Shown: in pieces, positions 1 to 64,000 of the stretch | How the letters are laid out: each line of letters starts with the position of its first letter | How positions within the stretch are numbered: position 1 is the first letter of the stretch | Assembly (NCBI RefSeq): GCF_900088535.1 | Contig: NZ_LT578417.1 | Location: forward strand, 1,054,001 to 1,118,000 | Origin: Cyanobium sp. NIES-981 | GTDB taxonomy: Bacteria > Cyanobacteriota > Cyanobacteriia > PCC-6307 > Cyanobiaceae | DNA: 64,000 nucleotides | Direction: 5' to 3' | Made by a program: the position numbers and the translations under genes | The notes under the pieces: model-generated | The model's database searches: none | The model's input: the letters and a program-made list of their open reading frames with translations, nothing else | What the model was told of the DNA's origin: nothing

Positions 1-1
1 G

Positions 2-400
2 GCCTTGCTGGGCGAAGCGCTCGAGCAGCCGATCCAGGCCTGGCCGGCCGGCACCCCGGTGCTCTGCCAGCGCAATCTCCCTGCCCCGGGGCTGGCCAAC
101 GGGGATGTGGGCATCGTGGTGGACGCGGCCGGGACAGCCGGGGCCTCCCACGGACAGGCCAGCGCCGGGCGGCGGCTGCTCTTCGCCCCGGGGGGCGGCA
201 GTGAGCTCCTGTGGCTGCACCCGGCCCAGCTGCCCGATCCCCAGCCGGCCTTGGCTCTCACGGTGCACAAGGCCCAGGGCAGCGAAGCCGAGGAGGTGTG
301 GGTGCTGATCCCCGACAGCGGCCGTCCCACGGACCGGCTGCTCTACACCGCGCTGACCCGGGCGCGGCAGCAGGCCCACCTGATCACCCCGCCGCCCTGA
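2..400 (+). CDS. RecD-like DNA helicase, C-terminal fragment
   Basis: The 5' part lies outside the window. The 132 visible residues are the end of a superfamily 1 helicase of the RecD / exonuclease V alpha type: LALTVHKAQGSEAEEV (helicase motif V region) followed by RLLYTALTRARQQAHLI (motif VI with its conserved Arg). In this family these segments couple ATP hydrolysis to 5'-3' DNA unwinding in repair. A second, differently sized RecD-like helicase lies at 61807-63321, so the genome has at least two. Whether this copy belongs to a RecBCD complex or acts alone cannot be judged from the fragment. Confidence 0.8.
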   Translation, partial: ALLGEALEQPIQAWPAGTPVLCQRNLPAPGLANGDVGIVVDAAGTAGASHGQASAGRRLLFAPGGGSELLWLHPAQLPDPQPALALTVHKAQGSEAEEVWVLIPDSGRPTDRLLYTALTRARQQAHLITPPP

Positions 401-418
401 GGCCACCAGACTGGCGGC

Positions 419-817
419 ATGGTTCCGCCGAACAGCCCCCTGCCCGATCCGCCTGCCCAGCGTGTGTTCCGCCCCTGGGGCTGGTTCGAGACGCTCGGCG
501 AGGGGCCTGGCTACCGGGTGAAGCGTCTGCAGCTGGAGCCCGGACGGCGGCTCAGCCTGCAGCGCCACCACCACCGCTGCGAACACTGGGTGGTGGTGGC
601 CGGCGAGGGGGAGCTGGAGGTGGATGGCACCACCCACGCGGCCCGGGCGGGGACCAGCCTGTGGATCCCCCTGGGGGCGGCGCATCGAGCCCGCGCCGAC
701 GACGCCACTCCGCTGGTGATCGTGGAGGTGCAGCGCGGCGGGCTCCTGAGCGAGGAGGACATTGAACGGCTGGCCGATGACTACGGGCGCGGCACTGGCA
801 CGGTGGGGCCGGGCTGA
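419..817 (+). CDS. Cupin protein of the mannose-6-phosphate isomerase type II family
   Basis: The 132-residue protein is a single cupin barrel. RPWGWFETL, then QRHHHRCEHW (metal-binding His cluster, about residues 43-52) and a late His in GAAHRA match the C-terminal isomerase half of bifunctional mannose-1-phosphate guanylyltransferase / phosphomannose isomerase, here free-standing without the nucleotidyltransferase half. The likely reaction is interconversion of mannose-6-P and fructose-6-P for GDP-mannose and surface glycans. It follows the helicase by 18 bp. The family is clear; the substrate is inferred. Confidence 0.8.
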   Translation: MVPPNSPLPDPPAQRVFRPWGWFETLGEGPGYRVKRLQLEPGRRLSLQRHHHRCEHWVVVAGEGELEVDGTTHAARAGTSLWIPLGAAHRARADDATPLVIVEVQRGGLLSEEDIERLADDYGRGTGTVGPG

Positions 818-913
818 ATGGGGAAGGCCTGGTGTTAAGGTTTCTTTTCACCCCTTTTTCAAGGGCACGGCAGTACTGCGCCTTTCACGCGTACTTCAAG
901 GACCTGCGCCCCC

Positions 914-1060
914 ATGGCGCAAACCATCGACACCAAGGCGATCGGCCCCACGCCCTGCCTCACCGTCGAGAACGTCATCGACCGGCGGGAGCCATCAGCG
1001 ACGACTCCACCCCTTGCGAACCAGAGCTTTTCAACCTCTGGACACTGCCAGCCTGCGTAG
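914..1060 (+). CDS. Candidate 48-codon leader ORF upstream of the DEAD-box helicase
   Basis: An ATG at 914 opens 48 codons ending in TAG at 1058-1060. AAGGA at 897-901 is a possible ribosome site 12 nt upstream. The first 26 codons have the strong G/C third-position bias of local coding sequence, then the bias weakens. The frame is the same as the helicase frame that starts at 1085, so a single amber codon and eight sense codons separate the two. It may be a true leader peptide, an N-terminal extension lost through a nonsense mutation, or chance. I recognise no family. Confidence 0.35.
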   Translation: MAQTIDTKAIGPTPCLTVENVIDRREPSATTPPLANQSFSTSGHCQPA

Positions 1061-1084
1061 AAGGATCACATCAGGCTCCGGCCT

Positions 1085-2986
1085 GTGCAGGCCCCATTGA
1101 CTTCCGTGACCGAACCGATCAGCGGCATTTCTTCGTTGTGTCCTGAATCCTCCAGCGAAACCGGCGTGACCACTGCTGCGCTGGGCGATTCCCCCCTGAA
1201 CCAGCCGCCCACTGAGGCCGCCACCAGCGCTGACCCCGGCAGCGGCGCATCAGCCCCCTCTTCCGAGGCTGCGGCCGCCAGCACCTCAACCGCCTCCGGC
1301 GGATTCGCGGGCTTCGGCTTCGGCCCGGAGATCCTGCAGGCGCTCGAGACCATCGGCTACAGCGAACCCTCCCCGATCCAGAAGGCCGCGATCCCCGAGC
1401 TGATGCTCGGCCGGGACCTGGTGGGCCAGGCCCAGACCGGCACCGGCAAGACCGCCGCCTTCGCCCTGCCGCTGCTGGCCGGTCTGGATCCGGACCAGCG
1501 CAAACCGCAGGTGCTCGTGCTGGCCCCCACGCGGGAGCTCGCCCTGCAGGTGGCTGAGTCGTTCAACAGCTATGCGGCCCAGCTTCCCCAGGTGCGCACG
1601 GTGGCGGTGTACGGCGGTGCCGACTTCCGCGATCAGATCCACCATCTCCGGCGCGGCGCCCAGATCGTGGTGGGCACCCCCGGGCGGGTGATGGATCACA
1701 TGCGCCAGGGAACCCTCGATCTCTCCGAGCTCCGTTCACTGGTGCTCGATGAAGCCGATGAGATGCTCCGGATGGGCTTCATCGACGATGTGGAGTGGGT
1801 GCTCGGCCAGCTGCCGGAGCAGCGCCAGGTGGTGCTGTTCTCCGCCACGATGCCCGCTGAAATCCGGCGTATTTCCCAGCAGTACCTCAACAGCCCTGCC
1901 GAAATCACGATCCGGACCAAGGCCGCGGACGCGAGTCGGATTCGTCAGCGTTTCCTGACCGTGCCAGCCCCCCTCAAGCTCGCCGCCCTGGAGCGGGTGC
2001 TTGAAAGCGAGAGCAGCGAGGGGGTGATCATCTTCGCCCGCACCAAGGCCATCACCGTCACGGTGGCCGAGTCGCTGGAGGCCCACGGCTACGACGTGGC
2101 CGTCCTCAACGGGGACGTGCCCCAGGCCCAGCGCGAACGCACGATCGAACGGCTCAAGACCGGCCAGGTGGATGTGCTGGTGGCCACCGACGTGGCCGCC
2201 AGGGGCCTGGATGTGGAGCGCATCGGCCTGGTGATCAACTACGACATCCCCTTCGACGGCGAGGCCTACGTGCACCGCATCGGCCGCACCGGTCGCGCCG
2301 GTCGCAGCGGTGAGGCCATCCTCTTCCTCACCCCGCGCGAGCGGCGTTTCCTGGGGGGGCTGGAGCGGGCTGCGGGCAAGCCGATCGAACCGATGGAGGT
2401 GCCCAGCAACGCCACCATCAACCAGAACCGGCTCGACCGCCTGCGCCAGCGCCTCACCAACGCCCTCCACCAGAGCGCTATCAGCGCCGAGGAGCAGGCC
2501 CTCCTGAGCGAGATCGTGCAGCGGGTGGCCCAGGAGCAATCCTGCAGCCCTGAGCAGCTCGCGCTGGCAGCGCTGGAACTGAGCCTCGGTGGCAAGTCAC
2601 TGCTGCTCCACGGCAACGATGACTTCAGCCAGGCGCGCTCCCAGGGTCTGAACCGCCGCGATGGCCGGGAGAGCCGCGACAGCAGGGAGTTCGGCAACCG
2701 GGAACCGCGCCGCAGCCGCAGCGAGCGCCCCGTGGGCGCACCCGAAGCCGACATGGAGCGTTTCCGGGTCGAGCTCGGCTGGCGCGACCGCATCAAGCCG
2801 GGCAATCTGGTGGGCGCGATCGCCAACGAGACCGGCCTGCAGGGCCGGGCGATCGGCCGGATTCAGATCTTCGACACCCACAGCGTCATCGATCTTCCCA
2901 AGGGGATGCCCGAGGACATCTTCCAGGGGCTGCGCAGCCTCAGGGTGCTGAACAAGCCCCTGCAGATCTCCCGCTTCCGGGGCTGA
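1085..2986 (+). CDS. deaD: DEAD-box ATP-dependent RNA helicase, DeaD/CsdA type
   Basis: The 633-residue protein has a low-complexity Ser/Ala N-terminus, a Q motif around residues 77-98 (FGFGPEIL...SPIQ), Walker A AQTGTGKT (about 116-123), DEAD in VLDEADEML (about 220), SAT, and HRIGRTGRAGR (about 397-407). After an Arg-rich linker the last ~90 residues (ELGWRDRIKPGNLVGAI) resemble the DbpA-type RNA-binding domain. Such enzymes unwind structured RNA and assist ribosome assembly and cold-shock mRNA turnover; cyanobacterial CrhR is the known analogue. The GTG at 1085 is the longest start; TTG 1097 and GTG 1106 are alternatives. The leader of more than 240 bp suggests post-transcriptional control. 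Confidence 0.93.
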   Translation: MQAPLTSVTEPISGISSLCPESSSETGVTTAALGDSPLNQPPTEAATSADPGSGASAPSSEAAAASTSTASGGFAGFGFGPEILQALETIGYSEPSPIQKAAIPELMLGRDLVGQAQTGTGKTAAFALPLLAGLDPDQRKPQVLVLAPTRELALQVAESFNSYAAQLPQVRTVAVYGGADFRDQIHHLRRGAQIVVGTPGRVMDHMRQGTLDLSELRSLVLDEADEMLRMGFIDDVEWVLGQLPEQRQVVLFSATMPAEIRRISQQYLNSPAEITIRTKAADASRIRQRFLTVPAPLKLAALERVLESESSEGVIIFARTKAITVTVAESLEAHGYDVAVLNGDVPQAQRERTIERLKTGQVDVLVATDVAARGLDVERIGLVINYDIPFDGEAYVHRIGRTGRAGRSGEAILFLTPRERRFLGGLERAAGKPIEPMEVPSNATINQNRLDRLRQRLTNALHQSAISAEEQALLSEIVQRVAQEQSCSPEQLALAALELSLGGKSLLLHGNDDFSQARSQGLNRRDGRESRDSREFGNREPRRSRSERPVGAPEADMERFRVELGWRDRIKPGNLVGAIANETGLQGRAIGRIQIFDTHSVIDLPKGMPEDIFQGLRSLRVLNKPLQISRFRG

Positions 2987-2994
2987 GCTGACCA

Positions 2995-3019
2995 CCCCGG
3001 GGCGACCACCGCGCCGGGG
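2995..3019. terminator. GC-rich hairpin between convergent genes
   Basis: CCCCGG at 2995-3000 pairs with CCGGGG at 3014-3019 just after the helicase stop and before the 3' end of the opposing small gene. No T-run follows on either strand, so intrinsic termination is only a guess. Confidence 0.25.
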
Positions 3020-3052
3020 CTGAACCGGGCCGCCCCCGGGGCAGCCGGAGGG

Positions 3053-3253
3053 TCACGCGCACAGCCGGGTCACTGAGGTGTAGCTGCTGGTGGTGATGTC
3101 GGTCACCGAGAGGCTTTCCACAGCGGCGATCAGGGAGGCCTGCACCTCCTCGGTTTCACTCATCACCAGGCTCTGCAGCAGGTCGAAACGATCCTGCGGA
3201 GCCAGCTCTCCATCCTCGCTCCAGGCGAGGCTCCAGGGAACAGGGGCCGTCAT
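3053..3253 (-). CDS. Small conserved-looking hypothetical protein, 66 aa
   Basis: An ATG-initiated ORF of 66 codons, convergent with the helicase. The protein is acidic and amphipathic, with DRFDLLQSLVMSETEEVQASLIAAVESLS in its middle, which predicts two helices; there is no signal peptide or membrane segment. I cannot name a family, although small proteins of this character are common in picocyanobacteria. The gene is supported by codon bias and by the lack of any better ORF here. The 237 bp upstream, shared with the divergent RRM gene, holds no ORF I believe in. Confidence 0.55.
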   Translation of the reverse strand: MTAPVPWSLAWSEDGELAPQDRFDLLQSLVMSETEEVQASLIAAVESLSVTDITTSSYTSVTRLCA

Positions 3254-3490
3254 CTCAGCTTCGGGATTGGATCAGGATTTGCTGACAATGGGTCAGTCCT
3301 GGGGATCAGCGGCACTTCTACAGGGTGTCTTCACAACACCTTCAACCTTCGCCATAGTCCGGCGGGCCCGGCCGTAAGGTGGTGGGCGATTTCAGGCGTC
3401 GTTGCGCCCCCATGGGTCGTCCAGCTTCCGCTGGCCATTTCCCCTGGACCCGCAGCATCTCCCGAATCAGTTCCAGGTTTTGCTCCATTA

Positions 3491-3838
3491 ATGACCATCT
3501 ACGTTGGCAACCTCTCGTTCCAGGCTGAACGCGAGGACCTGCTCGATCTCTTCGGCCAGTACGGAGAGGTCCGTCAGTGCAGCCTGCCGCTCGATCGTGA
3601 AACCGGTCGCAAGCGCGGCTTCGCCTTTGTTGAACTCACCAGCGATGCCGACGAACAGAAGGCCATCGACGACCTGCAGGACGTCGAGTGGATGGGCCGG
3701 ATGATCCGCGTCAACAAGGCCACCCCCCGCGAAGGCGGCGGCGGGGGCGGCAACCGTGGCGGCTACGGCGGTGGCGGTGGCGGTGGCGGCAACCGTGCCG
3801 GTGGCTATGGCGGCGGGGGCGGCGGCAACCGCTGGTGA
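3491..3838 (+). CDS. Glycine-rich RRM RNA-binding protein
   Basis: The 115-residue protein is one RNA recognition motif (residues 1-80) with RNP2 IYVGNL near the N-terminus and RNP1 RGFAFVEL around residues 41-48, followed by a Gly/Asn/Arg/Tyr tail ending in NRW. Cyanobacterial Rbp proteins of this form bind single-stranded RNA and several are cold- or light-regulated. The start is the ATG at 3491. The long untranslated region upstream (at least part of 3254-3490) fits regulation at the RNA level. A clean intrinsic terminator follows at 3890. Confidence 0.93.
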   Translation: MTIYVGNLSFQAEREDLLDLFGQYGEVRQCSLPLDRETGRKRGFAFVELTSDADEQKAIDDLQDVEWMGRMIRVNKATPREGGGGGGNRGGYGGGGGGGGNRAGGYGGGGGGNRW

Positions 3839-3889
3839 GCGCCGGTCGGCACTGCCGCCCTGATCTCATCGAACGCTGACCCCAGCGTG

Positions 3890-3914
3890 CCCGGCCTGGG
3901 GCCGGGTTTTTTTT
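3890..3914 (+). terminator. Intrinsic terminator after the RRM gene
   Basis: CCCGGCC (3890-3896), loop TGG, GGCCGGG (3900-3906), then eight T at 3907-3914. Perfect 7-bp stem with a U-tract. Confidence 0.9.
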
Positions 3915-4001
3915 GCCGGCCTGGTGCCGCCGGTGCTGCCGAGAGCCTCCCCCCGACAAGGGAGAGTGGGCGGTACGCGCTCACCGATCGCTCCTCCCCC
4001 C

Positions 4002-5804
<1,803 letters not shown>

Positions 5805-5869
5805 GGTCAGCCAGCGCAACCGGCTCAACGGCGACCGGCCCACCTGCTGCCGTGGAATAGCTTTTCGGA

Positions 5870-6793
5870 ATGAAGACTTCGGCACGCCCGCAGGCTCTCC
5901 ATCGACCGCCTCCGCGGCGACGGCGGCGTGCGCCGGTGCTTCTGGCGATGCTGATCGGCCTGGGTGGAGGGCTGCTCGCCTCGATGCCCCTGGCGGAGTG
6001 GCTCAGCGGGGCCAGGCTGCCTGAAAACCCACGCATCACCAACCCCTTCACCGCCTGGCGGGGGATCGGTAACCAGAACATCCTCGTGCTCGGCACCGAT
6101 GTGGGCGGCGGCAACACCGACGTGATCGCCACCCTGAGGATTGAGGGGGGCACCACCTACATCACCCAGGTGCCGCGCGACACCTACATCGAACCGGAGG
6201 GCTACGGGCCCCAGAAGATCAACGCCCTCTATGCGATCGGCGGCACGGATCTGCTGGAGCAAGAGCTCTCCCGCAAGCTGGGCCAGCCGATCACCCACCA
6301 TCTGGTGGTGAACCTGCGGGCGATCCGCCACATGGCCGACGCGCTCGGTGGCATCGAGGTGGATGTGCCCAAACGCATGCGCTACACCGACCGCAGCCAG
6401 GGCCTCACCATCGATCTTCAGCCCGGCCCCCAGCTGCTCAAGGGCAACGATCTGGAGGGATTCCTGCGCTTCCGTCATGACGAGTGGGGCGACATCGGCC
6501 GGATCGAACGGCAGCAGCTGGCGCTCAAGGCCCTGTTCCGCAAGCTCACCAGGCCGGAGAATCTGGTGCGGCTGCCGGTGCTGCTGAATGCCGGAGGCAA
6601 GGATGTGAAGACCGACCTCGGCCCGATGGAACTGGGCGGTCTGATCACCGCCATGGGCACCACCGAGCTCAGGACCGAACGGCTGGGGGGGCGGCCCTTC
6701 ATGCTCAACGGCATCAGCTACTGGGAGGCGGATTGGCCCCGGCAGCAGGGGGGCACCGCCGACCCAGGATTCGACAACCGCTACGTCTACTGA
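5870..6793 (+). CDS. LytR-CpsA-Psr (LCP) family cell-envelope protein
   Basis: The 307-residue protein has a basic N-terminus, one membrane anchor (about residues 23-43) and an extracytoplasmic LCP domain. Conserved parts include NILVLGTD near residue 66, VPRDTY (the Arg-Asp that binds the polyprenyl pyrophosphate head group in this family) and FLRFRHDEWGDIGRIERQQ. LCP enzymes transfer glycopolymers from undecaprenyl carriers to peptidoglycan or other acceptors. The undecaprenyl pyrophosphate synthase (uppS) is elsewhere in the window. Its 3' end overlaps the convergent oxidoreductase by 7 bp. Compare the second, degenerate LCP protein at 44842. Confidence 0.88.
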   Translation: MKTSARPQALHRPPPRRRRRAPVLLAMLIGLGGGLLASMPLAEWLSGARLPENPRITNPFTAWRGIGNQNILVLGTDVGGGNTDVIATLRIEGGTTYITQVPRDTYIEPEGYGPQKINALYAIGGTDLLEQELSRKLGQPITHHLVVNLRAIRHMADALGGIEVDVPKRMRYTDRSQGLTIDLQPGPQLLKGNDLEGFLRFRHDEWGDIGRIERQQLALKALFRKLTRPENLVRLPVLLNAGGKDVKTDLGPMELGGLITAMGTTELRTERLGGRPFMLNGISYWEADWPRQQGGTADPGFDNRYVY

Positions 6794-7824
6794 TCCCCCC
6801 GGGATCCCTTTCGGCCAGTGGCCTCCCTGATGGTGCTGGCCAGGCAACGGGCCGCCCGGGGCACCTGAGCGAACGCGGCGGTGAAGCCGGTGAACACCCA
6901 CAGCCCGGGGGCGTGAGGCACGGCTCCCACCAGGGGCCTGGCATCGGTGCAGTAGGTCACCGGCACCTGAACGTAGTGCCCGCCGGCTGTGCGGAGGACC
7001 TCCCCCAGGCCCGCCAGACCCAGCCTCAGCCTCGCCTCCATCGCCTCGGGATGCGGTGCTGCAGCTGCTGGATCGGGCTGCGGATCCACCAGGCTGACCT
7101 GCCCGGCCAGCCAGCGGCAGCCATTGCAGACGAGCCCCGCATCCACCACCCACTGCGGCCGTGTGAGCTCCGCCGCCCGAGCCTCCAGCTCCAGGCGCTG
7201 GAAACGGCGGGGCACCACCAGCTGCGCCGGCCAGCGCAGGGACCAGGCCGGTGGCTGGCCAAGCTCCAGCACCCCGGCCCAGCTCGTGCGCAGGCGCAGA
7301 TCCAGAGCGGGCCAGAGGGTGCGGCAGCCGGCGCCTGCCGCCAGCACCACCTGCCGGGCCTCCAGGAGCGCGCCTCCCTCCAGCGCCAGCGGCCAGCACG
7401 GTGGGGCACTGCGGCGCGGCAACCGGGGCAGCGGCCGCACCCGCTCCCGCACAACGGCCACCCCGGCAGCAGCCAGGGCATCCGGCAGGGCGGCCAGGAA
7501 CGCCGGGGCCTCCACCTGGGCCACCGGGAGCGGCAGCCGCTCCAGCCAGCGGGTGAGGCCCCTCTGATCCAGAGGGGCACCCGCCAGCCGTGCCCAGCGC
7601 CAGCGCAGCCCCAGTGGACCATGGCGGAGCTGGAGCGCCACCCAGGGGGCGGCCGCCGGCACGGTCATCAGCCCGTAGCTCAGGGCCGTGGCCGAGGCGT
7701 TGCCAGCATCCAGCAGGATCACGGTCAATCCCTGGTCAGCCAGGGCAAGGGCCAGCAGGCCACCGGCGAGCCCGCCACCCACCACCGCCACATCCCAGGG
7801 TCCGGGGCGGGGATCCCCAGCCAT
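6787..7824 (-). CDS. FAD-dependent oxidoreductase, DAO/glycine-oxidase-like
   Basis: The 345-residue protein opens with a Rossmann FAD motif (DVAVVGGGLAGG, about residues 11-22) and closes with CTDARPLVG...GLWVFTGFTAAF, the C-terminal FAD-contacting region of D-amino-acid-oxidase-fold enzymes. It probably oxidises an amine or amino acid, but the substrate is unknown. It lies 11 bp downstream of psbP on the same strand and may be co-transcribed. No signal peptide or membrane helix is apparent. Confidence 0.82.
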   Translation of the reverse strand: MAGDPRPGPWDVAVVGGGLAGGLLALALADQGLTVILLDAGNASATALSYGLMTVPAAAPWVALQLRHGPLGLRWRWARLAGAPLDQRGLTRWLERLPLPVAQVEAPAFLAALPDALAAAGVAVVRERVRPLPRLPRRSAPPCWPLALEGGALLEARQVVLAAGAGCRTLWPALDLRLRTSWAGVLELGQPPAWSLRWPAQLVVPRRFQRLELEARAAELTRPQWVVDAGLVCNGCRWLAGQVSLVDPQPDPAAAAPHPEAMEARLRLGLAGLGEVLRTAGGHYVQVPVTYCTDARPLVGAVPHAPGLWVFTGFTAAFAQVPRAARCLASTIREATGRKGSRGDQ

Positions 7825-7835
7825 CCGCTCCGTGA

Positions 7836-8414
7836 TCAGACCAGCAGGGTGAAGGATGTGACCACCTGATGGAAGAGGTCCTTCACCTTGCCCCAGCGGA
7901 TCTCGTTGGTACTGGCGGCAAAGGTGTACAGGCGCCCCCGGTCCACCACCACCGTGGCCAGCTCATGGCGGTCCCGGTCCCCCAGGTGCACGGAATATTC
8001 GAGGTCGTAGAAGGTGCGGCCGTCCTGGTCCCGTTCCTCCGCCTGCAGGAGTTCGGCCTGGCGGCCGCTGCCCTCCGGGGCGATCACGGCCCGGCGCAGC
8101 CGCTCACCCACGGCCACCGCGCTGCCCAGATCGGCGAGATCACCATCCGCCTTGACGTCAGAGATCACCAGGCTGAGGGTTTCATCACTGTTGATGAGGT
8201 CGTGGAACACCAGCTGGGGACCATCGCTCACCTGGACCCGCGTCCAGCCGGTGGGGTAGAGGAAGGCAAAGCGGCCATCCGGATTCTGGTAGCGGTTCAG
8301 CCCGGCGGCCGCGGCACTGCAGCCCACCAGCACCAGGGCCAGCAGCACCGCGACCACCCCCCGCAGCAGGGGTCTCGGCAGGGGGTGCGGCCCGGGTGCA
8401 GAGAGGCTGGTCAT
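7836..8414 (-). CDS. psbP: PsbP-like photosystem II lipoprotein (CyanoP)
   Basis: From the ATG at 8414 the protein has 192 residues: a short basic start, a hydrophobic stretch and a lipobox (VLVGC) that predicts lipid attachment, then the PsbP fold with [33 protein letters not shown] and FYDLEYSV, ending in [19 protein letters not shown]. CyanoP sits on the lumenal side of the thylakoid and helps assemble photosystem II around D2. An upstream ATG at 8480 would place the signal peptide internally and is rejected. Confidence 0.93.
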
Positions 8415-8530
8415 GGAAGCAGGCAGGCAAGGCTGGCTCCATTCTGCGTGGGGCTGGGCTGGGGGCATTGCTTGGGGCACCGCGCGGCGCCCCCGCCGGA
8501 CACGGCCAGGCGGCGGCCCCGCCTACATTC

Positions 8531-9151
8531 GTGGCCCCTGCGCAGGCCACCCTGAGCGGTTTCACGCGCCCGCTGGCCCGGCTGATCGAGCAGTTCGAGC
8601 GACTGCCCGGCGTCGGCCCCCGCACCGCCCAGCGGCTCGCCCTGCATCTGCTGCGCCAGCCCGAGGAGCAGATCCGCGCCTTCGCCGATGCCCTGCTGGC
8701 CGCCCGCAGCCAGGTGGGGCAGTGCCAGCGCTGCTTCCACCTCTCCGCCGAACCGCTGTGCGAGATCTGCCGCAACGAGGAACGGCGCAACGGCCAGCTG
8801 TGCGTGGTGGCCGACTCCCGTGATCTGCTGGCGATGGAGCGCACGCGGGAATTCCGGGGGGGCTACCACGTGCTGGGCGGCCTGATCTCCCCCATGGACG
8901 GCATCGGGCCGGAGCTGCTGCAGATCCAGCCGCTGGTGCAGCGGGTGGCGGCCGACGGCGTGGAGGAAGTGATCCTGGCGCTCACACCGAGCGTGGAGGG
9001 CGACACCACCAGCCTCTACCTGGCCCGGCTGCTCAAACCCTTCACCACCGTGAGCCGCATCGCCTACGGCCTGCCGGTGGGCAGCGAGCTGGAGTATGCC
9101 GATGAGGTGACCCTGGCCCGGGCCTTCGAGGGGCGCCGCCGGGTGGAATGA
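8531..9151 (+). CDS. recR: Recombination mediator RecR
   Basis: The 206-residue protein matches RecR throughout: N-terminal helix-hairpin-helix ([16 protein letters not shown]), a zinc finger with Cys pairs in CQRC and CEIC, and a Toprim domain ([16 protein letters not shown]...[13 protein letters not shown]). With RecF and RecO it loads RecA onto gapped DNA. The GTG at 8531 gives the usual family length of about 200; the frame stays open upstream to 8396, but that extension would run into the divergent psbP start. Start confidence is moderate. Confidence 0.93.
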
Positions 9152-9153
9152 GC

Positions 9154-9174
9154 CTCTGATGAGTCTCTGATGAG
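9154..9174. repeat. Tandem 10-bp duplication just after the recR stop
   Basis: CTCTGATGAG occurs at 9154-9163 and again at 9165-9174, two bases after the recR stop codon. It looks like a small slippage duplication. Confidence 0.7.
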
Positions 9175-9248
9175 GCTCTCACCCCCTTCGGTGCCTCCCG
9201 CCCCGCTCCCCGCCGTGATCTGCCCTCCGCTGTGATCAGCCCTGCGCC

Positions 9249-10193
9249 ATGAGCCCCTCCCCCCCTCGGAGCAGCACCAGCCGCTACCGCGCCATCCCCC
9301 CCAGCGAGCGGCTGCCACCGTGGCTGCGGCGTCCGATCGGCGACGCCTCAGGCCTGGAGGCGGTGCAGGGAGTGGTGAAGCAGCAGCGGCTGCACACCAT
9401 CTGCGAGGAGGGCCGCTGTCCCAACCGCGGCGAGTGCTACGCCGCCGGCACCGCCACCTTCCTGCTGGGCGGACCGATCTGCACCCGCAGCTGCGCCTTC
9501 TGCCAGGTGGAGAAGGGGCTGGCCCCCACCCCCGTGGATGGGGGCGAAGCGGAGCGGGTGGCCGAGGCGGTGGCCACCCTGCAGCTGCGCTACGTGGTGC
9601 TCACCGCCGTCGCCCGCGACGATCTGGCCGACCACGGCGCCGGCCTGTTCACCAGCACCATGGCCGCGATCCGGCGCCGCACACCCCAGGTGGCGATCGA
9701 GGTGCTCACCCCGGACTTCTGGGGTGGCGTTGCCGATCCTGCAGCGGCGCTGCGCGCCCAGCGCCAGCGGCTCGCCAGCGTGCTGGCCGCCGCCCCCGTG
9801 TGCTTCAACCACAACCTGGAAACGGTGGAACGCCTGCAGGGGGAGGTGCGCCGCGGCGCCACCTACCGCCGCTCCCTTGGGCTGCTCGCAGCGGCCCGGG
9901 AACTGGCCCCTGGGATCCCCACCAAGAGCGGCCTGATGCTCGGGCTGGGGGAGAGTGTCGAGGAGGTGGTGGCCAGCCTGCAGGACCTGCGGGCCGTGGA
10001 CTGCCAGCGCCTCACGCTGGGACAGTACCTGCGGCCCTCCCTCGCCCACCTGCCGGTGGCCCGCTACTGGCGGCCGGAGGAGTTCGAGCAGCTGGCGGCG
10101 GTGGCCCGGGAGCTGGGCTTCGCCCAGGTGCGCAGTGGTCCCCTGGTGCGCAGCAGCTACCACGCCGGCGAGGGGCAGCCCCCTTCCGGCTGA
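9249..10193 (+). CDS. lipA: Lipoyl synthase
   Basis: The 314-residue radical-SAM enzyme carries both iron-sulfur motifs of LipA: the auxiliary cluster pattern [12 protein letters not shown] (C-x4-5-C-x5-C) and the radical-SAM CTRSCAFC (CxxxCxxC). It inserts two sulfurs into octanoyl groups on lipoyl domains of 2-oxoacid dehydrogenases and the glycine cleavage H protein. Downstream segments [16 protein letters not shown] and FNHNLETV are typical of the family. The ATG at 9249 gives a normal length. It lies 97 bp after recR on the same strand. Confidence 0.95.
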
Positions 10194-10239
10194 AGCTGCC
10201 CAGGTGGCGGGCCGGAGGCGGAATCTGGGCACAGAGAAG

Positions 10240-10304
10240 TTGACAAGATATTGACCTTGCAGACCAACCTTCCGCCGCTGGATGCAACCAGCGCTAGGGT
10301 TGCA
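10240..10304 (+). promoter_or_regulatory. Possible promoter and inverted repeat upstream of the SMR-like gene
   Basis: TTGACA at 10240-10245 matches a -35 box, although no good -10 lies 16-18 bp on. A perfect 7-bp inverted repeat follows: TGCAACC (10283-10289), loop of 8, GGTTGCA (10298-10304). The segment is visibly less G+C-rich than its neighbours. Roles as operator or leader hairpin are inferred. Confidence 0.35.
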
Positions 10305-10324
10305 GCATCATAAACACACCTTTC

Positions 10325-10472
10325 ATGCATGAAGCCCATGCATGAAATCTCCATGCATGAAGTCCTTATGCATGAAGTTCCTGTGCATGCAGCTCACAGA
10401 CGCGAGTTCCCCATGCAGGGTGTAGGGATGCATGGATCCGTGATGCGGTGAACCGTGATGCCGTGGATGAAT
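10325..10472 (+). repeat. Degenerate 15-bp repeat array running into the SMR-like start codon
   Basis: ATGCATGAA occurs at 10325, 10338, 10353 and 10368. From 10338 units recur every 15 bp: 10353, 10368, 10383 (GTGCATGCA), 10398 (diverged), 10413 (ATGCAGGGT), 10428 (ATGCATGGA), 10443 (ATGCGGTGA), 10458 (ATGCCGTGG). The last unit contains the start codon of the downstream gene. Because 15 is five codons, the units from 10338 form a 37-codon open frame that ends in TGA at 10449-10451 in the same frame as the gene. Similarity is strongest in the first three to four units. Confidence 0.75.
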
Positions 10473-10793
10473 CTCAGTCCAACGGCCCTGATGCTGCTCG
10501 GTGGCGCCATCCTCACCCTCGGCGACCTGGCCATCAAGACATGGATCATTCAGCAGAACCGCCCCGCCTTCTGGCTGGGCATGGCCATCTACATGGCCGG
10601 CATGGCCGTGCTGGCCCACACCTTTCGCCACCGCAACATCGCCACGGCCTCGATCATCTGCGTGGTGTTCAACGTGATCACGCTGATCATCGCCACCCGA
10701 TTTCTCTACGGAGAAACCATCACTCGCCAGCAGTATCTCGGCATGGGCGTGGGTGTGATGGCGATCGTGATCCTGGAAATGGAGCAGTCCTGA
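10458..10793 (+). CDS. Small four-helix membrane protein, SMR-like
   Basis: From the ATG at 10458 the protein has 111 residues and four predicted membrane helices, the topology of small multidrug resistance (EmrE/QacE) proteins. LGGAILTLGDLAIK in helix 1 aligns with the EmrE start LGGAILAE, but the essential membrane Glu is Leu here, with an Asp two residues later. Classical SMR proton/drug exchange is therefore doubtful. GTG 10455 and ATG 10467 are alternative starts. No clear ribosome site is present; the six-base gap after the repeat-frame stop would allow coupling. Three bases separate it from the convergent DJ-1-like gene. Confidence 0.75.
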   Translation: MPWMNLSPTALMLLGGAILTLGDLAIKTWIIQQNRPAFWLGMAIYMAGMAVLAHTFRHRNIATASIICVVFNVITLIIATRFLYGETITRQQYLGMGVGVMAIVILEMEQS

Positions 10794-10796
10794 AGC

Positions 10797-11495
10797 TCAG
10801 GCCTGCCCTGCCATCCCGGCCTGTAACCGCTCCAGCAGCGCCCGGGCCGCGGGCTCGGAGGAGGCGGGGTTCTGGCCGGTGATCAGGGGGCCATCCACCA
10901 GCACCAGCGGCTGCCAGTCCTCAGCGGCCGTGTAGCGGGCCCCCAGCGCCTTCAGCCTTTCCTCCACCAGGAACGGAACCACCTCGGTGAGCCCCACGGC
11001 CTCCTCCTCGCTGTTGCTGAAGCCGGTGACGCGCCGACCCGCCACCAGGGGTTCGCCGGTGGGGGTGGTGGCGGCCTGGAGCACCGCCGAGGCATGGCAC
11101 ACCGCCGCCACGGGTTTGCCCTGGGCCACGAAGGCCTCGATCAGGCCGCGGACGGCAGGGTCCACCGCCAGGTCCCACAACGGGCCGTGCCCTCCGGGAA
11201 AGAACACGGCGTCAAAGTCATCGGCCCGGACCTGCGCCAGGGGCAGGGTGGTGGCCAGGTCCTGCCGGGCCGCGGAGTCGCTCGCGAAGCGTCTGGTGGC
11301 GTCGGTCTGAAAATCGGGCGCGCTGCTCTTGGGATCCAGCGGCGGCTCCCCGCCCCTCGGCGAGGCGAGGCTCACGGCGGCGCCGGCATCGCGCAGCACG
11401 TAGTAGGGCGCGGCCAGTTCCTCGAGCCAGAACCCGGTCTTCTCGCCTGTCTCTCCCAGCCGGTCGTGGGAGGTGAGCACCATGAGGATGCGCAT
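10797..11495 (-). CDS. DJ-1/PfpI superfamily protein, Hsp31-like glutamine amidotransferase fold
   Basis: The 232-residue protein has the GATase1 Hsp31-like pattern: FFPGGHGPLWDL with the conserved Glu/His region, the nucleophile elbow AVCHASA with its Cys, and GRRVTGFSNSEEEAVGL. Relatives act as chaperones, glyoxalase III or deglycases that protect from methylglyoxal. The ATG at 11495 is preferred to the upstream in-frame start at 11534 because MRILMVLTSHD is the canonical first beta strand. Confidence 0.85.
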   Translation of the reverse strand: MRILMVLTSHDRLGETGEKTGFWLEELAAPYYVLRDAGAAVSLASPRGGEPPLDPKSSAPDFQTDATRRFASDSAARQDLATTLPLAQVRADDFDAVFFPGGHGPLWDLAVDPAVRGLIEAFVAQGKPVAAVCHASAVLQAATTPTGEPLVAGRRVTGFSNSEEEAVGLTEVVPFLVEERLKALGARYTAAEDWQPLVLVDGPLITGQNPASSEPAARALLERLQAGMAGQA

Positions 11496-11644
11496 CGGCG
11501 GGGTTCTCCTGGAGGGGGTCCTTCCTCGGCGCACCCTACCGGCCCTGGAGGGCGTGACCCACGCTGGAACGGCGGAACGAACAGGGGCTGTTGGTGGTCG
11601 GCGTGGAGCGTGGCTAGCTGTTGGGGCGTTGCTCCTTTTTCAGC

Positions 11645-12229
11645 ATGAGCCTCTCGGCGGTTGAGTGCCCCAACGGCGTCTGTCACAGCTTCCACGGCGG
11701 CCACACCGTGGCCCGCACCGACCTGGATGACAGCCTGCAGCGCCACGGCCGCGACTGGTGCGAGCGCCTCGCCGAGCGGGTCTACGAACTCTCGGTGGAC
11801 AGCTTCAGCCAGAGCGTGACCCCCCACCTGCACCAGCCGGGCTGGCAGCGCCGCCACCTCGATTGGGAATTCCGCCTGCAGGGCGAGGAGGCCGAGCCGG
11901 AGCGCACGGTGGTGGACGGAGCGATCAATGCCGTGGAGAGCTTCCTGCGCAGCCATGAAGTGCAGCGCCTGTTCGTTCGGGAACTGGTGCAGGGCACCCT
12001 GGCCGCCACCGGAGCGAGCGGCTCGCTGCGCGCGCGGGTGCTGCAGCAGCTGATCGAGCGGGAAGTGCTGGTGCTGCTGAAGGAGCAGCGCGACGATCTG
12101 CTCGACCGCGTGGCCATGGCCCTGCTGGAGGAGGGCGACGGCCAGTTCGAAACGGTGCGCGCCCTGGCCGGCGAATCGCTCGATCAGGTGGAGCACCTGC
12201 TGCTGAACCACGCCGAAGCCTCGCGCTGA
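11645..12229 (+). CDS. Cyanobacterial hypothetical protein, 194 aa
   Basis: An ATG ORF with clean codon bias. The N-terminal part is Cys/His-rich (VECPNGVCHSFHGGHT) and the rest is mostly charged helix, including LLKEQRDDLLDRVAMALLEEGDGQFETVRALAGESLDQVEHLL, so a helical bundle or coiled coil is likely. There is no signal peptide or membrane span. I do not recognise a characterised family. The clustered Cys and His residues could bind a metal but this is only a guess. Confidence 0.65.
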   Translation: MSLSAVECPNGVCHSFHGGHTVARTDLDDSLQRHGRDWCERLAERVYELSVDSFSQSVTPHLHQPGWQRRHLDWEFRLQGEEAEPERTVVDGAINAVESFLRSHEVQRLFVRELVQGTLAATGASGSLRARVLQQLIEREVLVLLKEQRDDLLDRVAMALLEEGDGQFETVRALAGESLDQVEHLLLNHAEASR

Positions 12230-12265
12230 ATCGGGCGCTGCATCCGGGCCGCGGCGCCTGCTGGC

Positions 12266-13654
12266 TCACAGATGGTTGTAGGACGCCGCTTCCTCGGCGG
12301 AGAGCGGCACGGCCCGCGGGTGGTTGTGGAGATGGTCCACCGCCTGGCGGATGTCCTCCACCAGCAGGTCGGCCATCTCGCGGGTGAAGCCCCGCTTCAC
12401 CAGGATGCGCTGGAAGGGGGTACTGGCGAGGCTGCCGGTGAGGGGGTAGGCCGGCACCTGCCAGCCACGCACCCGCAGCCGGTCGGCCAGGTCGTACAGG
12501 CTGAAGCCGGGATCCTGCCCCGGAGCCAGACGCCACACCACGGCAGGGATGCCGCGATGGGGATTGCCATCGTGCAGCACCTCGAACAGCGGCATCGCCT
12601 GCAGCGCCGCCGCCACCACCTGCGCCACGGCGTGGGACACGGCATGGATGCGGCGGTAGCCCTCACGACCCAGCTGCACAAAGGTGTAGTACTGGGCGAT
12701 CACCTGGCCGGCGGGCCTGGAGAAGTTGATCTGGAAGGTGGGCATGTCGCCGCCCAGGTAGCTCACCTTGAACACGAGCTCGCTGGGGAGATCACTGGCC
12801 TGGCGCCACAGCACCCAGCCCACCCCCAGGGGCCCGAGGCCGAACTTGTGGCCCGAGGCGTTGATCGACTTCACCCGCTCCAGCCGGAAATCCCAGGGCG
12901 GCAGGTGAGGAGCGGTGAAGGGCGCCAGAAAGCCCCCACTGGCCGCATCCACATGGATGGGAATGTCGAGGCCTGAGCGCTGCTGCAGACCGTCGAGGGC
13001 GGCACTGAGGCTGGCCACATCCTCGTAGAGCCCGTGATAAGTCACGCCCAGGGTGGGCACCACCAGGATCGTGTTCTCATCCACCCGGCTGAGCACGTCC
13101 TCCGCGGTGAGGCAGAGCCTGCCGGGCTCCATGGTGATCTCGCGCAGCTCGATGTCCCAGTAGCGGGCGAACTTGTGCCAGCAGATCTGCACACTGCCGC
13201 ACACCATGTTGGGCTTGTCCGTGGGCCGGCCGGCGGCCTGCTGGCGGGCACGCCAGCGCCACTTGGCCGCCATGCCCCCGAGCATGGCCGCTTCGCTGCT
13301 GCCGATGGTGGAGCAGCCGATGGCGCCGGCCGGGGCATGCCACAGATCGGCCAGCAGGGCCACACAGCGGCGTTCCAGCTCCGCCGTCTGCGGATATTCG
13401 TCCTTGTCGATCAGGTTCTTGTCCATGGCCAGGTCCATCAGGGCATGCACCTGGGGGCCCTCGGTGGTCTGGCAGAAGGTGGCGAGGTTCTGCTTGCTGT
13501 TGCCATCGAGCAGCAGCTCGTCGCTGAGGATCTCGGCGGTGGCGGCGGCCTCCTGGCCGTGCTGGGGGAAGCGGTCGCGGGGCAGGGGCCGGGTGAACTC
13601 CTCGCTGTGGAGAACGGCATCCGCCCGGGTGGGGCGCGTGAGGTGCAGGGCCAT
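12266..13654 (-). CDS. gadB: Glutamate decarboxylase
   Basis: The 462-residue PLP enzyme matches bacterial GadA/GadB over its length: KQNLATFCQTTE, GCSTIGSSEAAMLGGMA, HVDAASGGFLAPF and the PLP Lys in SGHKFGLGPLGVGW. It converts glutamate to GABA and CO2. In cyanobacteria it can feed the GABA shunt, which bypasses the 2-oxoglutarate dehydrogenase step, or consume protons in acid. No GABA transaminase or glutamate/GABA antiporter lies beside it. The ATG at 13654 gives the usual length. Confidence 0.94.
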   Translation of the reverse strand: MALHLTRPTRADAVLHSEEFTRPLPRDRFPQHGQEAAATAEILSDELLLDGNSKQNLATFCQTTEGPQVHALMDLAMDKNLIDKDEYPQTAELERRCVALLADLWHAPAGAIGCSTIGSSEAAMLGGMAAKWRWRARQQAAGRPTDKPNMVCGSVQICWHKFARYWDIELREITMEPGRLCLTAEDVLSRVDENTILVVPTLGVTYHGLYEDVASLSAALDGLQQRSGLDIPIHVDAASGGFLAPFTAPHLPPWDFRLERVKSINASGHKFGLGPLGVGWVLWRQASDLPSELVFKVSYLGGDMPTFQINFSRPAGQVIAQYYTFVQLGREGYRRIHAVSHAVAQVVAAALQAMPLFEVLHDGNPHRGIPAVVWRLAPGQDPGFSLYDLADRLRVRGWQVPAYPLTGSLASTPFQRILVKRGFTREMADLLVEDIRQAVDHLHNHPRAVPLSAEEAASYNHL

Positions 13655-13788
13655 CGGTGGGCGAGGGGTCCAGGGGTCTCAAGCTATGCAGACCTTCCCG
13701 ATCAGGCCGCGGGGGAGGCCGGCAGGCCACAGGCTCGGTTGGGGCCAGCGGGTCTGGATCTGGGAGCCGCTGCCTTGCTCACCGGTGC

Positions 13789-14257
13789 TCAGCTCTGGAG
13801 AGGGGCAGGAACACAGCGCGAACGCCCAAGGACCGGCGCGATCGGGGGGGCCGGCAAGGACAGGGCCATCCAACCTTCCGGCCGGGACAGGGGGAAAGGA
13901 GCTGGCAGCCAGCCTGCCTCCACTGGCGCGAATCCGACCTTCCCCGAGAAGCGGGGGTCGCCGTAGGTGAGCACAAGCCCAACGCCGATGGTCGGTGCGG
14001 ATCGCCACCGGAGCCAGGAGGAACGCCGCCACGGCACTCTCAAACCTGAGGCGCGACAGAAGGATGCTGCCCACAAGGTGGTCATTGCTGCGGACAGCGG
14101 AGCCATAGCGGCCGGATTGTGGCGTCCTCCTGAGGAGTTCTCCGGCCAGGGCACCCACAGCCCGTCCCTCAGCCTCGCCATGGGCATCGGAAAACGTTCT
14201 GACGACCAGCCGTTCCACCGTATCGGCGTCGCAGCGCCTGCAGGATGAAACGGTCAT
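13789..14257 (-). pseudogene. Broken GNAT acetyltransferase (YhbS-like)
   Basis: Reading from ATG 14257, one frame gives a normal GNAT first half (RRCDADTVERLVVRTFSDAHGEAEGRAV...FLLAPVAIRTDHRR) down to about 13983. The match then continues in another frame as VGLVLTYGDPRFSGKVGFAPVEAG...RPEGW, ending with a stop at 13789. At the junction the Q/R-x-x-G-x-G/A acetyl-CoA loop and the helix after it, some 15-20 residues expected in this family, are missing. A deletion plus frameshift at about 13983 therefore removed the cofactor site. The 135 bp between this and the gad start contain nothing I can support. Confidence 0.75.
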
Positions 14258-14297
14258 GGCAAGCGCCAGCGCAACGCAGCAGTTCTATTGTCCGAAC

Positions 14298-14311
14298 GCC
14301 CTTTTTAGGGC
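14298..14311. other. Short hairpin between the SDR gene and the GNAT pseudogene
   Basis: GCCCT TTTT AGGGC forms a perfect 5-bp stem. On the minus strand it follows the pseudogene's upstream side and lacks a downstream T-run. Function is unknown. Confidence 0.3.
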
Positions 14312-14332
14312 CAATCCCTCACCATCAACCCT

Positions 14333-15136
14333 TTACAACATTTTCACCAGCGCCCCGCCGTCGACGATCAGGGCCGTACCGGTGATGTAGCTGCCCGCCT
14401 CACTGGCGAGAAGCAGAGCAGGCCCTACGAGTTCATGGGTCTCACCCCAGCGGCCCAGGGCGGTGCGGCTGGCGAAGCGTTCCCGTGCCTCTTGGCTGAA
14501 GTTGGCTGCCGACAGCTCCGTTGAAAACGGTCCGGGAGCCAGGCAATTCACGGTGATCCCGAACGGCCCAAGATCAATGGCATTGGCGCGTGCCAGCCCA
14601 AGCAGGGCAGTTTTTGTGGCGGAATAAACACTTCGTCCAGCAACCGATGTGAAGCCAAGAAGCGATGATGTGTAAATGACTCGACCCCAGCGACGCTCTT
14701 TCATCTGCGGCACCAGCGCACGCGTCAGCGCCATGCAACTCGATAGATTGAGTTCCAGAAAATAATCCCAGACTTCATCTGTGATGGCATCAATCGGTTG
14801 CGGTTGATTGCCTCCAGCATTATTGAGCAACACATCGATCCGGCCAAACATCCCAAGGGCTCTCGCCGCCAGGGTGCTGATGTCGGCGCGGCGACTCAGG
14901 TCGGTGGCGATGCAGGCGACCTTCGCTCCAGTGGCCCGTTCGATGTCATCGCTCGCCCACACGAGTTCATCTTCCGTTCGGCTCACGAGCACCAGGCTTG
15001 CGCCAGCTTCGGCAAACCCCCGGGCGATCGCCTTGCCGAGCCCGCGACTGCCCCCGGTGATCAGGGCGACGCGACCACTGAGGTCGAACATGCCCGGCAG
15101 GGTCGGTCGGTCGGCCTCGGAGTGCATGACGAGCAT
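14333..15136 (-). CDS. Short-chain dehydrogenase/reductase (classical SDR)
   Basis: The 267-residue protein has the NAD(P)-binding TGGSRGLG (about residue 27), LLNNAGGN (about 107), catalytic Ser in YTSSLLG and YSATK with the catalytic Tyr/Lys pair, and a C-terminal end (ITGTALIVDGG) like FabG and gluconate dehydrogenases. The substrate is unknown. Its middle, roughly 14520-14820, is close to half G+C, far below the neighbours, and its codons are less GC-biased, so recent horizontal acquisition is likely. It has no obvious operon partners. ATG 15136 is the longest start; 15127 and 15091 are alternatives. Confidence 0.88.
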   Translation of the reverse strand: MLVMHSEADRPTLPGMFDLSGRVALITGGSRGLGKAIARGFAEAGASLVLVSRTEDELVWASDDIERATGAKVACIATDLSRRADISTLAARALGMFGRIDVLLNNAGGNQPQPIDAITDEVWDYFLELNLSSCMALTRALVPQMKERRWGRVIYTSSLLGFTSVAGRSVYSATKTALLGLARANAIDLGPFGITVNCLAPGPFSTELSAANFSQEARERFASRTALGRWGETHELVGPALLLASEAGSYITGTALIVDGGALVKML

Positions 15137-15246
15137 TGACGGTCACGCCAGTGTCGGACCACCCCCGCAAAGACAGTCCAGCGGATCCAGTCCCATCGAA
15201 GACAGGCTCACCTCCAGGCTGCGGGCTGCGGGAGGGAGCGGGAGCC

Positions 15247-15873
15247 TTACTGGCCCGTGCTCGAGGGCGGAAAGCCGTTCTCCAGCACCAGCTCCTCGAG
15301 GGGCAGCTGGCCGGGCTTGGGCCAGGGCTCCTTCGTGCCCTTGCCGATGGCCACCAGCGGGCCCATCACGTGATCAGCCGGCAGGTGGATCAGCTCCGCC
15401 AGCTTCTCGATCTCGAAGCCGATCATCGGGCAGCTCTGGTAGCCCATGCCGGTGGCCGCCAGCATCAGGGTCTGCATCGCCAGGCCGATCGAGCGCTGGG
15501 CCTCATCGCGCTGCAGCCACTCGCGGCCCTCGTGGAACGGTCCCATCCAGCCCACCAGCAGCTCGGCCACCTCCTTGGGGGCGTGGGCCCAGTAGCGCTC
15601 GGGGCTCTTGGCGAACGCCTTCACATCCGCCGTGAACAGCACCAGCAGGGAGGCGTCAGTGATCTGGGCCTGGTTGTTGCCGTACTCCCGGCGGATCCTG
15701 GCCCTCAGCTGCGGATCCCGCAGGATCACGAAGCGCCAGTGCTGGATGTTGAAGCTGGTGGGCGCCTGGATCGTGGCCTCCAGCAAGGTGCGCTCCTCCT
15801 CGGCCGTGAGGCGATGGGCGGGATCGAACTGCTTCACCGACCGCCGCGCATAGATCGCCTCGATCACATCCAT
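15247..15873 (-). CDS. Nitroreductase family flavoprotein
   Basis: The 208-residue protein has the FMN-binding N-terminus of nitroreductases (IYARRSVKQFD), APTSFNIQHWRFVIL and the later GMGYQSCPMIGFEIEKLAELI. These dimeric FMN enzymes use NAD(P)H to reduce nitroaromatics, quinones or flavins; the physiological substrate is not evident. The start ATG at 15873 is standard. The 110 bp on its downstream side, before the SDR gene, hold no ORF or hairpin I can support. Confidence 0.88.
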   Translation of the reverse strand: MDVIEAIYARRSVKQFDPAHRLTAEEERTLLEATIQAPTSFNIQHWRFVILRDPQLRARIRREYGNNQAQITDASLLVLFTADVKAFAKSPERYWAHAPKEVAELLVGWMGPFHEGREWLQRDEAQRSIGLAMQTLMLAATGMGYQSCPMIGFEIEKLAELIHLPADHVMGPLVAIGKGTKEPWPKPGQLPLEELVLENGFPPSSTGQ

Positions 15874-15932
15874 GGCTCAGGCCCGGTGGCAGCGGGGGTC
15901 AGCCAACAACCTACGGAGGCTGGCCCCGGCGA

Positions 15933-16082
15933 TCAAGGCAGGGTGAAGCCCGAGGTGTTGAGATGCTTGAGATCGAGCATCACCACGGTGGACCACACCA
16001 CCACGGCCAGACCGGCCAGGGAGCCGAGCGCCACCAGAACACTCACCAGGCGTGTCTTGCGGGAATCGCTGTTGTTCGTCAC
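15933..16082 (-). CDS. Small single-span membrane protein, 49 aa
   Basis: GTG at 16082 opens 49 codons ending in TGA at 15933-15935. The product has a polar, basic N-terminus (MTNNSDSRKTR), one hydrophobic helix of about 22 residues (LVSVLVALGSLAGLAVVVWSTV) and a short tail ending in FTLP. Codon bias agrees with local genes and the positive-inside rule places the N-terminus in the cytoplasm. It fits exactly between the nitroreductase and GNAT-like genes on the same strand. Size and topology resemble small photosynthetic-complex subunits, but I do not recognise it as one. Confidence 0.6.
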   Translation of the reverse strand: MTNNSDSRKTRLVSVLVALGSLAGLAVVVWSTVVMLDLKHLNTSGFTLP

Positions 16083-16103
16083 CGGTCCGGCTGCCAGAGG
16101 CTC

Positions 16104-16628
16104 TCACTGTGTCACGCCACCCCCGTGGCCCAGGCGCCGGACGCTGCGCCTCAGCCCCTCGGCGCAGTCACACCGCATCAGCAGTCCGGCCCCTCCCCAC
16201 ACCAGCCGGGCCGGCAGATCGGCTGGCCCCGCTCCGAGCTCCCGCAGCGGCGTGAACCCCAGCTGGCGGAAGTAACGCACCAGCCGAACGTGCTGGCGCT
16301 CGCCGTCGCGGATGGCCAGGAGCCGGGCCTGGCGGCATGGCGTGTCCTCCAGCGCCCAGGCGAAGGTGGCCGCCCAGATCAGCGGGCCCACCGCGGTGGT
16401 GCCCTCGCCCTGCACCCGCAGCGTGTCCAGCCGCAGTCCATCGAACGCCGGCAGGGCCCAGCCCTTCAGCTCGCCCAGCAGAGCCAGCCCGGCAGCCTCA
16501 CGCCGCGCCACCCCCACCCGCAAGCTCCAGGCCACGCCGCCGGGGCGGCCCACCTGAAGGCGCAGCAGCAGCTGGCGCCGGCTCGCCTCCTGCTCGATCT
16601 GCTCCAGGGTGGGGCCCGCCAGAGTCAT
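16104..16628 (-). CDS. GNAT-like conserved hypothetical protein
   Basis: The 174-residue protein has GNAT-like features in its second half: LIWAATFAWALEDTPCRQARLLAIRD, then RLVRYFRQLGFTPLRELG, which resembles the end of the acetyltransferase fold (Y/F-x-x-x-GF). The classic Q-x-x-G-x-G/A loop is not obvious, so activity is uncertain. Its ATG overlaps the stop of the GST-DUF952 gene (16625-16628, ATGA), which implies translational coupling with that gene. Confidence 0.6.
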   Translation of the reverse strand: MTLAGPTLEQIEQEASRRQLLLRLQVGRPGGVAWSLRVGVARREAAGLALLGELKGWALPAFDGLRLDTLRVQGEGTTAVGPLIWAATFAWALEDTPCRQARLLAIRDGERQHVRLVRYFRQLGFTPLRELGAGPADLPARLVWGGAGLLMRCDCAEGLRRSVRRLGHGGGVTQ

Positions 16629-17635
16629 GGCTGTGCCGGCAACGGCCTCCAGGGATCAGCCCGCAGCACCGCGTCCAGGGGCAGCGGTCCGTAGAGATGG
16701 GGGAACAGCTCCGTGCCCTGCGGGGGGGCTTCGGCCCGCACCGGCACACCGGCCCGCTCCAGCCGCCGGGGATCGAGGGTGAGCAGCACCACGGGGCCTG
16801 CATCCCGGTAGTAGCGCCGGGCGGTGGCCTCCAGCTGGTGGGCGTAGCTGGCGTGGATGTAGCCCACTTCCTCCAGCGCCAGGCCCCGGGTGGAGCGCGC
16901 GTACACCCCCGCCTGCCGCGCCTGCCGCCACTCCGCCTCCAGTGCCAGGTGGTAGAGCCAGCGGGGTGAACGCCAGGGCTCCCGACCGGCCCAGGCTGGC
17001 GCCATCACCGCCGCCAGCTCCGGCCCCTGCAGGAAGCGGGCCAGCCAGGCCTGCAGCGCCGCCAGATCGGGCGGCAGCGCATCGAAACCGGCGGGATCGG
17101 CCAGGCGGAACTGGCGCACGAAGGGCAGCAGGGCCCAGTCGGCCAGGGAAGGGCGAGCCCCCAGCAGCCAGCCGCCAGCCTGCAGACGCCGGTTCCAGCC
17201 GGCCAGGATCGCCAGGGCCGCCTGGCGGTGCTCTTCGCGCCGGGCCTCCCCCTGCGGGCCGAAGCGGCTGGCGTACTTGGTGCGGTCCAGGTGGTGCTTG
17301 AACGGGCCGTCGTTCTCGGCGATCAGGGCCTCCTGTTCCGGGCCGGCTGCGCCGCACCCTCCAGCACTGGACAGCCAGCCGTGGGGATCGCGGCGCACCA
17401 AGGCCCAGCGCATGATCGCCAGGCTTTCGTCGAGCACCGCTCCGGAAGGCTCCACCAGCACCGGCACCGTGCCCTTCGGGGAAACCTCCAGCAGCTCGGG
17501 GGGCTTGCTTTGCAGGCTCACCTCCCGCAGCTCCAGATCCCGGCCCGGCTCCAGACCCGCCACGGCCAGGGCCAGCCTGGCGCGGATGGCGTAGGGGCAC
17601 CGCCTGAAGCTGTAGAGCACGGGCGGGGCCGTCAC
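16625..17635 (-). CDS. Glutathione S-transferase fused to a DUF952 domain
   Basis: Residues 1-220 form a GST: a thioredoxin-like domain with SFRRCPYAIRARLAL, whose CPY resembles the catalytic Cys of Omega-type GSTs, then TVPVLVEPSGAVLDESLAIMRW and a helical C-domain. Residues about 225-336 are a separate DUF952 domain: LYHLALEAEWRQA, GYIHASYAHQLEATARRYY and ELFPHLYGPLPLDAVL. DUF952 is usually a stand-alone protein of about 110 residues. The GST part suggests glutathione-dependent reduction or deglutathionylation; the role of the second domain is unknown. Confidence 0.85.
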   Translation of the reverse strand: MTAPPVLYSFRRCPYAIRARLALAVAGLEPGRDLELREVSLQSKPPELLEVSPKGTVPVLVEPSGAVLDESLAIMRWALVRRDPHGWLSSAGGCGAAGPEQEALIAENDGPFKHHLDRTKYASRFGPQGEARREEHRQAALAILAGWNRRLQAGGWLLGARPSLADWALLPFVRQFRLADPAGFDALPPDLAALQAWLARFLQGPELAAVMAPAWAGREPWRSPRWLYHLALEAEWRQARQAGVYARSTRGLALEEVGYIHASYAHQLEATARRYYRDAGPVVLLTLDPRRLERAGVPVRAEAPPQGTELFPHLYGPLPLDAVLRADPWRPLPAQP

Positions 17636-17649
17636 AGCGGAAGGGCCGC

Positions 17650-18606
17650 TCAGGAGATCGGGGCCGGGGTCGGGAAGACCCGCCCGATGTGAACCTCCCC
17701 CCGCCGGCGGGCCAGGTCCATCTGCCTCTGCCGTTCGGCGAAGCGGGCCCGGTCGGCCGGATCGCGGCGGTCATGGCAGTGGTGGCAGCTCACCCCCTCC
17801 CGGTAGCTGGGCAGCTGCCGGTCGGCGGCGGTGAGGGGCCTGCGGCAGGCATGGCAGAGGCTGGCCTCACCCGGCTCGAGCCGGTGGTTCACCGCCACCC
17901 GCTGGTCGAACACGAAGCACTCGCCCTGCCAGCGGCTGCCGGCCTCCGGCCGTTCCTCCAGATAGCGCAGGATGCCGCCATGCAGGTGATGCACGCCCTC
18001 GAAGCCCTGCCGCAGCAGATGGGCCGTGGCTTTTTCGCAGCGGATGCCGCCGGTGCAGAACAGGGCGATCGCTTCGGGGCGCCGCTGCTCGACCAGGGGC
18101 CTCAGTTCCCGCTCCACCCAGGCGGGGAACTCCCGAAAGCTGGTCGTCCCCGGATCGATCGCCCCCTCGAAGCTGCCCAGCGCCACCTCGTAGGCATTGC
18201 GGGTGTCGATCACCAGGGTGCGGGGATCGGTGATCAGGGCATCCCAGGCCTCGGGATCCACGTGGGTCCCCACCGCGGTGGCGAGGTAGGGCTGCAGGGC
18301 AGGGTCCCCCATCGTGACGATCTCGCGCTTGAGCCGCACCTTGAAGCGGTGGAACGCCTGCTGGGGGGCCTCGGCCCACTTTGCCTGGAGCGCCGCCAGC
18401 CGGGGATCGGCGCGCAGCGCCTGCAGCAGCGCCTCCACCCCGGCCTGCGGACCGCTCACAGTGCCGTTCACGCCCTCGGGCGCCAGCAGCACCGTGCCCT
18501 TCAGCCCGGCAGCGTCGCCGCGGGCCTGCAGGCGCTGACGCAGGGACGGCAGCTCCTGCGGCGCCAGGGGCGCGAAGCGGTAGAAGGCGGCCACCCGCGC
18601 GCTCAT
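17650..18606 (-). CDS. trhO: tRNA uridine hydroxylase TrhO (rhodanese-fold, YceA-like)
   Basis: From ATG 18606 the protein has 318 residues: an N-terminal acylphosphatase-like domain ([16 protein letters not shown]), a rhodanese domain with [14 protein letters not shown] and active-site [10 protein letters not shown], and a C-terminal part with paired Cys (CHAC and CHHC) that may hold zinc. TrhO makes 5-hydroxyuridine at the tRNA wobble position. Its ATG overlaps the bioB stop by 4 bp (ATGA). The frame is open much further upstream, but that extension lies over bioB and is a shadow. Confidence 0.92.
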
Positions 18607-19562
18607 GCGGCCACCTGCACTCCGGCGGCCGCCAGCAGTTCCTGGTCGGCCTCCACCGCCGGGTTGGAGGTGGTGAGCAGGCTGTCGCCGTAGAAGATCG
18701 AATCGGCCCCGGCCAGCAGGCAGAGCACCTGGGCCTCCCGGCTCATCTGCTCGCGCCCGGCGCTGAGCCGCACGCGGCTGTGGGGCATCAGGATGCGGGC
18801 GGTGGCCACCATCCGCACCAGCTCGAGCGGATCCACCGCCGGCTGGTCTTCCAGGGGGGTGCCCTCCACCGCCACCAGGGCGTTGATCGGCACGCTTTCC
18901 GGATGGGGATCGAGGCTGGCCAGCACCTGCAGCAGGCCGGCCCGGTCGGCCACAGCCTCGCCCATGCCGATGATGCCGCCGCAGCAGAGGGTCACCCCGG
19001 CGCGGCGCACCCGGGCCAGGGTTTCGAGCCGCTCCTGGTAGGTGCGGGTGGTGATGATGCGGTCGTAGTGCTCGGGACTGGTGTCGAGGTTGTGGTTGTA
19101 GGCGGTGAGGCCCGCCTCCGCCAGCCGTGCCGCCTGGGCATCGGTGAGCATGCCGGCCGTGACGCAGGCCTCCATCCCCAGCGCGCGCACGCCCCGCACC
19201 ATCTGCAGCATCGCCTCGAAGGGGGCCCCATCGCGGATCTCGCGCCAGGCCCAGCCCATGCAGAAGCGGTGGGCGCCGGCCTCCCGGGCCGCCCGGGCCC
19301 GCGCCAGCACCGGTTCCACCTCCAGCTCCGGCCGGCCGCTCACATCGCTGCTGTGGTGCATCGACTGGGGGCAGTAGGCGCAGTCCTCCTCGCAGCCGCC
19401 GGTCTTCACGCTCAGCAGGGAGGCCAGCTGCACCCTGTAGCCGGGATTGGCGGCACGGTGCACCTGCTGGGCCTGCCAGAGCAGGTCCATCAGGGGCAGC
19501 TCGAGCAGCCGCTGGATCTGGGCGCGGGTCCAGTCGTGCCGCGTGGCAGGGCAGGGGGTCAC
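18603..19562 (-). CDS. bioB: Biotin synthase
   Basis: The 319-residue radical-SAM protein has CEEDCAYC (CxxxCxxC) near residue 56, then [37 protein letters not shown] and the conserved Arg in [10 protein letters not shown]. It inserts sulfur into dethiobiotin, using its [2Fe-2S] cluster as sulfur source. No other biotin genes are adjacent, as is common in cyanobacteria. GTG at 19562 is the start. It sits in a minus-strand run between uppS and trhO. Confidence 0.96.
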
Positions 19563-19606
19563 AGCGGAGGGGCAGGGGGGCAGGGAGAAGGGGAGGCCGG
19601 CGTGGT

Positions 19607-20383
19607 TCAGCGGGCGGAGTCGACACCGCCGAAGCGACGCTGCCGGTTCTGATAGTCCAGCAGGGCCGAGAGCAGGGCCTCGGCATTGAAGTCGGGCCAG
19701 AGCACGTCGGTGATGTGCAGTTCGGCGTAGGCCAGCTGCCAGAGCAGGAAATTGCTGATCCGCTGCTCGCCGCTGGTGCGGATCAGCAGATCGGGATCGA
19801 GCTGGCCGGCGGTGTGCAGCTCGGCGGCGAAACAGCCTTCGTCGATGCTGGCCGGATCGAGCTCCCCGCGGGCGGCCCGCTCAGCCAGCCGCCGGGCCGC
19901 CCGCACCAGCTCCGCCCGCCCGCCGTAGTTGGTGCACACGTTGAAACGGATGCCGGTGTTGGCGGCGGTGCGGGCGGTGGCATCGGCGATGCGTTGCTGC
20001 AGCCCCCGGGGCAGGGGCTGCAGGTCGCCGAGAAAGCGGATGCGCACCTGCTCCCGCTCCAGCCCTTCGATCTCCCGCTCCAGGACCCGTTCGAACAGGG
20101 CCATCAGGAAGTTCACCTCCTCGCCGGGCCGGTTCCAGTTCTCGGTGGAGAACGCGTAGGCCGTGAGGGCCCCCACCCCCCAGTCGCTGCAGAGGCGCAG
20201 GGTGCGCTTGAGGGCCTCCACGCCCTCCCGGTGCCCCATCACCCGCGGCAGGCCGCGGCGCCGGGCCCAGCGGCCGTTGCCATCCATGATCACGGCCACA
20301 TGGGCGGGCACACGGGTGGGGTCCAGCCCCGCTGGGAACGGATGCTGTGGCCTGGGGGTGCTGGTCGCCAGGGCGCGACTCAT
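19607..20383 (-). CDS. uppS: Undecaprenyl / polyprenyl diphosphate synthase
   Basis: The 258-residue cis-prenyltransferase contains [14 protein letters not shown] with the catalytic Asp, [19 protein letters not shown] and [20 protein letters not shown]. It condenses isopentenyl diphosphates onto farnesyl diphosphate to make the C55 carrier for peptidoglycan and surface glycans, the lipid on which LCP proteins act. Its ATG overlaps the cdaA stop by 4 bp (20380-20383), so it is translated with the c-di-AMP synthase. Confidence 0.96.
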
Positions 20384-21222
20384 CCGCGGGTATCCGGCGT
20401 GTCCTTGGCCACGCTACGCCCGCCCGCCAGGGCAAGCGAGCGGGTCAGCAGATCGTGAAGGCGGCTGCTGGTGATCGGTCGCTCCAGCCGACCCTGGCTC
20501 GCCAGCGCCAGGGTGCCCGTCTCCTCGGACACCACGATGGCCAGGCAGCGGTCGAAGCGTTCGGTGAGGCCCATGGCCGCCAGATGGCGGGTGCCGTAGC
20601 GGTTCAGGCCCTGGCGGGAGAGGGGCAGGATCACCCCGGCCGCCAGAATCCGGTTGCCCTTCACGAGCACGGCACCGTCGTGGAGTGGAGTGTCGGCCGC
20701 GAACAGGTTGAGCAGCAGGTCCACCGAGAGCTGTCCGTCGATCGGCAGGCCGGGATTGAGGAAGTCCTCGGGGCGCAGGTCGCTGCCGAGATCCACCACG
20801 ATCAAGGCGCCGCGGCGGGCCTGGGAGAGGCGGCCCGCCGCCTCACTGAGCACCGCCACCGATCCGGAGGCCATCTGGTCGCGGCGTCGGCTGCCGAACA
20901 GCGCACCCAGCCGGCCGGTGCCGAGCAGTTCCATCAGGCGGCGCAGTTCCCCCTGCCAGAGGATGGCCAGGGCCAGGCTGCAGGCCAGCACCAGGGCATC
21001 CACCAGCTTGGTGGTGAGGGGCAGGTTGGCGTAGCGCTGCACCAGCCAGGCCATGGCCACCAGCAGCAGATAGCCCCGCAGCAGCCAGAGGGTGCGGGCC
21101 TCGGTGACCCGGCCCAGCACCACCACGCCCAGGGCCGTGGCGCAGAACAGATCAAGAACCAGACGCAGATCCAGCAGCCGAAGCCAACCTCCCAGCCACG
21201 GCCCGGTCACGCCTGAACCCAA
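20380..21222 (-). CDS. cdaA: Diadenylate cyclase CdaA (c-di-AMP synthase)
   Basis: The 280-residue protein has three membrane helices in its first ~95 residues and a cytoplasmic DAC domain: [23 protein letters not shown] with the DGA motif, then [13 protein letters not shown] and [12 protein letters not shown]. It makes c-di-AMP, which controls potassium, osmotic and day-night physiology in cyanobacteria. The RHR motif of many DACs reads RHL here. Placement between lysA (8 bp gap) and uppS (4-bp overlap) ties it to wall synthesis, as CdaA is tied to glmM elsewhere. Confidence 0.93.
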
Positions 21223-21230
21223 TCCTCAGC

Positions 21231-22649
21231 TCAGGCTACCGGCGTGAGGCGGGCGGGAAGCACGTCATAGCGCAGTAGGTCTTCCGGCTGCTCGCGCCGC
21301 TGCACCAGATCGGCCAGGCCGTCATGCACCAGCACCGCCGCCGGCCGTGGGATGCGGTTGTAGTTGGAGGCCATCGAGGCGTTGTAGGCGCCGGTGGCGA
21401 ACACCACCAGCAGGTCGCCGCTGGTGGCGGGGGGCAGCGCAATGTCGTGCAGCAGCACGTCGCCCGACTCACAGTGCTTGCCGGCCACGGTCACCGTTTC
21501 GGTGGCTTCGGCGCCCGGGCGATCGGCCAGAACGGCGGTGTACAGCGACTGGTAGGTGATCGGGCGGGGGTTGTCGCTCATGCCCCCATCCACCGCGAGA
21601 TAGGTGCGCAGGCCGGGGATGGGCTTGCGGCTGCCCACCGTGTACAGCGTGACCCCCGCCGTGGCCACCAGGGAGCGGCCCGGTTCGCACAGCAGCCGCG
21701 GCAGCTCGAGGTCGCGTTCACGGCAGGCCCGGGCCACCGCCTCGGCCACGGTCCGCACCCAGAGCTCGATACTGGGCGGATCGTCGCTGGCCACGTAGCG
21801 GATGCCGAGGCCGCCGCCCACGTTGAGATCGCTCACGGGATGGCCGAGGCTGCGGGCGAGCTTCAGAACGTCGGCCATCACCCCGGCCAGATCGCGGTGG
21901 GGCTGAAGTTCGAAGATCTGGGAACCGATGTGGGCATGCAGACCGGTGAGCCGTGCCCAGCTGCAGCCGGCCAGGTGCTGGAGCACCGCCTCGAGCTGGT
22001 CGGGATCGAAGCCGAACTTGCTGTCGAGGTGGCCGGTGCGGATGTACTCGTGGGTGTGGCACTCGATGCCCGGGGTGAAGCGCAGCATCAACCGCACGGG
22101 CTGCCTCAGGCTTGGCGCCAGCTCGCTGAGCAGCTCGATGTCCCGCCAGTTGTCGGCCACCACCGTGACGCCGCGCTCCGCCGCCAGGGCGAGCTCCTCC
22201 AGGCTCTTGTTGTTGCCGTGGAGCACGATCCGCTCGGCCGGCATGCCACCCGCCAGGGCGGTGAGCAGCTCTCCCGCCGAGACGGCATCGAGGCCGAGTC
22301 CCTCCTGGGCCACCAGCGCCGTGATGGCCAGCGAGCTGTTCGCCTTGGAGGCATAGAGCGCCAGCGAGGGGCCCGGGTAGGCCTGGCTGAGGGCCTGGCT
22401 GTAGGCCCGGCAGCTGGCCCGCAGGGTGGCCTCATCCAGCACATACAGCGGCGTGCCGTAGGTGCGGGCCAGATCGCCCAGGGCGCAACCTCCCACCTGC
22501 AGCCGTCCTTCCCCATCCACCTCCGTGGTGATGGGGGTGAGGTTGCAGTTGGGGCTCGTCAGATCCCGGTCAGGCTCGAACGGCCGGGGCCCTGCCGCCG
22601 GACCGGGATGGGCCTGGACCCCGGCGGCGGGTTCGCTGGAGATCACCAT
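21231..22649 (-). CDS. lysA: Diaminopimelate decarboxylase
   Basis: The fold III PLP enzyme (472 residues from ATG 22649; 479 from ATG 22670) contains ALYASKANSS with the PLP Lys, LHAHIGSQIF, CEPGRSLVA, VDGGMSDNPRP and CESGDVLL, whose Cys acts across the dimer. It makes lysine from meso-diaminopimelate, the last step of lysine synthesis, at the branch to peptidoglycan. An N-terminal extension of about 50 residues precedes the barrel, as in other picocyanobacteria. It heads the lysA-cdaA-uppS run. Confidence 0.95.
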   Translation of the reverse strand: MVISSEPAAGVQAHPGPAAGPRPFEPDRDLTSPNCNLTPITTEVDGEGRLQVGGCALGDLARTYGTPLYVLDEATLRASCRAYSQALSQAYPGPSLALYASKANSSLAITALVAQEGLGLDAVSAGELLTALAGGMPAERIVLHGNNKSLEELALAAERGVTVVADNWRDIELLSELAPSLRQPVRLMLRFTPGIECHTHEYIRTGHLDSKFGFDPDQLEAVLQHLAGCSWARLTGLHAHIGSQIFELQPHRDLAGVMADVLKLARSLGHPVSDLNVGGGLGIRYVASDDPPSIELWVRTVAEAVARACRERDLELPRLLCEPGRSLVATAGVTLYTVGSRKPIPGLRTYLAVDGGMSDNPRPITYQSLYTAVLADRPGAEATETVTVAGKHCESGDVLLHDIALPPATSGDLLVVFATGAYNASMASNYNRIPRPAAVLVHDGLADLVQRREQPEDLLRYDVLPARLTPVA

Positions 22650-22682
22650 GGGCTTCCGCCGTGCATGCACCTGACCTCCAGA

Positions 22683-23285
22683 ATGTACGGAAGCAATGCG
22701 CCCGTCAGTGCCTTGGGTGGGATTGGACCCACAGCCGCCGGGGGATCAGCGCAGCCCGATGGGCCACCAGCTGAGACACAACACCAGCCAGCTGAGCCCG
22801 TGCCGCTGCGGCCGGGCAACCTCGGGCCTGAGCACCTCGATGCCTGCCTGGCGCTGGACCGGGCCAGCCTGGAGGGACTCTGGACCCCCGCGCAGTGGTG
22901 TGCCGAACTCCGCGACGGCCAGCGCCTGAAGCGGGCCCTCTGGCGCGGCCCCGACCTGCTGGCCATGGCCTGCGGCTGGCTGGTGGTGGATGAGCTGCAC
23001 ATCACCCTGGTGGCGGTGCAGCCCGCGGAGCGCCGCCGGGGCCTGGGCAGCCAGGTGCTCCGCGACCTTCTTGCCGAGGCGCGGCGGCGGGGGGCCGGCG
23101 CCGCCACCCTCGAGGTGCATGCCTCCAACGGGGCGGCCCTGGGGCTGTACAGCCGGCTTGGATTCCGGATCCATGGCCGCCGTCGCGGTTACTACCGCGA
23201 TGGGGCCGACGCCCTGATCCAATGGGCCTCGCTGACGGAGCCGGCAGGACCGGGGCTGGACAACACGCCGAACCAGTGCGGATAA
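22683..23285 (+). CDS. rimI: GNAT acetyltransferase, RimI-like
   Basis: The C-terminal ~150 residues are a GNAT domain: PLRPGNLGPEHLDACLALDRASLEGLWTPAQW, VDELHITLVAVQPAERRRGLGSQVL (acetyl-CoA loop RRRGLG) and ASNGAALGLYSRLGFRIHGRRRGYY, close to RimI, which acetylates ribosomal protein S18 and other N-termini. The start is uncertain: ATG 22683 gives 200 residues with a low-complexity tail, while GTG 22800 gives 161, the usual RimI length. It is divergent from lysA across only about 30-150 bp. Confidence 0.82.
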   Translation: MYGSNAPVSALGGIGPTAAGGSAQPDGPPAETQHQPAEPVPLRPGNLGPEHLDACLALDRASLEGLWTPAQWCAELRDGQRLKRALWRGPDLLAMACGWLVVDELHITLVAVQPAERRRGLGSQVLRDLLAEARRRGAGAATLEVHASNGAALGLYSRLGFRIHGRRRGYYRDGADALIQWASLTEPAGPGLDNTPNQCG

Positions 23286-23301
23286 CCGCCGTTTCTTATT
23301 G

Positions 23302-23329
23302 CTCAATCGGCTGACTTAGCCGGATTGAG
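23302..23329. promoter_or_regulatory. Strong imperfect hairpin upstream of clpC
   Basis: CTCAATC-GGCT / loop GACTT / AGCC-G-GATTGAG pairs along 11 bp with one bulged G. It lies 17 bp after the acetyltransferase stop. It is AT-richer than its surroundings and lacks a T-run, so it may be a bidirectional stop, an RNA-processing site or an operator. Confidence 0.45.
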
Positions 23330-23403
23330 TTGCAATGAAAAGCCGCCACCGGCCTGCGATCACTGGCTTCTGCCCATTGATCTCCCCCTGACCACACTGG
23401 CCG

Positions 23404-23423
23404 TCCAACCCTGATAGGTTGGA
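23404..23423. promoter_or_regulatory. Perfect 7-bp inverted repeat in the clpC 5' region
   Basis: TCCAACC (23404-23410), loop CTGATA, GGTTGGA (23417-23423), 24 bp before the clpC ATG. The position suits an operator or leader hairpin. It does not resemble the CtsR heptad repeat seen before Firmicute clpC genes. Confidence 0.45.
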
Positions 23424-23447
23424 TCAACTTGCACCAGGCCCCGCCCC

Positions 23448-25973
23448 ATGTTCGAGCGGTTTACCGAGAAGGCCATCAAGGTGATCATGCTGGCCCAGGA
23501 AGAGGCCCGCCGCCTTGGGCACAACTTTGTGGGCACTGAGCAGATCCTGCTGGGTCTGATCGGTGAGGGCACGGGCGTCGCCGCCAAGGTGCTCAAGTCG
23601 ATGGGGGTCAACCTCAAGGACGCCCGGGTCGAGGTGGAGAAGATCATCGGCCGTGGCTCCGGCTTCGTGGCCGTGGAGATTCCCTTCACCCCCAGGGCCA
23701 AGCGGGTGCTTGAGCTCTCCCTGGAGGAGGCCCGCCAGCTCGGCCACAACTACATCGGCACCGAGCACCTGCTGCTGGGTCTGATCCGGGAAGGCGAGGG
23801 CGTGGCCGCCCGGGTGCTCGAGAACCTCGGTGTGGATCTCGCCAAGGTGCGCACCCAGGTGATCCGCATGCTCGGCGAGACCGCCGAGGTCGCCGCCGGT
23901 GGCGGTGGCAAGGGCTCCACCAAGACCCCCACCCTCGACGAGTTCGGCAGCAACCTCACCCAGCAGGCCGCCGACGGCAAGCTCGACCCCGTGGTGGGCC
24001 GGCAGCACGAGATCGAGCGGGTGATCCAGATCCTCGGGCGCCGCACCAAGAACAATCCTGTGCTGATCGGCGAGCCCGGCGTCGGCAAGACCGCCATTGC
24101 CGAGGGCCTCGCCCAGCGCATCAACTCCGGCGACGTGCCGGACATCCTCGAGGACAAGAGGGTGCTCACCCTCGACATCGGCCTGCTGGTGGCCGGCACC
24201 AAGTACCGCGGCGAGTTCGAGGAGCGCCTCAAGAAGATCATGGAGGAGATCCGGGGTGCTGGAAACGTGATCCTCGTGATCGACGAGGTGCACACCCTGA
24301 TCGGCGCCGGTGCCGCCGAGGGCGCCATCGATGCCGCCAACATCCTCAAACCGGCCCTGGCCCGGGGCGAGCTGCAGTGCATCGGTGCCACCACCCTGGA
24401 TGAGTACCGCAAGCACATCGAGCGGGATGCGGCCCTGGAGCGGCGTTTCCAGCCGGTGATGGTGGGTGAGCCCTCCGTGGAGGACACCATCGAGATCCTG
24501 CGCGGACTGAAGGAGCGTTACGAGGAGCACCACCGGCTCAAGATCGCCGACGAGGCCCTGATCGCGGCGGCGACCCTGGGCGATCGCTACATCTCCGACC
24601 GCTTCCTTCCGGACAAGGCCATCGACCTGATCGATGAGGCCGGCAGCCGCGTGCGCCTGATGAACTCCAAGCTGCCCCCGGCCGCCAAGGAGGTGGACAA
24701 GCAGCTGCGCGCCGTTCAGAAACAGAAGGAAGAGGCCGTGCGCGAGCAGGACTTCACCAAGGCCGGTGAACTCCGGGACCGCGAGGTTGAACTCCGCGAG
24801 CAGATCCGCTCCATCCTGCAGGCCCGCAAGGACGAGGAGCCGGGTATCGCCGAGGCCGACGGCAGCGTCGCCACCGTCACCGAAGACGGGGAGCGCTCGC
24901 CGATGGTGTCCGAAGAGGACATCGCCCACATCGTGGCCTCCTGGACCGGTGTACCCGTCCAGAAGCTCACCGAGAGCGAGTCGGCCAAGCTGCTCAACAT
25001 GGAGGAAACCCTCCACCAGCGCCTGATCGGCCAGGACGAGGCGGTCAAGGCGGTGTCCCGTGCCATTCGCCGCGCCCGGGTGGGTCTGAAGAACCCGAAC
25101 CGGCCGATCGCCAGCTTCATCTTCTCCGGACCCACCGGTGTGGGCAAGACCGAGCTCACCAAATCCCTGGCGGCCTACTTCTTCGGCAGTGAAGAGGCGA
25201 TGATCCGCCTCGACATGTCGGAATTCATGGAGCGCCACACGGTCAGCAAGCTGATCGGCTCGCCTCCGGGTTACGTGGGCTTCAACGAGGGCGGTCAGCT
25301 CACCGAGGCGGTGCGCCGCCGGCCTTACACCGTGGTGCTGTTCGACGAAATCGAGAAAGCCCACCCCGATGTGTTCAACCTGCTGCTGCAGCTTCTGGAA
25401 GATGGTCGTCTGACCGATTCCAAGGGCCGCACGGTGGACTTCAAGAACACCTTGATCATCATGACCTCGAACATCGGTTCGAAGGTGATCGAGAAGGGCG
25501 GCGGTGGCCTCGGCTTCGAATTCTCCGGCAGCGATGCTGAAGAAACCCAGTACAACCGCATCCGCTCTCTGGTGAACGAGGAGCTGAAGCAGTATTTCCG
25601 GCCTGAATTCCTCAACCGTCTCGACGAGATCATCGTCTTCCGCCAGCTCACCCGCGATGAGGTGAAGGAGATCGCCGAGATCATGCTCAAGGAGGTCTTC
25701 TCCCGGATGGATGACAAGGGCATCCACCTCTCCGTCACCGAGGCCTTCAAGGAGCGGCTGGTCGAAGAGGGCTACAACCCCTCGTACGGCGCCCGGCCCC
25801 TGCGCCGCGCCGTGATGCGACTGCTCGAGGACTCCCTGGCCGAAGAGTTCCTCTCCGGTCGCATCGGCGAAGGGGATTCTGCGGTCGTCGATGTGAACGA
25901 CGACAAGCAGGTGGTGATTCTCAAGCAGAACGCCATGCCCGCCATCCCCGAGCTGGCGGGAGCCGGGGCCTGA
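23448..25973 (+). CDS. clpC: Clp protease ATP-binding subunit ClpC
   Basis: The 841-residue HSP100 protein has two Clp_N repeats (about residues 5-75 and 80-145), AAA domain 1 with GEPGVGKT (about 208), a UVR-type coiled middle domain (about 430-450), AAA domain 2 with [12 protein letters not shown] (about 560) and a C-terminal cap. ClpC unfolds substrates for ClpP/ClpR in the cytoplasm and near thylakoids; the cyanobacterial form is essential and takes part in NblA-driven phycobilisome turnover. The long antisense frame across it is a shadow. Two hairpins precede it. Confidence 0.98.
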
Positions 25974-25990
25974 GCCACCCCCCTCCCTTC

Positions 25991-26032
25991 CCCATCCCCC
26001 CGCGACACCCCTGGCTCCCGGCCGGGGATGGG
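25991..26032 (+). terminator. Hairpin after clpC
   Basis: CCCATCCCC (25991-25999) pairs with GGGGATGGG (26024-26032) around a 24-base GC-rich loop 18 bp past the clpC stop. No T-run follows, so it may be a factor-dependent stop or a 3' stabiliser. Confidence 0.4.
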
Positions 26033-26056
26033 CGGGGGGATCTTCACCACTGATTC

Positions 26057-27235
26057 ATGCCTCAGCGTTCCCGGCGCACGGCCGACCAGTCCGCCCCCAC
26101 AACGTCCACGCAGGCGTCCCCTCCATCCATCCAGACCCACCGGATCGCGCCGGCCGAGGTGTTCCGTGGGGAAGGGGCCTGGCGGAAGGCCGTGCCGCGC
26201 ATCGCCGCGCTCTGTCGGCGTCCCCTGCTGCTCGGCAGGGGGGAGGGCACCGCCCCGCTGCGGCAGCAGCTGGCCCATGACCTGCAGCGGGCGGGCCTGG
26301 ACCTTCGCCACGAGCGCCTGCACTGGGATTGCTGCGAGACCGACCTGCAGCGCCTCAGCGCCGGCCTGAACGCTTCCTCCGGCCCGCCGGCGGTGGATGC
26401 TGTCATCGCCTGCGGCGGCGGCAAGGTGCTCGATGCCGGCAAGCTGCTCGCCGAGCGCCACGGTTTGTCCTGCATCACCGTTCCCTCCAGTGCCGCCACC
26501 TGTGCGGGCTGGACGGCCCTGGCCAACCTCTACAGCCCGGAGGGTGCCTTTCTCCAGGATGTGGAGCTGCGGCGTTGTCCGGAGCTGCTGGTGTTCGACC
26601 ACGCCCTGGTGCGCACGGCTCCGCCCCGCACCCTGGCCAGCGGCATCGCCGACGCCCTGGCCAAGTGGTACGAGGCCTCGGTGAGCTCGGGAGGCAGCAG
26701 CGACGGGCTGATTCAGCAGGCGGTGCAGATGGCCCGGGTGCTGCGGGACCAGCTCTTGCTCGATGCCGAGACGGCTCTGGCGGACCCCTCCAGTGAGGCC
26801 TGGGTGCGGGTGGCCGAGGCCTGCGCCCTCAGCGCCGGGCTGATCGGTGGGCTCGGAGGAGCCCGCTGCCGCACCGTGGCCGCCCATGCGGTGCACAACG
26901 GTCTCACCCAGCTGGCCGCCAGCCATGGGGCGCTGCATGGCGAGAAGGTGGGCTTCGGCATCCTGGTGCAGCTGCGGCTGGAGCAGGTGCTGGGGCAGAA
27001 CCAGCTGGCCGCCCAGGCGCGACGCCAGCTGCTGCCCCTGTTCGAGCGGCTCGGCCTTCCGCGCACCCTCAATGACCTCGGGCTCGGCCAGGCCACCCTG
27101 CAGGAGCTGCAGCAGGCCTGCGCCTTCGCCTGTGCCCCCGACTCCGACCTGCATCACCTCCCCTTTGCGGTGGGTTGCGCCGATCTGCTGGCCGCCCTGG
27201 TGAGCACCTGCAGCGGCGAGCGGAGGCCGGTGTGA
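26057..27235 (+). CDS. Iron-containing alcohol dehydrogenase family protein, glycerol-dehydrogenase-like
   Basis: The 392-residue protein has the group III dehydrogenase layout: IACGGGKVLDAGKLLA (NAD-binding GGG), TVPSSAATCAGWTALANLYSPEG, and metal-ligand regions RTLASGIADALAKWYE and AVHNGLTQLAASHGALHGEKVGFG. It is closest in pattern to GldA and related polyol-phosphate dehydrogenases. The substrate is unknown; glycerol or a sugar alcohol is plausible. The N-terminal ~30 residues are low complexity, so the true start could be later. Its TGA overlaps the GTG of the next gene. Confidence 0.85.
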   Translation: MPQRSRRTADQSAPTTSTQASPPSIQTHRIAPAEVFRGEGAWRKAVPRIAALCRRPLLLGRGEGTAPLRQQLAHDLQRAGLDLRHERLHWDCCETDLQRLSAGLNASSGPPAVDAVIACGGGKVLDAGKLLAERHGLSCITVPSSAATCAGWTALANLYSPEGAFLQDVELRRCPELLVFDHALVRTAPPRTLASGIADALAKWYEASVSSGGSSDGLIQQAVQMARVLRDQLLLDAETALADPSSEAWVRVAEACALSAGLIGGLGGARCRTVAAHAVHNGLTQLAASHGALHGEKVGFGILVQLRLEQVLGQNQLAAQARRQLLPLFERLGLPRTLNDLGLGQATLQELQQACAFACAPDSDLHHLPFAVGCADLLAALVSTCSGERRPV

Positions 27236-28161
27236 ACCGCCACGACGCCAGCCGCGAGCTGGTGGATCAGGCAACCCGCCAGCTCCTCGATCCCCAGGGC
27301 CGCCACCTGGCAGGCGCGGTGCAGTGGTGGCCTCTGGAAGGCTTCGAGGGGCTCTGGCCCGTGGCGGTGCTGGGGGAGGGCCCGCCCGTGCTGCTGCTGC
27401 ACGGCTTCGACAGCTCGTTCCTGGAATTCCGCCGTCTGGCACCGCTGCTGGCCCAGCGGCATCGGCTGATCATTCCCGACCTGTTCGGCTTCGGCTTCAC
27501 GCCGCGCGATCCGCTGGCCGAGTACGGCCCCGCCGCGGTGCTGGCCCATCTGGAGGCGCTGCTCAAGGCGCTGGAGGCCCGCGGGCTGGCCGGGAAGGGG
27601 GAAGCGGGCCAACCCTTTGGCCTGATCGGGGCCTCCATGGGTGGCGCGGTGGCCGTGGAACTGGCCCGGTGCCGGCCTGGCCAGTTCAACAGGATGCTGC
27701 TGCTGGCCCCGGCCGGTCTCACCGGACGGCCGATGCCGCTGCCTCCGGTGCTCGACGGCCTGGGTGTGCGCTTCCTGGCCTTGCCCGGCGTGCGGCGGGG
27801 TCTCTGCCGCAGCGCCTTCGCCCAGCCGGATCGGGATGTGGGGCCCGCCGAGCTGGAAATCGCTTCCCTGCATCTGGCCACGCCGGGCTGGGCCGAGGCC
27901 CTGCGCCGCTTCGCCCGCTCCGGTGGCTTCGCCGGCTGCGGCGAGCCCCTCCCACCCCTGCCGATCCAGGTGCTGTGGGGCGCCGACGACCGGATCCTGC
28001 GGCCGCCCCAGAAGCGGGCCGCCCAGGCCCTGCTGGGCGAGCGGGTGCAGGAGCTGGCGGACTGCGGCCACCTGCCCCACATCGATCAGCCGGACCAGGT
28101 GGCCATCACCTGGCACAGTCCCGAGCCGGCGCCAGCCGCCGTGGCCGCCGGGCATGGCTGA
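27232..28161 (+). CDS. Alpha/beta hydrolase
   Basis: The 309-residue protein has the oxyanion-hole strand VLLLHGFDSSFLEFRRL, the Asp-bearing IIPDLFGFGFTPRDP, the nucleophile elbow GASMGGAV with its Ser, VLWGADDRILRP (acid) and CGHLPHIDQPDQVA (catalytic His), so the triad is intact. It resembles the cyanobacterial hydrolases often placed with lipid or pigment genes, but no substrate can be given. The GTG at 27232 overlaps the dehydrogenase stop and is the natural start. Confidence 0.88.
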   Translation: MNRHDASRELVDQATRQLLDPQGRHLAGAVQWWPLEGFEGLWPVAVLGEGPPVLLLHGFDSSFLEFRRLAPLLAQRHRLIIPDLFGFGFTPRDPLAEYGPAAVLAHLEALLKALEARGLAGKGEAGQPFGLIGASMGGAVAVELARCRPGQFNRMLLLAPAGLTGRPMPLPPVLDGLGVRFLALPGVRRGLCRSAFAQPDRDVGPAELEIASLHLATPGWAEALRRFARSGGFAGCGEPLPPLPIQVLWGADDRILRPPQKRAAQALLGERVQELADCGHLPHIDQPDQVAITWHSPEPAPAAVAAGHG

Positions 28162-28807
28162 GGCGGGGATGGCTGAGGCGGGCCAGCGTCGCGGCGGCCC
28201 GGCCCTGCAGCTGCTGGCGGCGGCGCTGCGCCTCTGGATCCGCCAGCAGTGCGAGGCCATCGACCAGCTGGAGCTGGACCTGGACGGATCGGCGCTGCAG
28301 CTGCTGGGGGGCCATCTCGACGGGGTGCGCCTGCAGGCCAGGCGGGTGCGCTACCAGGGACTGGAGCTGGAGAGCGTGACGCTGCGGAGCGAGCCGATTC
28401 AGGTGCAGCTGGGCAAGGTGCTGCGGGGACAGCCGCTTCAGCTGGATGAGGCCTTCAGGATTCGCGGCCTGGTGCGGTTCACCCCGGAAGGGCTGGACCG
28501 GTCGCTGGCCCAGCAGGCCTGGCGCCCTCTGGCGGACAGCCTGGCCGAAACCCTGCTGGGCATCGGACCTCTGCTTGCAGTCACGGTGCGGCAGCCATGG
28601 CTGGTGCTGAAGGCCCGGATCCCCGGCAGCACAACCGTGCGGGAGCTGGATACTCGGCTGCAGGCCGAGCTGGGCAGCATCGCCCTGCACGCCGCCGATG
28701 GCACCACCGCCATGCGGCTGCCGATGGATCCAGCCATCACGATCGAGCGCGCCGCAGTGGAGGGCGGGCTGGTGGTGCTGGAAGGAGAAGCCACGGTGAC
28801 GCCCTAG
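28154..28807 (+). CDS. DUF2993-type protein
   Basis: The 217-residue protein has the DUF2993 pattern: CEAIDQLELDLDGSALQLLGGHLDGVRLQARRVRYQGLELESVTLRSEPI, alternating beta strands that recur as an LptA-like or tubular-lipid-binding-like sheet. Cyanobacteria and actinobacteria carry many such proteins of unknown function, thought to bind lipids or pigments. ATG 28154 overlaps the hydrolase stop by 8 bp; ATG 28169 is possible. The TAG stop lies in a CTAG shared with the convergent cdsA stop. Confidence 0.75.
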   Translation: MAEAGMAEAGQRRGGPALQLLAAALRLWIRQQCEAIDQLELDLDGSALQLLGGHLDGVRLQARRVRYQGLELESVTLRSEPIQVQLGKVLRGQPLQLDEAFRIRGLVRFTPEGLDRSLAQQAWRPLADSLAETLLGIGPLLAVTVRQPWLVLKARIPGSTTVRELDTRLQAELGSIALHAADGTTAMRLPMDPAITIERAAVEGGLVVLEGEATVTP

Positions 28808-29649
28808 GCGCCCAGCAGCGGCAGCACCAGCGTGACCAGCGTATACACCACCGCCGGCACGAACAGGTAGCTGTCGATGCGGTCGAGGATGCCGCCATGG
28901 CCGGGAATGGCGTCGCCGGAGTCCTTCAGGCCGGCATCCCGCTTCATCATCGACTCGGTGAGATCCCCCACCAGGGCGAACAGCGCCACCACCGCGCCCA
29001 GGCCGGCACCGATCAGCCAGCCCCAGCTCCAGCCGATCCAGGTGCCGCCCACGGCGCCCACCGCCATGGCACAGGCCACCCCGCCCAGGGCGCCCTCCAC
29101 GGTCTTGCCGGGGGAGATGGGCGAGAGGGGCCGCCGGCCGAAGCGGCGCCCGATGGCATAGGAGCCGATGTCCGTGGCCACGATCAGGAAGCAGGCCAGC
29201 AGGGTGAGGGCCAGGCCGGACTCGGGCAGCTCGCGCAGCTTGATCCAGTGGCTGGGCAGGAAGCCCAGGTAGAAGAGGCCGAACACCGAGGCCGCGATGT
29301 CGGCGATGGTGCCGGTGACCGGCTGCAGCAGCAGCCAGCCGCAGATCACGGCCCCCGAGGCCGGCAGCACAGCCGCCGCCACGTCGCCGGCCAGCCAGCT
29401 GCCGCCGCTGGCCAGCTGGGTGGTCACCAGCAGCAGCTGCACCGCCACCAGGGTGGTCTTGGTGGCGGGCCGGATGCCCTTGAACTGGGCCATGCGGAAG
29501 AACTCCAGCAGGCCCAGGTGCACGATCACCCCCACCGCCACGGTGAACCACCAGCCGCCGAGCATCACCACCACGAAGCCGAAGGCCCCGGCGGCCCAGC
29601 CGCTCACCAGGCGTGGCAGCGACGTGCTGGTGCGGGGCTGGGGGATCAC
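28804..29649 (-). CDS. cdsA: Phosphatidate cytidylyltransferase
   Basis: The 281-residue integral membrane protein shows the CdsA signature SPGKTVEGALGG and, near the end, DLTESMMKRDAGLKDSG...PGHGGILDRIDSY with the metal-binding Asp residues. It makes CDP-diacylglycerol from phosphatidate and CTP for phosphatidylglycerol, which photosystems need. GTG 29649 is the start, overlapping the cbiT stop by 4 bp. The open frame further upstream is a shadow of cbiT. Confidence 0.94.
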   Translation of the reverse strand: MIPQPRTSTSLPRLVSGWAAGAFGFVVVMLGGWWFTVAVGVIVHLGLLEFFRMAQFKGIRPATKTTLVAVQLLLVTTQLASGGSWLAGDVAAAVLPASGAVICGWLLLQPVTGTIADIAASVFGLFYLGFLPSHWIKLRELPESGLALTLLACFLIVATDIGSYAIGRRFGRRPLSPISPGKTVEGALGGVACAMAVGAVGGTWIGWSWGWLIGAGLGAVVALFALVGDLTESMMKRDAGLKDSGDAIPGHGGILDRIDSYLFVPAVVYTLVTLVLPLLGA

Positions 29650-30275
29650 GGCCGCTCCGCCGCGATCAGGAACAGGGGCTCGGCGGCGGCCAGCTTGGCC
29701 TGGCTGCCGCGGCGCTGCATGCGGTGCACGGTGGCCTGCACCACCTGCACGTCGCGGGCCGCCAGCTGGCCGAGGGTGTCGGTGGCATCCACCAGCCCCT
29801 CCAGGCTGGCGGTGCTGATCACCAGCCTGCCCTGGGGCTGCAGCACCCACCACACCTGCCGCAGCACATCGCCGAGGGGGCGGCCCACCTCCAGCAGCAC
29901 CCGGTCCGGGGCGCCGGGAAGGGAGGCCAGGTCCTCCGGCGCCGCCCCGGCATGGATGTGGAGGTTGGTGATCCCGAAGCGCTGGCGGTTCTGCTCCAGC
30001 AGCACGATCGCCTCGGGGTCGCGCTCCAGCGTGTGCACCTGACCCCGCGGCATCAGCCGGGCGATCTCAAGCGCCAGGGCGCCGGTGCCCCCGCCCACAT
30101 CCCACACCAGGGAATCCGCCCGGGGGCGCAGGTGGGCCAGCAGCATCACCCGCAGTTCCATCGGCGTGGGGCTGAACCCAGGGGCGGCCGCGAAGGCGCC
30201 ATCCGGCAGGCCGGGGGTGACGAAGTCCCACTGGTAGGGCGGGGCCGAGGACGCAGCACTGGGGTCGTCGATCAC
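29646..30275 (-). CDS. cbiT: Precorrin-6Y/8W decarboxylating methyltransferase CbiT-type
   Basis: The 209-residue SAM methyltransferase has PGFSPTPMELRVMLLAHLRP and the SAM-binding VWDVGGGTGALALEIARL, then HTLERDPEAIVLLEQNRQRFGI, all typical of CbiT, the C15-methylating and decarboxylating half of CobL in corrin synthesis. The separate CbiE half is not in the window. CobB at 59283 belongs to the same pathway. It overlaps cdsA by 4 bp, an operon arrangement without evident functional link. Confidence 0.88.
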   Translation of the reverse strand: MIDDPSAASSAPPYQWDFVTPGLPDGAFAAAPGFSPTPMELRVMLLAHLRPRADSLVWDVGGGTGALALEIARLMPRGQVHTLERDPEAIVLLEQNRQRFGITNLHIHAGAAPEDLASLPGAPDRVLLEVGRPLGDVLRQVWWVLQPQGRLVISTASLEGLVDATDTLGQLAARDVQVVQATVHRMQRRGSQAKLAAAEPLFLIAAERP

Positions 30276-30378
30276 CGGCCGGGTCTTCGGAACAAGCGGG
30301 GCAGCTCAGGGTGGCACGGGAGGGCGCGCCATCTGGAGCCGACAGGCCGGGAAGAGCCCCGGGCCCGGAAGCTCCGCA

Positions 30379-31701
30379 TCACCCAACCACCACGTTCACC
30401 GTATCAGCGATCTGCCCCGGCCAGAGACGCCGCTGCTCCTGCAGCCAGGCGGCCCTGGCCGCATCCAGGCGCTCCCCGGGGATCAGCAGGGGAATCCCCG
30501 GCGGGTAAGGGCAGAGGGGTTCGGCGGCGATCCTGCCGGCCGCCGCGGCCAGCGGTACCGCTTGCGAAGGGGCACGCCAGGCCGCGGCGATCGCCTGCTC
30601 GGGCTCGGCCACCCGCGGCAGGGGCGGGGCCGCGAACGGCGGCAGCGGGTCGCCACCCAGGGCCCTCCGCAGGCCAGCCAGGGCCCGGGGAAGCTCCCTT
30701 ACCACCCGCCGCGGTGGTGCCGTGCCAAGGCAGAAGGTGAGGGTGCCGGGCTCGGGCAACTCGGCGATCACCCCCCGGGAGAGCAGCCAGGCATCGGCCA
30801 CCAGGCCGTTGACCCCGAAGGCCGCGGTGTGCACCACCAGCCGCAGCGGATCCTCACCGTGCACCAGAGGCAGGCCGAGCTCGCGGCAGCGGCGGCCCAG
30901 GCGATCAGCGATCCCCAGGGCGCGGGCCCGCTGGCGACGGCCGGCGGCACTGCAGCCGTGGCGCAGGCTCAGCGCGGTGGAGTGCAGCAACAGGGCGCTG
31001 GGGCTGGAGGTCTGCAGCCACAGCAGAGACCGCTCGAGCGCGGCGGGATCCAGCCGCGGCCCCTGGGCCAGCAGAGCCGCGCTCTGGGCCAGCCCCCCCC
31101 CGCTCTTCTGGCAGGAGAGCACCACCAGGTCGGCACCGGCGGCCACGGCCTCCCCCTGCCCATGGGCCTGGTCCACCAGCAGCGGCAGACCGGCCCCGTG
31201 CACCAGCTGGGTCAGGCCGCGCAGATCGGCGCCAAACCCCTGATACGTGGGACTCACTACCGCCACCGCCGCCAGCGGACCGCCGGCCAGGGCGTCCGCC
31301 AGGGACCGCTCCAGCCAGGCCGGTGACGGGGGCAGCCAGAGCCCGGTGGCAGGGTCGAAGGGCAGGCTGAACAGCACGGGCTGCAGCTGGCCGAGCACAC
31401 AGGCGTGCAGCAGCGAGCGGTGCAGGTTGCGGGGCAGCAGAACCCGGCTGCCGGGGGGCGCCAGGGCCAGCAGGGCCGCCTGCAGCAGGCCACTGGCGCC
31501 GTTCACCCCGAACCAGCAGCGCTCCGCCCCCAGCAGGGCGGCGCAGGCCCGCTGCTCCTCGGCCACCAGGCCCTCGGCCTCGAGCGGACCGCCGATCTCC
31601 GGCAGCTCCGGCAGGTCCCAGCTGCCCGGCCTGGCGCGGAGCAGGCGGACCAGGCCCGGCGGCAGGCCGCGGCCACGGCCATGGGCCGGCAGGTGCAGCA
31701 C
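30379..31701 (-). CDS. Orn/Lys/Arg decarboxylase family PLP enzyme
   Basis: The 440-residue protein aligns with fold I Orn/Lys/Arg decarboxylases of the short Gram-positive/cyanobacterial type: HLPAHGRGRGLP, FGVNGASGLLQAALLA, LLVDQAHG and a PLP Lys in VVLSCQKSGGGLAQSA, with a small C-domain. Canonical proteins read DEAHG and HKT/HKS, so DQAHG and CQKS are small departures. It may make a polyamine precursor from lysine, ornithine or arginine. GTG 31701 is the only usable start although the frame stays open upstream without an ATG, GTG or TTG. Confidence 0.82.
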   Translation of the reverse strand: MLHLPAHGRGRGLPPGLVRLLRARPGSWDLPELPEIGGPLEAEGLVAEEQRACAALLGAERCWFGVNGASGLLQAALLALAPPGSRVLLPRNLHRSLLHACVLGQLQPVLFSLPFDPATGLWLPPSPAWLERSLADALAGGPLAAVAVVSPTYQGFGADLRGLTQLVHGAGLPLLVDQAHGQGEAVAAGADLVVLSCQKSGGGLAQSAALLAQGPRLDPAALERSLLWLQTSSPSALLLHSTALSLRHGCSAAGRRQRARALGIADRLGRRCRELGLPLVHGEDPLRLVVHTAAFGVNGLVADAWLLSRGVIAELPEPGTLTFCLGTAPPRRVVRELPRALAGLRRALGGDPLPPFAAPPLPRVAEPEQAIAAAWRAPSQAVPLAAAAGRIAAEPLCPYPPGIPLLIPGERLDAARAAWLQEQRRLWPGQIADTVNVVVG

Positions 31702-31844
31702 CAGGGGGTCGGAGGCAGACAGGCGCGGGAACAGCGTGGGGAAAAGCCGTGCAGGGCGGCAGCAGGGGAGCGGGAGGGATGGAGCGCTCCTGACCCCTCA
31801 CCGGCCGGGGTTCCTAGAGTCTGCCCACCCAAACGACCACAGCC

Positions 31845-33530
31845 TTGACCATTGCTGAGAGGCCCGCTGGGGCGCCTCCGGAGCCTCCTGCCTACGACCC
31901 CCGGGCCGATCGCCGCTGGTTGCTGGCTCGTCCCTGGATGTTTCTCGGCAGGCTGACGGCCGTGCTCTGGCAGCTGACCAGCCTCGCCCTGGTGCTGGTG
32001 GTGCAGGCCAACAGCAGCGACCGCCGCGTGCAGCAGCGGCTCGGCAAACGCATCCTCACCACCCTCACCAACCTGGGCCCCTGCTTCATCAAGGTGGGCC
32101 AGGCCCTCTCCACCCGCCCCGACCTGGTGCGGCGGGACTGGCTCGAACAGCTGATCCAGCTGCAGGACAACCTCCCCGCCTTCCCCCTGGAGGTGGCCCT
32201 GCGCACGATCGAGGAGGAACTGGGCGCTCCGGCCAGCACCCTGTTCGCCAGCTTCCCGGACTACCCGGTGGCGGCCGCCAGCCTGGGCCAGGTGTACAAG
32301 GCCAGGCTCGACAACGGCCACTGGGTGGCGGTGAAGGTGCAGCGTCCGGACCTGCCGCACATCCTGCGGCGCGATCTGGTGATCATCCGTCTGCTGGCGG
32401 TGCTCAGTGCTCCGCTGCTGCCCCTCAACCTGGGCTTCGGACTCGACGAGATCATCGACGAGTTCGGCCAGACCCTGTTCGACGAGATCGATTACCGCAA
32501 GGAAGCCGACAACGCCGACCGTTTCGCGGCCCTGTTCGAGGACCATCCCGAGGTGACCGTGCCCGCGGTGGAGCGCAGCCTCAGCACCCGTCGGGTGCTC
32601 ACCACCAGCTGGATCCACGGCACCAAGCTGCAGGAGCGCCATGTGCTCGAGGCACGCCATCTCGACCCCACCGCCCTGATCCGCACCGGGGTGGTGGCCG
32701 GCCTGCGCCAGCTGCTGGAGTTCGGCTACTTCCATGCCGACCCCCACCCGGGCAACCTCTTCGCCCTGCCGGGCCGCACCGGGCCCCTGGGCCATGTGGC
32801 CTACGTGGATTTCGGCATGATGGATTCCATCAGCGACGCCGACCGCCTCACCCTCACCGGCGCGGTGGTGCACCTGATCAACAGGGACTTCCGGGCCCTC
32901 GCCCAGGACTTCGTGGCCCTGGGCTTCCTCAACCCCGACGCCGACCTCGAGCCGATCATCCCCGCCCTGGAGGAGGTGCTGGGCGGCGCCCTGGGCGAGA
33001 ACGTGGGCAACTTCAACTTCAAGGCGGTCACCGATCGCTTCTCGGAGCTGGTGTTCGACTACCCCTTCCGGGTGCCGGTGCGCTTCGCCCTGATCATCCG
33101 GGCCGTGGTGAGCCAGGAGGGACTGGCCCTGCGGCTCGACCCCGACTTCAAGATCATCCGGGTGGCCTACCCCTACGTGGCCCGGCGCCTGCTGGCCGGC
33201 GACACGGCGGAGATGCGCGACAAGCTGCTCGAGGTGCTGTTCGACAGCAATGGCAGGCTGCAGATCGAACGGCTGGAAAGCCTGCTGGCCGTGCTGGAGA
33301 ACGACGGACCAGGGCCCGATCTGCTGCCGGTGATGGGCTCAGGCCTGAAGCTGCTGCTGGGACCCGAGGGCGACAGCCTGCGCCGGCGGCTGCTGCTCAC
33401 CCTGGTGCGTGACGACCGGCTTCACACCGAGGATCTGCGGGCCCTGGCCAGCCTGCTGCGGCGCACCTTCAGCGCCCGCAAGCTGGCCGGTGGGCTGCTG
33501 GCCAGACTGAACCCCCTGGCCGCGGCCTAG
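31845..33530 (+). CDS. ABC1/UbiB (AarF) atypical protein kinase
   Basis: The 561-residue protein has the family marks: FIKVGQALSTRPDL (KxGQ), the Ala-rich loop AAASLGQVYKARL in place of a Gly-rich loop, VAVKVQRPDL (Lys), FHADPHPGNLF (catalytic) and YVDFGMM (DFG). Relatives (ABC1K in plastids, UbiB, Coq8) support plastoquinone, tocopherol or ubiquinone metabolism as membrane-linked ATPases. Start is TTG at 31845. It is divergent from the decarboxylase across 143 bp in which I see no clear promoter. Confidence 0.93.
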   Translation: MTIAERPAGAPPEPPAYDPRADRRWLLARPWMFLGRLTAVLWQLTSLALVLVVQANSSDRRVQQRLGKRILTTLTNLGPCFIKVGQALSTRPDLVRRDWLEQLIQLQDNLPAFPLEVALRTIEEELGAPASTLFASFPDYPVAAASLGQVYKARLDNGHWVAVKVQRPDLPHILRRDLVIIRLLAVLSAPLLPLNLGFGLDEIIDEFGQTLFDEIDYRKEADNADRFAALFEDHPEVTVPAVERSLSTRRVLTTSWIHGTKLQERHVLEARHLDPTALIRTGVVAGLRQLLEFGYFHADPHPGNLFALPGRTGPLGHVAYVDFGMMDSISDADRLTLTGAVVHLINRDFRALAQDFVALGFLNPDADLEPIIPALEEVLGGALGENVGNFNFKAVTDRFSELVFDYPFRVPVRFALIIRAVVSQEGLALRLDPDFKIIRVAYPYVARRLLAGDTAEMRDKLLEVLFDSNGRLQIERLESLLAVLENDGPGPDLLPVMGSGLKLLLGPEGDSLRRRLLLTLVRDDRLHTEDLRALASLLRRTFSARKLAGGLLARLNPLAAA

Positions 33531-33557
33531 GGTCACCCCCACCCTTCCTGTCGTGCC

Positions 33558-34028
33558 GTGATCGACCCTGCGCCCATCGACCTGCAGGACGCCAGCCTCG
33601 ATGCGGCGAGCGGGTTCTACGGCGACCTCGACCCCAGCGAGATCCTGCTGGAGTACGCCCCGCTGATCGAGCCGCCCTATCTGGTGGCGGGGGTCGGCCT
33701 GGCCATCGGCGTGCTCTGCGGCCTCACCTTCGCCCGGCTGGTGCAGGACCGCCTCGAGGGCTGGAAACAGGACCGACTGGCCCTGCTGCCCCTCGGCACC
33801 GCCAGCACCACCGTGCCCTACATCGGCGTGGTGATCGGTGTGACCCTGTTCATCGGCGGCAGCCTGCAGGTGTTCGGCTTCTCCTCGGGGGCGGCCCTGC
33901 TGGTGTCGTTCGTGCTCTCGATCGGCACCGCCGGAGCGCTGTGGGCCCAGCTGGAGCGGCTCATGACCCAGGTGGAGAACGGCACCTTCAGCGCCGTGGA
34001 TTTCGACAACTTCGACCAGTTCTTCTGA
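33558..34028 (+). CDS. Conserved-looking membrane protein, 156 aa
   Basis: GTG-initiated ORF 27 bp after the ABC1 kinase. The first ~45 residues are acidic and soluble, followed by one span (about 45-62, LVAGVGLAIGVLCGLTFA), a short charged loop and two further spans (about 93-135), with a C-terminus ending NFDQFF. I do not recognise the family, but codon bias and the coupled position support a real gene, probably co-transcribed with the kinase. Its last four codons plus stop are duplicated in tandem just downstream. Confidence 0.7.
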   Translation: MIDPAPIDLQDASLDAASGFYGDLDPSEILLEYAPLIEPPYLVAGVGLAIGVLCGLTFARLVQDRLEGWKQDRLALLPLGTASTTVPYIGVVIGVTLFIGGSLQVFGFSSGAALLVSFVLSIGTAGALWAQLERLMTQVENGTFSAVDFDNFDQFF

Positions 34029-34043
34029 GACCAGTTCTTCTGA
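34014..34043. repeat. Perfect tandem 15-bp duplication across a stop codon
   Basis: GACCAGTTCTTCTGA occurs at 34014-34028 and 34029-34043. The first copy is the end of the membrane-protein gene (Asp-Gln-Phe-Phe-stop), the second a silent copy beyond the stop. A third, degenerate version follows around 34055. Confidence 0.9.
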
Positions 34044-34170
34044 ACCGGGTCCCGGACCAGTCCTGCTGCTGAGCCTGGTTCCCCTCCCAGGCCCGGAACG
34101 ATGTAACAACTCGCTCCGCAACGGCTTCACCCAGGTCAACCTGAATCCATCACAGGAACGACGGGCAATC

Positions 34171-37100
34171 ATGGGGTTCCTCCTGGTTCTCCTGGTTCTC
34201 CTGGTTCTCCTGGCCATCGTGGTCTTGGTCCTGGCCGTCCTGGAGAACAGGAAAGACCAGCGATCCCGCCAAGCCGACCCTGCCCGAGGCCTCTCCCTGG
34301 ACCAGCGCCTGGAGCGCCAGGAAGCCGCGGTGGCTGCGATCCTGCTGCGCTTCGATCGGCTGGAGCTGGAGCTGGAGCGGCTCCAGCGTCAGATGGGTGC
34401 CCCGCGGGGCGAGGCCCCGACCGCCGCCGGGCAGCGACCGGACCAGAGCCCCTCCCCAGAGAGCGATCGGACACCTGCACGGAGACCGCAGGCACGGGAA
34501 GCGGCTGAAAGGGAAGCGGGCGAACAGCCAGCCCCCGCACGACGGCCACCCCCACCACTGCGGCCCGAACCGCGACGGGAACCGCCGCCACCCCAGCCGC
34601 CACCACCCCAGACGCGACCCCAGCCGCCACCGCACACCCACCCCCAGCCCGCACCGCCGCCTCCACCGCCCCCCCTTGGGCCCCAGGCCGTCCGCGCCGC
34701 CGCGCCCCCCCGTGCCCCGGGCCCTTGGCAGCAGCGCTGGCGTCGCTGGGAGCAGCTCCTGATCGCCAACTGGACCGGTCTGCTGGGGGTCGTGGTGGTG
34801 GTGGCCGGCGTGACCTTCGCCGCCATCAACGTCGCCCTGCAGTTCAACCCCTGGCAACGATTCCTGCTGGTGGTGGCGGCGGCCACCGCCATGGCCCTGC
34901 CCTCCCTGCTGCTGAAACCCGCCTCCCCCTGGCTGCGCCTGAGCCGCTGGCTGAGAAGCGGCGGGGCGGCCCTGCTGCTGTTCGCCTGCACCGCGGCCGG
35001 GGGCCTGCCTCAGCTGGGGCTGCAATGGCTGGACGATCCGGGACAGAGCCTGGCGCTGCTCGGCGCCGCCATCGCGGTGAATCTGGTGCTGGCCGCTGTC
35101 GCCACCAACCAGACCGTGGCGGGACTCCACGTGGTGGTGTGCCTCGTCCCCCTCACGATCGTCCCCCAGGGCGGGCTGATCCTGGCGGTGGCCAGCCTGG
35201 TCGCCCTGGTGGGCGTCGTGCTGCCCCTGGCGCGGCCCTGGTACGGCCATCGGCTCCTGGTGGGCCTGAGCTACGGCCTGTTCCACGCCAACTGGGTCGT
35301 TCGCACCCTGCCCCTGCTGGCCGGGAGCGACACCCTCCGCAACCAGGCCGCCCTGGCCGCCGCTCTGGTGTTCATTTCCGGCACAGTGCTGCTGCAACGG
35401 CCGCAGCGGCTGCGGCAGCACGGCCTGACGCTGCCGCTGCTCGTGCAGCTGGTGAACAGCGGGGGGCTTGCCCTGGCGCTGTTGCTGGAACCGCCCCAGC
35501 TGGGCAGCCGCGCTCTGGCCCTGGCGGCGTGCGCCGGGCTGCTGGCGGTGCTGGCCGTCCGCGCCCGCCGGGCCGAGCTCTCCTGGCTGCGCCGCTGCGA
35601 TGTGATCCTCGCCCAGGCCTTCAGCCTCGCCGCCCTGCTCAGCCTCGGACCCTGGGTCGCCAATCCCACCCTGCTCACGGCCCTGGTGCTGCTGGAGTGC
35701 CTGGCCCTGCTTCACCTGGGCCATCAGGATCCCGACACCATGGTGCGGCAGCTGGGCTGGTGGCTCAGCCTGCTGGCCGGTCTGGCCCTGGCTGCGGTGA
35801 CCCTGGGGGCGGCACCACCAGGGCAGGCCCCTCCCCTCCAGAACAGTGCTGTGCTGCTGGTCAGCGGGGCCCTGGCCCTGGCCAGCCAGCACCGTGTGCA
35901 CCGGCCCAAGGCCCTGCCGGGAGCCGGCGGGATGGGATGGATCGGGGCCCTGCTGCTCTGGCTGGGCTCCAGCGTGATCCCCCCAGACGCCTGGCAGCCC
36001 TGGCTGACCGTCACCGTGCTGACGGCCGCGCTGCTGAGCGCCAGGCACTGGCAGCTGCCGGGGGGAGCCCAGGGCCTGGCGGCCATGATCACGCTCATCC
36101 ACATCGGCAGCTGGATCCGGCTACTGAACCAGGTGCCCTGGGCTCCGCAGAGCCTGGCCGCGCTGACACTCCCCCCGCTGCTTCTGGCCCTGCTGCTGCT
36201 CTGCGACCGGCGGCACGACGTCCCCAGGGCCACGGGCTGGTGGCTGCTCTGCCTGAGCGGTGGGTTCTGGGGCCAGATGACCCTGCTGGTGCGGCTGGGA
36301 GTCGTGGGGCCGGAGCGGCTGGCCGGCCACGCCGTGCTGCTCCTGGCCGGGGGAGCCCTGCTGGTGGCCGTCCAGCTGGGGATGATGCGCTGGCGGCTGC
36401 GGGCCCCCTGGCCCGAGCTGATGGGCTGGCTGGGGCCGGGGCTGCTGCTGCTCGGCAGCCTTGGCTGCCTGCCGCGGCCCTGGCCCGAGCCCATCGCCAC
36501 GGCCCTGTTGCAGCTCAGCCTTCTGGTCGGGCTCTGGCGCCGGCCCCCCGGCCTGGTGGCCGGCACCACCGCCGCCACCGGCGTCCTGCTGGCGGGAAGC
36601 TGGGTGTGGCTGCTGGCACCCCAGTCCTGGAGCTGGCAGGAACTCCTGCCCCGGCTGCTGCCCCTGGTCCTGGTGGTGCAGATTCTGTGGCTGCGGGGGG
36701 CGCGCGCCCCCCGCCGTGGCGCCTGGATCCTGCTGAACGGCACGGCCGTGGCGCTGCTGCTCAGCGCCCTGCTGGCCTGGGCGGTGGGTCCGGAGGTGAT
36801 CCGCAGCCGCGCCGCCACCCTGCTGATCGCCGGCCAGCTGATCCCGGTGCTGCACGGGCGGCTGCAGCGAACCGGGATCCCTCAGCTGCTGCCGCCAGCT
36901 CTCGCCTGGCAAGGGGCAGCCCTCACCTACGCCGGTGTGGCCCTGGGCCTGCCTGCGCCCTGGCGGGGCATCGGGGGGCTGCTGGCGTTCGGCGGGCTGC
37001 TGCTGCTGGCCCGGCAGTGGCGACCTTCCGGGCTGCACGCCGCCGCGGCGTGCGGCGTCACTGCCCTGCACCTGCAGCTCTGGCTGCAACTGCTGCTGCA

Positions 37101-38343
37101 GCAGCCCTGCCCTGCCCAGGAGGTGCTGCAGATCCTGCTGCCCCTGGCGGCCCTGGCCCTGCTGCAGCGTCTGGCGGATCGCCCTGGGCCGGATTCCGGA
37201 GTCGGCGGACTGAACCCCCTGCCCATCTATCTGATCGGCAGCGGTGCAGGTCTGGCGAGCTGGCTGCTCCTCGCCCCGGTGTCGCCCCTGATCCCGCCGG
37301 TGGCCTGGCTGCTGCTGGCCCTGCTGGCCCTGGAGCTCACCAGCAGGCTCCCCATGGCGGATGGCCGCCATGCCCTGATCTGCGCGGTGGGCCTCCTGCT
37401 CGCCTTCGCCTGCGGCTACGGGCTGGTGATCAGCCAGAGCCCCGTACTGCTGGAGCTGGGAGGCCTGACGCTGCCCGGCCGGTTCGCCATCGAACTGCTG
37501 GCCATGGCCGTGTTCCTGTACTGGTGGTTCCTCCCTTCCAGCAGCCGTCTCACCGGTCTGGCGCTCTGGAACCGGCTGCATCCGCTGCTGCTGGAAGCCT
37601 TGGTGCTCGGGACTGTCGTCACCGTGCTCAGCGAGGTGGAGGTGTTCTGGCGCCCTGTGGCCTGGGCGGGCCTGGCCCTGCTGGTGATCCTCCGCCCGAT
37701 CAGGCGGCTGTTCGCGGCCCGGCTGCAGATCTATGCGGTGCTGCTCTACTGGCTGAGCCTGGCCACGCTTCTGGCGGTGCTGAGCACGCTGCAGACCCCG
37801 GCCCAGGCCTGGATCCTCCAGCCCGGGCAGATTGCTCTGCTGGCCATGGGCCTCCAGGTGGGCTTCATCCTCGTCACCCACCGCCAACTGGACGTGGAGC
37901 AGCTCAGCAGCAGCCGCGCCTGGGGACCACTGGGCTGGATCGGCCGCCGCATCAGTCGCCGTCCCCACCGCTGGATCTACCTGCCCCTCTTCGCCGTGGT
38001 GACCTACTACCTCTGGCTGCGCTACGACCGCGCCCTGCTCACCCTCCTCTGGACCACCGAGGCCTTCGTGATCTATGGCCTCAGTGCCGTGCTGCGGGAC
38101 GGCAAGTTCCGGCTGCTGGCCCTCATCGCCCTGGGGGCCTGCCTGCTGCGGCTGGTCGCGATCGACATGGCCCAGGCCGACCTGGGCATCCGCGGCGCGG
38201 TGTTCATCGGGGTGGGCCTGCTGATGGTGGGCATGAACGCCCTCTACAACCGGTTCCGCAATCGCTTCGAGAGCGGCCCTGAAGCCAGCGCGGCAACCGG
38301 CGGCGGAGAGGACGCCGAACCACCCCTGGGCCCCGGACCATGA
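34171..38343 (+). CDS. Giant polytopic DUF2339 membrane protein, 1390 aa
   Basis: ATG at 34171. After an N-terminal helix and a short coiled segment (LDQRLERQEAAVAAILLRFDRLELELERLQRQM) comes a Pro/Arg-rich linker (about 75-180) and then a long array of hydrophobic helices, some 30 or more, to near residue 1365. The N-terminal coil, Pro-rich linker and motif WEQLLIANWTGLLGVVVVVAGV correspond to the DUF2339 family, whose function is unknown. RYDRALLTLLWTTEAFVIYGL is a conserved-looking C-terminal block. The TGA overlaps the ATG of an M48 protease by 4 bp. Long frames on both strands here are shadows. Confidence 0.85.
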   Translation: MGFLLVLLVLLVLLAIVVLVLAVLENRKDQRSRQADPARGLSLDQRLERQEAAVAAILLRFDRLELELERLQRQMGAPRGEAPTAAGQRPDQSPSPESDRTPARRPQAREAAEREAGEQPAPARRPPPPLRPEPRREPPPPQPPPPQTRPQPPPHTHPQPAPPPPPPPLGPQAVRAAAPPRAPGPWQQRWRRWEQLLIANWTGLLGVVVVVAGVTFAAINVALQFNPWQRFLLVVAAATAMALPSLLLKPASPWLRLSRWLRSGGAALLLFACTAAGGLPQLGLQWLDDPGQSLALLGAAIAVNLVLAAVATNQTVAGLHVVVCLVPLTIVPQGGLILAVASLVALVGVVLPLARPWYGHRLLVGLSYGLFHANWVVRTLPLLAGSDTLRNQAALAAALVFISGTVLLQRPQRLRQHGLTLPLLVQLVNSGGLALALLLEPPQLGSRALALAACAGLLAVLAVRARRAELSWLRRCDVILAQAFSLAALLSLGPWVANPTLLTALVLLECLALLHLGHQDPDTMVRQLGWWLSLLAGLALAAVTLGAAPPGQAPPLQNSAVLLVSGALALASQHRVHRPKALPGAGGMGWIGALLLWLGSSVIPPDAWQPWLTVTVLTAALLSARHWQLPGGAQGLAAMITLIHIGSWIRLLNQVPWAPQSLAALTLPPLLLALLLLCDRRHDVPRATGWWLLCLSGGFWGQMTLLVRLGVVGPERLAGHAVLLLAGGALLVAVQLGMMRWRLRAPWPELMGWLGPGLLLLGSLGCLPRPWPEPIATALLQLSLLVGLWRRPPGLVAGTTAATGVLLAGSWVWLLAPQSWSWQELLPRLLPLVLVVQILWLRGARAPRRGAWILLNGTAVALLLSALLAWAVGPEVIRSRAATLLIAGQLIPVLHGRLQRTGIPQLLPPALAWQGAALTYAGVALGLPAPWRGIGGLLAFGGLLLLARQWRPSGLHAAAACGVTALHLQLWLQLLLQQPCPAQEVLQILLPLAALALLQRLADRPGPDSGVGGLNPLPIYLIGSGAGLASWLLLAPVSPLIPPVAWLLLALLALELTSRLPMADGRHALICAVGLLLAFACGYGLVISQSPVLLELGGLTLPGRFAIELLAMAVFLYWWFLPSSSRLTGLALWNRLHPLLLEALVLGTVVTVLSEVEVFWRPVAWAGLALLVILRPIRRLFAARLQIYAVLLYWLSLATLLAVLSTLQTPAQAWILQPGQIALLAMGLQVGFILVTHRQLDVEQLSSSRAWGPLGWIGRRISRRPHRWIYLPLFAVVTYYLWLRYDRALLTLLWTTEAFVIYGLSAVLRDGKFRLLALIALGACLLRLVAIDMAQADLGIRGAVFIGVGLLMVGMNALYNRFRNRFESGPEASAATGGGEDAEPPLGPGP
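34186..34212 (+). repeat. 9-bp microsatellite within the DUF2339 signal helix
   Basis: GTTCTCCTG repeats three times perfectly (34186, 34195, 34204), with an imperfect copy just before. It encodes the Val-Leu-Leu periods of the first membrane helix. Gain or loss of a unit would alter helix length by three residues without a frameshift. Confidence 0.9.
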
Positions 38344-39245
38344 AGCCACCTCCCCGGCTGCTCGTGCTCCTGGCCCTGCTCACGGGCGGCGGTGGACTGA
38401 TCGGCCTGCTGGTGCTCCAGGGCCCGGCCCCACCGCTGCGCCCGTCGCTGGCCCCCACGGCCCGGCTGCTGGGCACCCCCTTTCAGCTCGCCGACCGCCT
38501 GGCCAGCCGCATGGTGCCCGTGGGGGAGCTGGATGAACGGGAGCTGGGCACCATGCTCCACGCCCGCTACGCCCGGCGGATCCAGCCAGGTGATGCCGAT
38601 CAGGCCTATCTCGACGCCCTGATGGAGCTACTGAGCCCCCATCGCCATCGCAACCTCCACTACCGCGCCTATGCGGTGGGCCCCTGCGGCGGCATCAACG
38701 CCTCCGCGCTCCCCGGAGGGGTTGTGCTCGTGTGCCGTGAACTGCTGGAGGAGATGACCACGGAAGCGGAGGTGGTGGCCGTGCTGGCGCATGAGATCGG
38801 CCATCTGGAGCTGGGCCACTGCTTCGAGCTGGTACGCAGCGAGTTGCTGGCCCGCCGCACCGGCACGGTGCTGCTGGGGCGGTTGGCCGATCAGATTCTC
38901 ACCATCCTCGTGCGCCGTCGCTACAGCCAGGCGGCCGAGTCCGAGAGTGACGCCTATGCCTTCGCCCTGCTGACCGACAGCCCCTACGACCCCTCCGCCC
39001 TGGCGGGCTCCTTCCGCATCCTGGTGGCCGGCCAGGGCCGTCGGCGCCCGGTGGGCCTGCTCGGCGACCTCTCCCGCAGCCATCCGCCCTCGGAGCTCCG
39101 GCAGCACCTCTACGAGCAGCGGAGCCGGTCCTGGTGGCGGGGCCATACCGGTGAGCGGCGCTACCGGGGCGCACGCAACCTCTCGGAACGACGCACACGC
39201 CTGCAGCGGGACCACCCCGAGGAATGGGTGGAAGCCGAGAGATGA
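38340..39245 (+). CDS. M48-family zinc metalloprotease, membrane-anchored
   Basis: The 301-residue protein has an N-terminal hydrophobic anchor (about 8-27), then an M48 catalytic domain: VLAHEIGHLELGHC with HExxH (about residue 150), a downstream Glu in AESESDAYAFALL as third zinc ligand, and SHPPSELRQHLY, the usual M48 end. M48 proteases such as HtpX and BepA handle damaged membrane or envelope proteins. The ATG overlaps the DUF2339 stop (ATGA), so the two are translated as a pair. Confidence 0.92.
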   Translation: MKPPPRLLVLLALLTGGGGLIGLLVLQGPAPPLRPSLAPTARLLGTPFQLADRLASRMVPVGELDERELGTMLHARYARRIQPGDADQAYLDALMELLSPHRHRNLHYRAYAVGPCGGINASALPGGVVLVCRELLEEMTTEAEVVAVLAHEIGHLELGHCFELVRSELLARRTGTVLLGRLADQILTILVRRRYSQAAESESDAYAFALLTDSPYDPSALAGSFRILVAGQGRRRPVGLLGDLSRSHPPSELRQHLYEQRSRSWWRGHTGERRYRGARNLSERRTRLQRDHPEEWVEAER

Positions 39246-39270
39246 ACGGGGTGCGTGGATCCCGAAGACC

Positions 39271-40278
39271 TCAGGCCACCAGGTAGCCCTCCAGCCGCCG
39301 CGACTGGGAGCGGATGCCCTCGAGGGCCTTGCGCTCGAGATTGCGAGTCTTGTCGCGACTCATGCCCAGGTTCTTGGCGATCGAACTCAGGCTCATCGGC
39401 TCGGTGATCCCGGCGCCCTCCGTGGCGATGCCGTAGCGCATCTTCAGCACCCGCCCCTGCAGCTCCGGCAGCTGCTCCAGCAGCGCCCGCAGATCTCCCT
39501 TCAGGCACTCCCCGTCCACACGCTCCTCCGGCAGCTCCCCATCCCCCGCCAGCAGGTCCAGCAGCTCCGTGTCCTCCCCGTCCCCCACCTTCGTCTCCAG
39601 GCTCACCGGCTGGCGCGCACGGCACAGCAGGTCCTTCACCTCCTCCTCCGGCAGCTCCACGAACCCCGCCAGCTCCGTCACCGTGGGGGTGCGCCCCAGC
39701 TCCTGGCTCAGCTCCCGCTGACCCTTCTTCAGCTTGTTCAGCGTCTCGGTGATGTGGATCGGCAGACGGATCGTGCGGCTCTTCTCCGCGATCGCCCGCG
39801 TGATCCCCTGGCGGATCCACCAGTACGCATACGTACTGAACTTGTAGCCCCGCGTCGGGTCGAACTTCTCCACGCCCCGCACCAGTCCGATCGTTCCCTC
39901 CTGGATCAGATCCAGCAGCTCCATGTTCCGCTTGGTGTACTTCTTCGCCACGCTCACCACCAGCCGCAGGTTCGCCGCCACCATCCGCTCCTTCGCCCGC
40001 CGGCCCGCCTGCAGCCGCTTCTTCAGCACCGCCGGGCTCAACCCCGCCGCCTTCGCCAGCTCCGCCGCGCTCGGCGCCGTGCCGCCCGCACGCATCGTCA
40101 GCTCCTGCTCCACCTCCTCCAGCGCCATCAGCTCCTGCACCTGCCGGCCCAGCGTGATCTCCTGCTCATGGGTCAGCAGCGGCACACGGCCGATGTCCCG
40201 CAGGTAACTGCGCACCAGATCGCCGCCTCCAGCCTGAGCGGAGCCATCGGCGGTCGCGGCCACTGGCAGGGAGGGCAT
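39271..40278 (-). CDS. RNA polymerase group 2 sigma factor (sigma-70 family)
   Basis: The 335-residue protein contains region 1.2 ([16 protein letters not shown]), region 2 ([39 protein letters not shown]...[13 protein letters not shown]), region 3 ([17 protein letters not shown]) and region 4 ([24 protein letters not shown]). It lacks the long acidic N-terminus of the primary sigma factor, so it is a group 2 factor of the SigB/SigD/SigE kind, used in stress, dark and clock-linked transcription in cyanobacteria. No clear ribosome site precedes ATG 40278. A symmetric palindrome starts 10 bp upstream. It is convergent with the M48 gene. Confidence 0.94.
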
Positions 40279-40287
40279 GACGGTCGG

Positions 40288-40318
40288 TTTACGAAACGGT
40301 TCTGTTTCGTAAATTTAC
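40288..40318. promoter_or_regulatory. Perfect palindrome between the sigma factor and pseudouridine synthase genes
   Basis: TTTACGAAAC (40288-40297), spacer GGTTCT, GTTTCGTAAA (40304-40313) is a perfect 10-bp inverted repeat. The right arm overlaps a second palindrome, GTAAATTTAC (40309-40318). On the plus strand TTTACG, 16 bp, TAAATT (40310-40315) makes a plausible -35/-10 pair; on the minus strand TTTACG, 16 bp, TAAACC gives a weaker one. It is AT-rich within very GC-rich DNA. A shared operator-promoter is the simplest reading; a leader hairpin is the alternative. Confidence 0.65.
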
Positions 40319-40351
40319 CACCCTTTTTCGGCCCTGATCCAGCATGGGGCG

Positions 40352-41080
40352 ATGGCCAGCCAGCGCCTGCAGAAACTGATCGCCACGGCCGGAGTCTGTT
40401 CACGGCGCCATGCCGAGGAGCTGCTGCGGCAGGGGCGCGTGCGGGTGAACGGCGCCGCGGCCAGGCTGGGAGACAGCGCCGATCCCGACCGCGACACCAT
40501 CGCCGTGGATGGCAGACCGCTGGCCCGGCCGGCACGGCCGCTGCTGCTGCTGCTCAACAAACCGGTGGGGGTGCTGTGCAGCTGCTCCGATCCGCAGGGG
40601 CGTCCCACCGTGCTCGACCTTCTGCCTCCGGCGCTGCAGCGGGGCCAGGGCCTGCATCCCGTGGGCCGCCTCGATGCCGACAGCAGGGGTGCCCTGCTGC
40701 TCACGAACCAGGGGACGCTCACCCTGCAGCTCACCCATCCGCGCTACGGCCACCGCAAGCTCTACCGCGTGTGGATCACAGGTGACCCCAGCCCCCGCAC
40801 CCTGGAGCGATGGGCCGCGGGGGTTCCCCTGGAGGGGGTGACCAGCCAGCCGGTGGGGGTCCGGGTGCTGCAGCGCAGCCGGCGCGGCACCCGGCTGGAG
40901 CTGGTGATGGAGGAGGGAAGAAATCGGCAGATCCGCCGCACCGCAGCCCTTCTGGGCCACCCGGTGCTGGATCTGCAGCGGGTGGGCATCGGTCCGCTCC
41001 GCCTGGGCTCGCTGGCGGAAGGGTGCTGGCGGGCGCTCGATCGCCAAGAATGGCAGGCCCTGGCCACTCCCCCCCCCTGA
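40352..41080 (+). CDS. rRNA pseudouridine synthase, RsuA/RluB/E/F family
   Basis: The 242-residue protein has an N-terminal S4 RNA-binding domain (RLQKLIATAGVCSRRHAEELLRQGRVRVNG), LLLNKPVGVLCS, the catalytic Asp in VGRLDADSRGALLLTN and EGRNRQIRRTAALLGHPV. It isomerises a uridine in 16S or 23S rRNA, and the family alone does not tell which. It is divergent from the sigma factor gene. The next gene begins 31 bp before its stop. Confidence 0.9.
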   Translation: MASQRLQKLIATAGVCSRRHAEELLRQGRVRVNGAAARLGDSADPDRDTIAVDGRPLARPARPLLLLLNKPVGVLCSCSDPQGRPTVLDLLPPALQRGQGLHPVGRLDADSRGALLLTNQGTLTLQLTHPRYGHRKLYRVWITGDPSPRTLERWAAGVPLEGVTSQPVGVRVLQRSRRGTRLELVMEEGRNRQIRRTAALLGHPVLDLQRVGIGPLRLGSLAEGCWRALDRQEWQALATPPP

Positions 41081-41997
41081 GCCGCCCCCCTGCCCCCCCG
41101 CGTGCTCGCTTCGGCCGGTTCTGGCGCTGGGGCCGCGGTCGCCAGCCTCCGAACAGCGACACCGTCGCGGTCGACCCGTTGGTCGCGGCCGGACGCCAGC
41201 TGCGCCAGCGCCGCGAGGAGCGCCACCTCACGCTGCGGCAGCTGGCCCTGGAAACCCGCATCAGCACGCCGGTGCTCGAGGCGCTGGAGCGGGGCTGGCG
41301 TGACCGGCTGCCGGAGGCCACCTACCTGCGCACCATGCTGCCCCTGATCGAGCGCCACCTCGAGCTGGATCCCGGCAGCCTCGAGGTGGTGCTGCCGGTG
41401 ACGGCCACGCCCTCACCGGGTCGCCAGCGCCAGGGGCTCTTGAGCCGCTTCACACCCGGCTCGATCGATGTGTTCACCACCTGGCAGGGAACGGTGCTCT
41501 ACGGGCTGCTCACCCTCGGGCTGATCTACGGCCTGAACCTGCAGCAGCAGCGCCTCGCCCAGGAGGGCCTGCTGACGCAGCGCCCGGTGGCACCGCTTCC
41601 CCCGGAAGAGCAGAAACGCCGCACGGGAGCGGGCCAGTCCCTGCTTGCCATCGCACCGGACCTGCGGCCGCTGCAGGTGGCGGCCCAGGGGCAAGGCCTC
41701 AAACTGCTGCGGCGCCAGGATCCTGGCAGCAACCGGGCCCCGGCACCCCAGCAGCAGGGGGACCTGGTGCTCGAGCTGGCTGGCCCAGCCACGGTGAATC
41801 TGGAGAGCGGCAATGGCGAGAGCACCAGGTTCCGCAGCAGCGGCGGCCGCCTGGAGTTCAGCCTCACCCAACCCTGGACCCTGCGCATCACCCCTGCACC
41901 CACCCGGGCGGGGGCCGTGCGATGGCGGGGACAGCCCCTGGCTGCCACAGCCGGCGAGCCGGGCAGCTTCAGGGCGCCGGACTCTCAGCAGCGCTGA
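41050..41997 (+). CDS. RodZ-like membrane protein with helix-turn-helix domain
   Basis: ATG 41050 gives 315 residues. After a Pro/Arg-rich start comes a RodZ-type HTH (LVAAGRQLRQRREERHLTLRQLALETRISTPVLEALERG...TYLRTMLPLIERHL), one membrane span (about residues 148-166, TVLYGLLTLGLIYGLNL) and an outer part ending in a beta-rich DUF4115-like domain. RodZ links MreB to the wall machinery and sets cell shape; in coccoid cyanobacteria its role is less clear. It overlaps the pseudouridine synthase by 31 bp and the convergent malQ end by 13 bp. Confidence 0.82.
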   Translation: MAGPGHSPPLSRPPAPPRARFGRFWRWGRGRQPPNSDTVAVDPLVAAGRQLRQRREERHLTLRQLALETRISTPVLEALERGWRDRLPEATYLRTMLPLIERHLELDPGSLEVVLPVTATPSPGRQRQGLLSRFTPGSIDVFTTWQGTVLYGLLTLGLIYGLNLQQQRLAQEGLLTQRPVAPLPPEEQKRRTGAGQSLLAIAPDLRPLQVAAQGQGLKLLRRQDPGSNRAPAPQQQGDLVLELAGPATVNLESGNGESTRFRSSGGRLEFSLTQPWTLRITPAPTRAGAVRWRGQPLAATAGEPGSFRAPDSQQR

Positions 41998-43520
41998 TGG
42001 TGGCGGGCCATCTCACCCAGACCCTTGATCGGACCATCGAGGCTGGCGATCGGATCGGTGAGGCGCCAGGTCCAGTTGCCGGAGCTGGTGCCAGGTGTGT
42101 TGAAGCGGGCGCTGTCGTCGCGTTCGAGCAGATCCTGCACCGGGGCCACGGCCAGCTCGGCCTCAGTGGCCAGCGCCGCCTCCAGCAGCTGCCAGGCCGG
42201 GGACGTGATCGTCACGCCGAGCACCTGCTCCACCCGCCGCCGCTCCTCGTCGCCCAGGCCCTGCCACCAGCCGGTGGTGGTGGCGTTGTCATGGGTGCCG
42301 GTGTACACCACCCAGCGGGGGCCCTGGATGTTGGCCGGGAGGTAGGGATTGTCGTCGTCGCCGTTGAAGGCGAACTGAAGAATCTTCATGCCGGGCAGGG
42401 CGAAGCGGTCGCGCAGGGCCTCCACGGCAGGGGTGATCACACCGAGGTCCTCGGCGATCAGCGGCAGGCGCCCATCGCGGAGTTGTCCCTTGAGGCGGCA
42501 TCGGATCCAGAGCAGGCCCAGCAGGAGGGTTCCCGGGGACGGGCACCAGCGTCCGTTCTGCGCCGTGTCGTCCCCTCCCGGCACACTCCAGTAGGCCTGC
42601 AGGGCCCTGAAATGGTCGAGCCGCAGCCGATCGAAGAGCTCGAACTGACGGCCCAGGCGGGCCAGCCACCAGCGAAAGCCGCTGCGCAGGTGGCGGGACC
42701 AGCGGTACACCGGCGTGCCCCACAGCTGGCCGGTGGCGGAGAAGTAATCGGGCGGCACACCGCTCTGCTCCACCAGGGAGCCGTCACGGTTCAGGGAGAA
42801 GAGCTCGGGATGGCACCACACATCGGTGCTGTCGTGGGCCACATAGAACGGCAGGTCGCCCACCAGGTCCACATCGCAGCGGTGGGCCTGGGCCCGCAGG
42901 GCCTCCCACTGGCGCTGCAGCTGCCACTGCAGCAGCGCCTGTTCCAGCAGCGGCCCCGCCATGGTGCGATCGAGCTGCCGCAGGCAGGCGCGATCGCGCA
43001 GCGCCAGGGACCGGGGCCACTGCCACCAGGGCCGGCCGCCCTCCTGGTCCCGCAGCACCATGTAGCGGCAATGGTCGGGCAGCCAGGAGCGCTGCCGCCG
43101 CGACCAGGCCGCGAAGGCGGCGTGGCTGGCGGCGGACTGGTCCGGCCAGCGACGGGCCAGCGCCGCGGCCAGGGCGGCGGCGCGCCGGGGCATCAGCTCC
43201 AGATCCACCTGCTCGGTGGACTCGGGCACCGGCAGGGCCTGAAGGTCTTCGGAACGGAGAAACCCCTCCTGCTCCAGCAGATCCCCATCCAGCAGCCAGG
43301 GGTTGAGGGCCGATCCACTCGGAGAGCTGTAGGGGGAGCCGGTGCTGTCGGTGGGCGCCAGGGGCAGGAGCTGCCAGAGCCCGATCCGGTGCCTGGCCAG
43401 CAGGTCGATCCAGTCGCGGGCGGCCGCACCGAAGGTGCCGCAGGGTCCAGGACCGGGCAGGGCCGTGGGGTGGAGCAGCACGCCGCAGCGACGCCGGGCG
43501 GGCGCGTGGGGGTGGTTCAC
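41985..43520 (-). CDS. malQ: 4-alpha-glucanotransferase (amylomaltase)
   Basis: The 511-residue GH77 enzyme shows SSPSGSALNPWLLD, GDLPFYVAHDSTDVW, RLDHFRALQAYWSVP with the nucleophile Asp, LIAEDLGVITPAV with the acid Glu and YTGTHDNATTTGWW. It transfers glucan chains between maltodextrins during glycogen turnover, which feeds night metabolism. Its ATG (43520) overlaps the bciB stop by 4 bp. Confidence 0.96.
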   Translation of the reverse strand: MNHPHAPARRRCGVLLHPTALPGPGPCGTFGAAARDWIDLLARHRIGLWQLLPLAPTDSTGSPYSSPSGSALNPWLLDGDLLEQEGFLRSEDLQALPVPESTEQVDLELMPRRAAALAAALARRWPDQSAASHAAFAAWSRRQRSWLPDHCRYMVLRDQEGGRPWWQWPRSLALRDRACLRQLDRTMAGPLLEQALLQWQLQRQWEALRAQAHRCDVDLVGDLPFYVAHDSTDVWCHPELFSLNRDGSLVEQSGVPPDYFSATGQLWGTPVYRWSRHLRSGFRWWLARLGRQFELFDRLRLDHFRALQAYWSVPGGDDTAQNGRWCPSPGTLLLGLLWIRCRLKGQLRDGRLPLIAEDLGVITPAVEALRDRFALPGMKILQFAFNGDDDNPYLPANIQGPRWVVYTGTHDNATTTGWWQGLGDEERRRVEQVLGVTITSPAWQLLEAALATEAELAVAPVQDLLERDDSARFNTPGTSSGNWTWRLTDPIASLDGPIKGLGEMARHHQRC

Positions 43521-44758
43521 GCGGAGGGCAGCCGGTAGCGGCTCACGATCTTGCTGGCGAAGGCCGGGATGTGGGCCTCGGCTTTCTCGGGATGGTGGCG
43601 GCGCACCCAGAGGGCATTGCGGGTGAAGTGGGAATCGATCGAGAAGCGGCCGTACTCCAGCCCCTTCGGTCCGAAACGCTGCACGACCAGGCCGATCAGC
43701 TCCGCCAGCCAGCGGGGCAGCCTCACGGCCTTGTCATAGGCCTCGATGCCCTGCTGCACCGCCGCCCGGCGGTCGCCGCGGCTGGTCACGGGAGCCAGAT
43801 CCAGCTCGGGCTCCACCAGCTCGAGCAGCTGCTGGCCCAGCGGGTTGCGCACGGTGATCCACTGCCGGCCGAACTCGGCCCCCATGTAGCCCACCACCAG
43901 GTCGGCTCCGGCATTGGTGTAGTCGAAGCAGCTGAGGCAGCTGGGGGCGAAGACGTCCTTGAGCTTGGGCGTGTCCAGACCGAAGAAGGGCACCGTCTCG
44001 GTGCGTCCGTCGCTGTGGCGGAAGTGGATGCGGAAGTCCTGCATGAACTCGTAGTGCACCACCGTCCCCGGCGAGCTCACCGTGCTCTCGAGAAAGGTCT
44101 GCAGTCCGGCCCGGGACACGTTGTCCACACAGGGGAGGCCGAGCACATAGAGGGCGTCGAGGGGAAGGGTGGGCTGCACGGCCCGCAGGGCCTGGATCTG
44201 GCAGCCCACGCCGATCGCCAGCAGCCGGCGGATGCCGCTGCCCGGCAGCTGTTCCAGCACCTCGAGGTTGGGGGAGAGGGTGGGCTTGTTCACCCGGGCC
44301 TCCAGCACCTCCTGGGGGGTGCGCGCCAGCCGGGGCACCGGGGTGAAGCGGTCGTGCTCGCTCTGTCCCACGCAGAGCACGGCATCCACCAGTCCGGTCT
44401 CGAGGGCCCGCACACCGATGCGGCTCACGATGCCCGTCCACTGGGCGCCCTCGAGCGGCCGGCGCAGCCGGGCCGTGACCATCCGCTGCTGCACGCCGAA
44501 GTAGAGCTCGTCCTCGTTGTCGAGATCGCGGCTGCGGCCGTGGGCGGCAGCCTCCATGGCCTCGAAGCGCTGGTTCAGAAAGGCACAGCTCTGCCTCACA
44601 TAGGCCACCCAGCGGCTGTCGCAGAGGCCGCACTGGCTGCAGAGGTCCTTGGCGGGATAGGTGCTCCCCTTGGCCAGAGGGCGCGCGCGCTCGTGGGGGG
44701 CCCTGGCCTGGCCGGCAGGGGGTGGGGTGGGGGCGGCCGGCAAGGGAAGGCCAATCAC
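43517..44758 (-). CDS. bciB: Ferredoxin-dependent 3,8-divinyl chlorophyllide 8-vinyl reductase, BciB-type
   Basis: The 413-residue protein belongs to the FrhB / HCAR family. An N-terminal Cys cluster (CSQCGLCDSRW...SCAFL), CQIQALRA, LGLPCVDNV and APSCLSCFDYTNAGADLVVGYMG supply ligands for two [4Fe-4S] clusters next to FAD. In cyanobacteria the slr1923-type member reduces the 8-vinyl group to give monovinyl chlorophyll. The paralogous 7-hydroxymethyl chlorophyll a reductase is a less likely alternative. The first ~30 residues are Pro-rich and the true start may be a later codon. Confidence 0.88.
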   Translation of the reverse strand: MIGLPLPAAPTPPPAGQARAPHERARPLAKGSTYPAKDLCSQCGLCDSRWVAYVRQSCAFLNQRFEAMEAAAHGRSRDLDNEDELYFGVQQRMVTARLRRPLEGAQWTGIVSRIGVRALETGLVDAVLCVGQSEHDRFTPVPRLARTPQEVLEARVNKPTLSPNLEVLEQLPGSGIRRLLAIGVGCQIQALRAVQPTLPLDALYVLGLPCVDNVSRAGLQTFLESTVSSPGTVVHYEFMQDFRIHFRHSDGRTETVPFFGLDTPKLKDVFAPSCLSCFDYTNAGADLVVGYMGAEFGRQWITVRNPLGQQLLELVEPELDLAPVTSRGDRRAAVQQGIEAYDKAVRLPRWLAELIGLVVQRFGPKGLEYGRFSIDSHFTRNALWVRRHHPEKAEAHIPAFASKIVSRYRLPSA

Positions 44759-44841
44759 TGGTTCACAACCTATCGGGTGCCGCCCATCGGGGGGTGGGTC
44801 AAAGTGGTGGACCTGTCACGAACGGGCGCCCAGCGATCCCG

Positions 44842-45948
44842 ATGCCACCCCGCCCCGCGTCACCCTCCACCGGCAGCACCGGCAAGGCCGGCAGCACCGG
44901 CTCGGCCGGCAGCACCGGGAAGGCCGGCAGCACAGCAGCGCCGGCACGGCGGATCAGGAGCAGAAGCTCGAACGCCAGGGTGTGGCTCAGGCTTGGGCTG
45001 GCGGCAGCAGGCATGGCGGGCGGCCTCAGCCTGCTGGCCCTGCTCTGGCCCAAGCCCGACGCCGTCCTGGAGAACCAGGGGGTGCGGTCCGTCAGCGACC
45101 TGGCCAAACCCCCCAACCGGCCCGTCACCGTGCTGGTGATCGGGGTGGACGCGGATCAGCTCAAGGCTGCCACCAACAAGGCAGCTCCCCCTGGACCGGC
45201 CAATGCCGATGCGCTGCTGCTGCTGCGCATCAATCCGGGCGGCCCCCTGCAGGTGCTGACCCTCCCGACCAGCCTGGCGGTGAAACTGCCCGGAAGCGGC
45301 GGGCTTCAGTCGCTCGGCAGCCTCTACAGGGTCGGGGGGGCCGCCCTGACGGCCGATGCGGCCCGGGAACTGGTGGGCCTGCCGCGGCAGGAGCCCCACC
45401 GGTACCTGGTGCTGAGCCGCAGCGCCCTGCGCACCCTCGTGGACGAGCTGGGGTCGTTGGAGGTGAATCCCAACGCCACCATGCAGTACCGCGACCAGCG
45501 GCAGGGGCTGACGATCAACATCCAGAGCGGCCTGCAGCGTCTCAAAGGCGCCCAGGTGGAGCAGCTGCTGCGCTACCGCAACCCTGCCAGGCCCCTGGAA
45601 AGCCGCCTGGCCAACCAGGAAGCCGTGATCCGCAGCCTGCTCAATGAACTCAGCATCAGCAGCCGCGTGGAGACGCTCCCCCCCCTGGTGCAAAAGCTGC
45701 GCGGGCAGGTGGAGAGCAACCTCACCCCCACCGAGGTGCTCAGCCTGATGGCCGCGGTTCTCGGGCCCGACCAGACCGTGGTGTTCGCGGTGGCGCCGCT
45801 GGAACCCCCGCGCAAGGGCGGGACGGCAGCGCCGAACGCGAAGTCCACGCCGGGGAGCGCCGACGGCGCCAACCTGCGGGAGCTGGCCAAATCAGCCCCC
45901 AGCCCCCTCTGGCCCGAGCCCACCCCAGCGGCCAAGCCAGGCTCCTAG
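44842..45948 (+). CDS. Degenerate LCP-domain protein with N-terminal Gly-X-Y repeats
   Basis: ATG 44842 gives 368 residues: a cytoplasmic tail of seven Gly-X-Y triplets (residues 11-31), a membrane anchor (about 48-69) and an LCP domain beginning VTVLVIGVDADQ, with LLRINPGGPLQVLTLP and LLRYRNPARPLESRLANQEAVIRSLL. The usual PRDT motif reads LPTS here, so the Arg/Asp that grip the pyrophosphate are lost, although the second Arg-rich motif survives in part. It may be a non-catalytic LCP relative. Compare the intact LCP protein at 5870. Its TAG stop shares CTAG with the convergent gene. Confidence 0.75.
   Translation: MPPRPASPSTGSTGKAGSTGSAGSTGKAGSTAAPARRIRSRSSNARVWLRLGLAAAGMAGGLSLLALLWPKPDAVLENQGVRSVSDLAKPPNRPVTVLVIGVDADQLKAATNKAAPPGPANADALLLLRINPGGPLQVLTLPTSLAVKLPGSGGLQSLGSLYRVGGAALTADAARELVGLPRQEPHRYLVLSRSALRTLVDELGSLEVNPNATMQYRDQRQGLTINIQSGLQRLKGAQVEQLLRYRNPARPLESRLANQEAVIRSLLNELSISSRVETLPPLVQKLRGQVESNLTPTEVLSLMAAVLGPDQTVVFAVAPLEPPRKGGTAAPNAKSTPGSADGANLRELAKSAPSPLWPEPTPAAKPGS
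44872..44934 (+). repeat. 18-bp tandem repeat coding Gly-Ser-Thr-Gly-X-Ala
   Basis: Three 18-bp units (44872, 44890, 44908) and a half unit (44926-44934) encode GSTGKA, GSTGSA, GSTGKA, GST. The copies differ by only a few bases, so the expansion is recent. Confidence 0.9.
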
Positions 45949-46523
45949 GGCTCCTGCCAACCCGCGGCCCTCACCTGGGCACAGCCGAGACGCAACGCCC
46001 CCGGCAGGGCGCGCACCAGCTCCTCACACGCCTCGGCGGCGCCGGGATCGGCGGGGATGGCCGTGGGAAGGGCTCCCAGCCAGGGCAGGCCATCGCGCCG
46101 CCGCAGCGCGGCCTGCCAGGGCAGGCCCCACTGCACCAGGCCCACCAGCGGCACGGCCGCCTGGCGCAGCAGGGCGGTCATCGCCGCGGGCAGACCGCTC
46201 CGCTGCTGATCGGCGCTCAGCAGCAGCAGCGCCGGCTGCCGCCAGGCCCCCAACGCCTCGGCCCAGCAGCTGCCTTCGTCCAGGGTCCGGCCGGGGTCGA
46301 TCGGCAGCGGCACCAGCCGGGGCGGCGCTCCGGGGGAACGGGAGCGCCGGTGCAGGGCCGACAGCTGCTGCGGCGGATCGGCGGGATCCAGAGCGGGCGC
46401 CAGGGCCAGCCCCAGGGCCGCGGCCAGGGCTGGCCCCGCTTCCTCCAGCAGCTGCCCCTGGGGCTCGCTCGGGCCGGCTGCCAGCAGCACCAGGCTGGCC
46501 GGCAGCACTCCGGAAAGCGTCAT
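45945..46523 (-). CDS. Cyanobacterial hypothetical protein, 192 aa
   Basis: ATG 46523 (or 46535, four codons earlier) opens an Ala/Leu-rich protein with SLVLLAAGPSEPQGQLLEEAGPALAAALG at the front and a middle strand-turn QPALLLLSADQQRSGLPAAMTALLRQA. An alternating alpha/beta pattern suggests a Rossmann-like fold, but no nucleotide motif is visible. I do not recognise it. It is divergent from prs, and its TAG shares CTAG with the convergent LCP-like gene. Confidence 0.6.
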   Translation of the reverse strand: MTLSGVLPASLVLLAAGPSEPQGQLLEEAGPALAAALGLALAPALDPADPPQQLSALHRRSRSPGAPPRLVPLPIDPGRTLDEGSCWAEALGAWRQPALLLLSADQQRSGLPAAMTALLRQAAVPLVGLVQWGLPWQAALRRRDGLPWLGALPTAIPADPGAAEACEELVRALPGALRLGCAQVRAAGWQEP

Positions 46524-46592
46524 GGTTGTTTGCATTCCAGATGGCGGGCTCGCTTCTACCATCAGAGACCAGCCGACGCGTCTGCGCTCGCC

Positions 46593-47600
46593 GTGACCAG
46601 TTTCCTCACCGCTGATCGGCTGGCTCAGGAGCGCGCAGCGTCGGAAACGCCCCACGACACCCGCCGCCTGCGGCTGTTCAGCGGCACGTCCAACCAGGAG
46701 CTGGCCCGCGAGATCGGTGCCTATCTGGGCGTGCCGGATGGTCCACGGGTGATCAAGCGCTTCGCCGACGGCGAGACCTACATCCAGATCCAGGAATCGA
46801 TCCGCGGCTGTGACGTGTTTCTGGTGCAGCCCACCTGCGCCCCGGTGAACGATCACCTGATGGAGCTGCTGATCATGGTGGATGCCTGCAAGCGGGCTTC
46901 GGCCCGGCAGGTCACCGCCGTGATCCCCTACTACGGCTACGCCCGGGCCGACCGCAAGACCGCCGGGCGCGAATCGATCACCGCCAAGCTGGTGGCCAAC
47001 CTGCTCACCATGAGCGGGGTGGACCGGGTGCTGGCCATGGACCTGCACTCCTCCCAGATCCAGGGCTACTTCGACATCCCCTGTGACCACATCTACGGAT
47101 CGCCGGTGCTGGTGGACTACCTCCAGACCCGCGACCTGGGCGAAGTGGTGGTGGTGTCCCCCGACGTGGGTGGCGTGGCGCGGGCCCGCGCCTTCGCCAA
47201 GCAGATGCACGATGCCCCCCTGGCGATCATCGACAAGCGCCGAGCCGCCCACAATGTGGCGGAAAGCCTCACGGTGATCGGGGATGTGGCCGGCAAGACC
47301 GCCATCCTGATCGACGACATGATCGACACCGGCGGCACGATCTGCCAGGGAGCGCGGCTGCTGCGCCGCAACGGGGCCGCCCGGGTGCTGTGCTGTGCCA
47401 CCCACGCCGTGTTCTCGCCTCCGGCCACCGAGCGGCTCTCCGAGCCCGGCCTGTTCGAGGAGATCGTGGTGACCAACAGCATCCCGTTGGCGGAGGATCG
47501 CCGCTTCCCCCAGCTGCGGGTGCTATCGGTAGCCAACATGCTGGGAGAGGCGATTTGGCGGATCCACGAAGAGAGCTCCGTCAGTTCGATGTTCCGCTGA
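46593..47600 (+). CDS. prs: Ribose-phosphate pyrophosphokinase
   Basis: GTG 46593 gives 335 residues, the cyanobacterial length with a ~20-residue N-terminal tail. LFSGTSNQELAREIG, FADGETYIQI, YARADRKTAGRESITAKLVANLL, MDLHSSQIQGYF and the PRPP loop ILIDDMIDTGGTI are all present. It makes PRPP from ribose-5-P and ATP for nucleotides, histidine, tryptophan and NAD. The first 69 bp upstream separate it from a divergent unknown gene. A GH10-like gene begins inside its 3' end. Confidence 0.96.
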   Translation: MTSFLTADRLAQERAASETPHDTRRLRLFSGTSNQELAREIGAYLGVPDGPRVIKRFADGETYIQIQESIRGCDVFLVQPTCAPVNDHLMELLIMVDACKRASARQVTAVIPYYGYARADRKTAGRESITAKLVANLLTMSGVDRVLAMDLHSSQIQGYFDIPCDHIYGSPVLVDYLQTRDLGEVVVVSPDVGGVARARAFAKQMHDAPLAIIDKRRAAHNVAESLTVIGDVAGKTAILIDDMIDTGGTICQGARLLRRNGAARVLCCATHAVFSPPATERLSEPGLFEEIVVTNSIPLAEDRRFPQLRVLSVANMLGEAIWRIHEESSVSSMFR

Positions 47601-48847
47601 CGGCGGATCGGCGGAACCCTGGGGCACCACCGCCTCTGAAACGCTTCAGCCGGCTCAAGGCGCTCCTGCCGCTCAGCCTCAATCTGCTGCTGGCCGCCGC
47701 GGTGAGCCTGCCCGGCCTGGTGTCGGCACGCCCGCGCCAGCCCCAGCCCCGCCGCATCGGCGTGTGGCTCACCAACAGCCCGAGCCCGCTGTACTACGAC
47801 CCCCGGCGCATCGAAACGGCGGTGGCCGAACTGGCCGCCAGCGGCTTCACCACCCTCTATCCCAACGTGTGGAGCCGCGGCACCACCTTCCACCGCTCCC
47901 GGCACGCCCCGATGGAGCCGGCCCTGATCAAGGCCGATCCCAACCTCGATCCGATCTGCCGCCTCACCCGCAGCGCCCAGCGCCGCGGCCTGGAGGTGAT
48001 CCCCTGGTTCGAATACGGGCTCATGGAGCCGGGCAGCGCCGCCGTCGTGCGCGAGAAGCCCGAGTGGGTGCTGCAGCGCCGCGACGGCAGCACCGCCTAC
48101 CCCATGCACGGCACCACGATGGCCTGGCTGAACCCCGCCCATCCGGAGGTGCGGGCCCGCTTCATCGGGCTGGTGGAGGAGGTGGTGAAGCGCTGCGACG
48201 TGGATGGCATCCAGCTGGACGACCACTTCGCCTGGCCGGTGGAGCTGGGCTACGACCCCTACACCCGCCAGCTCTACCGCGCCGAAACCGGCCGCGAACC
48301 CCCTGCCAACCACACCGATCGCTACTGGATGAAGTGGCGCCGCCAGAAGCTCACCAGCCTGCTGCGGGACCTGCGGCAGCGCCTGCGGCAGCTCGATGCG
48401 GAGCGCAACCAGCGCATCCGCCCCGGGGGTACCCGGCGCCCGGAGCGGGTGATCAGCCTCTCGCCGGGGCCGTTCCGCTTCGCCTACAACCACTGGTTGC
48501 AGGACTGGGAGCTGTGGTCGGTGGGGGAGCTCGTGGACGATCTGATCGTGCAGAACTACGCCTACTCGGTGAAGGGGTTCGCCAAGGATCTCGACCAGCC
48601 GGCCCTGGTGAAGGCGAAGGCGTGGGGCATGCCGGTGGAGATCGGCATCCTGGCGGGCTTCGGGGGCCGCACCCCGGCCATGGACACCCTTCGCGAGAAG
48701 GTGAAGCTGGCCACCAGCCGCGGCCACGGCGTGATCTATTTCTACTGGGAGGGTCTCTGGGGCGAACACGCCGGCCCGGAAGGCGGGGCCGCCCGCAAGG
48801 CCGCCTTCCGCCGCCTGCACCAGGAGGTCAACCCGCCGCGGCGCTGA
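47555..48847 (+). CDS. Secreted GH10-like glycosidase (GHL10 / YddW-like)
   Basis: The mature part (from about residue 55) is a TIM barrel of the GHL10 family: RIGVWLTNSPSPLYYDP, FTTLYPNVWSRGTTF, GLEVIPWFEYGLM, GTTMAWLNPAHPEVR, DGIQLDDHFAWP and IVQNYAYSVKGFAKDL. A hydrophobic signal segment (LLPLSLNLLLAAAVSLPGLVSA) precedes it, so it acts outside the cytoplasm, probably on wall or surface glycan. No ATG or GTG is available before the signal; TTG 47555, inside prs, is the only standard start, and CTG 47636 is possible. Its end overlaps pepN by 20 bp. Confidence 0.82.
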   Translation: MADPRRELRQFDVPLTADRRNPGAPPPLKRFSRLKALLPLSLNLLLAAAVSLPGLVSARPRQPQPRRIGVWLTNSPSPLYYDPRRIETAVAELAASGFTTLYPNVWSRGTTFHRSRHAPMEPALIKADPNLDPICRLTRSAQRRGLEVIPWFEYGLMEPGSAAVVREKPEWVLQRRDGSTAYPMHGTTMAWLNPAHPEVRARFIGLVEEVVKRCDVDGIQLDDHFAWPVELGYDPYTRQLYRAETGREPPANHTDRYWMKWRRQKLTSLLRDLRQRLRQLDAERNQRIRPGGTRRPERVISLSPGPFRFAYNHWLQDWELWSVGELVDDLIVQNYAYSVKGFAKDLDQPALVKAKAWGMPVEIGILAGFGGRTPAMDTLREKVKLATSRGHGVIYFYWEGLWGEHAGPEGGAARKAAFRRLHQEVNPPRR

Positions 48848-51551
48848 GGTCGGAGCCGAGGCACTGCTCCACCACCTCGCGGGTGTTGGTGGAGAGAGCC
48901 TCGGAGGCCAGGGCGGCCAGTGCCTGGCGCATCCGCTCGCGCCGCTCGGGGCCATAGCTCTGCCAGCGGCTGAACACCTTGGCCATGCGGGAGGCCGTGA
49001 TCGGGTTGCGGCGATCGAGGCCGGCGATCTGCTCGGCCATGAAGCGGTATCCGCCGCCATCGGCCGCGTGAAACACCGGCGGATTGCCGGCCAGACCGCC
49101 CAGCACGGCGCGCACCGAGTTGGGGGCGGCGGGATCGAAGCGGGGATGCTGGAGCAGGCGCTCCACCCGCTCCAGCCCGTCGGGGAAGGGGGCCGAGGCC
49201 TCCAGCGCGAACCAGGCATCGAGGATCACCGGCCTCTCCTGCCAGCGCTGATAGAAGGCGTCCACCGCCTCCTGGCGGGCGGGGATGGGCAGGCACTGCA
49301 GGGCCCGCAGGCCGGCCCGGGCGAGGGTCATCGAGGGGCCATCCACGGCATCGCGGGCCGCCTGAATCACGGCGGCATCACCGGCGGCAGCGCGCCAGGC
49401 CCAGACCGTGCCCGTGAGCCGGCGCGCGCCGCTGCCCTCGGGCCAGGCCAGGGTCCAGGCGGGGCGGCAGCGCTCCAGGCAGGCCTGCAGCGGCTCGGCC
49501 AGGGCCTCGCCGAAGCGGCGCTGCAGGGCCAGCTGGGCGGCGAACAGGGCCGGGGGGTCGGGCTCCTCGCCGGCATCCTCCAGTTCCGCCAGGCCCGGCA
49601 GGGCGAGCAGCGCGGCGCGACTGCCCTCCGACAGCAGGGGATCCGCCAGGATGCGGCCGAAGGCGTCGATGAGGGCCTCCTCCAGAGCCGGATCGCCACG
49701 GCCGGAGGCCCGGGCCTGCACCGCCTGGCGCAGCAGCACCTGGGCCGCATCCCAGCGGGCGAAGGCTTCGCTGTCATGGGCCAGCAGATGCACCAGCTCC
49801 GCCGTGGGGCGCCCCATCGCCAGCTTCACAGGCGCCGAGAACTGCCGCAGCAGGGAGAGCGCCGGGGGATGGGCCTGGCGGGGCAGCCCCACCAGCCGCA
49901 GGCGCTGCTGCGGCTGGTCGACCACCAGCAGCCGCGTCCCCGCTCCCCAGGCCCTGTTCCGCTCGGCCGCCCCGGCCGCCCCGGACTCCTCCCCCTCCAG
50001 CCGCACGGGCAGGGCCTGGCCGGCCTGATCGATCAGCCCGAGCCCCAGGGGAATCACCAGGGGCTGCTTGTGGGGCTGCCCCGGGGTGGGCGGGGTGTGC
50101 TGCTCCACAGAGAGCTCCAGTACGCCGGCGGCCCCGTCCCAGTGGCGGTGGATCCGCAGCACGGGGGTGCCGGCCTGGTGGTACCAGCGGCGGAACTGGC
50201 CAAAGTCGAAGGGGGCAGGCACCACCGCGTCCCGGGTCCAGGCCGCCTGGGCGGCATCCTCCATGGCCTGCACGAAGTCGTCGCAGGTGGCGGCGCTGCC
50301 GTCGTGGCGGCGCACGTACAGGGCCATGCCCTGCATGAAGGTGTCCTCACCGAGCAGGGTATGGAGCATGCGGATCAGCTCGGACCCCTTTTCGTAGATG
50401 GTGGTGGTGTAGAAGTTATCGATGGCCTGGTAGGCCTCAGGCTGCACGGGGTGGGCCGTGGGGCCGGCATCCTCACGGAACTGGGTGTTGCGCAGCAGCG
50501 CCACATTCTCGATCCGGTTGAGCGACGCGCCATGGAGATCGGCGCTGAAACTCTGATCCCTGAATACCGTGAGCCCCTCTTTGAGGGAGAGCTGGAACCA
50601 GTCGCGGCAGGTGATGCGGTTGCCGGTCCAATTGTGGAAGTATTCATGGGCCACCACGCTTTCGATCCGCTCGAGCTCGGCATCGGTGGCTGTCTCGGCA
50701 TCAGCGAGCACGAGCTTGGAATTGAAGATGTTGAGGCTCTTGTTCTCCATCGCGCCCATGTTGAAATGGCGCACCGCCACGATGTTGAACTCATCGAGGT
50801 CGTATTCGAGGCCATAGCGCTGTTCATCCCAGCGCATGGCCCGCTGCAGCGACGCCATGGCATGGGCCGTGTACGGCGCATCGCCGGGCTCCACGTGCAG
50901 GCGCAGCCGCACCCGGCGACCGCTGGCGGTGGTGAACGTGTCCTGCACCTCCTCGAGCCGGCCGGCCACCAGGGCGAAGAGGTAGGAGGGCTTGGGGAAG
51001 GGGTCGTCCCAGACGGCGTAGTGGCGCCGTCGGGCCCCGGCCTGCTGGGGCAGCAGGCCGGTGTCCACGCAGTTGCCGTTGGAGAGGAGCACCGGCAAGG
51101 TGTCCTGATCGGCCTCGATCCGCACCCGGAAGCGGCTCAGCAGGTCGGGCCGGTCGGGGTGGAAGGTGATGCGGCGAAACCCCTCGGCCTCGCACTGGGT
51201 GGTGAGCATCCCGCCGCTCTCGTAGAGCCCCTCCAGGGTGGTGTTGGTGTGGGGGTGGATCCGCACCCGGCTCTGGAGCAGAAACGGACGCCGGGGCGGG
51301 GCTGGGATCACCAGGCCGTCATCGCTGAGGCGATAGGCGTCCGGGGAGAGCACCTCGCCATCGAGACGCAGCTCCAGCAGGGTGAGCTCCAGCCCCCTGA
51401 GCTCCAGCGGTCCGGGAGACGCCGCCGGATTGGGCTCGAAGGCCAGTTGCGTCTCCACCTCGGCATGGTCGTCGAAGAGCCGCACCGTCAGGTCGGTGCG
51501 GCTGATCAGACAGGCCGCCGGGCGGTAGTCGGCAAGACGCACCGTGGGCAT
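48828..51551 (-). CDS. pepN: Aminopeptidase N
   Basis: The 907-residue M1 metallopeptidase shows FNMGAMENKSLNIF (exopeptidase GAMEN motif), VVAHEYFHNWTGNRITC (HExxH zinc site) and LKEGLTVFRDQSFSAD with the third ligand Glu, followed by a long helical C-terminal half. It removes N-terminal residues from peptides in the cytoplasm. ATG 51551 begins MPTVRLADYRPAACLI, standard for the bacterial type. The opposing long frame is a shadow. Confidence 0.96.
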   Translation of the reverse strand: MPTVRLADYRPAACLISRTDLTVRLFDDHAEVETQLAFEPNPAASPGPLELRGLELTLLELRLDGEVLSPDAYRLSDDGLVIPAPPRRPFLLQSRVRIHPHTNTTLEGLYESGGMLTTQCEAEGFRRITFHPDRPDLLSRFRVRIEADQDTLPVLLSNGNCVDTGLLPQQAGARRRHYAVWDDPFPKPSYLFALVAGRLEEVQDTFTTASGRRVRLRLHVEPGDAPYTAHAMASLQRAMRWDEQRYGLEYDLDEFNIVAVRHFNMGAMENKSLNIFNSKLVLADAETATDAELERIESVVAHEYFHNWTGNRITCRDWFQLSLKEGLTVFRDQSFSADLHGASLNRIENVALLRNTQFREDAGPTAHPVQPEAYQAIDNFYTTTIYEKGSELIRMLHTLLGEDTFMQGMALYVRRHDGSAATCDDFVQAMEDAAQAAWTRDAVVPAPFDFGQFRRWYHQAGTPVLRIHRHWDGAAGVLELSVEQHTPPTPGQPHKQPLVIPLGLGLIDQAGQALPVRLEGEESGAAGAAERNRAWGAGTRLLVVDQPQQRLRLVGLPRQAHPPALSLLRQFSAPVKLAMGRPTAELVHLLAHDSEAFARWDAAQVLLRQAVQARASGRGDPALEEALIDAFGRILADPLLSEGSRAALLALPGLAELEDAGEEPDPPALFAAQLALQRRFGEALAEPLQACLERCRPAWTLAWPEGSGARRLTGTVWAWRAAAGDAAVIQAARDAVDGPSMTLARAGLRALQCLPIPARQEAVDAFYQRWQERPVILDAWFALEASAPFPDGLERVERLLQHPRFDPAAPNSVRAVLGGLAGNPPVFHAADGGGYRFMAEQIAGLDRRNPITASRMAKVFSRWQSYGPERRERMRQALAALASEALSTNTREVVEQCLGSDLSAAAG

Positions 51552-51617
51552 GGCGAAAGGGGGGTGGCGAGGAGGGCAGGGGGAGGCTGGAGCAGGGAGG
51601 ACCCGGCCCCGGGGGCT

Positions 51618-52097
51618 TCAGCGGCGGGGCGGGACCGCGGGGGTCCGTTGACTGGTTCCGGGCCTGGGCGGGGGCGGAATCGCCTCGGCCCCGCCCGAGC
51701 GCTGCAGGGCGGCCTGCACATCCTTCATCACATCGGCGGGCACGTCCTTGGGGCACACCTCGGCGGCACCGAGCACGGCGGAGTTGATCGAGCCCTTGCG
51801 CAGATCGTCGAGGTTCAGGGGCTCCCGGCCCACCTGCGCGATCACGCCACCGTTCTGGTGCTGGATCACCTGGGCCATGGTTTCACCGGCCACCGCCACC
51901 GCCGTGTCGAAGGCGATGCCGGCGGCCCGGGAGATGCACACATTCACCGCCGCGATGCGGGAATAGAGGGCCATGTCGGCCTCGGTGGCAGGGCTGGTGG
52001 CGGGGCTGGCCGCCTGCGCCGGCAGGCTGGCGCCTAGCAGGGGAAGCACCAGCAGGGAGGCCAGCCACCAGGAACAGGATCTGGATCGCACAGCCAC
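51618..52097 (-). CDS. Secreted hypothetical protein, 159 aa
   Basis: GTG 52097 gives a signal peptide (SWWLASLLVLPLLGASLPAQA, cleavage after AQA at about residue 29) and a mature domain of ~110 residues with two Cys (VNVCISRA, AEVCPKD) that could form a disulfide, then a Pro/Arg-rich tail. Similar secreted proteins with AVNVC...GIAFD...VIQ occur in picocyanobacteria as I recall, but no function is known to me. It lies 66 bp upstream of pepN on the same strand. Confidence 0.65.
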   Translation of the reverse strand: MAVRSRSCSWWLASLLVLPLLGASLPAQAASPATSPATEADMALYSRIAAVNVCISRAAGIAFDTAVAVAGETMAQVIQHQNGGVIAQVGREPLNLDDLRKGSINSAVLGAAEVCPKDVPADVMKDVQAALQRSGGAEAIPPPPRPGTSQRTPAVPPRR

Positions 52098-52141
52098 GTC
52101 ACCCCGAGCAGGTCTCCATGCTGCACTGCCGCGGCCCAGAC

Positions 52142-52681
52142 TCAGCCGCGGAGGACCTCACCGGCTGCCTCCACCCGCAGCTCATGGTGGGTTTCGGCCA
52201 GCTCCAGCTCCCCATCCTTCCAGGAATAGATCGATCGGGCGCGGTAGCGGTCCTGATCCACCAGCCGGATGTGCTCCAGGATGTCCCACTCCTGGTCGTG
52301 GGATTCGAAGATCAGTTCGTGCTCGTCCACCTGGCGGATCTGGCTCTTGGTGGGGCTGCCACCGAGATTGCCGCCGAGGTAACCGCAGCTGCACTGCAAC
52401 TGGTGACCGCAGAGGTAGGCGTCCATCGTGCCGCTGGGCACGAAACCGGGCTTGCGCGCGAAGAAGTCGAACTCCTGATCCGGCCACCAGGTGAAGCGGT
52501 AGACGGCTTCGCCCTCGATCGGCTCGGAGAAGGCTTCCACCCGCAGCATCATGTCGACCCGCAGGGCCTCGCCATCAGCGAAGAAGTAGAGACGCCGCGA
52601 ACGCCACAGACCCAGATTGCGGGCAAACCAGCGGCGCAGGTTGCTGTCGAGCTGGATACGGCTGGGGACAGCAGTGGACAT
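52142..52681 (-). CDS. Cyanobacterial calycin-like hypothetical protein, 179 aa
   Basis: The protein is beta-rich: LRRWFARNLGLWRSRRLYFF, VYRFTWWPDQEFDFFARKPGF, GHQLQCSCGYLGG, LIFESHDQEWDILEHIRLVDQDRYRARSIYSWKDGELELAETHHEL. Length and the run of antiparallel strands with aromatic ends recall the CpcS/CpeS bilin-lyase lipocalin fold, but I do not see a convincing family signature, so bilin binding is only a possibility. It is divergent from sasA across 128 bp. Confidence 0.6.
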   Translation of the reverse strand: MSTAVPSRIQLDSNLRRWFARNLGLWRSRRLYFFADGEALRVDMMLRVEAFSEPIEGEAVYRFTWWPDQEFDFFARKPGFVPSGTMDAYLCGHQLQCSCGYLGGNLGGSPTKSQIRQVDEHELIFESHDQEWDILEHIRLVDQDRYRARSIYSWKDGELELAETHHELRVEAAGEVLRG

Positions 52682-52809
52682 GGGATCGAGGGGCCCGTGA
52701 CGGGGATCGGTGCGGCTGATCCATCACAGGCTGGGATGCCCGGGCAGGAGACACTCCTTTCTCATAGCCACGTCGGGCCAGAACTGCCCAGACCCCATAA
52801 CCTTGCCGC

Positions 52810-53967
52810 GTGAGCCAGAGCCTTTCACCAACGAGCGCTCCCGACGGTGAGCGCCAGGTTCTACACCTGCTTCTTGTGGCGACGCGCCAGCAACTGGCAG
52901 GACAGGACCTCCGCACCCTGCTGCAGCTGCTCAGACGGGAGGATCTCGGCTTCGAGGTGAGCCTGGAGGTGGCCGATCCACGGCGGCAGCCTGAGCTGCT
53001 GGAGCTGCACCGCCTGCTGGCGACGCCCGCCCTGGTGAAGCTCGCCCCCGCTCCCAAGCAGGTGTTCGCCGGCAATCCCCTCAGCCAGCGGCTCCAGAAC
53101 TGGCTGCCGCGCTGGCAGCAGCTCGCCGTGGTGAATGCCCTGGGCATCCAGGCCGAGACCATCGACATGGAGGCCAACCACTCCAGACGGGAACTGCAGC
53201 TGGAGGACCAGCTGCTGGTGCTGCGCCAGGAGAACGAGGCCCTGATCGAGCGGATCGGCGTGCAGGAGCGGCTGCTGCGCATGGTGGCCCACGAGCTGCG
53301 CACGCCGCTCACCGCCGCCAAGCTCGCCCTGCAGAGCCACCGCCTCGGGCAAATCGACGAGCGCCGCTACCAGGAGGTGGTGCGCCGCCGCCTCGACGAC
53401 ATCGAGGAGCTCTCCAAGGACCTGCTGGAGGTGGGCACCACCCGCTGGGAGGCCCTGTTCAATCCCAAGCGCCTCAGCCTCGGCAAGCTGGCCGCCGAGG
53501 CGATCCTGGAGCTGGAGAAACTCTGGGTGGGCCGCTCCCTGCGGCTGATCACCGACATTCCCGCCGATCTGCCGGATGTGTACGGCGACGAGCGCCGTCT
53601 GCACCAGGTGCTGCTCAACCTGCTGGAGAACGCCTTCAAGTACACCCCCGAGGGTGGAGAGGTGAGCCTCACCCTGCTGCACCGCACCGACCAGTGGGTG
53701 CAGCTGAGCGTGGGGGACAGCGGGCCCGGGATCCCGGCCGGGCAGCAGCAGCAGATCTTCATGGACCGGGTGCGCCTGCCCCAGACAGCCGACACCACCT
53801 CCGGCTACGGCGTGGGACTGTCCGTGTGCCGCCGGATCGCCGAGGTGCACGGCGGGCGGATCTGGGTGGTGTCCGAGCCAGGCGAGGGGGCCTGCTTCCA
53901 CGTGACCGTGCCGGTGTGGACCGGCCAGGGTCAGTCCGCCTTGACGAAGGGTCACCCTGGCCCGTAG
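52810..53967 (+). CDS. sasA: Circadian clock adaptive sensor kinase SasA
   Basis: The 385-residue protein has an N-terminal KaiB-like thioredoxin-fold sensor (about 15-105, VLHLLLVATRQQLAGQDLRTLLQLL), a linker coil, a HisKA helix with phospho-acceptor His in RMVAHELRTPLTAAKL and an HATPase domain (NLLENAFKYTPEGG, GDSGPGIP, GYGVGLSVCRRIAEVHGG). SasA binds KaiC and phosphorylates RpaA to drive rhythmic transcription. The kai genes and rpaA are not in the window. Start GTG 52810. Confidence 0.93.
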   Translation: MSQSLSPTSAPDGERQVLHLLLVATRQQLAGQDLRTLLQLLRREDLGFEVSLEVADPRRQPELLELHRLLATPALVKLAPAPKQVFAGNPLSQRLQNWLPRWQQLAVVNALGIQAETIDMEANHSRRELQLEDQLLVLRQENEALIERIGVQERLLRMVAHELRTPLTAAKLALQSHRLGQIDERRYQEVVRRRLDDIEELSKDLLEVGTTRWEALFNPKRLSLGKLAAEAILELEKLWVGRSLRLITDIPADLPDVYGDERRLHQVLLNLLENAFKYTPEGGEVSLTLLHRTDQWVQLSVGDSGPGIPAGQQQQIFMDRVRLPQTADTTSGYGVGLSVCRRIAEVHGGRIWVVSEPGEGACFHVTVPVWTGQGQSALTKGHPGP

Positions 53968-54028
53968 TTTCCTTGCATCAGCCGAAAGGCCCAGAACCCA
54001 GTTCTGACGCCTGTCCTGCTGTGGCCTC

Positions 54029-54101
54029 GCCCCCATCGTCTAGAGGCCTAGGACACCTCCCTTTCACGGAGGCGACAGGGGTTCGAATCCCCTTGGGGGT
54101 A
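54029..54101 (+). tRNA. trnE-TTC: tRNA-Glu (anticodon TTC)
   Basis: The 73-nt cloverleaf has acceptor GCCCCCA pairing with TGGGGGT plus discriminator A (the first pair is G-T), anticodon stem CCTCC/GGAGG with TTC at 54063-54065, and T arm AGGGG-TTCGAAT-CCCCT. CCA is not encoded. Besides translation, this tRNA supplies glutamate to HemA for chlorophyll, haem and bilins. The 225 bp after it hold only a duplicated TTCGGCAGCAGG and a weak hairpin (54147-54162). Confidence 0.97.
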
Positions 54102-54326
54102 TCGACAACCAGCTGAAAAAGACCTGATGAAAGCGATCAGCTGAAGCCGGTGCTCTGACCGGACCCGGCAGGTTTGGAGCCTCTCCATCGCCGCACTGGG
54201 CATTCCAGGCCCGTGGATCACCGGTCTGGCGATCTCCGTATCAGCACGAGGTTTCGGCAGCAGGGTCGGCTTCGGCAGCAGGTTGCGCGCCATGCTCGCA
54301 GGGCACGCCCTGGTCTGCTGGCGACC

Positions 54327-56208
<1,882 letters not shown>

Positions 56209-56232
56209 CCGATCCCCAGTCCGGAACTCCAG

Positions 56233-56256
56233 GCCCGCCAACCGGCGGGCTTTTTT
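56233..56256 (+). terminator. Intrinsic terminator after petH
   Basis: GCCCGCC (56233-56239), loop AACC, GGCGGGC (56244-56250), then six T (56251-56256). Confidence 0.93.
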
Positions 56257-56346
56257 CGTGTTCGCACACACAGACGGTCACAAAGCCACCGGGGGCATGG
56301 GAAAGCCCGCCGGCGCCGTTAAACCAGAGGGATCAGCCTGAGCCCC

Positions 56347-57870
56347 ATGGCCGCCGTTCTCACCAACCCGTTGCGGGTGGGCCTCCGCCAGGAACGGGTG
56401 ATTCCGCCGCAGATCATCGTGATCTTCGGTGCCAGCGGCGACCTCACCCACCGCAAGCTGGTGCCGGCCCTGTTCGAACTGCACCGCCAGCGCCGTCTGC
56501 CCAGCGAGTTCGCCGTGCTGGGCTGTGCCCGGCGGCCCTGGAGCGATGAGGAGTTCCGCTCCCGCATGGCCGCCTCCCTGGCCGACGCCATCGCCGCCGA
56601 TCCCCAGGCCTGGGAGCAGTTCTCCGCCGGGCTGTTCTACGAACCCGCCGACCTCTCCAACCCCGCCACGATCGTGACGCTGGGCGAGCGGCTCGATGAC
56701 ATCGACCGGGCCCGCGCCACCCGCGGCAACCGCACCTTCTACCTCTCGGTGTCGCCGGCCTTCTACGGCAGCGGCACCCGCTCCCTGGCCGCGGCCGGCC
56801 TGCTCAGCGACCCGGAGCGCAGCCGGGTGGTGATCGAGAAGCCCTTCGGCACCGACTACGCCAGCGCCCAGGAACTCAACCGGGTGGTGCTGGGCTGCGC
56901 CAAGGAGAAGCAGATCTTCCGGATCGACCACTACCTCGGCAAGGAAACGGTCCAGAACATCCTGGTGCTGCGCTTCGCCAACACCATCTTCGAGCCGATC
57001 TGGAACCGCAACTACATCGCCAACGTGCAGATCACGGCGGCAGAAACCGTGGGGGTGGAGGAGCGGGCCGGCTACTACGAAACCTCCGGCGCCCTGCGGG
57101 ACATGGTGCAGAACCACCTCACCCAGATGCTGGCCCTCACCACCATGGAGCCGCCCGGCCGCTTCGACGCCGAGGCCATCCGCAACGAGAAGGCCAAGGT
57201 GCTGCAGGCGGCCCAGCTGGCCAACCCCGGTGAACCCTGGAAATGCTGTGTGCGGGGGCAGTACAGCCCCGGCGGCAGCAGGAACAGCCCCATCACCGGC
57301 TACCGGGAGGAGCCGGGGGTGAACCCCAACAGCACCACCGAGACCTACGTGGCGATGAAGCTGTTCATCAACAACTGGCGCTGGCAGGGGGTGCCGTTCT
57401 ACCTGCGCACCGGCAAGCGGCTGCCCAAGCGCCTCTCCGAGGTGGTGCTCACCTTCCGGGAGGCGCCGGTGCACCTGTTCGATGCGGCCGCAGGGGCCCC
57501 GACGCCCAACCAGCTGATCCTGCGCATCCAGCCCGATGAGGGGGCGGAGATCAAGTTCGAGGTGAAGGCCCCCGGTTCCGGCATGCGCAGCCGCCCGGTG
57601 GACATGGCCTTCAGCTACGACGACTCCTTCGGCGAACCCAGCGATGAGGGCTACGTGCGGCTGCTGGCCGACGCCATGCTGGGGGAACCCACCCTCTACA
57701 CCCGCAGCGACGAAGTGGAAGCGGCCTGGCGGCTCTACACGCCGCTGCTGGAGGTGCTGGAGGAATCGCCCTGGCAGCTGCCGGTGCACCCCTACGAAGC
57801 CCGCACCTGGGGCCCCGCCGCCGCCGACAACCTGCTGGCCGAAGACGACCTGGTGTGGCGGCGCCCCTGA
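56347..57870 (+). CDS. zwf: Glucose-6-phosphate 1-dehydrogenase
   Basis: The 507-residue protein has the NADP-binding GASGDLTHRKLVPALFEL near residue 28, EKPFGTDYASA and the active-site RIDHYLGKETVQN. It oxidises glucose-6-P, the entry to the oxidative pentose phosphate pathway that supplies NADPH at night. The separation from petH by a terminator implies its own promoter within 56257-56346. OpcA, its allosteric activator, is next. Confidence 0.97.
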   Translation: MAAVLTNPLRVGLRQERVIPPQIIVIFGASGDLTHRKLVPALFELHRQRRLPSEFAVLGCARRPWSDEEFRSRMAASLADAIAADPQAWEQFSAGLFYEPADLSNPATIVTLGERLDDIDRARATRGNRTFYLSVSPAFYGSGTRSLAAAGLLSDPERSRVVIEKPFGTDYASAQELNRVVLGCAKEKQIFRIDHYLGKETVQNILVLRFANTIFEPIWNRNYIANVQITAAETVGVEERAGYYETSGALRDMVQNHLTQMLALTTMEPPGRFDAEAIRNEKAKVLQAAQLANPGEPWKCCVRGQYSPGGSRNSPITGYREEPGVNPNSTTETYVAMKLFINNWRWQGVPFYLRTGKRLPKRLSEVVLTFREAPVHLFDAAAGAPTPNQLILRIQPDEGAEIKFEVKAPGSGMRSRPVDMAFSYDDSFGEPSDEGYVRLLADAMLGEPTLYTRSDEVEAAWRLYTPLLEVLEESPWQLPVHPYEARTWGPAAADNLLAEDDLVWRRP

Positions 57871-57920
57871 GCCCCATCGCCTGATCCTGCCCATTCCCCA
57901 CCCTGCCGCGGCTCCCGCTG

Positions 57921-59231
57921 ATGTCTGCCCAGCTCACCCTTCAGGCCCCCACCGCCCTTCCCCCCGCCGACGTGGCCCCCTACCTGGAGAAGCTCTGGGG
58001 GGAAGATCTGCAGCACACCAGCGGCGCGGCCACCTTCAGCCTGGTGGTGTACGAGCCCTCCTGGCTGCAGCAGCAGCTGATCCGCACCGGCCGCGTGGCC
58101 GGGCCCCTCACAGGCCTGCTCGACCGTGACCTGATCGCCGCGGCCAAGGAGGCGGTGCCGGTGCTGGACCTGCCGTTCAGCACGGCGGTGATGGATCAGC
58201 GCCTGGCCTGGCGGCTGGGCCAGCAGCCGGGCGACGCCCGCGCAGAGGACCTGCGCGGCCAGTTCGTGGATGCGGCCATCAGCGCCCACATGCCGCGGCG
58301 GCTGATCACGCTGGCCCCCACCCTGGAGGAGTCGCGGCCGCTCGAAACCCTGGTGGCGGCTTACTGCCCCCTGCCGGACGAGGGCGGCGGCGGCCCGGCC
58401 TGCGGCGATGTGGTGGTGCTGCGGGGCGGCCGGGAGGTGATCAAGAACAAGCTCGATCTGGTGCTGCCGCTGATCAGCGACGACCTGCCCTGCTGGGTGT
58501 GGTGGAACAGCAGCCTGGACGAAGCCCCGGAACTGCTGGAGGCCCTGGCTCCACCCCCACGCCGGCTGGTGGTGGACAGCTCCCTGGGCCAGCCGCGGCG
58601 CTGCATCGACGTGCTGGTGGACCGGATCGCCAGCGGCCAGGCCGTGAACGACCTCAACTGGCTGCGGCTGCGCAGCTGGCGCGAGTCGCTGGCGATGGTG
58701 TTTGATCCGCCCTCGCGCCGCAACGCCCTCGACCACGTGGTGCAGCTGGACATCGACGTGGAGGGCGATCACCCGCTCAAGGGCCTGCTGCTGGCGGCCT
58801 GGCTGGCCGACCGGCTGGGCTGGGAGCTGGTGGAGTCGTACGGGGTGGAGACCGACTGGGCCGGCACCCGGCGGGAGAAGGGCATCGGGGCCGAGTTCCG
58901 CCGCCGCGATGGCTCGGCCCTGCAGTTCCGGCTCATGCCCGTGCCGGTGGGCAGCCCCAAGATCCACCCGGGGGCCCTGGTGGGCCTGCGCCTGATCTGC
59001 GCGCCGGAGGGGCGGCCGCCCCTGTGCGTGATCCTCTGCTCCGAGTCGGGGGGCTGCATGCGGCTGGAGGCCGGCGGCATGGCCTCGATGGAGCTGGCGG
59101 AAGACGTGGTGCCCCTGCCCAATGAGAGCGAGGAGGAGGAGCTGGCCCGCCTGCTCTCCGGCGGCCACGACACCACCAACCCGCTGCTGGCCGCCGCGGC
59201 CCCGATCGCTGCCAAGCTGCTCCCCAGCTAG
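57921..59231 (+). CDS. opcA: Glucose-6-phosphate dehydrogenase assembly protein OpcA
   Basis: The 436-residue protein begins about 50 bp after zwf and matches cyanobacterial OpcA: SAQLTLQAPTALPPADVAPYLEKLW, CPLPDEGGGGPACGDVVVL, LPCWVWWNSSLDEAPELLEAL and VVDSSLGQPRRCIDVL. OpcA binds G6PDH tetramers, raises activity and takes part in redox control. Linkage with zwf is the rule in cyanobacteria. The start is ATG 57921. Confidence 0.95.
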   Translation: MSAQLTLQAPTALPPADVAPYLEKLWGEDLQHTSGAATFSLVVYEPSWLQQQLIRTGRVAGPLTGLLDRDLIAAAKEAVPVLDLPFSTAVMDQRLAWRLGQQPGDARAEDLRGQFVDAAISAHMPRRLITLAPTLEESRPLETLVAAYCPLPDEGGGGPACGDVVVLRGGREVIKNKLDLVLPLISDDLPCWVWWNSSLDEAPELLEALAPPPRRLVVDSSLGQPRRCIDVLVDRIASGQAVNDLNWLRLRSWRESLAMVFDPPSRRNALDHVVQLDIDVEGDHPLKGLLLAAWLADRLGWELVESYGVETDWAGTRREKGIGAEFRRRDGSALQFRLMPVPVGSPKIHPGALVGLRLICAPEGRPPLCVILCSESGGCMRLEAGGMASMELAEDVVPLPNESEEEELARLLSGGHDTTNPLLAAAAPIAAKLLPS

Positions 59232-59282
59232 CGCCCTGCGCCCCACCATCCTGCGCCCCGCCATCCTGCGCACCTCCGGCCC

Positions 59283-60788
59283 TTGCCCTGCCTGATCGCG
59301 GCCCCCTGCAGCGGCAGCGGCAAGACCCTGCTCACCCTGAGCCTGGCGGCCCTGGCCCGCCAGCGGGGCCTGCGGCTGCAGCCTTTCAAGGTGGGGCCCG
59401 ACTACCTCGACCCGCAGCTGCTCAGCCAGGTGAGCGGGCTGCCCTGCCGCAACCTCGACCCCATCCTGTGCGGCGAGGCCTGGGTGCGGCGCTGCTTCCA
59501 CTGGCACGGCAGCCGGGCCGATCTGGCGCTGGTGGAGGGGGTGATGGGCCTGTTCGACGGGCGGGGCCCCGGCAGCGAGGGCAGCTCGGCGGCGGTGGCC
59601 GCCCTGCTGGATCTGCCGGTGGTGCTGGTGGTGGAGGCCTCCCGCCAGGCCGGCTCACTGGCGGCCCTGGTGCGGGGCTTCCGCGACCACGGCCCGCCGC
59701 CGGTGCGGCTGGCCGGGGTGGTGCTGAACCGGGTGAACAGCGCGCGGCACCGGCAGCTGCTGGCGGAAGCCCTCGAGGCCATCGCCGTGCCCCTGCTGGG
59801 CGTGCTGCCCAGCGATCCGGCCCTGGACTGGCCCGAGCGCCACCTGGGGCTGCTGCCGCCCCAGGAGCAGGCCGACCTGCCCGAGCGCCAGCAGGCCTGG
59901 GCGGCTCTGGCGGAGCGCCACCTGGATCTGGAGCAGCTCTGGCCCCTGCTGGCCCCGGCGGCGCCGGCCAGCGGCCCCGGGCACGGGGATCCGATCGACT
60001 GGCTGCTGGGCTCCCACTCCCCATCCCGGTCCGGCCACCACAGGATGGGTTCGGGAACCGGGATGGCGTCCGGGAGCGGAATGCTTTCGGGGCCCCTGCC
60101 GGTGGCCGTGGCCCAGGACGCGGCGTTTCACTTCCGCTACCCGGAAGCCGATGAGCTGCTGCGGGGCTGCGGGCTCGATCCCCGGCCCTGGAGCCCACTG
60201 GCGGACGAGCCCCTGCCACCGGGCACCAGGGCCGTGCTGCTGCCGGGGGGCTATCCGGAACTCCATGCCGCCCCACTGGCGGCGGCGGGCCGCAGCCTCG
60301 CAGCCCTGCGGCAGGCGGCCAGGACTGGCCTGCCGATCGCGGCCGAATGCGGCGGGCTGCTGCTGCTGGGCGAAACCCTCGGCGATCCCGAGGGCCGGAC
60401 CCACCCCATGGCCGGCGTGCTGCCGTTCTCGGCCCGGCGCGGAGCGCTCAGCCTCGGCTACCGCGAGGCCCTGGCCGGCAGCGATGGCCTGCTGGTGCGG
60501 CGCGGGGAGAGCTTCCGCGGCCATGAGTTCCACCGCTGGCAGCTGCAGACGGTGACGGACGGGGGAGGGCTGTGGCAGCTTGAAGGCTGGGGGAGCCCTC
60601 GCCGGAGCGAAGGATGGACAACACCGACCCTGCACGCCAGCTGGCTGCATCTCCACTGGGCTGGATGCCCGCGGATTCCTTCCCGGCTGGCCGCCGCAGC
60701 CGCGAGCGCCGCAGTGGCACCCGCCCGCAGCCTTCCTTCCCATCGGGTGCTTCCGGATGGCGGGGACCGGCAGAGCGCTGGCGCCTGA
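59283..60788 (+). CDS. cobB: Cobyrinate a,c-diamide synthase
   Basis: The 501-residue protein combines a P-loop amide ligase half (LIAAPCSGSGKTLLTLSLAAL, KVGPDYLDPQL, VEGVMGLFDG) with a C-terminal class I glutamine amidotransferase (IAAECGGLLLLGETL nucleophile Cys, late SWLHLHWAG His). It amidates the a and c side chains of cobyrinate in the anaerobic B12 or pseudo-B12 route, consistent with cbiT at 29646. Start is TTG 59283. The ~30 residues after the last conserved block are over the start of the acylphosphatase gene. Confidence 0.93.
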   Translation: MPCLIAAPCSGSGKTLLTLSLAALARQRGLRLQPFKVGPDYLDPQLLSQVSGLPCRNLDPILCGEAWVRRCFHWHGSRADLALVEGVMGLFDGRGPGSEGSSAAVAALLDLPVVLVVEASRQAGSLAALVRGFRDHGPPPVRLAGVVLNRVNSARHRQLLAEALEAIAVPLLGVLPSDPALDWPERHLGLLPPQEQADLPERQQAWAALAERHLDLEQLWPLLAPAAPASGPGHGDPIDWLLGSHSPSRSGHHRMGSGTGMASGSGMLSGPLPVAVAQDAAFHFRYPEADELLRGCGLDPRPWSPLADEPLPPGTRAVLLPGGYPELHAAPLAAAGRSLAALRQAARTGLPIAAECGGLLLLGETLGDPEGRTHPMAGVLPFSARRGALSLGYREALAGSDGLLVRRGESFRGHEFHRWQLQTVTDGGGLWQLEGWGSPRRSEGWTTPTLHASWLHLHWAGCPRIPSRLAAAAASAAVAPARSLPSHRVLPDGGDRQSAGA

Positions 60789-61039
60789 CCGTGGACGGCA
60801 AGGTGCAGGGGGTGGGCTACCGCGCCGCCTGCTGTGCCCGCGCCCAGGATCTCGGCCTGGGGGGCTGGGTGCGCAACCTCCCCGATGGCCGGGTGGAGCT
60901 GGAGGCCGAGGGCGGCCACCAGCAGCTGAACGACCTGCGGCTCTGGTGTGAGTTCGGGCCTCCCGGTGCCGAGGTGCAGCGTGTCACCAGCCTGCCGGTG
61001 GGCACCACGGGGGAGGACTGGTTCGAAGTGCGTCCCTGA
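60614..61039 (+). CDS. acyP: Acylphosphatase with N-terminal extension
   Basis: The C-terminal 90 residues are acylphosphatase: RLTVDGKVQGVGYRAACCARAQDLGLGGWVRNLPDGRVELEAEGG, with the phosphate-binding Arg in GVGYR and the catalytic Asn in WVRN. It hydrolyses acyl phosphates. ATG 60614 has GGAG at a good distance (60603-60606) but yields a 50-residue extension that overlaps cobB by 175 bp in another frame. GTG 60791 avoids overlap but would delete most of the first beta strand. I prefer 60614. Confidence 0.8.
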   Translation: MDNTDPARQLAASPLGWMPADSFPAGRRSRERRSGTRPQPSFPSGASGWRGPAERWRLTVDGKVQGVGYRAACCARAQDLGLGGWVRNLPDGRVELEAEGGHQQLNDLRLWCEFGPPGAEVQRVTSLPVGTTGEDWFEVRP

Positions 61040-61099
61040 GCGGCGGGCATCCGCCGCCGGCAGTGCTGCAATGGAGCCCCCGCCCCAGCCCTGGCTCCC

Positions 61100-61810
61100 A
61101 TGACCCTGGCCGCCCTGGATGGCTCCACCACCCAACTGCTGGAGGAAATCGGAGCCTTCGGCCTGGCGGTGGCCCTTTCCCCCGCCCACATCGTGCTGCT
61201 GCTGCTGGTGCTGCTGGGCGAGCGGCCCCGCCTGCGGGGCACGGCCTTCGTGCTGGCCTGGCTGGCCACCAGCGCCCTGGTGGTGGCGGCTCTCCTCACG
61301 GTGGGACACGGGCTGCTGCTCAGCATGGAGCGGGGCAGTGCCCACCGCACCGGGCTCGATCTGATCGCGGCCGGAGGGCTGCTCGGCCTGGGCCTGCGGG
61401 AACTGCTCAACCGCAGCGCCGAAGCCGCCACGCCGGGCTGGGCCGACAAGCTCGAGCAGTTCTGTGCCCTGCCCCTGCCCCTGCTGCTGGCGCTGAGTTC
61501 AGCGTTTCAGATCGCCAGCCCGGATGATCTGTTCCTGTTCGCCAGAACCGCCGCCGGCGTGCTGGAGGCGAAGCTGGGGCCGGGCCAGGAGGTGCTGGCC
61601 ACCGTGCTGTTCAGCCTGGTGAGCAGCCTGCTGCTGCTGGCGCCGCTGCTGGCCCTACTGCTGCTCGGCCCCGAGCGGATGCTGCCGCAGCTGCGGCGGG
61701 GGAAAACCTGGCTGCTGGCCCGGGGTGACGCCGTGGTGGGGCTGGTGAGCCTCGCTCTGGCTGGGTATCTGGGCTGGCAGGGCATCGAGGGCCTGCAGCT
61801 GAGGCTCTAG
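61100..61810 (+). CDS. GAP-family polytopic membrane protein
   Basis: The 236-residue protein has six hydrophobic helices and the layout of the GAP/Sap family of small exporters: LAVALSPAHIVLLLLVLLGERPRLRGTAFVLAWLATSALVV, then LPLPLLLALSSAFQIASPDDLFLFARTAAGV and a C-terminal helix pair. Mycobacterial relatives help place glycolipids in the envelope; here the cargo is unknown. It follows acyP by 60 bp. Its TAG stop shares CTAG with the convergent helicase. Confidence 0.72.
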   Translation: MTLAALDGSTTQLLEEIGAFGLAVALSPAHIVLLLLVLLGERPRLRGTAFVLAWLATSALVVAALLTVGHGLLLSMERGSAHRTGLDLIAAGGLLGLGLRELLNRSAEAATPGWADKLEQFCALPLPLLLALSSAFQIASPDDLFLFARTAAGVLEAKLGPGQEVLATVLFSLVSSLLLLAPLLALLLLGPERMLPQLRRGKTWLLARGDAVVGLVSLALAGYLGWQGIEGLQLRL

Positions 61811-63321
61811 GAGCGGTTCTCGGCAGGCGGCGCCGGGCCCTCGGGGCCCTCGGCATCCGCCAGCCAGCTCCCCCACAGGGCCTCCTCGGCCCCGGGCTCC
61901 CCATTCCGCGCCACCAGGGCCACCGAGGCACTGGCCCGGCTCACGGCCACATAGAGGAGCTGGCGCCGCAGCAGCGGATCCCGGGGCAGGAACACATCCC
62001 CGTCCACGAACACCTGAGCGAAGGTGCTCCCCTGGCTGCGGTGGACGGTGAGCACCGCCGCAGGTCCCAGCGCCGCGAAGGCATCCCGCAGCAGGAAGAA
62101 CCGCCGCCACAGCGCCCGCCCCCCCTGCCTGCCGGCCTGCTGGGCCTGCAGCCGCAAGCGAGCCAGCACCGCGTCGATGGCGGCGCGATCGGGCGAGCCC
62201 AGCGGGGGCAGGAGCCGCAGGTTGATCTGGCTGTCGCCGGTGTCCACCGCGGCGTTGAGGGTGGCGATCACCGGCACGGCGGCCGTTCCGCCCAGATCGG
62301 CGCTGGTGAGCCCGAATCCGGCCAGATCACAGCGCTCGGGCGTCACATCGCGCACCACCACCTCCCGGTTGGAGCCGAGCACCATGTCGGGTTCCTCGCC
62401 GGCCTCCTCCCCTTCCCGGCAGGCCGGGGCCATCACGGCGCTGCGGGTGATCAGCACCTCACCGGGCAGCACGGGCACCTGGTCGGCCATGGCACCGTGC
62501 AGGGCCCGGCGGGCGATCGGCACCAGCTGCTCCAGGGAGCGGTTCGTGTAGCAGAGGATGCGGGCCTGATCCGGATCATCCGCCGCCGCGCTGCGGCGCA
62601 GGGCCTCCTGGGCCAGCTCCAGCCACTGGGGCCGCCGCAGCAGCGCCACCTCCCCCACGGGGGTGCGCACGGGGGGCAGGGCCGGCGGCAGGCGGCAGGG
62701 CAGCACCTGCTCGCGGATGCCCCGGGCCAGCCGCAGCACGGGCCCCTGGTGCCGCACCACCTCGGTGAGCTGGGCCGTCGTCGCCCGGCCGAGGCTGAAC
62801 ACCGCACTGCTCGGCTCCCCCACCGGCGGCAGCTGGGCCGGATCCCCCACGAACACCAGCCGGGTGCGGAAGGGGTGGGCACAGCGCAGCGTGATCTCCA
62901 GCAGGGTGCTGTCCACCATCGAGGCCTCATCCACCAGCACCAGGCCCAGATGCTCCAGGGCGGCGGCGGTCTGCTCCGTTTCCTCGCAGCGTTCCCGCTC
63001 ACCCTGGCGCCGCAGCTTGAGCCGCAGCAGCCGGTGAATCGTGGAGGGGTACCAGGTGGGCGTGAGACCGGCGCGGGCCAGGTGGCTGCGCAGCACGCCC
63101 ACGGCCTTGTGGGTGGGGGCCACCACGGTCCAGCACAGGCCCTGGGCCTCCACCTGGGCCAGGAAAGCCATGGACAGGAACGTCTTGCCGGTGCCGGCGT
63201 AGCCGCTGAGCACGAAGGGCACGCCCTGGGCCGGCTGCGCCAGCCAGGCGCCGAAGCTGGCGCTGGCCTGCTGCTGCCCGGTCGTCAGGGGGGGATCGGG
63301 GAAGCGGGTGGCGGGTCCCAA
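61807..63321 (-). CDS. RecD-like superfamily 1 DNA helicase
   Basis: The 504-residue protein shows Walker A in LSGYAGTGKTFLSMAFL, Walker B LVLVDEASMVD, FVGDPAQLPPVGEPSS (motif III), LTVHRSQGSTFAQVFVDGD (motif V) and LLYVAVSRASASVALVAR (motif VI). It lacks the long N-terminal region of RecD2 and is the short UvrD/RecD form common in cyanobacteria, probably a 5'-3' helicase in repair. It is a separate gene from the RecD-like fragment at the window start. Confidence 0.9.
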   Translation of the reverse strand: MGPATRFPDPPLTTGQQQASASFGAWLAQPAQGVPFVLSGYAGTGKTFLSMAFLAQVEAQGLCWTVVAPTHKAVGVLRSHLARAGLTPTWYPSTIHRLLRLKLRRQGERERCEETEQTAAALEHLGLVLVDEASMVDSTLLEITLRCAHPFRTRLVFVGDPAQLPPVGEPSSAVFSLGRATTAQLTEVVRHQGPVLRLARGIREQVLPCRLPPALPPVRTPVGEVALLRRPQWLELAQEALRRSAAADDPDQARILCYTNRSLEQLVPIARRALHGAMADQVPVLPGEVLITRSAVMAPACREGEEAGEEPDMVLGSNREVVVRDVTPERCDLAGFGLTSADLGGTAAVPVIATLNAAVDTGDSQINLRLLPPLGSPDRAAIDAVLARLRLQAQQAGRQGGRALWRRFFLLRDAFAALGPAAVLTVHRSQGSTFAQVFVDGDVFLPRDPLLRRQLLYVAVSRASASVALVARNGEPGAEEALWGSWLADAEGPEGPAPPAENRS

Positions 63322-63330
63322 TCGTGCGGC

Positions 63331-63915
63331 TCAGGCCAACGGCAGAGGGAGCGACAAGCCCCAGCGGTGGGCCAGCTCCAGGGGCGAACCGAGCAGCACG
63401 AGCCCGGGCAGGGCGATGGCCGGGCCGAGCAGACTGCCGATCAGCACCTCCAGCCTGGTGTGGCCCAGGTTCTCCTTGAGGGGTTTGAGGATCAGGGTCG
63501 TGGGCGGGGGCTGCGGGGTGGAATCCGGCAGCTCGGAAGGCTCCCAGAGACGCACGGGCAGGCCATTCACCCGCTGGGCAGTAAGGCCGGCGGCACGACG
63601 CACACCGGAGGCGTCGTAGAGCACCACGAAGCAGAGGGTGGCCGCCAGGGCGAAGAGGGGATCGGCGAAGCCCTGCTGCCAGCCGATCGCCGCCGTGGTG
63701 CCGGTGAGCAGGGCGGAATGGCTCGAGGGCATCCCCCCCGTTTCGAACAGCACGGCGGGCCGCCAGCGGCGGTGCACCACCAGTTCGATCGCCAGCTTGG
63801 ACAGCTGGGCCAGGCCACAGGCCGCCAGGCCCCACCAGAGGGCGTCGTTGCTGAGCAGGGCCACCAGGGGCTGGCTGTCATGGGGAGCGCTGAGCAGGCC
63901 CGGCAGTCCCCTCAT
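63331..63915 (-). CDS. Divergent PAP2 / DUF212 membrane protein
   Basis: The 194-residue protein has ETGGMPSSHSALLTGTTAAIG and KENLGHTRLEVLIGSLLGPAIALPGLVLL, the two blocks of the DUF212 family, related to PAP2 phosphatases, over about four to five membrane helices. The GGMPSSHSA and GHT motifs keep His residues expected in a phosphatase site. Placement beside the GGPP synthase gene crtE (4-bp ATGA overlap) is seen widely in picocyanobacteria and would suit a prenyl-diphosphate phosphatase, an inference only. Confidence 0.88.
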   Translation of the reverse strand: MRGLPGLLSAPHDSQPLVALLSNDALWWGLAACGLAQLSKLAIELVVHRRWRPAVLFETGGMPSSHSALLTGTTAAIGWQQGFADPLFALAATLCFVVLYDASGVRRAAGLTAQRVNGLPVRLWEPSELPDSTPQPPPTTLILKPLKENLGHTRLEVLIGSLLGPAIALPGLVLLGSPLELAHRWGLSLPLPLA

Positions 63916-64000
63916 CGGTCGCGGCTGGTGATGTAGTCCGCCAGGGCCAGCAGCGGTGCCGCGCGGCCGGCGGCATCGAAGGGGGCCAGGGCCTCCTTGG
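63912..64000 (-). CDS. crtE: Geranylgeranyl diphosphate synthase, C-terminal fragment
   Basis: Only the last 28 codons are in the window: KEALAPFDAAGRAAPLLALADYITSRDR. This end (AxPLLALADYI-x-x-R) is typical of cyanobacterial CrtE, which makes the C20 precursor of carotenoids, phytol and prenylquinones. The stop overlaps the DUF212 start by 4 bp. Identification rests on the tail and the known crtE-DUF212 neighbourhood. Confidence 0.75.
   Translation of the reverse strand, partial: KEALAPFDAAGRAAPLLALADYITSRDR

Follow-up and report, generated by a model that had tools for sequence, protein, structure and literature searches.

A probable SufR operator at a group 2 sigma factor promoter in Cyanobium and related picocyanobacteria

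In Cyanobium sp. NIES-981, an inverted repeat at a group 2 sigma factor promoter is very probably an operator for SufR, the [4Fe-4S]-binding, cluster-sensing repressor of the cyanobacterial suf operon, as several independent lines of sequence evidence indicate. The explanation as a whole, in which an additional copy of the sigma factor gene acquired a SufR operator within one group of Cyanobiaceae, is also considered highly likely, if by a shade less so. The repeat lies in a stretch of 64,000 nucleotides, here called the window, and its features are listed in Table 1. At positions 40288–40313, two perfect 10 bp arms flank a 6 nt spacer, TTTACGAAAC-GGTTCT-GTTTCGTAAA, confirming the repeat described in the first-pass annotation. 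Its two gene calls, a group 2 sigma factor and a pseudouridine synthase acting on rRNA (rlu), were likewise correct, with both proteins scoring above the cut-offs of their families. The sigma factor belongs to the cyanobacterial RpoD/SigA family and is non-primary, its score of 319.9 for the RpoD equivalog PRK07406 falling below 500. Among the subfamily models, SigD scored best (414 bits; cut-off 524), and PRK05949 gave 405.8 (cut-off 530).

Table 1. Features at and around the inverted repeat, in window coordinates
Feature	Position	Strand	Evidence or remarks
Group 2 sigma factor gene, 335 aa, presumed target	39271..40278	-	TIGR02997, 426.9 bits (cut-off 384.5)
Predicted sigma transcription start	40304..40306	-	6–8 nt downstream of -10 box; inside operator
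Putative SufR-type operator, core TTACGAAAC-N6-GTTTCGTAA	40289..40312		Genome uniqueness; conservation at orthologous sigma promoters; same motif at sufR/suf
Second palindrome, GTAAATTTAC	40309..40318		Junction of -10 box and operator; not conserved
Extended -10 box, TGG-TAAATT	40312..40320 (TG 40320–40319, hexamer 40317–40312)	-	TGR-TANNNT in 46/46 dyad loci
rRNA pseudouridine synthase gene, RsuA/RluB/RluF type, divergent neighbor	40352..41080	+	TIGR00093, 162 bits (cut-off 109.3)

Palindromes with 10 bp arms are not unusual in this DNA. The window holds eight further perfect palindromes with arms of at least 10 bp, all but one of them G+C-rich, and the dyad is distinguished by its sequence, position, and conservation, not by palindrome length alone. 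With up to three mismatches allowed, the full dyad TTTACGAAAC-N6-GTTTCGTAAA matched nowhere else, either in the window or across the whole 3.02 Mb genome, and none was expected from shuffled sequences. Its center, AAAC-N6-GTTT at 40294–40307, consists of two half-sites 6 nt apart with inner AAC/GTT, as in a SufR operator. According to two reviews, SufR of Synechocystis binds CAAC-N6-GTTG (PMC13421787; PMC8593673); this published core is not matched exactly by the sigma dyad, in which the outer base is A/T, not C/G. Elsewhere in the window, at 10321–10347, lies another A+T-rich perfect dyad of operator-like appearance, TTTCATGCATG-AAGCC-CATGCATGAAA, with 11 bp arms.

The extended -10 box ends within the dyad: the operator core begins with the last T of the box. 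A box of the form TGR-TANNNT on the sigma strand accompanies all 46 distinct sigma dyad loci and abuts the dyad in 45 of them; in 43 loci the dyad core starts with the final T of the box, and in two that T lies one base further in. The exception is L011, where the box ends 12 nt upstream of the dyad. Because these loci were picked by protein or by dyad, and never by the -10 box, finding the box there argues independently for a promoter. The position of the box predicts a sigma transcript starting near 40305, whose leader would measure about 27 nt; the ATG itself (40278–40276) is 10 nt from the operator core. Since the box abuts the dyad, the start site would lie under the operator, and the two together have the geometry of a repressor that would block RNA polymerase. 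Additional regulators may act at the same promoter. The junction of box and dyad also explains the second, overlapping palindrome noted at first pass: it is present in the window but is not conserved, relatives having GTAAACCTAT/C at this position. A consensus scan of 40200–40420 found no promoter of the TTGACA/TATAAT type. Both strands do contain the claimed TTTACG-N16-TAAANN, but this follows from the symmetry of the dyad alone; what looks like a symmetric TTTACG-N16-TAAA promoter coincides with the operator, and it was rejected in favor of the better supported, conserved TGR-TANNNT box.

To follow the dyad in relatives, sigma factor homologs were taken from 60 genomes by protein search. Nine loci chosen in this way (L002–L006 and L008–L011, the NIES-981 locus included) have the sigma gene beside rlu. 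All of them retain 16–18 of the 18 core positions, whereas the flanks and the 6 nt spacer vary. The dyad is thus conserved in relatives alongside the gene order. Further loci came from a scan for the exact motif and from a scan for box plus operator; these were chosen by motif, and conservation of the arms there is not independent. The exact core occurred in 67 stretches among 84,980 species genomes, against a chance expectation of about four (18 fixed bases, 257 Gb). Picocyanobacterial records contributed 46 of the 67, and 42 of these lie at the sigma gene (in L077, beside rlu at the end of the sequence); the remaining four (L038, L060, L074, and L088) lie between sufR and ftrC-sufB. Non-cyanobacterial exact matches were found in Stenotrophomonas, Hyphomonas, Bacillus, and others, and a few are expected by chance. 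Four Stenotrophomonas records (L033, L042, L043, and L087) carry the exact 24 bp motif, which is more than chance would lead one to expect for one genus; these matches are probably an unrelated repeat or operator.

The evidence that points to the regulator comes from the suf locus. There, operators were located through a protein search for SufR, not through the motif. The motif was present between sufR and ftrC/sufB in 28 of 30 loci, at 13–18 of 18 positions. In an apparent exception, G036, the site is directly upstream of ftrC, so that the Cyanobiaceae sufR loci with the motif number 29 of 29. In NIES-981, the suf site TAAAGAAACGCCAGAGTTTCGTAA (G000:C1:2774206-2774229) lies between sufR and ftrC-sufB and agrees at 16 of 18 core positions. 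The motif thus recurs once elsewhere in the genome, and both recurrence and conservation of the dyad had been named in the first-pass annotation as results that would support its reading. The suf operators of Cyanobiaceae share the AAAC-N6-GTTT core with the sigma dyad, and their promoters have a TANNNT hexamer, often TAGGCT, a few nucleotides before it. In an outgroup from another family (L127), the matching place relative to the TANNNT box is taken by TTAAGCAAC-N6-GTTGTTCAA, which contains the textbook CAAC-N6-GTTG. When nine whole genomes were searched with up to three mismatches, each had two places, and all 18, assigned by coordinates, were the nine sigma and nine sufR/suf sites; the reversed pattern, run on these genomes as a control, matched three places. 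The expectation of a conserved operator at the sigma promoter, probably for one regulator, is therefore supported by the conserved core and its recurrence at sufR/suf. The sigma factor itself had also been proposed as the binder; the most likely regulator is instead SufR. A third SufR target was sought with a looser pattern, and the sites obtained were treated as background, reversed controls being equally frequent. Weak extra sites lay inside a transketolase gene (G006 and G021) or were intergenic without a clear promoter role (NIES-981). In larger genomes (L110, L154, and other sufR loci), a gene of the ferredoxin-thioredoxin reductase type, ftrC, stands between the operator and sufB; several sufR loci of small genomes (L119–L126 and L128) had no ftrC match beside sufB.

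SufR was found by protein search in 51 of the 60 genomes. NIES-981 has one copy (G000:C1:2774546-2775157, locus L110), divergent from ftrC-sufB, that passes the TIGR02702 equivalog cut-off (192.8 bits against 178.8). Its cysteines, C156-X12-C169-X13-C183-X14-C198, are invariant in 11 aligned sequences, and their spacing is that of the cluster ligands of SufR, C-X12-C-X13-C-X14-C (PMC8593673). All nine of the genomes searched whole encode SufR, as do 45 of the 46 genomes with the motif in cyanobacterial records. The remaining one, the metagenome-assembled Cyanobium CZS25K (G096, locus L082), has the sigma dyad, and SufR was not detected in its assembly, which may reflect an assembly gap. The arrangement resembles that of Synechocystis sp. 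PCC 6803, where the sufR-sufBCDS operator has the same 6 nt spacer and AAC/GTT inner half-sites (Wang, 2004; Shen, 2007; via PMC13421787 and PMC8593673). In both, the operator is at a promoter and the genome encodes a regulator with the C-X12-C-X13-C-X14-C ligands. In contrast to the PCC 6803 operator, the sigma dyad reads AAAC-N6-GTTT with conserved flanks TTACG/CGTAA, and its target is a sigma gene far from suf. It looks like, and would be expected to work like, a SufR operator of Cyanobiaceae, yet differs from the published consensus. Going from CAAC-N6-GTTG to AAAC-N6-GTTT would require a shift of specificity within Cyanobiaceae, for which the suf operators provide the one line of support.

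A different reading, and one judged highly improbable, is that a symmetric operator-promoter drives both the sigma and the pseudouridine synthase genes under an unnamed regulator or the sigma factor's own holoenzyme, by autoregulation. The two genes are divergent across a gap of 73 nt in the window, and rlu stays beside the site in most relatives. Its distance, however, is not fixed: the dyad is 8–17 nt from the sigma start codon across 56 loci, against 36–210 nt from rlu. In three loci rlu is not the neighbor of the dyad at all, its place being taken by phoB/phoR-like genes; such a pair adjoins the dyad in L047, and in L059 and L092 rlu lies about 2 kb away beyond the pair. Moreover, the dyad recurs at sufR/suf, where neither sigma nor rlu is found, and its arms do not act as -35/-10 elements, a separate -10 box being conserved. 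Since its distance varies and it is replaced in three loci, the pseudouridine synthase gene is probably a bystander, and the proposal that one regulator controls both genes, tying stress transcription to ribosome modification, is unsupported.

Comparably improbable is that another dimeric regulator with SufR-like specificity binds the sigma dyad, and also suf, beside or instead of SufR. The outer base, where the Cyanobiaceae motif and the published consensus for SufR disagree, would fit such a regulator. The suf motif, however, sits where the outgroup has a SufR operator of the known type; the motif occurs at two loci only, one of them adjoining sufR, and the genome has a single SufR homolog. 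Least credible of all is that the dyad forms a hairpin in the leader of the sigma mRNA, perhaps to control translation: the arms could pair over 9–10 bp and end 8–17 nt before the start codon, but the predicted start inside the dyad would leave most of the 5′ arm out of the RNA, the predicted leader folds no better than shuffled sequences, arm changes in L009 and L010 break the pairing, the motif is found again among other genes at sufR/suf, and no Rfam family was found at the dyad site.

With SufR as the probable ligand of the sigma dyad, a mechanism can be proposed from what is known of this repressor. Holo-SufR represses sufBCDS and sufR and loses its affinity once its clusters are reduced (PMC13421787). 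Binding by the SufR of NIES-981, repression of the sigma gene, and the physiological signal are all inferred, the latter two from the geometry of the promoter and the behavior of SufR elsewhere. When clusters are plentiful, holo-SufR would cover the edge of the -10 box along with the start site and silence the sigma gene. Loss or reduction of the clusters, as in iron limitation, oxidative stress, or over-reduction of photosystem I, would release SufR, and the sigma factor would then be made along with FtrC, SufB, and other suf products. In some picocyanobacteria, a shortage of clusters would thus turn on a general transcription factor in addition to the cluster-repair operon. A tentative and rather doubtful extension is that this two-target SufR regulon feeds iron-sulfur supply into the composition of RNA polymerase and that the sigma factor transcribes suf, iron, and redox genes, thereby closing a loop.

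The reviews name only sufBCDS, sufR, and ftrC as targets of SufR and call it dedicated to the suf locus (PMC13421787; PMC8593673). Because of this description, a sigma factor target appears to be new. A search of openly accessible papers found no report of one, and an earlier prediction may exist. Regulation of a group 2 sigma gene by a stress-sensing regulator has a parallel in Synechococcus elongatus PCC 7942, where Rre1 acts on rpoD2/sigB (Kobayashi, 2017; cited in PMC13421787). Rre1 is described in that review as a LuxR-type response regulator and activator with the proposed motif GTNCGGK, whereas the SufR-type operator would be expected to mediate repression. As the known regulator of rpoD2/sigB, Rre1 was the first guess for the sigma promoter here and was rejected, its motif not being among the conserved promoter columns. 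The SigH network of Corynebacterium glutamicum also connects a sigma factor with SufR, in the opposite direction: there the sigma factor controls sufR (PMC3489674), whereas here SufR would control the sigma factor. If the proposal is true, SufR would be an entry point to a wider response and not just a local suf regulator; a shortage of iron-sulfur clusters, a matter of concern to photosystem I and ferredoxin, would alter the promoters read by RNA polymerase; and a candidate signal would be at hand for a group 2 sigma factor. It would also illustrate how a regulon can grow when a sigma gene is duplicated and an operator is gained.

The operator is restricted in its distribution. Of 400 Cyanobiaceae genomes, 95 carry box plus operator at up to two mismatches (69 among the 251 of high quality); they fall into 10 of the 59 genera, and the control matched once. 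A few of the 95 are suf sites (e.g., G021, G193, and G331), which brings the count of sigma promoters nearer to 90. The combination was absent from many other genera in this set, those with the smallest genomes among them. Seven examined genomes have a second, closely similar sigma gene without the dyad, and the likely history is that a group 2 sigma gene was duplicated and one copy gained the SufR operator. A tree of the sigma copies, in which 20 of 46 inner branches stayed open, did not settle on a single origin of the dyad-bearing copy and had three label changes. In that tree, the sigma protein of L008 (G004) groups with the dyad-less paralogs although its promoter keeps the dyad, a placement that suggests gene conversion between the copies. 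The dyad-less paralogs (L147–L153; e.g., G000:C1:2093528-2094508) include one about 90% identical to the window's sigma factor in its own genome, and most dyad-less copies have another conserved promoter-like stretch, TTCACACTTCTTCAGGTTAGGCTTWAC.
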